Virus record (IMG/VR): IMGVR_UViG_3300033571_007740
Span: 1 to 41,255 of that record
Origin: a virus
Direction: 5' to 3' (one strand)
Length of the DNA: 41,255 bases
Numbering within the stretch: the first letter of the stretch is position 1; each line of letters starts with the position of its first letter. This document shows, piece by piece, positions 1-41,255 of the stretch. The position numbers and the translations under genes are program-made. Below the pieces are notes generated by a model. The model saw nothing but the letters and a program-made list of their open reading frames with translations, did not search any database and was not told the origin of the DNA.

Positions 1-1231
1 CGTGAACTTCTTTACCCGCTCTACCGCTAGCCATTTCAGCAGCGCCTTGCATTACAAGGGCTATTGTCTGTGGCCCAGTTCCAAAGATTCTTCCAGCGCT
101 GCGCAACGCATTCCCCAATCTTGATCTAATCAGGGTTTGCCTGTATTCCGCGACACTGCTAAATGCCTTTGCTTCTAATTTGGCGGCTTTTTCTTGAGCA
201 GATCTTAGTGCAGCACCGCGCAACGGTTTTCCATTTCGATCTACAAATCGCTGTGCCATGGTCGATGGCGCTGGCGGTCTCACCGCTCTGGATGGCGGTG
301 CAGTTGGTGCGGTGGGATTCGGAGCGACTGGTGGCGGCACTCTAGTCATCGGGGCGGACGGTGCAGTTGGCGGAGGAATTTTAACTGCTGGCGTCTTAAA
401 ATATTTGTACATTTTTCTTAGTTTCAATGCCAGATATCCAACACCGAGCGCACCAGCACCCATTACCCATTTATCGGTTACCTGATTATAAGGATTACTG
501 CCTTCAATCTGATCTTCGGGTACTCCCGTTCTTCTTTGAATTTCTCTTTTGGTTGAGTGAATACCAGCATTAATCAAAGATGCCGCAACTAACGGACCCA
601 ATCCTTTGACCAGCGCATTTATCACTGAGCGTCTACTCAGAATCGAGAATATTTTATTGGCGAGATCTTCTTCTTTTTTAGGTTCTTGCTTCTTAGATGC
701 CATTTTTTTGGTGAACGGCATTTTATTTTGAGATAAACTAGCCAACTTACTGTTTATCTCATCTAGTTGACCTTTGACAGTCTTTGACCTAGTCAGTATG
801 CGAACGGCTGTCGGATCTTTGATGTTATTCAGAGAAGCATAATTCGGAGTCTTTTTATTTTTGTACGCACCCAATTCAGAATATAGATTAGTAATGAGTG
901 CGGTATTCCTTTCAGAAATAGCGACTAAAGTGTTTATTTTATTGTTCAGATTTGCTATTGAGTTTAAGGTATATTTCTTAAATTTAGCATCGTTCTCTTG
1001 TCTTCTTTTTTCTTGAGTAAACTCTTCTTTTTCCAACGGCGTTCTTTTACCATATTTGGCTTGAGCAACGGTCGCTAAAAATTCTGATCGAGTTATAATT
1101 CTAACGAGATTATATACAGACAATCGCATCGCCAAATCTTCCTTCAGCATGGTTGAAAATGCTGAAGCGAGTGTGGAATTTTTTCTCGACTTGATTGTGT
1201 ATAGTTTTGTTGCTAGTAATGTTAGTGACAT
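1..1231 (-). CDS. Large structural protein, N-terminal 410 residues (tape-measure candidate), partial
   Basis: An open frame on the minus strand starts at ATG 1231-1229 and stays open to the left edge, so the C-terminus is missing. The start overlaps the stop of the preceding frame by one base (TAATG). The N-terminal part (about residues 1-180) is charged and probably helical. A hydrophobic Gly/Ala/Leu segment follows, then a Pro/Ala/Thr-rich linker at about residues 280-330, then another basic and Ala-rich helical stretch. I do not recognise the family from sequence. It is directly downstream of gp26 and a short gp51-position frame. In many tailed phages the tape measure follows the tail assembly chaperone pair, and T4 gene 29 lies in the same hub cluster. 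A tape-measure or hub role is therefore inferred from position only. It could also be another internal virion protein. Confidence 0.6.
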   Translation of the reverse strand, partial: MSLTLLATKLYTIKSRKNSTLASAFSTMLKEDLAMRLSVYNLVRIITRSEFLATVAQAKYGKRTPLEKEEFTQEKRRQENDAKFKKYTLNSIANLNNKINTLVAISERNTALITNLYSELGAYKNKKTPNYASLNNIKDPTAVRILTRSKTVKGQLDEINSKLASLSQNKMPFTKKMASKKQEPKKEEDLANKIFSILSRRSVINALVKGLGPLVAASLINAGIHSTKREIQRRTGVPEDQIEGSNPYNQVTDKWVMGAGALGVGYLALKLRKMYKYFKTPAVKIPPPTAPSAPMTRVPPPVAPNPTAPTAPPSRAVRPPAPSTMAQRFVDRNGKPLRGAALRSAQEKAAKLEAKAFSSVAEYRQTLIRSRLGNALRSAGRIFGTGPQTIALVMQGAAEMASGRAGKEVH

Positions 1232-1509
1232 TATCTTCGTCTGTTGCCTTTAAATAATTTCTTCAGCGATTCTTCAGTTTGTTTGACTCTCTCGGTTTCT
1301 TCTTTAACCCAAGTATTTACCATTGTGATATACATATCACGCTCCCACGGCAACATGTTCTCTAACTCTGTCAGCGTATATTTGTACTGGTGAGTTAATG
1401 TGAACATGTTATTGTAGTAGTTTTTCAGAGAAGCATTACGAAAGGTTAGGTAAAAAAATCGTTGAGACCCTCCAAATGCAATTTGTGGTCGAACCCACAT
1501 TTCCCGCAT
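1231..1509 (-). CDS. 51: gp51-position frame; probable -1 frameshift extension of gp26
   Basis: This frame overlaps the 3' end of gp26 by 64 nt in the -1 frame. Its coding-like part is the last 73 residues, which include the motif LENMLPWERDMYITMVNTWV followed by a charged helix. That is the style of the second reading frame of tail assembly chaperones (lambda gpT and equivalents). The first ATG at 1509 lies inside gp26 and gives a nonsensical N-terminus. The next ATG, at 1407, would give 58 residues but has no Shine-Dalgarno sequence. Entry by frameshift at the T7 run at 1452-1458 is the better explanation and would yield a gp26 fusion of about 324 residues. In T4, gp51 is a baseplate hub assembly factor next to gp26, but T4 gp51 is much longer, so homology is not claimed. 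The stop overlaps the next ATG by one base. Confidence 0.6.
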   Translation of the reverse strand: MREMWVRPQIAFGGSQRFFYLTFRNASLKNYYNNMFTLTHQYKYTLTELENMLPWERDMYITMVNTWVKEETERVKQTEESLKKLFKGNRRR

Positions 1510-2204
1510 TTATGTTCTATGTCCAGTTTCAGTTTAGGTAAATTCTGCAAAAACTCTAGGATCTTATCAAACTGTTCTTGAGTCAGACTCTCTAGGAATG
1601 TATAGAATTCTTCTTTGGTCGTTTCTTTGGTATAGTAAAGGCTGGTCTCATCGTAGACATATTCCGAGCATTCCATGATCAAGTCATAGACCTGATCATT
1701 GTCTTCCGAAAATAGAAGACCCTCTACATCAACAAATTCACCAATTGTCGGATACTTTAACTGAATTCCAACCGTGTTAGTGAATTGAATTTTGTTTGGT
1801 TTTGTTGGAACAAATGGTGGCACAACTTCAAGGAGATTGATAGAAACCTCCATCAAGTTCTGGCACTGAACTGGAATCTCATTACCCGCATCGTCTTGAG
1901 TTGTTCGCACTATGTTTTGACATAAAAAATTGGTATCCAGTTTTTCTCCGACCGATCTTGCTCTCAAGTTCAAGAACAAATATTCGATATCAAAAATTGG
2001 AATGTCGTCTATATTAATATCGTCAATCAAGCAATTGTTGATGACTTGCTTGATTGTTTTGAGAATTGTCTGGCTGTCTTCGCTCTGTAGAGCCATCAGC
2101 AACAGTTTTTCTTCTTTGACTAGAAAAGGTCTGAACTTTATCGGATCTTCTCTAGTGACAATTTTCAATTCAAATACGGGTAGACTTATTTTAGGCAATG
2201 GCAT
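1446..2204 (-). CDS. 26: gp26 baseplate hub subunit / hub assembly protein
   Basis: 252 residues, resembling T4 gp26 (T4_baseplate family; T4 protein about 208 aa). The N-terminus MPLPKI is followed by the typical FRPFLVKEEK segment at about residues 25-34. Zinc-binding-like cysteines lie near residue 94 and at C233-x2-C236 with H240 and H243, and the protein ends in the family-typical LEGLxDFF. In T4 this protein is needed for assembly of the central baseplate hub. The start is supported by GAGG seven bases upstream of the ATG and by 12 nt of spacing after the preceding stop. The last codons, GAT TTT TTT ACC TAA, contain a perfect slippery heptamer just before the stop (see the separate entry), which would extend a fraction of the product into the next frame. 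Confidence 0.85.
   Translation of the reverse strand: MPLPKISLPVFELKIVTREDPIKFRPFLVKEEKLLLMALQSEDSQTILKTIKQVINNCLIDDINIDDIPIFDIEYLFLNLRARSVGEKLDTNFLCQNIVRTTQDDAGNEIPVQCQNLMEVSINLLEVVPPFVPTKPNKIQFTNTVGIQLKYPTIGEFVDVEGLLFSEDNDQVYDLIMECSEYVYDETSLYYTKETTKEEFYTFLESLTQEQFDKILEFLQNLPKLKLDIEHKCGKCGFDHKLHLEGLNDFFT
1452..1458 (-). other. Candidate -1 ribosomal frameshift site T-TTT-TTT in gp26
   Basis: Seven T on the coding strand are read in the gp26 frame as (GA)T TTT TTT, followed by ACC TAA. This fits X-XXY-YYZ for simultaneous -1 slippage of two Phe tRNAs. After slippage the reading goes to TAC CTA ACC and runs 73 codons to the stop at 1231. The site is three codons before the gp26 stop, as in lambda G/GT type chaperone pairs. 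I did not find a strong downstream hairpin by eye. Confidence 0.6.
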
Positions 2205-2216
2205 AATAATACCTCA

Positions 2217-3083
2217 TCATGATTTACCAGTGTAGCCGCCACCAGGGTTGGTTGTGGAAGAAATAATACCGTCCAACGAATTCAATGCATTAGCAATTTT
2301 TTTGCTTTTCAGTTTCACGTTTTCCAATTCACTGATCTTGTTACTCTTGGTTGTTGCGTCGTTGACTGAATACGACTCGTATGTAAACGTCACCGATAAT
2401 CTATGAAATCCATCATCAGCCCAGTTGGCGGTCATTGGCGCAATGCTTAATGGATAAGCGTCCTTGAATGTGATCGTGTAGTATGGTTGTTTTGATACAT
2501 TCAGATTAGATACGTTGTTGACGTTGTTTATGAACTCCTGCCCGATATCAGTGAATTTGAATAGTTTAGAACTATCGAAAAAATATCTGTTTATTTTGTC
2601 GATGGAATTCAATATCGAATTCAATCCTTTAAATTTACCGTATGGTGCGGCGGGAAATTCTGTATATTGGAATAGAGTAAAATCGGACACAACTTCATCA
2701 AAGTATCGAGTCTCTACGCTATTGAAATCTTGTGTAATAAAATCTATCCAGTAAGTGAAAATATCATAGACTGGGATCTCGACATTGTGAATGAAAGTCA
2801 TGGTGACTTCTGGGTATTCACGTGAATAGGGAACCTTTATCTTATTCCTACCTGGAATCTTATAATCCACGCCGACGGAGTTTTTTCCAGGGAACTCTAC
2901 GGACTCGCAGAACATAGAAAACCCGCGAGGGCTTTTTGCTGAGATCAGACTATAGTCAAAGGGCAGAACTGGCATCATAAACATAAATTGGGAAGACTTT
3001 AAGAAGTCTTGCCCCATAAATGTCTGCAGCGACTGATCTGGGTTGGTGCTAACAAGAGGCACTGTCGTTGAATTTTCTGCCAT
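2217..3083 (-). CDS. Tail-tube-family protein, probable gp54-like tube initiator
   Basis: 288 residues with the hallmarks of the T4 gp19/gp54 tail tube fold. An early segment, FCESVEFPGK (about residues 58-67), is followed by a beta-rich YPEVTMTFIHN strand pair. Near the C-terminal half comes YPLSIAPMTANWADDG, and then a final strand LSVTFTYESY. Members of this family form either the tube itself (gp19, about 163 aa) or the initiator ring on the baseplate (gp54, about 320 aa). The length and the baseplate-cluster location favour gp54. A second tube-like protein cannot be excluded. The start overlaps the upstream stop by one base (TAATG), and gp26 follows after 12 nt. Confidence 0.65.
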   Translation of the reverse strand: MAENSTTVPLVSTNPDQSLQTFMGQDFLKSSQFMFMMPVLPFDYSLISAKSPRGFSMFCESVEFPGKNSVGVDYKIPGRNKIKVPYSREYPEVTMTFIHNVEIPVYDIFTYWIDFITQDFNSVETRYFDEVVSDFTLFQYTEFPAAPYGKFKGLNSILNSIDKINRYFFDSSKLFKFTDIGQEFINNVNNVSNLNVSKQPYYTITFKDAYPLSIAPMTANWADDGFHRLSVTFTYESYSVNDATTKSNKISELENVKLKSKKIANALNSLDGIISSTTNPGGGYTGKS

Positions 3084-3631
3084 TATCGTTTATAGATCAT
3101 CTTTTCTGTTGGTAGGAAAATCGCCGTTTCCCATTGGTCTGGTTCAATGTAAATTATCGACGACATGATGTGACTGTAGAGATATCTTTTGATGCAAGGT
3201 TCGAATAACTTGTACCTCTTCGAACTGGCAAGCAAAGAATATGATAGATTAAACCTAGTTGTGTCATTGTATTTAGTGTTGCTAATAAAATCGTGCAGTT
3301 TGTCTAACAGAGCCAGTCTGCTGTAAATGTCCAGATAGTGCAGGTTCATGGCCAAAAATCCATCATCATACATTTCCATGGGTATAACCAGAGGAAACTT
3401 GTCCCAAACTGGGAGGATGTGTTTCCATTTTGGGTCATAGTGATAGAAATACATTCGCCCAATGAAGGTTTTGGACGAAATTCTTTTGGGGTCGTTTAGA
3501 ATATTACTTCTGTTGCTGGGAATTCTTAGAGAGGCTATTTTTTCACCCAACCACCATCTAGCCTCAGCCGTTCTGGGTCTGATACTGACGGCAGACATCT
3601 GCTTCTTCATTTTATCGAGTAATGATGCCAT
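3083..3631 (-). CDS. Conserved T4-like virion structural protein
   Basis: 182 residues. The central block (about residues 58-110) contains MYFYHYDPKWK, then KFPLVIPME, and then DGFLAMNLHYL. This set recurs in marine T4-like phages in proteins annotated only as virion structural. No catalytic motif or membrane segment is visible. It lies between gp4 and the tube-family protein. Its ATG follows the gp4 stop with no gap, and its own stop shares a base with the next ATG, so the three are probably translationally coupled. The function is unknown. Confidence 0.7.
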   Translation of the reverse strand: MASLLDKMKKQMSAVSIRPRTAEARWWLGEKIASLRIPSNRSNILNDPKRISSKTFIGRMYFYHYDPKWKHILPVWDKFPLVIPMEMYDDGFLAMNLHYLDIYSRLALLDKLHDFISNTKYNDTTRFNLSYSLLASSKRYKLFEPCIKRYLYSHIMSSIIYIEPDQWETAIFLPTEKMIYKR

Positions 3632-4066
3632 TTAAATTCCTAAGTGTTTTTCTGTGACGACTTTAAACTGCCAGTTCCTATCTTTACAATATTCGACAGC
3701 GGCTTGCCATTTGGCCTCGTTTATGCCCCAAGTCGCAACCTCTTTGATGTATTGTTTGGTGACTCTACTGCGTTTCTGGGGCGGCTGTGCTTGACTATGT
3801 GGCTTGACTTCCAAAATAAACGATTCGATTAGACCCTTTTTGTTTCTGACTTTAATGAAAAAGTCTGGAAAATAACGATGATAACGGTTGTCGATTGGCG
3901 ATAAATAGGGGATTACAATCTCTTCGTTAGACCATCCGATCACATTTTCATTGCTGTCCAGATGAACCATAACCCGACGCTCCCACAAACTTCTAAACCA
4001 TATGTTCGTAGGATCGCCTAAATATTTATTAGTGTTTTTTGGACTAAATTTACCGCTGTAAGCCAT
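3632..4066 (-). CDS. 4: gp4 head completion protein (PD-(D/E)XK nuclease fold)
   Basis: 144 residues, close to the T4 gp4 length (150 aa), with the family N-terminus MAYSGKFSPKN and KYLGDP. The TnsA-like nuclease residues are present: E29 in the LWERR helix, D68 in YFPDFF, and E86-V-K88 in ILEVKPH. In T4, gp4 (the product of the combined gene 50/65/4) finishes the head after DNA packaging so that the tail can join. The start is fixed by the conserved N-terminus. A perfect late-promoter box, TATAAATA, ends only five bases before the ATG, which predicts an essentially leaderless late mRNA. It is the first gene of the leftward cluster and is divergent from gp48. Confidence 0.88.
   Translation of the reverse strand: MAYSGKFSPKNTNKYLGDPTNIWFRSLWERRVMVHLDSNENVIGWSNEEIVIPYLSPIDNRYHRYFPDFFIKVRNKKGLIESFILEVKPHSQAQPPQKRSRVTKQYIKEVATWGINEAKWQAAVEYCKDRNWQFKVVTEKHLGI
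4018..4024 (+). promoter_or_regulatory. Candidate late promoter CTAAATA for gp48
   Basis: CTAAATA lies on the plus strand inside the first codons of gp4, 65 nt before the gp48 ATG. The same heptamer sits at a sensible distance before gp25 and before the 1053-aa gene. Spacing like that of T4 late promoters would place the transcript start near 4030, leaving a leader of about 60 nt that carries AGGA at 4079-4082. Confidence 0.4.
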
Positions 4067-4071
4067 ACTCG

Positions 4072-4079
4072 TATTTATA
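4072..4079 (-). promoter_or_regulatory. Perfect T4-type late promoter TATAAATA before gp4
   Basis: On the minus strand the sequence is TATAAATA, CGAGT, then the gp4 ATG. This matches the T4 late consensus exactly. With the usual -13 to -6 placement of the box, +1 falls at 4066, which is the A of the start codon. Confidence 0.65.
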
Positions 4080-4089
4080 GGAACTTTTC

Positions 4090-5304
4090 ATGGCAGAAAA
4101 AGAAAAATCTTTTTGGAGTTGGTTTGCCGCATCTGCGGGCGGCGGTCAAAATGCGGGTATAATAAACCCATCTCAACCGTGGCTAACCTTGGACAAAAAT
4201 GGGAACGTCGCTCTACCCAGCGCGGCAACCAACGCCCAGACACCAGAAGAAGTCTCCACTACCGCAAAAAGAGACTACAGCGGCGAAGACAAGTTCCTTG
4301 AGCAAGGCAGAATAAACAAATCGTCGGTCTACAGTTTTCCAATGGAACTGGAAAACTCGGAAATGCCATACGTGGTTTTCTACATTTACGATACTAACAC
4401 TGGATCTATAGGTGGTGCCTATGATCCTAGAACCAAATCATTAAAGACGGGCGGCAATGAGATACTTAATTTCGTGGACGCCACAAGACAACAGGCGTCA
4501 GAATTTTCTTTTGGGTTGACTGATGTTGCTTTGAATACTGGTCAATCTATAGCAGATTCAATCGGGAAAGCGGTCGGTGTCGGTCCAGTTTCAGATGTTC
4601 TAAAACAGCGATTTGCTGGATTCTCGCTTCAAAGAAACATAGATCTGAGGGCAGAACATACCGTAGTTTTATTCATGCCAGATACTTTAAGGGCTGGATA
4701 TTCTCATGATTATGATGCCATCAGTGTTACTAGCGTGTTGGGTAATGCGGGATTTCTTGCTCAGGCTATTGCTGACGTAAAGGGTAAATCTGCTGGGGCA
4801 ACTGATCCATATGTTATACAGACGGCGGCGGGCCTGTTACCTGGCATACAGAGCAGCCAAGAATTAACAAATTTACTGGTATTCGGGACCACGGGTAAAG
4901 CAATCAATCCACAGATGGAACTGCTTTACAATTCACCCACCCTAAGAACTTTCAACTTTGACTTTCGTTTAGTTCCTCGAAATCAGTCGGAAGCAATGAG
5001 GATCAAAGATATCATAAACACCTTCAAATATTATTCTGCACCCTATATTAATGACAATACTTCGGGTAGATTTTACGTCCCACCCGCAAGATTTATCATG
5101 GAATTCCACCACCGTGGTGACGAAAATTCATTTTTGTTCAAGACAAAACAGTGTGTTTTGAATGATATTCAAGTGGATTATGCTCCTAATGGATATGCGA
5201 CCCATTACGATGGATCCCCAGTCGAAACTAAACTCACACTGTCATTCACCGAAACCACTATGATTAGCAGAAACGACATCAGTTACTCTGGGGCATCATA
5301 CTAA
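4090..5304 (+). CDS. 48: gp48 baseplate tail tube cap
   Basis: 404 residues (T4 gp48 is 364). The central segment YSFPMELENSEMPYVVFYIY (from about residue 80) and the C-terminal region FNFDFRLVPRNQSEAMRIKD, with a late LTLSFTETTMI strand, match the gp48 pattern. These are tail-tube-like strands that cap the hub and dock the tube. The N-terminal 70 residues are Gly/Ala/Asn-rich and poorly conserved in appearance. AGGA precedes the ATG by seven bases. The stop overlaps the gp53 start by one base (TAATG), which suggests coupled translation in the order gp48-gp53-hub-spike. Confidence 0.8.
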   Translation: MAEKEKSFWSWFAASAGGGQNAGIINPSQPWLTLDKNGNVALPSAATNAQTPEEVSTTAKRDYSGEDKFLEQGRINKSSVYSFPMELENSEMPYVVFYIYDTNTGSIGGAYDPRTKSLKTGGNEILNFVDATRQQASEFSFGLTDVALNTGQSIADSIGKAVGVGPVSDVLKQRFAGFSLQRNIDLRAEHTVVLFMPDTLRAGYSHDYDAISVTSVLGNAGFLAQAIADVKGKSAGATDPYVIQTAAGLLPGIQSSQELTNLLVFGTTGKAINPQMELLYNSPTLRTFNFDFRLVPRNQSEAMRIKDIINTFKYYSAPYINDNTSGRFYVPPARFIMEFHHRGDENSFLFKTKQCVLNDIQVDYAPNGYATHYDGSPVETKLTLSFTETTMISRNDISYSGASY

Positions 5305-5987
5305 TGCAATATTTCAGTGCGCTACCCAAAACCATTTACGCATTTAATCTATTGAACGACAGCCCGAAGGCTGTGACTAATATATTTGCTAGATTCAGAG
5401 CAAAGCCCGAAATACTTGATAATGCCGTCATCTTCTACAAATATCAGTTAAAAGATGGCGATACTCCAGAAATTGTCGCGTTTCAACAATACGGTGATCC
5501 GACACTACATTGGATTATATGTATCGTCAACAATTTAAAAGATCCGCAATTTGATTTCCCACTATTACAATCTGAACTGGAAGATAAAATACTCAAGCAA
5601 TACGGGTATACGAATATCTCAAGCGCATATTCAACGATTCATCATTATGAATTGGTAGTAGAAAAAACTCTGTCTGAGGTTAATGGACTGGCCACAACCA
5701 CCACAGAGAAATACATCGTCACCCAAGAACAATATCAATATACATCAAACACAATTACGTTGCAGCCATTGAATCTGCCCGTAACTGAAACTGTGGTATT
5801 CAGAGCAAACAACTCCGATCCAAATTCTGCAATCACATCAACTCTTACGGTGGAAAGTACATATAAACCCGTATATGTTTATGACTATGAAACTGAATTG
5901 AACGAAGAAAAGAGAACAATCAAACTACTCAAGAGTCAGTATGTTCAGGTTATGTCTAACGAGTTGCGAACAGTATTAAATGACTAA
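5304..5987 (+). CDS. 53: gp53 baseplate wedge subunit
   Basis: 227 residues (T4 gp53 is 196). The N-terminus MQYFSALPKTIY and the early segment DGDTPEIVAFQQYGDPTLHW (about residues 51-70) are diagnostic. The latter is the LysM-like region of gp53, which in T4 clamps neighbouring wedges to form the inner ring. The C-terminal part ends in NEEKRTIKLLKSQYVQVM, typical of the family. It overlaps gp48 by one base and the next gene by eight bases. Confidence 0.9.
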   Translation: MQYFSALPKTIYAFNLLNDSPKAVTNIFARFRAKPEILDNAVIFYKYQLKDGDTPEIVAFQQYGDPTLHWIICIVNNLKDPQFDFPLLQSELEDKILKQYGYTNISSAYSTIHHYELVVEKTLSEVNGLATTTTEKYIVTQEQYQYTSNTITLQPLNLPVTETVVFRANNSDPNSAITSTLTVESTYKPVYVYDYETELNEEKRTIKLLKSQYVQVMSNELRTVLND

Positions 5988-7350
5988 TTTATCGACTAAT
6001 ACATCCACACGTGATGTAGTATTCAATTCTGTTTCTATTATCAATTCCGTAACTGGGATTCCCAAAGAATTGACGGGGCTTTGGAATACCATAAACATTT
6101 ACGAGGATATGCTGCAGAAATTAAACGTCATTATGGGCAGCATTGAATTGAAAGATGGCGTCAATATACAGGCAGAGTTGCAGTTGCACGGTAATGAATA
6201 CCTCTTCCTCTCCTTCAACAAACCTGGCGAAACCGACCCGCTATCAAAATTCCAAAAGTCATTTAGAATCTACAAAATAACCGAAAAATCACCCGAAGAT
6301 TCGATGGCTCAATCTTATGTCATCCACTTCTGCTCTGAAGAATTGATTTTTTCGAATCAAATTATTGTCTCCAGATCCTTCAAGGGTCAGCAAATTAGCA
6401 AATATATTGATTCGATCTGCACTCAAGATTTGAAAATAAACTCTAAGAAAATGGATCTATTGAACAATTTTGAGGCTTCTGTGGGTATACAGGACTTTAT
6501 TATCCCGTCAATGCATCCTTTCGATGCCATAAATCTTTTGACCACGAATGCGTTTAGCCAAAACTATTCTCCATTCTTTTTCTTTGAGAACTTTTACGGG
6601 TACAATTTTTTATCTTTCGAGACGCTGTTTAAGAGAAGTCCACTAGTAACCCTAAATTATAGCAACGCTAAATTGACCGAAAATTCGAGCACAGCGGCAT
6701 ACAAGAACGCCAATCAGATGACCAAACTGAAGTTTCTGCCGTCTTTTGACATCTTAAAAAACACACAAAACTTAACGTATTCTGGTAGGTTATATACTTT
6801 GGATATTTTAAGGCAGGATTATCAAGCCATAGATTACAGCGTGGATGACATGGCGGATATCAATTTTATCGACGGCAAAAACTTACCCGTTAACGATGCA
6901 AAAAATCGAAACGAAAAGGATTTTCTAGCAGAACATGGCAATAAATATTTTTACCAGATGACAAACAAGTCACAGTCAGATTCGCCATATCTGGTATCTA
7001 GAGCGTTCAGAGTCACAGACACTAATGTCGAAAATACCGTTTTGCAGAGAGAAAGTATGCTGAATCTGTTGAACAATACTGCCATGGTATGCACCGTGGG
7101 CGGCAATGTTCTATTTACAGTTGGAAGTATTGTGGAAGTCGAGATGCCTTCATTCTCTCCAAACAGAAGAAATGAGCGCAGTATCGATCCATTCCTGTCG
7201 GGTAAATACATGATAACCAAAACTCGACACGTATTGACCGCTTCTGGACAACACCAAACAATATTAACCTTGAATAAAAACACTCTATCATCAAAGTTAG
7301 ATAGTGCTAATAAAACTTCTGTACATTATAGAAAAGCGAGAAATTCATGA
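5980..7350 (+). CDS. 27: gp27-like baseplate hub protein
   Basis: 456 residues (T4 gp27 is 391). It lies directly before the gp5 spike. The first half is beta-rich, with FRIYKITEKSPEDSMAQSYV and then ICSEELIFSNQ-like strands. A segment around IQDFIIPSMHPFDAINLLTT (about residues 171-190) is typical of hub proteins of the gp27/gpD type. The C-terminus has FLSGKYMITKTRHVLT, the usual final barrel strand pair of such hubs. The trimer would form the ring that connects the spike to the tube. The match to T4 gp27 is by context and pattern, so some other hub family member is possible. The stop overlaps the gp5 ATG (ATGA). Confidence 0.7.
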   Translation: MTNLSTNTSTRDVVFNSVSIINSVTGIPKELTGLWNTINIYEDMLQKLNVIMGSIELKDGVNIQAELQLHGNEYLFLSFNKPGETDPLSKFQKSFRIYKITEKSPEDSMAQSYVIHFCSEELIFSNQIIVSRSFKGQQISKYIDSICTQDLKINSKKMDLLNNFEASVGIQDFIIPSMHPFDAINLLTTNAFSQNYSPFFFFENFYGYNFLSFETLFKRSPLVTLNYSNAKLTENSSTAAYKNANQMTKLKFLPSFDILKNTQNLTYSGRLYTLDILRQDYQAIDYSVDDMADINFIDGKNLPVNDAKNRNEKDFLAEHGNKYFYQMTNKSQSDSPYLVSRAFRVTDTNVENTVLQRESMLNLLNNTAMVCTVGGNVLFTVGSIVEVEMPSFSPNRRNERSIDPFLSGKYMITKTRHVLTASGQHQTILTLNKNTLSSKLDSANKTSVHYRKARNS

Positions 7351-8939
7351 CTGAGGCGTTCGACAAAAATTTCATGGGCATAAACCATTTTATTTGGTGG
7401 TTTGGTGTTGTCGAAAATCGTAACGACCCATTAAATGCGGGTCGATGTCAAGTTCGTTGTTTCGGGTTTCACACTCACGATACAACCCAAATTCCAATAG
7501 AAGATCTGCCGTGGGCACAGTCAATTGTGCCAATTGGTGCGGCTATGGTGAAACCCCCACCCGAAGGCACTATGGTTTTTGGTTTCTTCGCTGATGGTCT
7601 TGAGAGCCGTTTTCCTATCATCCTCGGCACCGTCCCTGGAATCCCCGACAACATCAGACAGGCTAATATGGGCTTCACTGACCCATACACCAGCGAACAG
7701 AAAGCGGCGATGGGTAACTTTTTCCCATCCAAGATAAAATCATCAAAAATTACCGCCAATGCTGCTGGCCCACAAATAGTCAATGACGTACCAAAAAGAA
7801 ATCCAGAACATCTGGACGAACCTTCTATCTCCAGATTGACTAGACCCGACAGAGTTGAAAGTGCTAACACTGGGGCATCCTTGGGATCTAGAAGCGAATC
7901 CATTGCCAATACGACAATTGATTACCAAAGAAAGAATAGAGTTATTGGAATCAAAAGTGCAGAGGGATATTCTTGGAAGGAATCTTTCCCTTCGTTTAAT
8001 GCCAAGTACCCATTCAACAATGCTTATGAGTCGGAATCTGGTCATGCCATTGAAGTAGACGATACGCCTAACTTTGAACGGGTGCAGTTGTCCCACAGAA
8101 CTGGATCCACACTAGAATTCCTCCCTTCTGGTTCGGTGAAATTGAAGTCATTCAACAATAAACAAGATATCACCATGGGCGATAGCCGCGAATATACCGC
8201 TGGCAATCATCATCAGACCGTTCAAGGAAATATGTTTGTTCGCATCAATGGCAAATTGGTGATCGAGTGTGATGGCTTTGATCTGGTGTCATCTGGGGAT
8301 GTCAATATCAAAGGAAAGAACGTCAAGATCACTTCTGGCAATTCTTTAGACATGTTTGCTGGTGGTGAGGCTAAACTCACTGGTGTGGCCAGAGCCGATA
8401 TTAAGAGTGAAGTCTACACCGCGATTTACGGTGGTTCTGAAACCAGCATCAGTTCTGGTAGATTGACCACGCTATCCGCAACTGCAAACCCAATCAACGC
8501 GACAGTTAAGGCTGCTCTATCTGGAATTGGATACTCTGGAGACTATACAGTACCAACAGAACTGAACACTGGGGTGAAGATTGCGGGATCAAATTTCTGG
8601 GTATCCACCCTAAAATCTGATTTGAATAGCGCACTCACCAACATCTTGCCCGTCGTTTCTAGTGAACCAAAGAACAAAATATCCGCTCTATCGGCTAATA
8701 GATGGAATAGACGAGTTCCTAAATTGGTTAAAACCCGTTCTGCAAACAAATACGAATCTACAGATGGTATGGGCTTTTTGGAACAGGAGCGAGTTAAAAC
8801 GTTGAATGCGCAATTAGACAGTGCAAATTCCGTGATGCAGACTCTGAATGCGGATCTTCTGGCTAATACTAAAGTCGTGGTCGATGACTCAACGACGCAG
8901 TCAACCGCGAATGTAACATTCGGTCAAATACCATCATAA
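7347..8939 (+). CDS. 5: gp5 baseplate hub spike, without lysozyme domain
   Basis: 530 residues. Residues 1-100 form the Gp5 OB-fold: NHFIWWFGVVENRNDPLNAG, then GRCQVRCFGFH, then FADGLESRFPIILGTVPG. After a linker, residues about 225-275 (SGHAIEVDDTPNFERVQLSH) and the following stretch to about 375 resemble the VgrG/gp5 C-terminal beta-helix, with short repeats such as VQGNMFVRINGK and GDVNIKGKNVKITSG. T4 gp5 (575 aa) has a T4L-type lysozyme domain between these parts; here I see no such domain. The C-terminal about 90 residues are hydrophilic and helical. The role is membrane-piercing spike. Local peptidoglycan hydrolysis must come from another protein or be dispensable. Confidence 0.85.
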   Translation: MTEAFDKNFMGINHFIWWFGVVENRNDPLNAGRCQVRCFGFHTHDTTQIPIEDLPWAQSIVPIGAAMVKPPPEGTMVFGFFADGLESRFPIILGTVPGIPDNIRQANMGFTDPYTSEQKAAMGNFFPSKIKSSKITANAAGPQIVNDVPKRNPEHLDEPSISRLTRPDRVESANTGASLGSRSESIANTTIDYQRKNRVIGIKSAEGYSWKESFPSFNAKYPFNNAYESESGHAIEVDDTPNFERVQLSHRTGSTLEFLPSGSVKLKSFNNKQDITMGDSREYTAGNHHQTVQGNMFVRINGKLVIECDGFDLVSSGDVNIKGKNVKITSGNSLDMFAGGEAKLTGVARADIKSEVYTAIYGGSETSISSGRLTTLSATANPINATVKAALSGIGYSGDYTVPTELNTGVKIAGSNFWVSTLKSDLNSALTNILPVVSSEPKNKISALSANRWNRRVPKLVKTRSANKYESTDGMGFLEQERVKTLNAQLDSANSVMQTLNADLLANTKVVVDDSTTQSTANVTFGQIPS

Positions 8940-8942
8940 ATA
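8935..8942 (+). promoter_or_regulatory. Candidate late promoter CATAAATA
   Basis: A 7/8 match to TATAAATA at the stop codon of gp5. The predicted transcript start is near 8948, inside the small ORF, so it would serve the large structural gene downstream rather than the small ORF's own ATG at 8942. Confidence 0.4.
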
Positions 8943-9100
8943 TGTGTTTCCATTCCAAAGAGATTCAACAATATTGGTCTATCATGAAAAAGGTAAACCA
9001 ATCCGAGCCTATAACTAAAAAAGAACATGAGTTTTTGGTCAAGCACAAATTTCCCTTCAAGGAAATTACAGTAAAGGAGTACGTGTCGCACTATCATTAA
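8942..9100 (+). CDS. Small ORF, 52 residues, unknown
   Basis: ATG 8942 to TAA 9100, encoding a basic, Lys/His-rich peptide beginning MCFHSKEIQQYW and ending KEYVSHYH. It fits the space between gp5 and the next gene, starting two bases after the gp5 stop and ending 22 nt before ATG 9123. No Shine-Dalgarno sequence is obvious, so expression would rely on coupling to gp5. An internal Met at 8984 could be used by a transcript starting near 8948. I do not recognise the product. Codon use looks normal for the window. Confidence 0.45.
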   Translation: MCFHSKEIQQYWSIMKKVNQSEPITKKEHEFLVKHKFPFKEITVKEYVSHYH

Positions 9101-9378
9101 GTAGCGTAATCAAGTGGATTCTATGTCTGATTGGGGGTTTACCTCTTCTGCAGACGCTTGCGATCACCTTCACGGGATCGCCGATTCCATTTGCAAAAAT
9201 TGGATTCCCTCCAAAGAGTCTAGAATCTCTAATAGCCAATATTCGAAATGCCATCTCTAATGGTAAATCGTTCATCAGTGGCTTAAAAGACGATTTCACT
9301 TTACCAGCAGACATTCAAAAGGCACTGGAGGCGGCTGACTCTGCGCTGAAAAACTTCACGGCAAATAACTATCAGGGT
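9101..9378 (+). other. Probable 5' coding part of the next gene, frame unresolved
   Basis: The frame of the gene at 9379 is open upstream to the TGA at 9028, and its translation here looks genuine (for example FPPKSLESLIANIRNAISNG and DDFTLPADIQKALEAADSAL), but it has no ATG, GTG or TTG before TTG 9379. A natural start, ATG 9123, 22 nt after the previous stop, lies in another frame (MSDWGFTSSADACD) that ends at 9260. A +1 shift between about 9160 and 9200 would join them. This may be a one-base sequence error, a real recoding site, or a non-standard start. Confidence 0.6.
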
Positions 9379-11046
9379 TTGAAGAACACCCTCACGGATC
9401 TATTTGCTAACACCAATCCAGCCATTGTTAGCGCCCGAAATAACCTCTTAAACGTTCTCGGTCAAGCGCAAGCCGCATCAAATCAGAATTTCTTAGGAAT
9501 GCCAATGGGTCAGTGGAGCATTCTGGGGAATACACTCTACGATGCTACCCAATCATTCGGCAATCACGTTAGAGAAATCTCGGGTACTCAAGTTGAAGAC
9601 AAAGTGTTGACGCTACAGTCCTTATATGGGAATACCGTCATACAGAATGCAAGCGTGAACGTGTCGTCCTTCACTGTCGTTGCAAACACATCGATGCCAG
9701 TGTATCCGATTGTTAAAATTGGTGACACGATTGTGATAAACAATCTAGAAAGAACAGTGGTAGGTAAAATCTTTGAGCCTACGGGAAACACCGTCAACTA
9801 CGATGTCTCAACCGCTAGTACCATCATTTACTCTAATGATCTTCAGCAATTAAATCTGGCCAGCATCAGATTAAAGTCTGGCGTGTACATCAACGTCAAT
9901 AGCGAAATCAAACAAGTAGAATCCATCAATGCTCTGGGTGATTTTTTAACGGTTCTATCGCCACTACGATTCTCTAATACAGAGATAGAATTGAATATTG
10001 AGACTGGATTTGTCGTCGATACCGCATTTGAGACTGTATCTACAGACCAGACTCTTCGCATAAAGAGTGAATTTGTAGCCAATAGTATTTGTCTGGGTAA
10101 CGTGATTACGGGTAACGGTACAACATTTACCGATTCCTTGGTGGCTAATAACAAAGTTTACTATGACGAAAAAGAGTATTACGTCCTACAGGTCACCGAT
10201 ACCGAAATCGTGGTTGATCAGCCACTGAGAGCATTAAATGAGCCGCAAAGAATCTTCAAGGTGGCCGATGAAACTCCCGTGCAGAGAGTTATCGAATCCA
10301 ATTCGCCAGACGATATTCTGGCAATGTTCGATGAAATTGACCAACTTTCAACAAATTTAAACGCCTCGTTGTCGGATGGATTCCAGACTAGATATCGAAA
10401 ATCTGATGGCACTTACGCAACAATTGATGCGGCTAAACCCGTACACGTGACGCAGTCTTTACAGAGGGCTGATATTCTAAACGCAGTCAACAGAACACTT
10501 CAAAGATTGTTAGATGAACTACAGAACGATGCAATCAGAGAGTTGTCTGAGTCTGAACTCGTAAGTTATCTCGAAGAAATAACCGATGAGTTGGATCTAA
10601 AGAGACAAGAACTTGTAGACAGCGTCAAACAAGACTTGAGCGCAATCAATGCGGTCAAAGGCATGTTGAAGGGTATGTTAAAACTATTCCAATCAAGTTG
10701 CTCCAAGAAAAAGAAAGGCGATGATCCAGAAAACCCAGATGATTCGTCAGACCAATACCTAAACCTAATTCTGTCTCCAAACCCACTTCGTCAGGGGTGT
10801 GACGCCACAATTAATGATTTGCCAGACATACTTGACCAAGCAGATACAGAATATAAGGAATTTTTAATTCCACCAGTTGATCCTAATGACAATATCCCAT
10901 CAGACTATAAAGATCTGCCAGACTTAAATGACGTTCAGTATCAATACAGACCTCAGACTGCGGCTGGCGGTAATGGGGATGTTGGGGTTGACAATGAACC
11001 AGATCTCGGAACCAAACCAGTGGATCCTTGCACACAGCCGTGCTAA
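9379..11046 (+). CDS. Large structural protein upstream of gp25 (true start is upstream)
   Basis: The shown start is TTG 9379 (555 residues), but coding clearly begins earlier, probably at ATG 9123 (see preceding entry). The first third is beta-rich and holds up to three copies of a small barrel-like module (about residues 95-300; for example IVKIGDTIVINNLERTVVG and VYINVNSEIKQVESINALGD) that also occurs in gp8 and other baseplate genes of this window. A helical, coiled-coil-like region follows (about 340-440). The tail is Asp/Pro-rich, with DLPD and PNDN repeats, and ends in a Cys-containing stretch. I do not recognise a T4 counterpart. Its place between gp5 and gp25 argues for a baseplate or hub-associated virion protein. 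Confidence 0.65.
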   Translation: MKNTLTDLFANTNPAIVSARNNLLNVLGQAQAASNQNFLGMPMGQWSILGNTLYDATQSFGNHVREISGTQVEDKVLTLQSLYGNTVIQNASVNVSSFTVVANTSMPVYPIVKIGDTIVINNLERTVVGKIFEPTGNTVNYDVSTASTIIYSNDLQQLNLASIRLKSGVYINVNSEIKQVESINALGDFLTVLSPLRFSNTEIELNIETGFVVDTAFETVSTDQTLRIKSEFVANSICLGNVITGNGTTFTDSLVANNKVYYDEKEYYVLQVTDTEIVVDQPLRALNEPQRIFKVADETPVQRVIESNSPDDILAMFDEIDQLSTNLNASLSDGFQTRYRKSDGTYATIDAAKPVHVTQSLQRADILNAVNRTLQRLLDELQNDAIRELSESELVSYLEEITDELDLKRQELVDSVKQDLSAINAVKGMLKGMLKLFQSSCSKKKKGDDPENPDDSSDQYLNLILSPNPLRQGCDATINDLPDILDQADTEYKEFLIPPVDPNDNIPSDYKDLPDLNDVQYQYRPQTAAGGNGDVGVDNEPDLGTKPVDPCTQPC

Positions 11047-11049
11047 ATA
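11043..11049 (+). promoter_or_regulatory. Candidate late promoter CTAAATA before gp25
   Basis: The heptamer overlaps the stop of the upstream gene and ends 18 nt before the gp25 ATG. A start near 11055 would leave a short leader holding AAAGG, a good ribosome site. It resembles the CTAAATA-type late motif reported for marine T4-like phages. Confidence 0.5.
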
Positions 11050-11067
11050 CTTTAAAAGGTGTGTTAA

Positions 11068-11460
11068 ATGTCACTAGAAGTCAGAGAGTACAAAGATTTA
11101 GATCTGCGTTTTATTGCGCACCCCGTGACCAAAGATGTCGTCAGAAGAACGGGAAATGCTGCGATTGTCGGCGCACTGAAAAATCTCATTTTGACCAACC
11201 TATATGAGAAGCCCTTTCGACCTTCATATGGGACTAGAGTGAGAAGCATCTTGTTTGAAGATGTATCCTTTATCACCGCAAATATTTTAAGAACCGAAAT
11301 AGAAGATTCGATTAGAAATTTTGAGCCTCGTGTTGGAATAGATGCTATAAGAGTTCAGGCTCAACCCGATGACAATCGTTATGCCGTTACCATTCGTTTT
11401 TTCATCAATAATTTAGAAGATCCCGTAACTATAAGCATGTTTCTAGAGAAGGTTAGATAA
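11068..11460 (+). CDS. 25: gp25 baseplate wedge subunit
   Basis: 130 residues, against 132 for T4 gp25 (GPW_gp25 family). The N-terminal DLDLRFIAHPVTKDVVRRTG is followed by AIVGALKNLILTNLYEKPFR and PSYGTRVRSILFE, the conserved core in which the EKPF/P-x-x-G region packs in the wedge and sheath-initiation site. In T4 it binds gp6 and gp53 and nucleates sheath polymerisation. AAAAGG lies just upstream of the ATG. The stop overlaps the gp6 ATG by one base. Confidence 0.95.
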   Translation: MSLEVREYKDLDLRFIAHPVTKDVVRRTGNAAIVGALKNLILTNLYEKPFRPSYGTRVRSILFEDVSFITANILRTEIEDSIRNFEPRVGIDAIRVQAQPDDNRYAVTIRFFINNLEDPVTISMFLEKVR

Positions 11461-13529
11461 TGGCTAACATAGACCAAAAACTTGTCATTTCTGAGTTAGA
11501 TTTCTTTGAAATTAAACAAAATCTCAAAGAATTCTTAAGAGATCAGTCAGAATTTACTGATTTTGACTTTGAAGCCTCTGGTATGAGCACTCTATTGGAT
11601 ATTTTGGCATACAACACTCATTACATGGCTTTCTACAACAATATGATTGCCAATGAAATGTTTTTGGATACGGCTCTATTAAGAGATTCTGTCGTCTCTC
11701 ACGCCAAGATGTTGGGGTACACACCCGTTTCTGCGACTTCGGCGAGGGCAAAAATCAATCTTCAAATCACTCGCCCAGCGGGAAATACTCAGACCACATT
11801 GACACTGCCTAGATTCACCAGATTCCAAGCAGCGCCGATCAATTCTATTTCTTATGTGTTCGTCAATCCAGAAACTATGGTCGGCGTTTACGACCCAGCG
11901 TGCGGACGTTTTTGCTTTGACAACCTTTATATCAAAGAAGGTCAACCTCTATCGTATACCTTTACATATGACGCTACAAACAATCCAACGCAATCATTTG
12001 AATTGCCAGACGACAATATCGACACTTCTACTTTAGAGGTTTTGGTTCAGGAGTCTGCGACAAGTCTCCGTTCACAAAAATTCATTTTGGCAACGGACGC
12101 CACAACTGTCTTGACCGACTCGGCGGTGTATTACTTGGATGAGACCAGAAACGGCAAGTTCAGGATCTATTTCGGTGATGATACAATCGGAAAGGGCTTG
12201 ACCAATGGCAATATTGTTGTTGCAACGTATGTCAAGACTAACGGAGAATCCGCTAATAAGGCTAACGCATTTTCTTTGATTGAATCTGTGGGTGGATTTA
12301 GCACACACATCATATTTCCAATTGAACCAGCCAGTGGTGGTGCTGACCGAGAATCTATAGATCGAATTCGATTCACAGCACCTAAAACATTCATATCAAA
12401 TAACAGAGGCGTCACCAAAGATGACATCATCTCGTTGATCAACGCCAAGTATCCTTATTTTGATGCTGTGAATGTCTGGGGTGGGGAAGAAAATGATCCG
12501 CCAATCTATGGCAAAGTCTTCATCGCCGCCAAACCTTCAACTGGATATCAGGTAACCGAAAGCGAAAAGTTGACGGTCATCAATGATATTGTCAAACCAA
12601 TTTCGGTTATGACTGTTACGCCAGAGTTCATTGACGTTGATTACAACTACATTAACGTGTTTGCTAGCGTCTATTATGATCCAACCAAAACAAGTAGATC
12701 CACAGACGCCATTAAAACCTTGGTTCGAAATGCCATCGTGGCTTATAGAAACAACAATCTAGACAACTTCAATAGCAAGTTCAAGTTGTCTAGAATGCTC
12801 AGAGATATCGATGATTCGGATTTAAGTATCAGTTTTAGTGATGCTTCGGCAACCATTCAAAAGAGAATTGAACCCGCATTTAACGTATCAAGAAATTACA
12901 CCATAGATTTTGGAACTGCGCTGTCGAGAGAAGACACCAAATATAAGTTGTTTTCTGCGCCAGCATTTTTGCAGAGGGATAAAGAGGAAATTGTTCGAGC
13001 CTGTTTCTTTGAGGAGACGACGGGGTCGTCGTCGGGGGTTGAGAACATTTCTATCATCTCAGCGCCAAAGGTCTATGAGGATATTCCAGAGATAAGGATT
13101 TTAGGTGATGGTATAGGAGCAAATGCATACCCAATCGTGGTCAACGGCAAGATCACTTCTATCGTGATTGATAATGCTGGGGTGAACTACACCACTGCGA
13201 CAGCATATCTGTACTATCAGGAAGTTCTGGATAATACCGCATCATTTAGCGTGGGTGTTCAGGGTCGATATGGTATTGTTAGAAGTTATTATTTTGACAA
13301 CAATAATATCAAAACCATTTTGAACGCCTCTGCTGGAACAATCGATTATCAGTTTGGCGTTATTAAATTAAATCAGTTTGCTCCACTTGATATTGATGAT
13401 CCTATGAAAATACTGAAAATCACTGCCAAGCCATCAAGCACCAATTTCGAGTCTGCAAGAAGTCGAATCATAACCATCGACGATGAAGATTCTGTGTCAA
13501 TTAATATTGAAGTCAAGTCAGTTGAATAA
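11460..13529 (+). CDS. 6: gp6 baseplate wedge subunit
   Basis: 689 residues (T4 gp6 is 660), of the baseplate J-like type. The N-terminal segment SELDFFEIKQNLKEFLRDQS and then MSTLLDILAYNTHYMAFYNN is diagnostic. The central GGADRESIDRIRFTAPKTF (about residues 294-312) followed by NRGVTKDDIISLI is the J-like core, and the later half carries VMTVTPEFIDVDYNYINV. gp6 dimers make the continuous inner ring of the baseplate. The C-terminal region (about 545-590) contains a GxG...VNGKITSIVIDNAG stretch related to the GGSGY modules in neighbouring genes. It overlaps gp25 and the following gene by one base at each end. Confidence 0.92.
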   Translation: MANIDQKLVISELDFFEIKQNLKEFLRDQSEFTDFDFEASGMSTLLDILAYNTHYMAFYNNMIANEMFLDTALLRDSVVSHAKMLGYTPVSATSARAKINLQITRPAGNTQTTLTLPRFTRFQAAPINSISYVFVNPETMVGVYDPACGRFCFDNLYIKEGQPLSYTFTYDATNNPTQSFELPDDNIDTSTLEVLVQESATSLRSQKFILATDATTVLTDSAVYYLDETRNGKFRIYFGDDTIGKGLTNGNIVVATYVKTNGESANKANAFSLIESVGGFSTHIIFPIEPASGGADRESIDRIRFTAPKTFISNNRGVTKDDIISLINAKYPYFDAVNVWGGEENDPPIYGKVFIAAKPSTGYQVTESEKLTVINDIVKPISVMTVTPEFIDVDYNYINVFASVYYDPTKTSRSTDAIKTLVRNAIVAYRNNNLDNFNSKFKLSRMLRDIDDSDLSISFSDASATIQKRIEPAFNVSRNYTIDFGTALSREDTKYKLFSAPAFLQRDKEEIVRACFFEETTGSSSGVENISIISAPKVYEDIPEIRILGDGIGANAYPIVVNGKITSIVIDNAGVNYTTATAYLYYQEVLDNTASFSVGVQGRYGIVRSYYFDNNNIKTILNASAGTIDYQFGVIKLNQFAPLDIDDPMKILKITAKPSSTNFESARSRIITIDDEDSVSINIEVKSVE

Positions 13530-16500
13530 TGTTTGCCAATAACTACGTTTCAACTCTCATAGAAAGACAACTACCCGATTTTATTCGCGGGGATGAGTCG
13601 TATTCTAATTTCGTATTGCTTTTGAAAAAGTACTACGAGTACATGGAGCAAGAAGACAAGACGATCTACACGGGTAAAAGACTCTATGACTATGCTGATG
13701 TTGATTCAACCCGCGACGATTTACTCAAATACTTCAAAGAAAAATACATTCCCAGTTTCCCAGACAGAACTGAACTGTCTACTGCTAAACTTGTAAAGGC
13801 ATCCAGAGATTTTTATGCCAAGAAAGGAACCCCAGATGGGTTGAAGTTTCTTTTCAGAGTTCTTTATGGACAAGAAGCCGAAGTCTATTTTCCTAAAGCC
13901 GATATCCTCAGAGCATCTGATGGCAAATGGAAACTGCCGCAAGCATTGAGAATATCGATATCTGATACACTGACTTTGGTTGAAGGATCAAGCGTTAGTG
14001 TCTTAAATGCTACAGCAAATGTGGTCTCTTCTAGTGGAAATCTAATCTCCTATGGAATAGCCGCAAATGCATCCATTCAAATAGATTCAGAAAAAAGAAA
14101 TGTGGTAAGCGTTAATGCCGCTGGTGATTTTCTTCGAGTGGACGTTCCATTTAAATCTAGCAACACAACCTATATCTACCAAAATCAAAGTCTGTACAAA
14201 ATCCAACCCAGCGAATACAAAAACTTCAACTTCGAGTTGTTGGAGAAGCGTCGAGGTATTGGCGAGGTGTCGCGTTCTACTTGTGTGATAGAAACTGCCA
14301 ACAGAACAGTAGACAAAGACACGGGCAGAGAAATTGTCGAACTATATGTCTCAAATGTCAAACGACCATTTCAGACCAATGAAAATCTGTTAATCGAATA
14401 CGTTGATCCAAATACAAATAATACATCAACGTTCTCTTCTGAGATCATCTCCCTCATTTCTGGAATCAATCTCACTCGAAATCGCTTGGGCGTAATTCAA
14501 AACGGAAAGCGTTACGTTTCGGGTGATCCAGTTATTTTATACAGCGGTTTGAGCAATTCAATAGATTCAGTAAAAGCCGTTGCAACAGTCGGAAATGTAT
14601 CGACAGCCCAATTAGAAAGTGTCGCTCTAGTAAAACGCGGCTATCTCTTCAGAGATTATCCAAATTCTTTGATTCAAATCGTGTCTAACAGTGGAATTGG
14701 TGCCAATTTAATCATCGGATCAGTTTCGGAAGATCCGAGTGAATACGCAGATGTTACGGTAAATACTGATACGATCTATTTTAAAAGAGACGTTCTATTG
14801 AGCAATGCGTCATACGGATTTGATAACTTCACCTTTGCAAATATTAACACTTCCTTGGCTCTGGCGTTTAGTACCGACACCATTCGAATGGGTAGGATCA
14901 ATGTCATCAGCCTTGTTGATACGGGATCATTCTTCGATCAGACACCAACGTTGGAAGCAACTTCGGTCTATGATACAGATTTCACTGAACAGTTTGGTCT
15001 GATCACCATCTCACCTGGACAGTTTAGTAATTACAACCGTCTCAACAACTCAATTCAATTGAGTTATACCAACCCATCATTCAGTTCATCAAATGGGATC
15101 TACACTGGCGCTAGACTATTCTTAGACACTGGTGATGCCAGCCATTATGTGAACGTCATTGACTACGTCGTCTTGGGTGGAACAACTCAGACTAAGACCT
15201 TATTTTTGGATAGAAACTTTGAAAATAATATCAACGACACGAACATTCAAAACTATGTCCTGAAGATGGATTTAAGAGCAGATGTTCACAACTTGGGTAA
15301 GTTGTCTGCGATAGAAATCATCAACGGCGGAAGCGGATATCAATCAACCGATCAAATTGTATTTACTGGAATTGGATATGACGCTACAGCAACCCTTACT
15401 GTGTCTGGTGGGGTCATCACGGGAGCAACGCTGGTAAATCGCGGAGAAGGCTATTATGGCGGTTCGGAATGTTTGATTGTCAATGCTTCTGGAGGACCGT
15501 CAACGGGCACTGGTGCGCAGTTGTTCGCATACCAATTGAGTGATGGCGAAGTCTTGAGACCCGAAGTCGGGGAACTAGGCCAGATTCAAAGTTTCGATAT
15601 AATCAATAGAGGATATAATTACTCGACTGCCCCTATAGTTTCTCTGAAAGTTGCCGATATATTAACTGATAATCTATCCTTTGGTGCGGTCATTCTAACT
15701 GGCTCTGGTGTCTGGCAAGGCAGCAGCACTAATGCCAACTCGACATTTAATGCGATTGTCGATTCCATTTATAGGGTCGGGAACACCGCAGTCATTCGCG
15801 TATTCAACTACAACGGCTCCCTCAACGTGGCTGAGGGTCTGAGAGTCAATACATCTACGGGTAACGCGACCGTCAACATCTCTGTTTCTAATGCATCCAT
15901 TTCTTTTGGTGGAATCAATCCAGCAATTGAGAGAAGTTATCCTAAATTCTATGGAGACGGCTTGGCAAAAGCCGAAGCCCAGTTCTTGAATGGGTTGATC
16001 CGATATAGCGGATTCTATTTAAACACCGATGGCTTCTTGAGCGCAGATAAGAAACTGCAGAACGGTGATTATTACCACAATTTCTCATACGAGATTCAAT
16101 CGGAAAAGCCATTAGAAGAATACAAAGATTCCATCTACAAGATTGCACACCCAGCGGGCATGCAATTGCTGTCCAAGTTCCTAATAAAGGACAATCTCGA
16201 TGATAAGATACAGATTAGAACAGATATTGGCGTATCTAACTCAGCCGCATTTACAAATGTCATTACATCCTACACAAGCAATTTGGTGTTCGGCAATAAC
16301 TCCAATTTCTCAACCACAACTAATGTGGGCGATGTTATCGTAATAAATAGTTCAAATAATGCTCAAAACAGAATCTACTCTAAAGTCGTAACATTCGTGG
16401 ATCCAGTAAATGATTTGATTCGAATAGAGACTCCTATTGGAGGGTTGGGTGACGGTAGATTGATATTGTCTTCTGGTAGTTCTGCAGCGAAGGTTTATGC

Positions 16501-16708
16501 AAATAATGACCCAGTTTCAGATAGCCTTGCAGTATCGGATCTCATAAGAATTAATGTGAACAGCGTCATATATAATCTGACGGTGGCATCTGTTTCGGGC
16601 AATACGGTTACATTTACCAACACTTCACCAGTGACGGCTAATACTTTGTATGAAAAACTACCATCGTATACAGCGGTCAACTACAAAATTATCAAACCTT
16701 ACGGGTAA
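13529..16708 (+). CDS. Large wedge protein in the gp7 position
   Basis: 1059 residues, against 1032 for T4 gp7, and lying between gp6 and gp8 as gene 7 does in T4. The N-terminus LIERQLPDFIRGD, then LLKKYYEYMEQ, then FYAKKGTPDGLKFLFRVLYG (about residues 92-111) recurs at this position in marine T4-like phages. The rest is beta-rich and modular. A small barrel module lies at about 155-228, GGSGY-type repeats at about 595-645 (NGGSGYQSTDQIVFTG) and at 685-708, and two further barrel modules near the C-terminus. Residues about 850-895 hold KPLEEYKDSIYKIAHPAGMQ, a conserved-looking helix pair. Homology to T4 gp7 is inferred from order and size, not from clear sequence identity. Confidence 0.75.
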   Translation: MFANNYVSTLIERQLPDFIRGDESYSNFVLLLKKYYEYMEQEDKTIYTGKRLYDYADVDSTRDDLLKYFKEKYIPSFPDRTELSTAKLVKASRDFYAKKGTPDGLKFLFRVLYGQEAEVYFPKADILRASDGKWKLPQALRISISDTLTLVEGSSVSVLNATANVVSSSGNLISYGIAANASIQIDSEKRNVVSVNAAGDFLRVDVPFKSSNTTYIYQNQSLYKIQPSEYKNFNFELLEKRRGIGEVSRSTCVIETANRTVDKDTGREIVELYVSNVKRPFQTNENLLIEYVDPNTNNTSTFSSEIISLISGINLTRNRLGVIQNGKRYVSGDPVILYSGLSNSIDSVKAVATVGNVSTAQLESVALVKRGYLFRDYPNSLIQIVSNSGIGANLIIGSVSEDPSEYADVTVNTDTIYFKRDVLLSNASYGFDNFTFANINTSLALAFSTDTIRMGRINVISLVDTGSFFDQTPTLEATSVYDTDFTEQFGLITISPGQFSNYNRLNNSIQLSYTNPSFSSSNGIYTGARLFLDTGDASHYVNVIDYVVLGGTTQTKTLFLDRNFENNINDTNIQNYVLKMDLRADVHNLGKLSAIEIINGGSGYQSTDQIVFTGIGYDATATLTVSGGVITGATLVNRGEGYYGGSECLIVNASGGPSTGTGAQLFAYQLSDGEVLRPEVGELGQIQSFDIINRGYNYSTAPIVSLKVADILTDNLSFGAVILTGSGVWQGSSTNANSTFNAIVDSIYRVGNTAVIRVFNYNGSLNVAEGLRVNTSTGNATVNISVSNASISFGGINPAIERSYPKFYGDGLAKAEAQFLNGLIRYSGFYLNTDGFLSADKKLQNGDYYHNFSYEIQSEKPLEEYKDSIYKIAHPAGMQLLSKFLIKDNLDDKIQIRTDIGVSNSAAFTNVITSYTSNLVFGNNSNFSTTTNVGDVIVINSSNNAQNRIYSKVVTFVDPVNDLIRIETPIGGLGDGRLILSSGSSAAKVYANNDPVSDSLAVSDLIRINVNSVIYNLTVASVSGNTVTFTNTSPVTANTLYEKLPSYTAVNYKIIKPYG

Positions 16709-16711
16709 GAA

Positions 16712-18334
16712 ATGAAATCGATTATCACTAAAGACTTTGGGGTTATTAATGCCGAAAACTTCGAATATGGCATAACCTCGGGTCAGAATAAAGTCTACGT
16801 CATGTTGGGGCGCTCTATCCCGTGGGCCAATTCATCAAACGTTAACCTATTAGACGATACATCACTGCCCGACCCATACGATACCGTCGATTATAAGAAC
16901 GATTTAGTGAAGAGGGGTCTTATTTTAAAGAAATTGATTGGCAGCGATATTCAGCCAGTCGTCCCCAGAATTGATTGGCAGAGCGGAACTGTGTATACCG
17001 CATACGATCAGACTGCCAACCTTTACATTAAAATTCTCGACACCGCTATATCTGGCGGGACGGTGAATGTCAGCAATTCTTTGGCAAATACCGTGGTGGC
17101 TAATGGCATCAATTTGGCGTTCAGCACTCCGTCGCTCTCTGTGGGCAGTTTCATTAAAATTGGGACTGAAACCAAAGAAATTGTCCGAATCAACGTAGCG
17201 GGTGACTTCATTCAAGTCAACTCAAACTTCTCTTCTGCTGTCACCAATCAAGTACTCTACAAGAGTGTTGATTCAAACACCCAGTATTCATACAAATTCT
17301 ATGTCCGCAACACTGCCGACCAAGTATTTAAGTGTTTGTTCAACAATAACAACGGAACATCGACGGTTTCTCCAGAAATTACTATTGGCGGGCAGTTGCC
17401 AGAAAATCCTTACATTCAAACCTCCGACGGCTACAAATGGAAATATTTGTACACTATTCCTAGCGGGTTGAAGCAAAAGTTCTTCAGCAATACACACATG
17501 CCAGTAGTCAGAGATACGACTGTCTATGAAAACGCTAAAAATGGGGCGCTGGATATCATTAAAATCATATCTGGAGGCTCTGGTTACTACAACGGGGCTA
17601 CCGTCAACAATTACAATATTTTGACAGTCACTGGAGATGGTAGTGGTGCAAACGTTACCGTAGACGTAGCCAATGGCGTTATAACCAATGTCAACATTTT
17701 AAACGGTGGAGTTGATTACACGACAGCCAATATCGCTATCAATGATGCACTAAAATCTGGCGGAACCACTGCCAACTTGGTTGCAGTAATAGGTCCACGT
17801 GGTGGTCACGGTTCGGATCCAGCCAGAGAATTGGGTGCATCGGATCAAATGATCAGCGTAGATTTTCAAGGCACCGTGAATGGCTACTTGCCAACTTACA
17901 CCAACGGAACAAGCGACTTCAGACAGATTGCTTTGATCAATAATCCAACCGTATCCAACAATTCTTTGGCCACATCAACAGTCTATTCGATGTACACCAA
18001 AATATTTGTGGACAATCCAACAATTGACTTTACACCAGACAAAACCGTATATGTGGGAACTTCGTTTGCCGCTGCAACGTTCTCTGCTACGGTCGTTCAC
18101 TTTGATACGACAGAAAATGTCCTGTATGTTAACAATATCAAGGGTGACGTTAGCGCAATTTCAACTAAGACAATCTATGAGAAAGACAATACCAGCGTGT
18201 ATTCACAGGTATTTTCGGTCATAGAACCCGACATAAATATTTTGTCTGGTGAAATACTTTACATCGAAAACAAAGCAAAGATCGTCAGGTCTTTGAATCA
18301 AACTGAAACAGTAAAACTTTTGATAGAATTTTAA
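16712..18334 (+). CDS. 8: gp8 baseplate wedge subunit with inserted modules
   Basis: 540 residues, against 334 for T4 gp8. The gp8 features are the N-terminal VYVMLGRSIPWAN, the stretch VPRIDWQSGTVYTAYD, then YKFYVRNTADQVFKCLFNNN and SDGYKWKYLYTIP. The extra length is explained by two insertions: a small barrel module at about residues 118-188 (SVGSFIKIGTETKEIVRINV) and a GGSGY-type region at about 283-345. In T4, gp8 joins gp7 and gp10 in the wedge. It starts three bases after the previous stop and is followed, 11 nt later, by the 1320-aa gene. Confidence 0.88.
   Translation: MKSIITKDFGVINAENFEYGITSGQNKVYVMLGRSIPWANSSNVNLLDDTSLPDPYDTVDYKNDLVKRGLILKKLIGSDIQPVVPRIDWQSGTVYTAYDQTANLYIKILDTAISGGTVNVSNSLANTVVANGINLAFSTPSLSVGSFIKIGTETKEIVRINVAGDFIQVNSNFSSAVTNQVLYKSVDSNTQYSYKFYVRNTADQVFKCLFNNNNGTSTVSPEITIGGQLPENPYIQTSDGYKWKYLYTIPSGLKQKFFSNTHMPVVRDTTVYENAKNGALDIIKIISGGSGYYNGATVNNYNILTVTGDGSGANVTVDVANGVITNVNILNGGVDYTTANIAINDALKSGGTTANLVAVIGPRGGHGSDPARELGASDQMISVDFQGTVNGYLPTYTNGTSDFRQIALINNPTVSNNSLATSTVYSMYTKIFVDNPTIDFTPDKTVYVGTSFAAATFSATVVHFDTTENVLYVNNIKGDVSAISTKTIYEKDNTSVYSQVFSVIEPDINILSGEILYIENKAKIVRSLNQTETVKLLIEF
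18232..18239 (+). promoter_or_regulatory. Possible late promoter CATAAATA inside gp8 end
   Basis: A 7/8 match to the late consensus, 107 nt before the ATG of the 1320-aa gene. Because it is within coding sequence, chance occurrence is a real possibility. Confidence 0.25.
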
Positions 18335-18345
18335 GGGTACTCTAA

Positions 18346-21300
18346 ATGACAATAGACTTTAACGCTGCGCCATATTGGGACGATTTCGAGGCTACTAATG
18401 GTGCCCTAGAAAATAACTATATGCGTATACTGTTCCGCCCGAGTTACGCGGTTCAGGCAAGAGAACTGACTCAGATTCAGTCTATTATCCAGAATCAAAT
18501 CAAACAATTTGGTAACCACATTTTCCAAGACGGTTCGCCCGTTATTGGTGGACATCTCACTCTAGACACCTCTGCCACCTATATTAAATTAGATAAGCAA
18601 TTTGGTGGTTCAGATATTGATCTGGACAACTTTTTAAACGTTACCGTATACAATTCAGTGACACCAAAAACTCGCGCACGTGTGGTGCAGACCTATTCTT
18701 CGTCAACAGACAGAACTCTGTTGATCAAATATCTTCGCGGCCCTAACTTCCAAGCAGGACAGACTATTAGCACCGCTGGAGACGGACTGTATTCGGCAAA
18801 TATTTCAAGCCCAAACTTCACGGGCACTGGCTCCACCGTAACTATTAACGATGGTGTGTTTTATGTTGGTGGATTCTTTGTTAAGGTTGCTCAACAAACC
18901 ATCGTACTTGACCCATACAACGCATCTCCAACCTATAGAGTTGGATTGGAGATAGATGAAAGTGTTGTGACGGAAAATGAAGACACCGCTCTTCTGGATC
19001 CAGCGCAGGAATCGTTTAATTATCAGGCTCCAGGGGCGGCTCGATACAAGTTCAACCTAGTCCTATCTAAACGTGCAATAGAATCAGTTGACGATAGCAA
19101 ATTCTTTGAACTCCTAAGAGTTGAAAATGGAGTCATAACTCGTCAAGTTTCTTATCCAATCTACTCAGAGTTGGAAAAGACTTTGGCCCGCCGTACTTAC
19201 GATGAATCTGGCAACTATGTTGTCAAGCCATTCAGAATCAATCTTTCGGCAAACACCCCAGCGGGTGTGGCGGAAAATACGGAAACGTTTTTGATTAATA
19301 TTGAGCCAGGTAAAGCGTATGTGAAGGGGTTCGAGTTTGAGACCATCGGAACTCAAAAACTCTCTGCTCCTAGAGCAAGAACCTTCAAAGACAATAAGAA
19401 CTACAACTTGTCTGCCTACTACGGCAATAGAATTGTAGCAACCGATATTGTCGGCGGATCAGAAGGCGCTTGCTTCAGTCAAGATATGAAAGAAGTTGAT
19501 ATTCACTGTGCAACTTCAGATTTCATCACACTAAACGGTAATACACATTCTTATTACGCAACTCGAATTGGCTCTGCCAAGATCAAAAATTTTGAGAGAA
19601 AAGACGACAACGAATACTTCTTGTACTTGGTTGATGTCAATTTCACTCCGATGGTTGGAACCGCCAGACAGAATTCTTTGTATTACGATGAAATCTATCT
19701 GCCATCATATTTCTCATCCAACACCAGCGCGTATGTAGATGGTGTTGTTACGATGTTGACTGGTAATTCTGCGGGGCAATCTGCGATTATCACGAACTAC
19801 AACGGCAACACTAAACTTGCGGCACTGGCAACCAAGTTTACAAATCAAGTCTTTGCTGGGGATAAGTTCTCTCTATCTGTACCAATTTCTGCTGCAGAAT
19901 CTTTCGTTCGCCCAAACACATCGACATTCTTGAGCGCAAACCTGACTGCAAACGTTTCCGTTGACAGTAAAGATGTTATTGGATCTGCGTCACTTCAAGA
20001 TACATCCTATAATAGCAACCTCTTTGAATTGCCAAACTATTACGTCAAGTATGACAGCGAAGACAACGTCGATCTATATCGACGCTATATTCGTAGAGTA
20101 AGTTTTGGTGGCGGTAACGGATCATACTCATTTGGTCTTGCTGGACCAGACCAAGGTAAATTTGATTTTGGTACAAATGGGCAATTGGTTTCTAGCGCCG
20201 ATATCCAAGAAAACATCATTGTCATTCCAGTTACTGGAGCAAATACGGGCAAAATTATTGATCTAACTGTCAGCCCTCGTAGTGTCTATAGAGCGACCGA
20301 CGATCAGATCATAATCAATACTGCAAATGGATCTGGAACATCTTTCGACGCCGATGTCTACATCACCGTAAAGTTGACTGCAATCGAAGATACTCGTAGA
20401 ACCAAAACACTGGTTCAAGCAAATTCGGCACTGACTTCGGGTGATACATTAGCCTTTGCGACTGGTGTGATCAATTACGCCAACGTAAAAATCAACACAT
20501 CAAATGGCATCGCGTGGTTCACCACATCGGATGTTATTTCGAAGATTCCAGGGGAGCGGCAACCGCTTTTCGTGTCTGATGTTGTTCGTATCAAGAAGAT
20601 CTATGATTCTGCAAATATCAGTCATGCGCCAAACACATCAAACATGATCGATATCACAGACCGTTACGCTTTTGATAGCGGTCAAAATGATAATTACTAC
20701 GATCACGCATCCATCACACTAAAACCTGGCGCATCCCCACCATCTGGACAAACCGCAGTTCTGTTCGATTACTTCGTCCACGCTGGTATCGGCTATCTGT
20801 CTGCAAAATCTTACGCACAGACACTCTATGCAAATGAATTGATTCCGATCTACAAGAGTCAGAACGGAATAACCTACAATCTAAGAGATAGCATAGACTT
20901 GCGCCCAGTTCGCGACTCTGGTCTGCTCACAGATCCATTTACTACAACACTACTCTCACCTAGAATAAATGTTGCATCTGGTGGGTTGACAGTTCAGGCA
21001 AATACTGCCAAGACAGCCAACATCATCAGTCCGCCAATAACAGTGGGCAGTTTGGTCAGAATAAACGGTCAGACCAGAAGAGTAGCAGACGCACAAAATG
21101 CACAGACATTCACCCTATCTTCTGCTCTTGTCGGTGGTGCGGTGAATGATGGAATGCTGTATCTTGTCTCGGATAACAAGAAGTTCTCTGAGACTTATAT
21201 CCAGAGACCTACAGATCCAATCGAATTGGACTACTCATATTACTTACCTCGTCTAGATAAAGTCGTTATCACCAAAGACAAGGAGTTCAAGTTATTGACT

Positions 21301-22308
21301 GGCGTCCCATCACTGGCTCCACAAGAACCAGTAGTAAATGAAGATGCTATCGCGATCTACAAACTAAAGATTCCAGCGTATACCGCATCGCACAATTCAA
21401 TTGACGCCGAATATCTCGACAACCGTCGCTACACGATGAGAGATATTTCTGAGTTGGATGAAAGACTGACCGATTTGGAAAAGTTTGTACATCTGAAAGA
21501 ATCTGAGTCTGACATTATTGACAATCCACCCAAGTCTCCAGTCACACCAACCATAAACAAACCAATTTATGGAACATTGGTTGATGATTTTAATGATCTG
21601 AGTGTGGCAGATACCAATAATGACTTCTCTGCTTCTATCGAGAATGGTAGGTTGACTTGCTACAAGCAAATCACTGGGTTTACATTGAAGGCATTGGATA
21701 CCACAGAAAACGATGTCCTAGACAAGTTCATCACACTGAACTACACAGAAACTCCAGCAGTCTCACAGAAAACCTATACACCAGACTCAGCATCTAAGGT
21801 ACAGACTTCAATTATAGGTAAATTTGAAGGGTTTGTGACCCTAACACCAGAAAGCGACTACTTCTATTCAACCGAACACCAGCCATCTATCACAGATTCG
21901 CTGGGCCGTTACTTTGAATTGAAACAGGCTGAGGCTGGTGGATACCCAGCGATAACCAATTCTTTGGTTGTCAATTTGGGTGGCAATGGCTACACAAACA
22001 CATTCTACAACAATCCATTCTTGGTGGGTGACTATCAATTTATTGGCGGCTCAAGTTCGATCTATATACCAGACCCTAATGTAACTTCTGTGACAGAACC
22101 AACATCACTGGTTCCAGTAAACATTAATTTCTTAGGGGCGGCTGCAGAAACATTCTTAAATAGCACATGGACAGGCAACGCTCCAGTTGCAACGTCGGTC
22201 GATGATCCTAACGCTTATGTTTCGGGTTGGAAGGAAACGTCGTATTTGACGCCAGGGTCTGGAAGGATATCTGAGTCATATAATTCTGGTAGATACGATA
22301 AAGTTTAA
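18346..22308 (+). CDS. DUF4815-type baseplate/fibre-adaptor structural protein
   Basis: 1320 residues. The N-terminus (FNAAPYWDDFEATNGALENN, then YMRILFRPSYAVQARELTQI and QSIIQNQIKQFGNHIFQDGS) is the signature of the DUF4815 proteins that follow gp8 in marine T4-like phages. It continues for about 550 residues, with EPGKAYVKGFEFETIGTQKL near residue 322. A small barrel module lies at about 880-943. At about 1026-1048, YTMRDISELDERLTDLEKFV forms a short coiled coil, probably a trimerisation point. The C-terminal region is beta-rich and Gly/Ser-rich and ends in ESYNSGRYDKV. By position it could replace T4 gp9/gp10 as the adaptor between wedge and fibres; this is inference. Virion location is well supported by family context. 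Confidence 0.8.
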   Translation: MTIDFNAAPYWDDFEATNGALENNYMRILFRPSYAVQARELTQIQSIIQNQIKQFGNHIFQDGSPVIGGHLTLDTSATYIKLDKQFGGSDIDLDNFLNVTVYNSVTPKTRARVVQTYSSSTDRTLLIKYLRGPNFQAGQTISTAGDGLYSANISSPNFTGTGSTVTINDGVFYVGGFFVKVAQQTIVLDPYNASPTYRVGLEIDESVVTENEDTALLDPAQESFNYQAPGAARYKFNLVLSKRAIESVDDSKFFELLRVENGVITRQVSYPIYSELEKTLARRTYDESGNYVVKPFRINLSANTPAGVAENTETFLINIEPGKAYVKGFEFETIGTQKLSAPRARTFKDNKNYNLSAYYGNRIVATDIVGGSEGACFSQDMKEVDIHCATSDFITLNGNTHSYYATRIGSAKIKNFERKDDNEYFLYLVDVNFTPMVGTARQNSLYYDEIYLPSYFSSNTSAYVDGVVTMLTGNSAGQSAIITNYNGNTKLAALATKFTNQVFAGDKFSLSVPISAAESFVRPNTSTFLSANLTANVSVDSKDVIGSASLQDTSYNSNLFELPNYYVKYDSEDNVDLYRRYIRRVSFGGGNGSYSFGLAGPDQGKFDFGTNGQLVSSADIQENIIVIPVTGANTGKIIDLTVSPRSVYRATDDQIIINTANGSGTSFDADVYITVKLTAIEDTRRTKTLVQANSALTSGDTLAFATGVINYANVKINTSNGIAWFTTSDVISKIPGERQPLFVSDVVRIKKIYDSANISHAPNTSNMIDITDRYAFDSGQNDNYYDHASITLKPGASPPSGQTAVLFDYFVHAGIGYLSAKSYAQTLYANELIPIYKSQNGITYNLRDSIDLRPVRDSGLLTDPFTTTLLSPRINVASGGLTVQANTAKTANIISPPITVGSLVRINGQTRRVADAQNAQTFTLSSALVGGAVNDGMLYLVSDNKKFSETYIQRPTDPIELDYSYYLPRLDKVVITKDKEFKLLTGVPSLAPQEPVVNEDAIAIYKLKIPAYTASHNSIDAEYLDNRRYTMRDISELDERLTDLEKFVHLKESESDIIDNPPKSPVTPTINKPIYGTLVDDFNDLSVADTNNDFSASIENGRLTCYKQITGFTLKALDTTENDVLDKFITLNYTETPAVSQKTYTPDSASKVQTSIIGKFEGFVTLTPESDYFYSTEHQPSITDSLGRYFELKQAEAGGYPAITNSLVVNLGGNGYTNTFYNNPFLVGDYQFIGGSSSIYIPDPNVTSVTEPTSLVPVNINFLGAAAETFLNSTWTGNAPVATSVDDPNAYVSGWKETSYLTPGSGRISESYNSGRYDKV

Positions 22309-22323
22309 AGAGGATAACTCATA

Positions 22324-25275
22324 ATGGGACAAGGTTTAGAAGCACAAAGAAAAGCGGCTCGTCGTCGTCAAATAGAAAAGGCGTACACGCCCAACCAAAT
22401 CCTCAGAGATTATGGTACTGAGGCAGTTGCTTCTGTTGGATTGACTCCATTCGTGCGTGAAAACGATATCAATTTTGCGGCTAAAAATTTAAAGCCAGAC
22501 GCAAAACCAAATTTCTTTTTCGACGAAATCAAAGTCAATAACTTCTCTCAAAGAGCATCAGTAGTCAACGTAAATTCTGAATTGGCCTTATCTTCTGTTA
22601 AGACCAACGAAGGTATCTACGGACTAAGATCTAATGCGTATGCGGAAGTTCTGGGAACCAGCCGAAGCGCAACCCAGAACCTAATCTATCTCAATGAGAA
22701 TTTCATCACTTTCGAAGTAACCAAGGGACCCACTGCAATAAATCTTACTGCAAATGACTTCAAAGATGGTGACTTGGTCTATCAGACTTCAAATGATTCC
22801 GCTATTTCTGATTTTTGGTATACGGGAACATTGCAGCCTAATTTCACATTCTTGGGTAAGGTTAAGAAGTGGATCTTCAATCCAGCCATACCTTCAACTG
22901 GAGCATTAGTCGTTGAACCAATTTTGGGTCGCGCTAATGTCACCGCAACAAGTTCAACCTCTGACGGAATCTGGAATCTATCTCGATACTATCCAGACGA
23001 AAAAGTTCTGTCTAATGTTCTAGCAAACAATCGTTTTATTTCTGGTGAGACTATTGTCTTTGCTTCAACTGGCAATGCAATTTCTGGAAACATTCTGACA
23101 TCTCAGGTCAGCGCAACAAACTCTTATTTGGCATTTTCATCCGCCGTTACCTCTACAAATACAACCAATCTGAAGTCTATCGTCATATCATCCAATAACA
23201 TTACTCGCGATGGAATTTCTGATGTTGTGGGTAATACTTTGTATGTGGTGTCTGGAACCAACATGGGATTCAGTTCTCAGATTGTTGGAGTATCAACCAA
23301 TACCGCATTTGGCTGGACAGAACTTGTTCTGAGCCAGAGCATGCCAGAACTGCCAACATCGAATACAGTGTATTCAATTGGCGACCATAAAGTTGATGAT
23401 GTGGGTGCCCTATACGGAGTTTTCCACATACCATCAGCCAACAATCTTCGCTGGTTGACGGGTGAACGAGTATTCACCATCTCTGATACCGACACATACA
23501 ATGACAACTCATACAAGATGAGAGCCATTGCCAAATATAACGCTCTCGGTAAAGTTAACTCTCAGACCAACGCTAGAAACTCAGTTCTTCGTGAACAGAC
23601 TCCAAACACTCAGCAAGCACCTTCAAGTGTATTGGAAAACACACGAAAGACTAATGATCGTAAATACATGGCACAGACCTTCTCAACTCCAATCTCAAAT
23701 CAGATTGTGAACGGGCAGGTTAAGTCTTCATACGGAATGTTTGTCTCTTCTGTTGACCTATTCTTCAAGAGTAAACCAACAGACCCAGAAGAACAATTGC
23801 CGTTTACCGTAGCCATATCCAAAGTGGTGAGCGGGTTGCCTTCAAACGATATCATTGCAGAAAGAACTCTTGAACCCGCATGGATCACAGTGTCTTCAAA
23901 TCCTAGCACTTCGAATGCGGCAACTCTTACCAAGTTCTCATTCAAAGATCCAATTTATTTGGAACCTTCAACTGAATATGCTATCAAGTTGATAACCGAA
24001 TCACCAGACTATGAAGTTTGGACTTCAACATTGGGTGGCGTGTATACAGACGAAAATGGAAACTCAAGAACCGTTTCTGAGCAGCCATATGTCGGAAACT
24101 TTTTCACTTCCATGAATGCTTCAAACTGGAATCCAATTCTAAATCAGGATTTGATGTTCGTTATCAATAAAGCAAAATTTAGTCCATCAAAGACCGTCTA
24201 CTTTACAATTAATCCAGATGAAGATCTGACGACTAATATTTTGATGGATTCGGTGAAAATCTCCGCAACAGAGCAACAGTTCTCTCCAACCAGCATAACT
24301 TATGAGATGAAGAGTTTGTTGATGGATGGAACCACAGTAACCGATTACATTAAACTGAATAACAATGAGATCTACAAATTTGGCGGGGATACAGATATCT
24401 CAAGCGTTACCTCTAAGAGAAGAAGACTGATCCCTCGCGCTAATGCGGCAACTTTAAATGTTAAAGTGACCATGACAACCAGCGACGATACCGTAAGTCC
24501 TGTTATTAACAAAGAGCGTTTCAGTATTTTTGGACTTCAAAACATCATCAACAATGCTGGCATCTCCAACAATTTGATTTCGATCACAAGCACTGGATCG
24601 CACTCAAACGCAGCCAATATCGTTGTGACTTTCTCGGATCCAGACATTGGATCAAACAAGGCTACTGCAAATGTGTTGCCATCAATGTTGGTCAGTGGAG
24701 GAATACGAGCAATCAATGTCATCAATGCTGGTTCTGGCTATTTCACTTCACCGACAATAACCATCACCGAGCCTAATGCCGTGTCAAATGCACAGGTTGT
24801 CATCAATGGTGAAACTGACATTTCGGGTGGAAATTCTCTGGCCAAGTATCAGACAAGAATTGTTGAACTGAAGAGCGGATTTGATGCGGGCGACCTCATC
24901 GTAAAATTGGATGCAATCAAACCTCAAGGCACCGATATTCAGGTCTATTTCAAAGTATTGTCTGGTCTGGATAAAGATCCAATGTCAACCAAGAAATGGC
25001 AGAGAATGACAGTCTTGAATAACAACATCTCACCAGATCAAATTACCTTAGTACCTCTCGAATATCGCTATGCGGTAAACAAGGGTCAGATTGAATACTT
25101 TGATGGCAGCAAGGCACAGCCACTCGGCGGATCGTTTAAATACTTTGCGGTAAAAATTCGAATGACCGCATCGGATCCAACCGTCGTTCCTATGATCGAA
25201 AACTTGAGGGTGGTGGCGGTTCCAGGGGAGGTGCCAGTGACCAGTGATGTTGACGCTGGATTCTATACAACTTAA
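22324..25275 (+). CDS. Large virion structural protein, fibre-adaptor candidate
   Basis: 983 residues. The basic N-terminus (LEAQRKAARRRQIEKAY) is followed by a beta-rich body. At about 440-600, KYMAQTFSTPISNQIVNGQV begins a jelly-roll-like region (VSSVDLFFKSKP, then YLEPSTEYAIKLITESPDYE) that looks like a carbohydrate-binding or lectin-type sandwich. A GGSGY-type repeat (INAGSGYFTSPTITITEP) lies at about 800-818. The final 120 residues (LIVKLDAIKPQGTDIQVYFK, then MIENLRVVAVPG) form another sandwich seen in phage structural proteins. The gene pairs with the DUF4815 gene in marine T4-like phages and is followed by fibre genes, so a role in fibre attachment is likely. AGAGGA lies upstream of the start. 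Confidence 0.7.
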   Translation: MGQGLEAQRKAARRRQIEKAYTPNQILRDYGTEAVASVGLTPFVRENDINFAAKNLKPDAKPNFFFDEIKVNNFSQRASVVNVNSELALSSVKTNEGIYGLRSNAYAEVLGTSRSATQNLIYLNENFITFEVTKGPTAINLTANDFKDGDLVYQTSNDSAISDFWYTGTLQPNFTFLGKVKKWIFNPAIPSTGALVVEPILGRANVTATSSTSDGIWNLSRYYPDEKVLSNVLANNRFISGETIVFASTGNAISGNILTSQVSATNSYLAFSSAVTSTNTTNLKSIVISSNNITRDGISDVVGNTLYVVSGTNMGFSSQIVGVSTNTAFGWTELVLSQSMPELPTSNTVYSIGDHKVDDVGALYGVFHIPSANNLRWLTGERVFTISDTDTYNDNSYKMRAIAKYNALGKVNSQTNARNSVLREQTPNTQQAPSSVLENTRKTNDRKYMAQTFSTPISNQIVNGQVKSSYGMFVSSVDLFFKSKPTDPEEQLPFTVAISKVVSGLPSNDIIAERTLEPAWITVSSNPSTSNAATLTKFSFKDPIYLEPSTEYAIKLITESPDYEVWTSTLGGVYTDENGNSRTVSEQPYVGNFFTSMNASNWNPILNQDLMFVINKAKFSPSKTVYFTINPDEDLTTNILMDSVKISATEQQFSPTSITYEMKSLLMDGTTVTDYIKLNNNEIYKFGGDTDISSVTSKRRRLIPRANAATLNVKVTMTTSDDTVSPVINKERFSIFGLQNIINNAGISNNLISITSTGSHSNAANIVVTFSDPDIGSNKATANVLPSMLVSGGIRAINVINAGSGYFTSPTITITEPNAVSNAQVVINGETDISGGNSLAKYQTRIVELKSGFDAGDLIVKLDAIKPQGTDIQVYFKVLSGLDKDPMSTKKWQRMTVLNNNISPDQITLVPLEYRYAVNKGQIEYFDGSKAQPLGGSFKYFAVKIRMTASDPTVVPMIENLRVVAVPGEVPVTSDVDAGFYTT

Positions 25276-25277
25276 TT

Positions 25278-25493
25278 ATGAGAGTTAAGATAGAAGGCAC
25301 AAAATATAGTCGCGACTTGACCAGCATGGCAGTTGTATGTGATGACCTGTCAGTGGTCAGAGCATATAATGCTGAGTTGCTAAAAAATCAAGCCGACAAG
25401 CGCAGAGATTCCGAAATAAATAAATTGAAGCAGGAAGTTTCAGAAATTAAATCCATGATTCAATTCCTGATAGACAGAGGACAAAATGGCTAA
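25278..25493 (+). CDS. Small coiled-coil protein, unknown
   Basis: 71 residues. A short N-terminal beta-like part (MRVKIEGTKYSRDLTSMAVV) is followed by a Lys/Glu/Ile helix with heptad spacing (INKLKQEVSEIKSMIQFLID). It starts two bases after the previous stop and overlaps the next gene by eight bases, so it is coupled on both sides. It might be an assembly factor or a small connector for the neighbouring fibre. I recognise no family. Confidence 0.65.
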   Translation: MRVKIEGTKYSRDLTSMAVVCDDLSVVRAYNAELLKNQADKRRDSEINKLKQEVSEIKSMIQFLIDRGQNG

Positions 25494-26874
25494 CGCAAAT
25501 ATATCACCAGTTTTAATGTCAAACTCGTTCGACGAGTGGCGTATAGTCACCAATAGTCTTATCGTAGATAGGAATATGCTTCGCAACTCGTCTTATGTCA
25601 AAGATGAGGGCGACTTCAGACTTGCAAACGGCGTTTTAAGAATAGCCAGAAGCACGGGCGGAACGCTTTTACTTGTTGAGGGTAATGCAAACGCATCCAT
25701 TGGCGGAAACGTCTCTTCAAATGGATTGGTAGTTACCTCAAACGCAACCGTGGGTAATTTGACGGTATTGGGCGTTCAAACAAACTTTGGCGATATCACC
25801 AATGATTCAGATCTGCTTCTTCTAAGAAAAAACGCAATAACTGATGGCGACGGAACAATAAGAGTCAGACAAGCATCTCGAAACGTAGAAGTCAGATTCA
25901 ACTCGACTGCTAATGTGTGGCAATCGAGTAATAACGCATCGGTTGGCTATACCACGCTGTTGACCACAGCAAATCTAATTGACTCGGTTTCATCTTCAAG
26001 TGTCGTACATGCGCCAACACTCAATGCAGTAAAAACGGCTTACGACTTGGGTCAGAGTGCGCTATCCGCTGCAAGTTCTTCGGGTAATACGGCAAGAGTA
26101 TCTGCAAACAGCGGGTCTTCTTTAAATAGCCGACAAATCAATTTTGTCAATACGTCAACCGTAACAGTTACCGTCACAAGCGGGACTGGTGCGGCTGCTG
26201 GAAATGCAAACGTCTCGTTCAGCGTCGTGGGCGGGACAGCCCAAGGTGCGCAAGGTTCTACGGGCGCTATTGGTGCGCAGGGTGCCTCTGCAAGCGGCAG
26301 TCAGGGCGTTCAGGGCATCCAAGGTCCATCTGGCGGCGGAAGTCAGGGTGTAGGATCTCAGGGCGCTACGGGCGCACAGGGTGCAACGGGTGCAACGGGT
26401 GCACAAGGCACTTCGGGTGTGGCGGGTAGCATCACAGATGAAACAGCATCGGCTTCGACTTACTATCCACTATTCACAGTCAGCACAAGTGGATCCTTGA
26501 GTACAGTTAACGTCAGTTCAACCAAGTTGTCTTTCCAACCTAGCACGGGAACCCTAACTGCAACAGACTATGCTGCTACCTCTGACTACAGATTAAAGAC
26601 AGTGGTGCGTAAAATTTACAACGCAACTCAGAAGATTAAAGAGATTTCTGCGGTTGAATACTATTGGAACGATCTTGCTAAACGAGAAGGAGTCAGTGAT
26701 GACGACTCAATTCAAATTGGTGTTCTTGCCCAAGAGGTTGAGTTGATGTATCCATCAATGGTGGTCACTGGTAAAGACGGATACAAGAGAGTCAACTATG
26801 ACAAGTTGGTTCCAGTTCTAATCCAATGTATCAAAGAATTGAACGAAAGAATCGAAACACTTGAGAGAAAATAA
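25486..26874 (+). CDS. Tail fibre with collagen-like stretch and S74 chaperone end
   Basis: 462 residues. The N-terminal domain (FDEWRIVTNSLIVDRN) probably attaches to the baseplate, followed by beta segments with repeated NATVGNLTV-like strands. Residues about 205-250 carry a beta module (RVSANSGSSLNSRQINFVNT) that recurs in the 1107-aa fibre. Residues about 250-312 are Gly-X-Y collagen-like. The C-terminal 97 residues are an S74 intramolecular chaperone: the dyad motif SDYRLK begins at S366, then EYYWNDLAKREG, IGVLAQEVE, and a closing coiled coil (LIQCIKELNERIETLERK). S74 domains fold the trimer and then cut themselves off before the Ser. The fibre is therefore expected to end at residue 365. 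Confidence 0.85.
   Translation: MANANISPVLMSNSFDEWRIVTNSLIVDRNMLRNSSYVKDEGDFRLANGVLRIARSTGGTLLLVEGNANASIGGNVSSNGLVVTSNATVGNLTVLGVQTNFGDITNDSDLLLLRKNAITDGDGTIRVRQASRNVEVRFNSTANVWQSSNNASVGYTTLLTTANLIDSVSSSSVVHAPTLNAVKTAYDLGQSALSAASSSGNTARVSANSGSSLNSRQINFVNTSTVTVTVTSGTGAAAGNANVSFSVVGGTAQGAQGSTGAIGAQGASASGSQGVQGIQGPSGGGSQGVGSQGATGAQGATGATGAQGTSGVAGSITDETASASTYYPLFTVSTSGSLSTVNVSSTKLSFQPSTGTLTATDYAATSDYRLKTVVRKIYNATQKIKEISAVEYYWNDLAKREGVSDDDSIQIGVLAQEVELMYPSMVVTGKDGYKRVNYDKLVPVLIQCIKELNERIETLERK
26239..26424 (+). repeat. Collagen-like Gly-X-Y coding repeat
   Basis: About 62 codons in which nearly every third residue is Gly (QGAQGSTGAIGAQG, then [14 protein letters not shown]), with short irregular breaks. 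It is a probable rod between the beta module and the S74-assembled tip. Confidence 0.8.
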
Positions 26875-27578
26875 TGCCTCTAGGTACTGGAACTATTAGG
26901 CTGTCCGAAATCATCAATGAATTTGGAGTTGGTGGGACAATACCTAACAATTTTCGCGCCTACCTTGCTTGTGGCAATTTTTTGGGTTGGAACGGCGGTG
27001 TTGCTCAACACGAGAACAACATCAAAATCCCATCATCGGGGACCATGCGATTTAGTGACTTTCGAAGCAACACAACACATGTTGTAGACAAAGACTTTGA
27101 GTCCAATAACTATACATCCTCTCAAAGTTTTTATGTTGACGGTGGGTTTGGTTTTTACGAAACCAAGGCGGGTGTATGGTCAACGACGGCATCAAATGCT
27201 TTAGGCTTGGTTTACACCGATTCGAGCGGCGGGACACTGGGCAACGTGGATTATTTGGGTAAAAGCACATACAACCTAGATTTGAATGGTCCAATTAGTT
27301 CAGTTTTTGATTATGCACAAGGCGTGGTGACAAGTGTTCCAGATACTGCCACATTCATGATGGCGGGTGATCATAGAGCCACTGGATGGGGTAATCCTTG
27401 GATTTCAATTTCCGTAACCATCGGATCTACCGTGACACTGAATCGTAGCGCCTCTTTGGTCCCGAATGGAACCTATGACAATATAAATAATATAACTTAC
27501 TGGCTGTGGACGGGAACCACGTTTGGGTTTGGAACTGTTTCGCCACAAACATTCAAGGTGCGAGTCAGAATAATATGA
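26874..27578 (+). CDS. Fibre-associated protein with phage SLSE/SG-FSDF module
   Basis: 234 residues. The first about 60 residues (TGTIRLSEIINEFG, then IPSSGTMRFSDFRS) match a common phage N-terminal module whose usual form is ISLSDVNTELG ... SGAISMSDFYG. The remainder is a Gly/Ser/Thr/aromatic-rich beta domain with strands such as YLGKSTYNLDLNG and WISISVTIGSTVTLN, a likely receptor-binding or capping sandwich. It overlaps the fibre gene before it by one base and the small gene after it by four bases. The exact ligand is unknown. Confidence 0.7.
   Translation: MPLGTGTIRLSEIINEFGVGGTIPNNFRAYLACGNFLGWNGGVAQHENNIKIPSSGTMRFSDFRSNTTHVVDKDFESNNYTSSQSFYVDGGFGFYETKAGVWSTTASNALGLVYTDSSGGTLGNVDYLGKSTYNLDLNGPISSVFDYAQGVVTSVPDTATFMMAGDHRATGWGNPWISISVTIGSTVTLNRSASLVPNGTYDNINNITYWLWTGTTFGFGTVSPQTFKVRVRII
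27482..27489 (+). promoter_or_regulatory. Perfect late-promoter box TATAAATA
   Basis: An exact match to the T4 late consensus within the 3' end of the 234-aa gene, 85 nt before the ATG at 27575. The Asn/Ile codons here (NINN) may produce it by chance, but it is the only exact plus-strand box I found near a gene start. Confidence 0.4.
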
Positions 27579-27871
27579 TTCAACATCATCTAACAATTAT
27601 TGGCGCTGGACATGACCCACAACCCGATTTGAATGATTTTCAGTTCGTCCACATCATCTATAAAATAGAAACCGTGGAACTTGACGAATCGAACAATATT
27701 ATCAGTTGGGCATCTACTGGATTAAAAGTTGCTGAGTTGCCGACTTGGAATGTCGATAGTAAAGTTTCGGGAACCGAAGTTACTAAAGAAAACTTGGAAT
27801 TGTGGCTCGCAGAAACTGTAAATTTAGAAGAATTAAAGGCTGACAACGTAAAAAACTTACAGCCTAAATAG
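27575..27871 (+). CDS. Small hypothetical protein, 98 residues
   Basis: Start ATG 27575 overlaps the previous TGA (ATGA), which is a better start than any upstream in-frame codon because those lie inside the preceding gene. The product is acidic (IGAGHDPQPDLNDFQFVHII at residues 9-28, then Glu/Leu-rich helices at the end, WLAETVNLEELKADNV). No family is recognised. Its place between two adhesin genes suggests a fibre accessory protein. Confidence 0.6.
   Translation: MIQHHLTIIGAGHDPQPDLNDFQFVHIIYKIETVELDESNNIISWASTGLKVAELPTWNVDSKVSGTEVTKENLELWLAETVNLEELKADNVKNLQPK
27864..27870 (+). promoter_or_regulatory. Candidate late promoter CTAAATA before the beta-helix gene
   Basis: The heptamer ends 24 nt before the ATG at 27895. 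A start near 27876 gives a 19-nt leader that contains TTAGGA. The layout is like that before gp25. Confidence 0.5.
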
Positions 27872-27894
27872 TTTTAATCAAATTAGGATATAAA

Positions 27895-30800
27895 ATGTCA
27901 GACGATAGAATTCTGCTAAAAAGATCTGGGATCTCGGGCGATAAACCACTTGCCGATTCCTTAGAATTGGGTGAATTGGCACTAAACTACGCCGATGCCG
28001 CAATTTATATGAAGTTGTTGGACGGCAGCATTGCTGAAGTCGGTGGCGAACCCACATCAAATAATACCATCTATGTTTCTGTGTCTGGCAGTGACTCGAA
28101 TTCGGGGAAGGAGCCAGGGCAGCCGAAGAGAACGATTCGTGCCGCATTGAATGCTGCAACACCATTCACCACGATTAAGATTTCGGCTGGGGTGTATGTT
28201 GAGAAGACGCCTTTAATTCTTCCACAGTTCACTACTATCCATGGTATTGACCAGCGTATTACAACAGTTAGACCAGAAACTCCAACCAAAGATATTTTCT
28301 GGGTCTCAAACTCTTGCTATATCACGGGGCTTGCAGTTCGCGGTCACTTGAAGCCATCACACGCCGTCGCGTTTCCTTCGAACGTTGAAATTGGAACTGC
28401 GCAGAGCGCAACTTCTCAAGCCATCGTGCTAGATAGCACCGAAGCCGTCACTGGCGTCAGTATGGATGATTACTATCGCGAGATGAGAATTACCATCGAC
28501 GGTGGTACTGGATCTGGCCAATCGCGTGGGATTGTTTCTTATAACGTAGAAACTAAAACCGCGACAGTCAATACAGCATGGACAACTGTTCCAGACAACA
28601 CTTCAACATATTACATTGATATTCCTATTTCAGCAACACCAGTTGCAAATACTGTAAGATATAGCAGCCATATTACTGCATCACCGTATCTATACAATCT
28701 AGCGTCGGTTACTGCAGATATTCCAGTATCAAACAGCACAACCAGTTTAACAATTTCAACTGGAACAAAAACGCTCACTATCGGAACTGCAATTTCCAAT
28801 ATCACGACAACGAACTACATTCGTTTGTATTATGACGCCGTAAATTTCATGGTTGGTAAGGTCATCTCCTACAACCCTGGCACTGGCCAATTAATCATAA
28901 ACGCAACCAAAGTCGTCGGTCGCGGCACATATTCAAATTGGACGGTGAAAATTGTCTGTGGTGCTGGTATGGAAATCGACGGATACAAATCTGCTGGATT
29001 ACGCAGTTTCGTGTCTGCTCAATTTACCCAATTCAATTCTGGTGGCGACGGTGTTGTGATAAGGAACATGGGATATGCCCAGTTGGTTTCTATCTACGGT
29101 ATTTGCTGTGAAGATGCATTCCTAGCCGAATCTGGCGGAACTGCATCGATGGGTAACTGTAACGTCAACTTTGGTAATCGCGGACTTGTCGCAAATGGCG
29201 TTGGACCGCTGTTGATGACTGGTAAGTCTGGCTTTGTATTCAACACAACAAAATGTGAACGTGATACGCGATTGATTGCAAATACTCTATCAGTCGATAT
29301 GTTGTTCTCTGGAAATTCGCAGTCAACATTTGCTGGTATTCAGTATTGGAACCAAGATGTCATTGACAGTATTCCACAGACGCAACTTGTACCAACAATT
29401 GCCACATTCAATTACTTAGAAACGCTGGTTACGAAGGTTGTTCAGCGCGACACTAGCGGAACTCGTTATCAGAGCGCAGTTTCACAAAACACCACCGCCG
29501 CTGGATCCGCAACCTTCATTGAAGCAAACATGGTGGCAAATAGCATCAACACCATTGTTCGCATATTGCAAGTTGGCACAGCAAACATAACAAACAACAT
29601 CGTGTTTAGTGGATTGACTGCTAACTCAAATCCAAACAACCAAAATGCATACACGCTGCTTCTAGCCAATAAGTCTTACATGCAAGCGGAAGCATTGGCA
29701 TTTATCGCCAATCAGTATCCAATCCTCGTCTATGACACAGAAAAGTGTTCGCGTGACGTTGGGTACATTACAGACAGCATTAGTTTTGATCTGAAGTGGG
29801 GTGGTAATAAGCAAGCAATTCAATCTGGTGTCTACTACTACGGATACACTGAAATAAGTGCCGTGGGTGATGAAGCACCGCAAACTGTAGCAGCATATCA
29901 GCACATCAAGTCGTTGGCTTCTTACATTTTAAGAGGCGTAGCAGTTCCTACAGAATTGCGATATCAAGTCGCGGTATCTCAGAGCAACGTTTCTCAGATA
30001 CCATCAACGACAACTGAAGTGGCTTCTGTTAATACCAATATTGACTTGATCACGAGCATCATTACAAATGGCCCGAACGTAGCGCCAGCACCATCTCCAG
30101 TTGGATTGACTTCAAATACAAACACTAATGCACAAAATGCAGCAGCGCAGTTGTATTGGAACTCAAACTTCATCGCAAAAGAAGTCATAGCATATCTTGA
30201 AACTGTATATGGTGCTAATAACCAAACTGGCTTCGAGGTTAAGGTCAGTTCGATTTCTGCATGCACCGACCCGCGCTTCAATATTACATCCAACACAAAA
30301 CCATATCTGGGTCTTGTAATGAACATTGAAGGTGAAACCACCCTCGATGTCCAACTCGGCCCTGGCTACCAAGTCGGCGACATACTGAAAATTTCTTATG
30401 ATGGAAGTAACTACTTCATCGCCACCGTGACAAGTTGGAACGTTGATGCTGAGACTGCTGTTTTAAACATTACAAGTTCAGTTGGTTCTGGAACATATAC
30501 GAACTGGAATACAATCATCAATGGACAGACTGCTCCAAACGGAACCCCTGGAAGATTTACACAAGACATTACTCTTCCCGTTTCTGGCACATTGACTGTC
30601 GCTGGTTTAGATACGAGCCTTGTGATTCCAAAATACAGAACAATCACTGCGGCATCATCAAACGGTGACATTACAACTCTTGAACTTGATGAGCGTATCA
30701 CTGGAACTTTGACTTTGAATGGAACTTCATATCCAAATGGTCTACCAGCAAATGCAAACGTGTTCTTCTATCAGAAGTCTGCGTTGTCTGCATCGGGTCA

Positions 30801-31056
30801 GACATTTGAGTTTGTCGGATCTGGTACCTCAGTTGATGTGGCCCTTCCTCGAAACGGTGGAGACATTATTCAAGTCAACGAAACCGTTTCAAGTAATGGT
30901 GGTATTGTGTACTTCACTTCAACAGACCAGTTCGGTAACTTTAGAATTGGTGAAGATCTAACCATCAACTTCAACACGGGAACTCTGTCGGGTAGAACGT
31001 TTACTCGTAGTTTGTTCGCTCAGATTACCCCATTCGTCCTTGCGCTAGACTCATAA
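27895..31056 (+). CDS. Pectin-lyase-like beta-helix virion protein
   Basis: 1053 residues. Residues 1-45 (RILLKRSGISGDKPLADSLE, then LGELALNYADAAIYMK) are a common fibre N-terminal module. From about residue 58, YVSVSGSDSNSGKEPGQPKR, then TIRAALNAA and IKISAGVYVEKTPLILP, marks the start of a right-handed parallel beta-helix. Two copies of another repeat follow, beginning TTKCERDTRLIANTLSVDML near 450 and TEKCSRDVGYITDSISFDLK near 613. The end (about 968-1053: FEFVGSGTSVDVALPRNGG, then TSTDQFGNFRIGEDLTINF) is a C-terminal module widespread in marine phages. This is a virion adhesin or fibre candidate. Enzyme activity is possible but no catalytic residues can be assigned. Confidence 0.75.
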   Translation: MSDDRILLKRSGISGDKPLADSLELGELALNYADAAIYMKLLDGSIAEVGGEPTSNNTIYVSVSGSDSNSGKEPGQPKRTIRAALNAATPFTTIKISAGVYVEKTPLILPQFTTIHGIDQRITTVRPETPTKDIFWVSNSCYITGLAVRGHLKPSHAVAFPSNVEIGTAQSATSQAIVLDSTEAVTGVSMDDYYREMRITIDGGTGSGQSRGIVSYNVETKTATVNTAWTTVPDNTSTYYIDIPISATPVANTVRYSSHITASPYLYNLASVTADIPVSNSTTSLTISTGTKTLTIGTAISNITTTNYIRLYYDAVNFMVGKVISYNPGTGQLIINATKVVGRGTYSNWTVKIVCGAGMEIDGYKSAGLRSFVSAQFTQFNSGGDGVVIRNMGYAQLVSIYGICCEDAFLAESGGTASMGNCNVNFGNRGLVANGVGPLLMTGKSGFVFNTTKCERDTRLIANTLSVDMLFSGNSQSTFAGIQYWNQDVIDSIPQTQLVPTIATFNYLETLVTKVVQRDTSGTRYQSAVSQNTTAAGSATFIEANMVANSINTIVRILQVGTANITNNIVFSGLTANSNPNNQNAYTLLLANKSYMQAEALAFIANQYPILVYDTEKCSRDVGYITDSISFDLKWGGNKQAIQSGVYYYGYTEISAVGDEAPQTVAAYQHIKSLASYILRGVAVPTELRYQVAVSQSNVSQIPSTTTEVASVNTNIDLITSIITNGPNVAPAPSPVGLTSNTNTNAQNAAAQLYWNSNFIAKEVIAYLETVYGANNQTGFEVKVSSISACTDPRFNITSNTKPYLGLVMNIEGETTLDVQLGPGYQVGDILKISYDGSNYFIATVTSWNVDAETAVLNITSSVGSGTYTNWNTIINGQTAPNGTPGRFTQDITLPVSGTLTVAGLDTSLVIPKYRTITAASSNGDITTLELDERITGTLTLNGTSYPNGLPANANVFFYQKSALSASGQTFEFVGSGTSVDVALPRNGGDIIQVNETVSSNGGIVYFTSTDQFGNFRIGEDLTINFNTGTLSGRTFTRSLFAQITPFVLALDS

Positions 31057-31059
31057 ATA
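31052..31059 (+). promoter_or_regulatory. Candidate late promoter CATAAATA
   Basis: It lies at the stop codon of the beta-helix gene. A start near 31065 would leave only about seven untranslated bases before ATG 31072, again a nearly leaderless arrangement. Confidence 0.45.
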
Positions 31060-31071
31060 TAGGTAAATAAA

Positions 31072-31407
31072 ATGGCAGTATTAGTACCACTCAATACATT
31101 TAAATCAAGCAACACCACAGTAACAACAAGTGATGTGTTGGCATATCAGGCTCCAATTGGAGTCTCGACCGTTGTTCTTTTGGCCCAGTTTGTAAATACT
31201 GGATCAACCACGGGCAACGTCAGTGCTAATCTATATCGTGCTGGTGGTAATACTGAAATTATTAAAGGAATGGAAGTTCCAGCAAATGATGCTGGTTCTT
31301 TCTTAACTGGAAGACTAGTAATCGAAGAAGGAAATCGTTTGTATGTTCGCGCTAATAACGCCAACTTTAAGTTTATTTTTTCATATCTAGAAACCGCTAA
31401 CGCTTAA
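31072..31407 (+). CDS. Small beta-sandwich virion protein
   Basis: 111 residues, beta-rich: [20 protein letters not shown], then [10 protein letters not shown], and near the end [20 protein letters not shown] followed by FIFSYLET. The pattern of a ligand-strand, a KGMEVPAND loop, then LxxEEGxxLxV is common in small phage structural proteins located among fibre genes. The precise role is unknown. It could be a decoration or a fibre-tip subunit. It starts 15 nt after the beta-helix gene. Confidence 0.6.
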
Positions 31408-31418
31408 GAAGTAAAACC

Positions 31419-33899
31419 ATGACTGAGATTGCAAGTGGAAAAGAAAAGGTTGTACCGTTTGATAATTTAACGGACGGTAGATATCAGTTTATGAAACTCG
31501 GCGAGGCAGAACCGAATCTCGGTGTTGCTGCTGAGGAAAACCATGTTCTTGTTTATAAGAACTCAAGTTACACGGGCACTGTTTCAACTGGTTCATCGGG
31601 TGCATCTTCATTTACCCTTACTTCGAGTACACTGCAGGGGTATATTTTTCCAGGGATGGTGGTTAGTGGGACAAACGTTGAACTTGGAACAAAAATCACA
31701 ACTATTGCATGGGATACTAATACCGTTAACATAGATAAGCCACTTATCGGTGTTATGACGGGGCTTAGTGTTAATTTTGCTTCACCTATCAATCGTCGAG
31801 TGTGGGCTAATCTAAAATCTTTGGCTACTGCGACTGGAGTTGGCGGTGGCGCTCAAGGTGCAACTGGTGCTGCGGGGCCACCAGGAGGGCCGCAAGGAAC
31901 TCAGGGTATTGCGGGAAATGCGCAAGGTGCGAATGGAACACAGGGTCCAACTGGGTCGGGATCTCAAGGAACAATCGGATCTCAAGGAACAATCGGATCT
32001 CAAGGCATCACGGGAATTCAAGGTGCACAAGGTCCATTAGGTATTGGCTCACAAGGTGCGGTTGGCGCGGGAACTCAGGGTGCAGCGGGATCTCAAGGTC
32101 CGAGTGGAACCCAAGGCGCGACTGGTGTGACTGGTGGAACTGGTCCTAGTGGCGGCACTGGTCCTCAAGGTGCAACTGGTCCAACTGGTCCCGCTGGTGC
32201 AACGGGTACAACGGGTGGCACGGGTCCAACGGGAACACCTGGCACACAGGGCGCAACTGGCACACAGGGCGCGACTGGCACACAGGGTCCGATTGGTGTT
32301 GGAACGACTGGACCGAGCGGCTCACCTGGCACGATTGGCACACAGGGCGCGACTGGCACTCAAGGTCTAGTTGGCGCTCAGGGTGCAACTGGCGCTGGCT
32401 CCCCTGGCCCAACAGGCGCAACAGGCCCCACAGGCCCTAGCGGCACAGGTCCAACTGGTCCAATAGGCCCCATCGGCATACAGGGTCCAACTGGATCAAC
32501 TGGCCCCACAGGCCCTGGTGGCACTGGTCCAACTGGTCCAATAGGCCCCATCGGCATACAGGGTCCAACTGGATCAACAGGCCCCACAGGCCCTGGCGGC
32601 ACTGGTCCCTCTGGCCCCAATGGCCCCCCTGGACCAACTGGTAACATCGGTCTACAAGGCCCTACAGGCCCTAGCGGCACTGGCCCCGCTGGCCCCCCTG
32701 GCCCCCCTGGCACCATCGGATTGCAAGGACCAACGGGTTCAACGGGTCCAAGTGGTGGCAGCGGCGGCACAGGCCCAACTGGTCCAGCGGGTCCAACTGG
32801 TCCCGTCGGTCCTTCTGGCACCATCGGCTTGCAGGGACCAACGGGTCCAAGTGGTGGCAGCGGCGGCACAGGCCCAACTGGTCCAGCGGGTCCAACTGGT
32901 CCCGTCGGTCCTCCTGGCACCATCGGCTTGCAGGGACCAACGGGTCCAACTGGTGGCAGCGGCGGCACTGGTCCCTTTGGTCCAACGGGTCCAACTGGTC
33001 CCGTCGGTCCTCCTGGCACCATCGGCTTGCAGGGACCAACGGGTCCAACTGGTGGCAGCGGCGGCAGCGGTCCTCCTGGCCCAACGGGTCCAACTGGTCC
33101 AGCGGGTTCTCTAGGATATACGCCTATAGAACAAGGATTCTGCGGCAATACAATTCGTATTGGTTGGATGGATTGTCCAGCGCACGGCAGCACGGCGAGA
33201 CTCGGCGTTCAGGTCGATGGCACCAGTTTCGGTTCAACGTGGCCAATCAGTATTGATGGTAATGCGGGCAGTGTCGGTGGATCTTCGCTTTCTACAGTGT
33301 TGTCTTCTGTATCGTTCCCGAATCTAACGAATAAGGGCAGCGGTACTGGAGATTACATTACCAGTGGAACTTTCCGCGCTCCAATATTCTACGATAGCAA
33401 TGACACATCATTCTATGTTGATGGTAATAGTGCTGCGGGACAAACCGTTCTAAACACAGTCTACATTAACTCACTCGGAGTAGGTACTGGAGCATCGGGT
33501 ACAACTGGCGAAATTCGAGCAACAAACAACATCACAGCCTATTACTCAGACATTAGATTGAAGACTGTTAGGGGCAGAATTGATAAGGCATTAGAAAAAT
33601 TGATGTGCCTAAATGGTTACTACTATGTCGAGAATGATGTTGCTAAGAAGTTTGGATACAACAGCACCGAAGAAAAGGTTGGTGTTTCGGCTCAAGAAGT
33701 GGAAGCAGTTCTACCTCATGTCGTTACACGCGCTCCATTCGACATCGCAGTAGATGACGATGGCGTTGAGTACTCGAAGTCTGGTGAGAATTACAAGACC
33801 GTCCATTACGATAAACTTATACCATTGTTGATTGAAGCAATTAAAGAGCAACAGACTCAAATTGAAGAATTGAAAACTTTACTAACAAAGAGAGGTTGA
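31419..33899 (+). CDS. Long collagen-like tail fibre with S74 chaperone end
   Basis: 826 residues. Residues 1-140 are the attachment domain ([20 protein letters not shown], then strands up to [15 protein letters not shown]). Residues about 142-566 are Gly-X-Y collagen-like, with internal 26- and 33-36-residue periods. After this comes a beta domain (about 567-705; [20 protein letters not shown], then [13 protein letters not shown]). The S74 chaperone begins with SDIRLK at S710, then [28 protein letters not shown] and a terminal coiled coil. Self-cleavage would remove 117 residues. The collagen region is much more GC-rich than its surroundings, which reflects the Gly/Pro codons rather than transfer. 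It is a probable long side fibre or receptor-binding rod. Confidence 0.85.
32471..32626 (+). repeat. 78-nt direct repeat in the collagen region
   Basis: Two nearly identical adjacent copies, the second starting 78 nt (26 codons) after the first, encoding [20 protein letters not shown] plus the linking triplets. The second copy diverges toward its end. Confidence 0.75.
32711..33115 (+). repeat. 99/108-nt tandem repeat, four copies, in the collagen region
   Basis: The anchor CACCATCGG occurs at 32711, 32819, 32918 and 33017, giving spacings of 108, 99 and 99 nt (36, 33 and 33 codons). The unit encodes [20 protein letters not shown] and similar. The 9-nt difference is one extra Gly-X-Y triplet. 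The copies are almost identical at the nucleotide level. Confidence 0.85.
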
Positions 33900-33901
33900 T
33901 T

Positions 33902-34234
33902 ATGGCAGTCAGTTACGCTTGGGAAGTGATTCAAATGAAAAAGGTGACTACTGATGATAAGTCAGATGTAGTTATCGGTGTTAGATGGACTTGCACTGGC
34001 ACGGATGAAAATGGAACGACTGGCGTTTTCTTTGGCGCAACACCATTCAATCCATCAAAGATAGATCAATCGCAGTTTGTTTCTTATGAGACTCTTACTG
34101 AAGAGACTGTATTAGGCTGGGTCAAGTCGATTGTCGTGGATCACTATTGGCGGCATGTCAAAGAACAGATTGAGAAACAAATCAGGGACAAAAATAGTCC
34201 ACATGAAGAAGTGACCGAATTTCCTTGGAGTTGA
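33902..34234 (+). CDS. Small conserved fibre-region protein, 110 residues
   Basis: I take ATG 33902, with AGAGG upstream, rather than the in-frame TTG six bases earlier. The product (VSYAWEVIQMKKVTTDDKSD, then VIGVRWTCTGTDENGTTGVF and FGATPF, ending in TEETVLGWVKSIV and EFPWS) follows a pattern common in small proteins of marine phage tail regions. In those, a beta-sheet half is followed by a helix carrying WVKxxVVDxYxxHV and a final xxPW. The function is unknown. It may be a fibre assembly helper or a small adhesin subunit. Confidence 0.65.
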   Translation: MAVSYAWEVIQMKKVTTDDKSDVVIGVRWTCTGTDENGTTGVFFGATPFNPSKIDQSQFVSYETLTEETVLGWVKSIVVDHYWRHVKEQIEKQIRDKNSPHEEVTEFPWS

Positions 34235-34237
34235 TAG

Positions 34238-34876
34238 ATGCCGACACCAGCGTCAACCAGTATGAGTGATATCAACAATCATATTGGTTCGAGTAGAAAC
34301 AATTTAAATGATGGGTATGTGAGAAATCTTGCTAGTCGAAGTAGCGGATCCATCTCATTTGCCCAATGCCGCTGGGGAATTCAATTTCCAGCATACAAAG
34401 GTATTGATGGATCCGCTGTTGCAGATTATTCAACGAATGGAAACATATCATATACAGCATCTCACACTTTTCCCGCTTTTTGGCAAAATTCTCAGAACTA
34501 CGCTGAAGTTGCTATATATTACAACTTAAAGTCAGATGGTACAGCAACTATCGTCAAAGGTAATTCACAAACTGGAAATTTTACTGCCGCTTCTTGGACT
34601 TGGCTGCAATCTGGATCGAACAGTCAATATTACGCTCAAGTAAATATTTCTTCTGGGTCTTTACACAACAGTAGTTCTGCTACTGGGACTGATTTGATCC
34701 TTTCGACAACCAGATCGTGGGTGGTTCTTGCCAGAGCAGATTGGAATGGATCTGCTTGGACCCCAGATCCAGCAACCGCTGGTGCCGAGGGAACCCTTAC
34801 AATCAAAGACGAATCTTTTAACACCTTATTAGTAAGATCTTTCAGTTTTACCACTACGGTAGACGGTTTGAACTAA
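34238..34876 (+). CDS. Fibre-associated protein with SMSD/SG-ISF module
   Basis: 212 residues. The first about 50 residues (TSMSDINNHIGSSRNNLNDG, then YVRNLASRSSGSISFAQCRW) are a second version of the module found in the 234-aa gene at 26874. The rest is beta-rich with many Ser, Thr, Tyr and Trp (WTWLQSGSNSQYYAQVNISS) and ends in strands FNTLLVRSFSFTTTVDG, typical of a receptor-binding sandwich. It begins three bases after the preceding stop. The target is unknown. Confidence 0.65.
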   Translation: MPTPASTSMSDINNHIGSSRNNLNDGYVRNLASRSSGSISFAQCRWGIQFPAYKGIDGSAVADYSTNGNISYTASHTFPAFWQNSQNYAEVAIYYNLKSDGTATIVKGNSQTGNFTAASWTWLQSGSNSQYYAQVNISSGSLHNSSSATGTDLILSTTRSWVVLARADWNGSAWTPDPATAGAEGTLTIKDESFNTLLVRSFSFTTTVDGLN

Positions 34877-34906
34877 TAATTGCGGAAACCATAATTAGAG
34901 AAATCA

Positions 34907-35239
34907 ATGCCATACGCAGAATTAGTAATCGATCAAGGCGCAAATTACGAATCCCAATTAGACTTAGTTGGTGATGATGGCATGTCTATCAACCTCACGA
35001 ACTATGTCTTCACGGGACAGATTCGTAAGTCGTATTATTCAACAAGACCGACTGCAAATTTAACGATCTCCATCACCGATGCTGCAAATGGAAATGTCAT
35101 GGTGACCATGAACGCCGCAACTACAGCAAATATAAAAGCGGGTCGTTATGTCTACGATATTAAAATGAAAGATGCTGCGAATGTCGTGACTCGTATTGTG
35201 GAGGGAATCATAACAGTCACACCACAAGTCACAAAATGA
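34907..35239 (+). CDS. Small Ig-like fibre-connector protein
   Basis: 110 residues. IDQGANYESQLDLVGDDGMS, then NLTNYVFTGQIRKSY and AGRYVYDIKMKDAANVVTRI form a seven-strand Ig-like pattern like the N-terminal domain of BppU-type baseplate proteins and many phage fibre connectors. It starts 30 nt after the preceding stop, and its own stop overlaps the next start (ATGA). It probably lies between baseplate and fibre; this is inference from fold pattern and context. Confidence 0.65.
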   Translation: MPYAELVIDQGANYESQLDLVGDDGMSINLTNYVFTGQIRKSYYSTRPTANLTISITDAANGNVMVTMNAATTANIKAGRYVYDIKMKDAANVVTRIVEGIITVTPQVTK

Positions 35240-35469
35240 AGATAAAAGTTAGTCTAAAACAAAATCGAAAAACGATAATTGGATCTAATACATCTATAGG
35301 TCGAGTTTCATTCAGTAAAATCGCAAGAGTTTTAGACACCGTATCATTGGGTCAGTTACCCGATGTTAATTCTTCGGTGCAGCAGACTGGTGATACTTTA
35401 GTGTATGACTCGAATACGAATACATATATTGTCAAGACGGCGTCGAAGGTAGATGGCGGAGAGTTTTAA
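35236..35469 (+). CDS. Small fibre-associated protein, 77 residues
   Basis: A basic N-terminus (MKIKVSLKQNRKTIIGSN) is followed by LGQLPDVNSSVQQTGDTLVY and DSNTNTYIVK. The latter is the common LxDLxDVx...GxxLxYDxxTxxW/Y motif normally found inside the shafts of larger fibres. Here it is a separate gene, overlapped at both ends by its neighbours. Confidence 0.6.
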   Translation: MKIKVSLKQNRKTIIGSNTSIGRVSFSKIARVLDTVSLGQLPDVNSSVQQTGDTLVYDSNTNTYIVKTASKVDGGEF

Positions 35470-36716
35470 TGGCCCTTCAGATCAAACGTTCTACTTCGAA
35501 CGCAGCGCCGATCACTCTCGAAGAGGGTGAGTTAGCCTATTCATTTGTCAGCGACACTCTTTTTATCGGCAACACTTCAAACGTTGTCATCAATATTGGC
35601 GGCTCAAGTTTTGTCGAAATCATAGAAAATAGAACATCTTTAAACGTCGCTAATTCATTAGTTGCACGAGATACAAACGGTAGAGTTCAATTAAATCAGA
35701 TTGAAGTTATCTCATCGCCTTCATTAAACAATCACGCAAGCACAAAACAATACACAGACCAGATTGCAAATACTGCCAAAGTTTACAGCAGTAATGTTGA
35801 TGACGGTGTTGTCAGTATTACTGTCGGTGGCGCAACTCCACAATCAGCAGCATACTGGAAGACAAAACAAATCACGGAAGTTCTGGATGCTATTCTATTC
35901 CCAGATATAAATCCAACTTATGTAATTCCTACACTAAGTTTTTCTGGAACAGTGTCGGGTATTCGAGAAATTGGTGAAACCATTTCTCAGTCCATTTCGG
36001 TCACGGGCGTTGAAAACGATGTGGGACCATTTACGTCGATTGCCATTCGACGACAGGGTTCTAATATTAGCACCAGTAGTTCTCTGACGGCGGTGCCAAC
36101 CAGCAACATCGGGTCTCAGTTTGGCTATGCGGATCCAAATAATCCAAACTTTTCGTATACACACAGCCACGTTGATTCAAACGTCGTCGCTTCTGGTACA
36201 ACTACTTGGTCCGCTATTTCGGCATATAATGCTGGATTGGCTAAACTAAACAATAAAGGCGTTTTGGATTCAAGACCATCTGCGGTAAGAAGCGTGGACG
36301 CTCCTCAGTCTGCGTGCAGCGCATTTCAAGCAGCATCAACCACTAGTGTCACTGGAATATATCCTTATTTCTGGGGCGTGTCTGGAACACAACCAAATGC
36401 ATCGGGCATCTCTGCTGCGATTCAGGCGGGATCAACTAACAAAGTATTGGCTGATTCAAGTGGAACCGTGTCTGTCACTTTCAATGCCTCTGCACAATTT
36501 GTATGGATGGCACATCCAGCCGCGAACGCCACAAAAACCAAGTGGTATAACACAGCATTAAATAATGGTGATATTGGCGCGGGACAGTTTATTCTTGCAC
36601 CAGTTACAAACAACACAAACTCGCCTAATGCATATTGGAACGGAGTTCCATACAAGATTTACATAAGCGGATTTGCGACGACAACCAGCGGATCAATAGA
36701 GTTTAGAAACAGTTAA
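35469..36716 (+). CDS. Tail fibre/adhesin protein, 415 residues
   Basis: The N-terminus (LQIKRSTSNAAPITLEEGEL, then AYSFVSDTLFIGN) is a fibre module related to that of the beta-helix gene. Residues about 72-98 (NGRVQLNQIEVISSPSLNNH, then ASTKQYTD) match the HAxTKxYVD motif of fibre shafts. The C-terminal two thirds contain an Ig-like stretch (YVIPTLSFSGTVSGIREIGE) and a mixed domain with KTKWYNTALNNGDIGAGQF, ending in a beta strand YKIYISGFATTTSGSIEF. This is a probable tip or receptor-binding protein. Both junctions overlap by one base. Confidence 0.7.
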   Translation: MALQIKRSTSNAAPITLEEGELAYSFVSDTLFIGNTSNVVINIGGSSFVEIIENRTSLNVANSLVARDTNGRVQLNQIEVISSPSLNNHASTKQYTDQIANTAKVYSSNVDDGVVSITVGGATPQSAAYWKTKQITEVLDAILFPDINPTYVIPTLSFSGTVSGIREIGETISQSISVTGVENDVGPFTSIAIRRQGSNISTSSSLTAVPTSNIGSQFGYADPNNPNFSYTHSHVDSNVVASGTTTWSAISAYNAGLAKLNNKGVLDSRPSAVRSVDAPQSACSAFQAASTTSVTGIYPYFWGVSGTQPNASGISAAIQAGSTNKVLADSSGTVSVTFNASAQFVWMAHPAANATKTKWYNTALNNGDIGAGQFILAPVTNNTNSPNAYWNGVPYKIYISGFATTTSGSIEFRNS

Positions 36717-39700
36717 TGCCTATTCTACTTAACGACAATTTAGACATCAAAGCACCGAAACCTAGTGATAATAGGTTTGGTCCTTATGCCAATGTGAATT
36801 TGGCACTAACGTCTATTCCAGCAGAACAAAGATTTATCGGATTGACCGTTGGTATTTTAGGGGCAAACAATTCAGTTCTAGATTATTGGTTCAATGGCGG
36901 CACTGCTAATGTTGACTTGGTTATCAAAACAGATACAACCACGGCTAATAATAGCACCGCAGCATACAACCAAGCCAACGCTGCGTTTGATCAAGCAAAC
37001 TCCGCATTAACACTTGCCAATAGCGCATCAACAGTTGCACAGAGTGCATTTGCACAAGCAAACACCGCAAGAGACCAAGCAAACACTGCATACAATCAAG
37101 CAAATAATGCTTACTCTCAAGCCAACGCCGCTTATGTCGCCGCAAATAATGCAGCAAATACAGTTCTCGTTTCTGCAAATGATGTATCAACAATCAACTC
37201 AGTATCGCTGAACTTCAACAATACCGCGACAGTAAATGTCTCACTGTCTTCGGGAACCAGTGGTAATGCTAATCTAAGTTTCTCCGTGAACACCACGGGA
37301 TCTGGAATTACTACTGCGCAATTGACCGCACAGAATGCGTACTCTCAAGCCAATGCTGCATATGGTCAAGCAAATTTGGCTTATGATCAGGCAAATACTG
37401 GAACATCTATTGCGCAGAGTGCATTTTCTCAAGCAAACTCAGCATTTGCCCAAGCAAACTTGGCCTACACCCAAGCAAACACCGCTACTAACGTGGCTCA
37501 GAATGCGTTTGCCCAAGCAAACTCGGCCTACACCCAAGCAAATACTGGAACATCTATTGCGCAGAGTGCATTTACTCAAGCAAATACTGCAAGAGATCAA
37601 GCAAACTCAGCGTTTGCTCAAGCAAATCTGGCTTATACACAAGCGAATACAGCAACCACGACGGCGCAGAATGCTTACGGTCAAGCAAATGCTGCATATG
37701 GTCAAGCAAATACTGGAACATCTATTGCGCAGAGTGCATTTACTCAAGCAAACACTGCAAGAGATCAAGCAAACTCCGCATTTTCAACTGCTAATAATTC
37801 CGCTAATACAGTTGCCGTTTTTGCCAATGGTAATTTGATTTTAACCAGAAGCAATCTAAATTTTAATAATAGCGCGACAGTTAATGTCAGCGTTTCTGCT
37901 AATGGGTCTTCGCAATCAAACGTTGATTTCACAGTAAACACAACTTCTACTGGAATCAGTGCGGCATACAATCAAGCAAACACCGCTACCAGTGTGGCAC
38001 AAAGTGCTTTTGCTCAAGCAAACACTGCAAGAGATCAAGCAAATACTGCAAGAGACCAAGCAAACTCTGCGTTTGATCAAGCGAACACTGCAGCAAACAC
38101 CGTTGCCGTTTTTGCTAATGGTGGGCTAATTCTGACCAGAAGCAATTTAAACTTCAACAACACCTCGACTGTAAACGTTAGCGTAACTGCGAACGGCACT
38201 ACCCAGTCAAACATATCATTCACCGTTAACGTAACATCTACTGCAGATGTCAGCGGTGCGTTCAATCAAGCAAATAATGCGGCAAACACCGTTGCTGTTT
38301 TTGCTAATGGTAATTTGATTCTAACCAGAAGCAACATCAACTTTAACAACACGGCGACAGTAAACGTAACTGCAACTGCTAATGGAAGCAGCCAGTCCAA
38401 CTTAGAATTCACAGTCAACACAACTTCTACTGGTGTTGTAGCAGCGTTCACTCAGGCGAACAGTGCAGCAAACACCGTAAGAATATCAGCAAATACTGGT
38501 TCAACATTAAATGCTGTATCAATCAATTTCAGCAATACCGCAACAGTAAACGTATCTGTTGGTGCTGGAACTGCTGGTAATGGTAACGTCGCGTTCGATG
38601 TGAATACGTCTGGTGCGGGTATTACTACCGCAACGTCCACCGCGCAGAGCGCATTTGGCGGAGCAAACAATGCTGCAAACACGGTTGCAGTGTTTGCCAA
38701 CGGCGGTCTGATTCTAACCAGAAGCAACATCAACTTTAACAACACCGCAACAGTAAACGTTAGCGTAACTGCTAATGGCACCACTCAATCAAACGTGGCG
38801 TTTACAGTCAATACGACTTCTACCAGTATTGTAGCCGCATTCAATCAGGCAAATAACGCATCAAACACCGTTGCAGTCTTTGCTAACGGTGGCCTGATTC
38901 TGACCAGAAGCAATTTAAACTTCAACAATACTTCTACAGTAAACGTTAGCGTAACTGCTAATGGTACTGTTCAGTCAAATCTAGAATTTACAGTTAACAC
39001 AACTTCTACTGGAGTTGCGGCTGCATTCAATCAAGCAAATTCTGCTGCAAACACGGTTAGAATTTCTGCAGACACGGCGTCAACTCTCAATGCGGTATCG
39101 ATCAACTTTAACACCAGTCCAACAGTAAACGTATCTGTTGGCGCTGGAACCGCTGGTAATGGTAACGTCACATTTACGGTGAACACTGCTGGCTCTGGAA
39201 TCACCGCTGCTTACAATCAGGCTAATACAGCAACCACGACAGCACAGAATGCGTATGGCCAAGCGAATGCTGCATATGCTCAAGCAAACTCCGCATTCAA
39301 TGCAGCCAATAATGCTGCAGTCAGAGTTGCGGCAAATAATGGCGCGACCATATCCTCAAATACATTGGTGTTCAATAATACATCGACTGTCTCGGTTTCT
39401 GTGACTCAAGATGGAACTAATTCTAATATATCATTTACCTCGGCATCTGGATCTGGAGTCAGTATAGACGATACCTATGCCGCTTCTGGTAATACGTCAG
39501 CCGCCGCTTCTGCAAACGTGGCTAACGGTCTATTTAAAATAGCAACAGACTCGTTTGCAGCCGCTAACAATCGTGTTCTCAAGGCTGGCGATACGATGAC
39601 TGGTCAGTTAAACATTAGTTCTGGTGGACTATTGGTGACAGACAATGTCGGGATTGGAACTGCAGCGCCATCAGAAAAACTACACGTTGTCGGCAACATC

Positions 39701-40039
39701 GTAGCAACTGGATCTATCAGCGCAGCGTTTTCAGATGAAAGATTGAAAACTGTCATCAAACAAATTGACAATGCTCTAAATAATATAAAGCAAATTGAGA
39801 CTTTTTACTATACAACCAACGATTTGGCAAAATCACTCTTGAACGACTATTCCGATAGGGTTTATATCGGCGTGTCTGCTCAATCTGTTGAGAACGTTTA
39901 TCCCGAAGTGATTTTGGCAAGTGCAATAGACAAAGAGTACAAGACTGTTCAATATGATCGTTTAGTTCCCGTATTGATTGCAGCGATAAAAGAACTGCAC
40001 CGAGAAGTCGAAGAACTAAGATCTAGGATACTAAAATGA
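36716..40039 (+). CDS. Long repeat-mosaic tail fibre with S74 chaperone end
   Basis: 1107 residues. Residues 1-75 (ILLNDNLDIKAPKPSDNRFG, then FIGLTVGILGANNSVLDYWF) form a marine-phage fibre N-terminal module. Residues 78-360 are mostly QAN heptads (AYxQANx), interrupted by one beta module. Residues about 363-828 alternate beta modules of about 62 residues (VAVFANGNLILTRSNLNFNN) with short QAN linkers. Further heptads and a final beta module reach to about 910. A stem (RVLKAGDTMTGQLNISSGGL, then VGIGTAAPSEKLHVVG) leads to the S74 domain with SDERLK starting at S1006, then YYTTNDLAK, IGVSAQSVENVYPEV and a coiled coil. Self-cleavage would remove 102 residues. This is a trimeric long fibre. Confidence 0.85.
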   Translation: MPILLNDNLDIKAPKPSDNRFGPYANVNLALTSIPAEQRFIGLTVGILGANNSVLDYWFNGGTANVDLVIKTDTTTANNSTAAYNQANAAFDQANSALTLANSASTVAQSAFAQANTARDQANTAYNQANNAYSQANAAYVAANNAANTVLVSANDVSTINSVSLNFNNTATVNVSLSSGTSGNANLSFSVNTTGSGITTAQLTAQNAYSQANAAYGQANLAYDQANTGTSIAQSAFSQANSAFAQANLAYTQANTATNVAQNAFAQANSAYTQANTGTSIAQSAFTQANTARDQANSAFAQANLAYTQANTATTTAQNAYGQANAAYGQANTGTSIAQSAFTQANTARDQANSAFSTANNSANTVAVFANGNLILTRSNLNFNNSATVNVSVSANGSSQSNVDFTVNTTSTGISAAYNQANTATSVAQSAFAQANTARDQANTARDQANSAFDQANTAANTVAVFANGGLILTRSNLNFNNTSTVNVSVTANGTTQSNISFTVNVTSTADVSGAFNQANNAANTVAVFANGNLILTRSNINFNNTATVNVTATANGSSQSNLEFTVNTTSTGVVAAFTQANSAANTVRISANTGSTLNAVSINFSNTATVNVSVGAGTAGNGNVAFDVNTSGAGITTATSTAQSAFGGANNAANTVAVFANGGLILTRSNINFNNTATVNVSVTANGTTQSNVAFTVNTTSTSIVAAFNQANNASNTVAVFANGGLILTRSNLNFNNTSTVNVSVTANGTVQSNLEFTVNTTSTGVAAAFNQANSAANTVRISADTASTLNAVSINFNTSPTVNVSVGAGTAGNGNVTFTVNTAGSGITAAYNQANTATTTAQNAYGQANAAYAQANSAFNAANNAAVRVAANNGATISSNTLVFNNTSTVSVSVTQDGTNSNISFTSASGSGVSIDDTYAASGNTSAAASANVANGLFKIATDSFAAANNRVLKAGDTMTGQLNISSGGLLVTDNVGIGTAAPSEKLHVVGNIVATGSISAAFSDERLKTVIKQIDNALNNIKQIETFYYTTNDLAKSLLNDYSDRVYIGVSAQSVENVYPEVILASAIDKEYKTVQYDRLVPVLIAAIKELHREVEELRSRILK
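36950..37797 (+). repeat. QAN heptad repeat coding region
   Basis: Seven-residue units of the form A-[YFR]-x-Q-A-N-x, about 30 copies in two blocks around the first beta module, with conserved triplets such as CAAGCAAAC. It is a predicted trimeric coiled coil with polar Gln/Asn layers. Confidence 0.8.
37805..39200 (+). repeat. 186-189-nt beta-module repeats in the 1107-aa fibre
   Basis: Copies beginning at the NTV codons lie at 37805, 38096, 38285, 38471, 38678, 38864 and 39050. Five are type A (VAVFANGxLILTRSNxNFNN) and two are type B (VRISAxTxSTLNAVSINF). A further type B copy is near 37156 and a shorter relative near 39322. The spacings of 186-189 nt between neighbours show recent tandem duplication. 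Confidence 0.85.
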
Positions 40040-41255
40040 CATTTAATGTAGGCTCAAATACAGTTATCACAAGTAATTGCGATATACAGAACATCAAAAA
40101 TTACAACCTGCTGGGGTGTAATTTTTTTGCTGGGCAGAATGCTGGGGTGTGCAACACCACTGGAACAGACAATACTTTTATAGGTCGTTATGCTGGTCGT
40201 TGCAATACCATTGGACAATATAATACTTTTGCGGGTCGATGTGCTGGCTTTAATAATACCACTGGGACTGGTAATGCTTTTATCGGTCGTATGGCTGGCT
40301 TCGGTAACATTAGTGGATCTAACAATACCTTTATTGGAAATTCTGCGGGTCGTTGTAATACTGGATCTAATAATTTATTTTTTGGCGGGAATGCTGGTCG
40401 CTACAATACAACTGGCAATTACAATAATTTTATAGGTGCATCTGCTGGTTTCTGTAACACCACTGGCACACACAATAATTTTTTTGGTCGAAATGCTGGT
40501 CGCATCAACACTACAGGTTCTTACAATAATTTTTTTGGTCGATCTGCTGGTGAATGCAGTAATGCATTCCATAATTTTTTTGCTGGACAGTGTGCTGGAT
40601 TTAGCAGTTGTGGGTCTGATAATAACTTTTTAGGTTTTTCTGCTGGTCGTTGCAATACCAATGGATGTTATAACAACTTTTTTGGTCGTTGGGCGGGTGA
40701 AAGTAATCTTGAAGGAAATTACAATAACTTTTTCGGTTTTTCTGCTGGTCGTTGCAATACCAATGGGCGTCACAACAATTTCTTCGGTCGGCGTGTAGGT
40801 TCTTCTAACACCACTGGACGTTATAACAATTTTATTGGCGATTACGCTGGTCAATCTAACACCACTGGGACTAATAACAACTTTATCGGGCAGCGTGTAG
40901 GTTTTTCTAACATCTCTGGATCTTTCAATAACTTTATTGGCACTTACGCTGGTCAATCTAACACCTTTGGATTTCATAATAACTTTTTAGGCTATGGATC
41001 TGGGCGATATAATACCTCGGGTTCTCGCAATAATTTTATTGGTCAATATGCTGGTCTATGCAATACTATTGGGACGGATAATAATTTCTTTGGTAGTTAC
41101 GCTGGTCGCAGCAACACCACTGGATCTAATAATACTTTTATAGGTCGATACTCTGGTCGCAGCAACACCACTGGATCCCATAACTTTTTTGCTGGTCTAT
41201 GTGCTGGGTATAATAATACTACTGGCAATTATAACAATTTCATAGGTCAATGCGC
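40036..41255 (+). CDS. Cys-rich 17-residue-repeat solenoid protein, partial
   Basis: ATG 40036 overlaps the previous stop (ATGA), and the frame is open for 406 codons to the right edge, so the C-terminus is missing. After a 25-residue start (MTFNVGSNTVITSNCDIQNI) the whole sequence is a 17-residue repeat of the type NTTGxxNNFIGxxAGRC. The N-T-x-G-x-x-N-x-F-I-G-x-x-A-G pattern is known in phage and bacterial adhesin shafts and should form a trimeric or single-chain beta-solenoid. Sixteen cysteines occur in this fragment, mostly at the last repeat position. It is a probable fibre. Given its neighbours, an S74 or other chaperone end may follow outside the window. Confidence 0.8.
   Translation, partial: MTFNVGSNTVITSNCDIQNIKNYNLLGCNFFAGQNAGVCNTTGTDNTFIGRYAGRCNTIGQYNTFAGRCAGFNNTTGTGNAFIGRMAGFGNISGSNNTFIGNSAGRCNTGSNNLFFGGNAGRYNTTGNYNNFIGASAGFCNTTGTHNNFFGRNAGRINTTGSYNNFFGRSAGECSNAFHNFFAGQCAGFSSCGSDNNFLGFSAGRCNTNGCYNNFFGRWAGESNLEGNYNNFFGFSAGRCNTNGRHNNFFGRRVGSSNTTGRYNNFIGDYAGQSNTTGTNNNFIGQRVGFSNISGSFNNFIGTYAGQSNTFGFHNNFLGYGSGRYNTSGSRNNFIGQYAGLCNTIGTDNNFFGSYAGRSNTTGSNNTFIGRYSGRSNTTGSHNFFAGLCAGYNNTTGNYNNFIGQC
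40153..41255 (+). repeat. 51-nt repeat array (17-residue NTTG..NNFIG..AG units)
   Basis: At least 21 consecutive in-frame units of 51 nt (a few are one codon shorter, near 40348, 40556 and 41165). They are divergent in nucleotides but keep AAT/AAC-ACC-ACT-GG and GGT-CGN codons. The array continues past the window edge. Confidence 0.9.

Follow-up and report, generated by a model that had tools for sequence, protein, structure and literature searches.

Frameshifting in tail assembly chaperone (TAC) genes is reportedly described, in the abstract of the 2022 work by Vladimirov and colleagues, as conserved in several T4-like groups, with T4 using genes 26 and 51. According to PMC10885494 and PMC12846349, TAC genes were identified in T4-like phages by Vladimirov, Gautam & Davidson (2022, Virology 566:9-15), frameshifting is replaced in some of these phages by a short gene and a second, longer one that encodes the fusion (PMC10885494), and poly-T sequences are known -1 signals in their TAC-N genes (PMC12846349). 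The T4-like TAC-N/TAC-NC pairs belong to the same family as the proteins considered here, with a poly-T -1 signal in TAC-N and an extra C-terminal domain in the long form, and no mechanistic difference from our locus is seen. Frameshifting in T4-like chaperone genes is already known, and the 41,255-nucleotide stretch of viral DNA analysed here as a whole (hereafter the window) represents another, uncultured phage with the same predicted system. The earlier note on this DNA had stated that nothing of the kind was described for gp26; this was mistaken, as both T4-like tail assembly chaperones and their poly-T signals had been described before (PMC10885494, PMC12846349).

Further parallels are provided by lambda gpG/gpGT and P2 gpE/E', in which, as predicted for the window, a -1 slip shortly before the first frame ends yields a long product beside the short one. 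The order of tube gene, chaperone and long downstream ORF is also shared by lambda, P2 and the window; the lambda gene order is V-G-T-H, which the order in the window matches. On the other hand, the lambda slippery sequence differs from the heptamer found here. The roles of lambda gpG and gpGT have been summarised elsewhere (PMC5009743).

Organization of the gp26-gp51 locus

The features of the locus and its neighbours are as follows (window coordinates).

2217..3083, minus strand: upstream gene of the tail tube family (phrog_45 tail tube, E 1.1e-19)
1446..2204, minus strand: gp26, 252 aa, the short product, TAC-N (Pfam T4_baseplate PF12322, E 9.5e-55; phrog_150 baseplate hub, E 6.6e-59)
1468..1473, minus strand: GGAGGG, Shine-Dalgarno-like, ending 9 nt 5' of the heptamer, a probable stimulator (pairing peak against synonymous shuffles)
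1452..1458, minus strand: T TTT TTT, the slippery heptamer, in frame with gp26 and one codon 5' of its stop (sequence; T TTT TTN in 95/95 genes)
1231..1452, minus strand: gp51 domain in the -1 frame, 73 codons followed by the stop at 1231-1233 (phrog_634, E 3.3e-21; alignment of 32 relatives)
1231..2204, minus strand: predicted long product TAC-NC, 324 aa (computed translation; alignment with T4 gp51 covers most of the latter and spans the junction)
2..1231, minus strand: long downstream ORF, at least 410 aa, truncated at the contig end, a probable tape measure protein (homologous ORFs in the relatives L002 and L001)

The first product of the locus is a member of the gp26/T4_baseplate family. 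At the end of gp26 the minus strand reads GAG GGT CTC AAC GAT TTT TTT ACC TAA, and it thus holds, as the earlier note had read it, a T-TTT-TTT heptamer of the X XXY YYZ type in the gp26 frame and 5' of the first stop. No stop interrupts the -1 frame between 61 nt 5' and 215 nt 3' of the gp26 stop, and the +1 frame is closed 10 nt past it. The 73 further codons of the -1 frame claimed before were also recovered, as 73 residues after the slip; the -1 frame matches phrog_634 (gp51, baseplate hub assembly catalyst; residues 18-81). In the computed translation, TAC-NC runs in frame 0 from 2204 to 1452 and then in frame -1 from 1452 to 1234.

We consider it highly probable (roughly 0.93) that -1 programmed frameshifting at the gp26-gp51 junction makes a short and a long tail assembly chaperone. 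Under this reading gp26 and gp51 would be one tail-assembly-chaperone gene. Most ribosomes would stop at the gp26 stop and give the short chaperone of 252 aa, and some would slip back by one base on T TTT TTT, both Phe tRNAs re-pairing with TTT, and read on, so that the product is 324 aa long and ends in the gp51 domain. The GGAGGG 9 nt upstream would probably assist by pairing with 16S rRNA. We infer the slip itself, its rate and the production of the long protein from the DNA sequence.

Structure prediction was also used. The gp51 domain alone was predicted to be helical with middling confidence (pTM 0.45). The best BFVD matches were gp26-type hub proteins and uncharacterised phage proteins. 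A PDB fold search with the predicted chaperone structure returned no significant chaperone match, the HK97 chaperone included (HK97 2ob9, E 3.7; 3fgx, E 5.1).

Conservation of the slippery heptamer

The T7 run was first considered by itself and rejected as evidence, since the window has 7 copies on both strands compared with about 22 expected from shuffles, so that the run is rarer than expected. As it is uninformative on its own, conservation in frame was taken as the evidence. We collected 95 gp26 genes (80 IMG/VR contigs, 14 phage records and the window), and every one of them has T TTT TTN in the gp26 frame no more than eight codons from the stop; in 79 the heptamer lies one codon 5' of the stop. 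Pelagibacter phage Mosig retains the heptamer even though its gp26 stop is displaced downstream, to eight codons past it.

The residue preceding the Phe-Phe pair is variable (Ser, Asp, Asn, Ala, Gly, Arg or Thr), and yet its codon ends in T in 95/95 genes, and the first Phe codon of the heptamer is TTT in all of them. Phe-Phe pairs elsewhere in the same genes form the heptamer in only 4/100 cases. Given each gene's own codon usage, the probability is ~1e-23 for the T-ending preceding codon and ~1e-20 for the first TTT, or ~1e-7 each when one gene is used for each of 29 clusters at 50% identity; genes were taken as independent, and these values should be regarded as guides only.

The last codon of the heptamer is TTC in 65 genes, TTT in 26, and TTA and TTG in 2 each, which bears on whether the fusion could come from transcriptional slippage on the T run rather than from ribosomal frameshifting. 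The seven consecutive Ts of the window would suit such a process; however, T TTT TTC, present in 65 of the 95 genes, breaks the homopolymer while keeping codon re-pairing, and polymerase slippage would normally call for a longer run than six or seven Ts. We therefore regard transcriptional slippage as extremely improbable.

Alignment of gp26-gp51 junctions across relatives, a check proposed beforehand, revealed joint conservation of the heptamer and of the gp51 frame that overlaps at -1. They could be identified in Kyanoviridae and their uncultured relatives, in Pootjesviridae, in Straboviridae of the phiAS5 and VH7D (Schizotequatrovirus) type, and also in the unclassified phages Cr30 and Desulfovibrio phage 7757.

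The gp51 frame and its start codons

In all full-length relatives except Synechococcus phage S-SCSM1, the frame of gp51 is -1 (L026 is truncated by the contig end). In S-SCSM1 (L085 1482-1520) an insertion of about 11 nt between the heptamer and gp51 places gp51 at +1, and the -1 frame stops within a few codons of the heptamer. The insertion is either a sequencing error or the mark of a phage that has lost the fusion.

The second domain thus lies at -1, and in the window it has no efficient start of its own. It had been claimed that the ATG at 1407 was the only internal one; two more were found, at 1509 and 1500, upstream of the heptamer inside gp26, both with weak pairing (-3.0 and +0.2 kcal/mol, respectively). 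No start occurs at the equivalents of 1509 and 1500 in L001 (60% identity) or L002 (56%), the closest relatives. In nearly all relatives gp51 is without a usable start of its own: upstream of the conserved gp51 domain, ATG, GTG and TTG are all absent in 40 of the 95 genes, 52 possess a start that lacks ribosome-site pairing, and only 3 combine a start with complementarity.

These data also bear on the possibility of a separate gp51 gene, in which reinitiation or coupling would let translation begin at ATG 1509, 1500 or 1407 and GGAGGG would serve as the ribosome site. An ATG is found near the heptamer in many relatives (44/95 before +24), in several database records the annotated gp51 start overlaps the gp26 stop, and S-SCSM1 could use only a start of its own. 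Nevertheless, the scarcity of starts described above argues against a separate gene, which would also leave unexplained both the conserved T-ending codons and the in-frame gp26-gp51 fusion of T4 (see below). We consider a separate gp51 gene quite improbable. More generally, database records annotate gp51 from varying starts or omit it, for example in S-WAM1.

Upstream element and 3' structure

Complementarity to the 16S rRNA end peaks 6-9 nt 5' of the heptamer, with a mean of -7.4 kcal/mol compared with -5.3 kcal/mol in synonymous shuffles, and none of 100 shuffle sets equalled the observed peak. The known spacing of -1 frameshift stimulators is 9-14 nt, and the 9 nt between GGAGGG and the heptamer in the window fall within this range (PMC5009743). 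E. coli dnaX likewise combines a -1 slip with an internal Shine-Dalgarno element upstream, typically at 9-14 nt. It is, however, a different gene and also has a 3' stem-loop, whereas here a stem-loop is variable among relatives and absent in the window.

With regard to the 3' side, no hairpin was predicted after the heptamer in the window (MFE 0.0), and strong structure was found in L001 (-14.9), L002 (-17.5) and S-PM2 (-14.2). Structure just 3' of the heptamer was somewhat stronger (mean z -1.2) than at other offsets (about -0.75 to 0.4). A conserved 3' stem-loop was rejected, because shape and position vary among relatives and the window has none. No correlation that would indicate a trade-off between upstream element and hairpin could be observed (Spearman 0.14, p 0.18). 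At 1407-1452 of the window the hairpin of L001 and L002 is broken, and the GGAGGG region can instead pair across the slippery site.

We give even odds to the view that the main -1 stimulator in this family is the Shine-Dalgarno-like element, lying in Leu-Glu-Gly codons 9 nt 5' of the slippery site and selected beyond the protein sequence, and that a 3' hairpin is optional and variable between close relatives, as in the window. No description of the upstream GGAGGG element was found in the literature covered, which includes work citing Vladimirov et al. (2022).

Relation to T4 gp26 and gp51

The first 201 residues of T4 gp51 (249 aa) match the gp26 family (PF12322, E 3.9e-52); the protein is also matched by phrog_150, and its C-terminus corresponds to phrog_634. 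T4 gp26, which is related to T4 gp51 (BLASTP 2e-6), is without the gp51 domain; a profile of the -1 domain alone matched T4 gp51 (6e-9) and not T4 gp26. In addition, the alignment of T4 gp51 with the frameshift fusions continues across the junction. Judged by these alignments, T4 gp51 is a paralogue of gp26 that carries the same C-terminal domain in frame, and T4 therefore encodes the two forms in separate genes, its gp26 being homologous to the short form and its gp51 to the long form. Unlike in the window, these two genes are located on opposite strands and no frameshift is involved. It has been noted that cyanophage gp51 lacks about 200 N-terminal residues of T4 gp51 (Sullivan et al., PMC3037559), which would be because the short cyanophage gp51 is the C-terminal part of a frameshift fusion.

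On the whole, the gp26-gp51 -1 fusion in a lambda G/GT-like arrangement, as the earlier note had predicted, is supported by the heptamer in 95/95 genes, the -1 frame, the missing starts and the homology to T4.

Neighbouring genes and proposed role

The truncated ORF downstream of gp51 had no family match in Pfam or PHROG searches. L002 and L001 have homologous ORFs at the corresponding position (760 aa, E 1e-52, and 874 aa, E 3e-19, respectively), both complete, and in most of the relatives inspected gp51 is followed by a long ORF. In Cr30 (L086 1707-1955), Mosig (L092 2707-2979) and Rhizobium phage Y68 (L088 1701-2111) gp51 is separated from the long ORF by one or two small ones; in the Cr30 record a tape measure protein is annotated two genes further on. 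In Synechococcus phage BUCT-ZZ01 (L093 1603-2468) a late sigma factor, not a tape measure-like ORF, comes after gp51, and the chaperone appears uncoupled from its usual neighbour.

Based on gene order and T4 homology, we infer a chaperone role for the gp26-gp51 products. Fold comparison lent this role no additional support. Like lambda gpG and gpGT, the two forms would cover the tape measure protein and recruit tail tube subunits to it.

Implications

The gp51 entries of marine T4-like phages, which are usually recorded as separate 'baseplate hub assembly catalyst' genes or omitted, most likely represent the C-terminal half of a tail assembly chaperone made by frameshifting. The gp26-gp51 family would also provide many natural slippery sites, some followed by a 3' hairpin and others not, for measuring what drives frameshifting.
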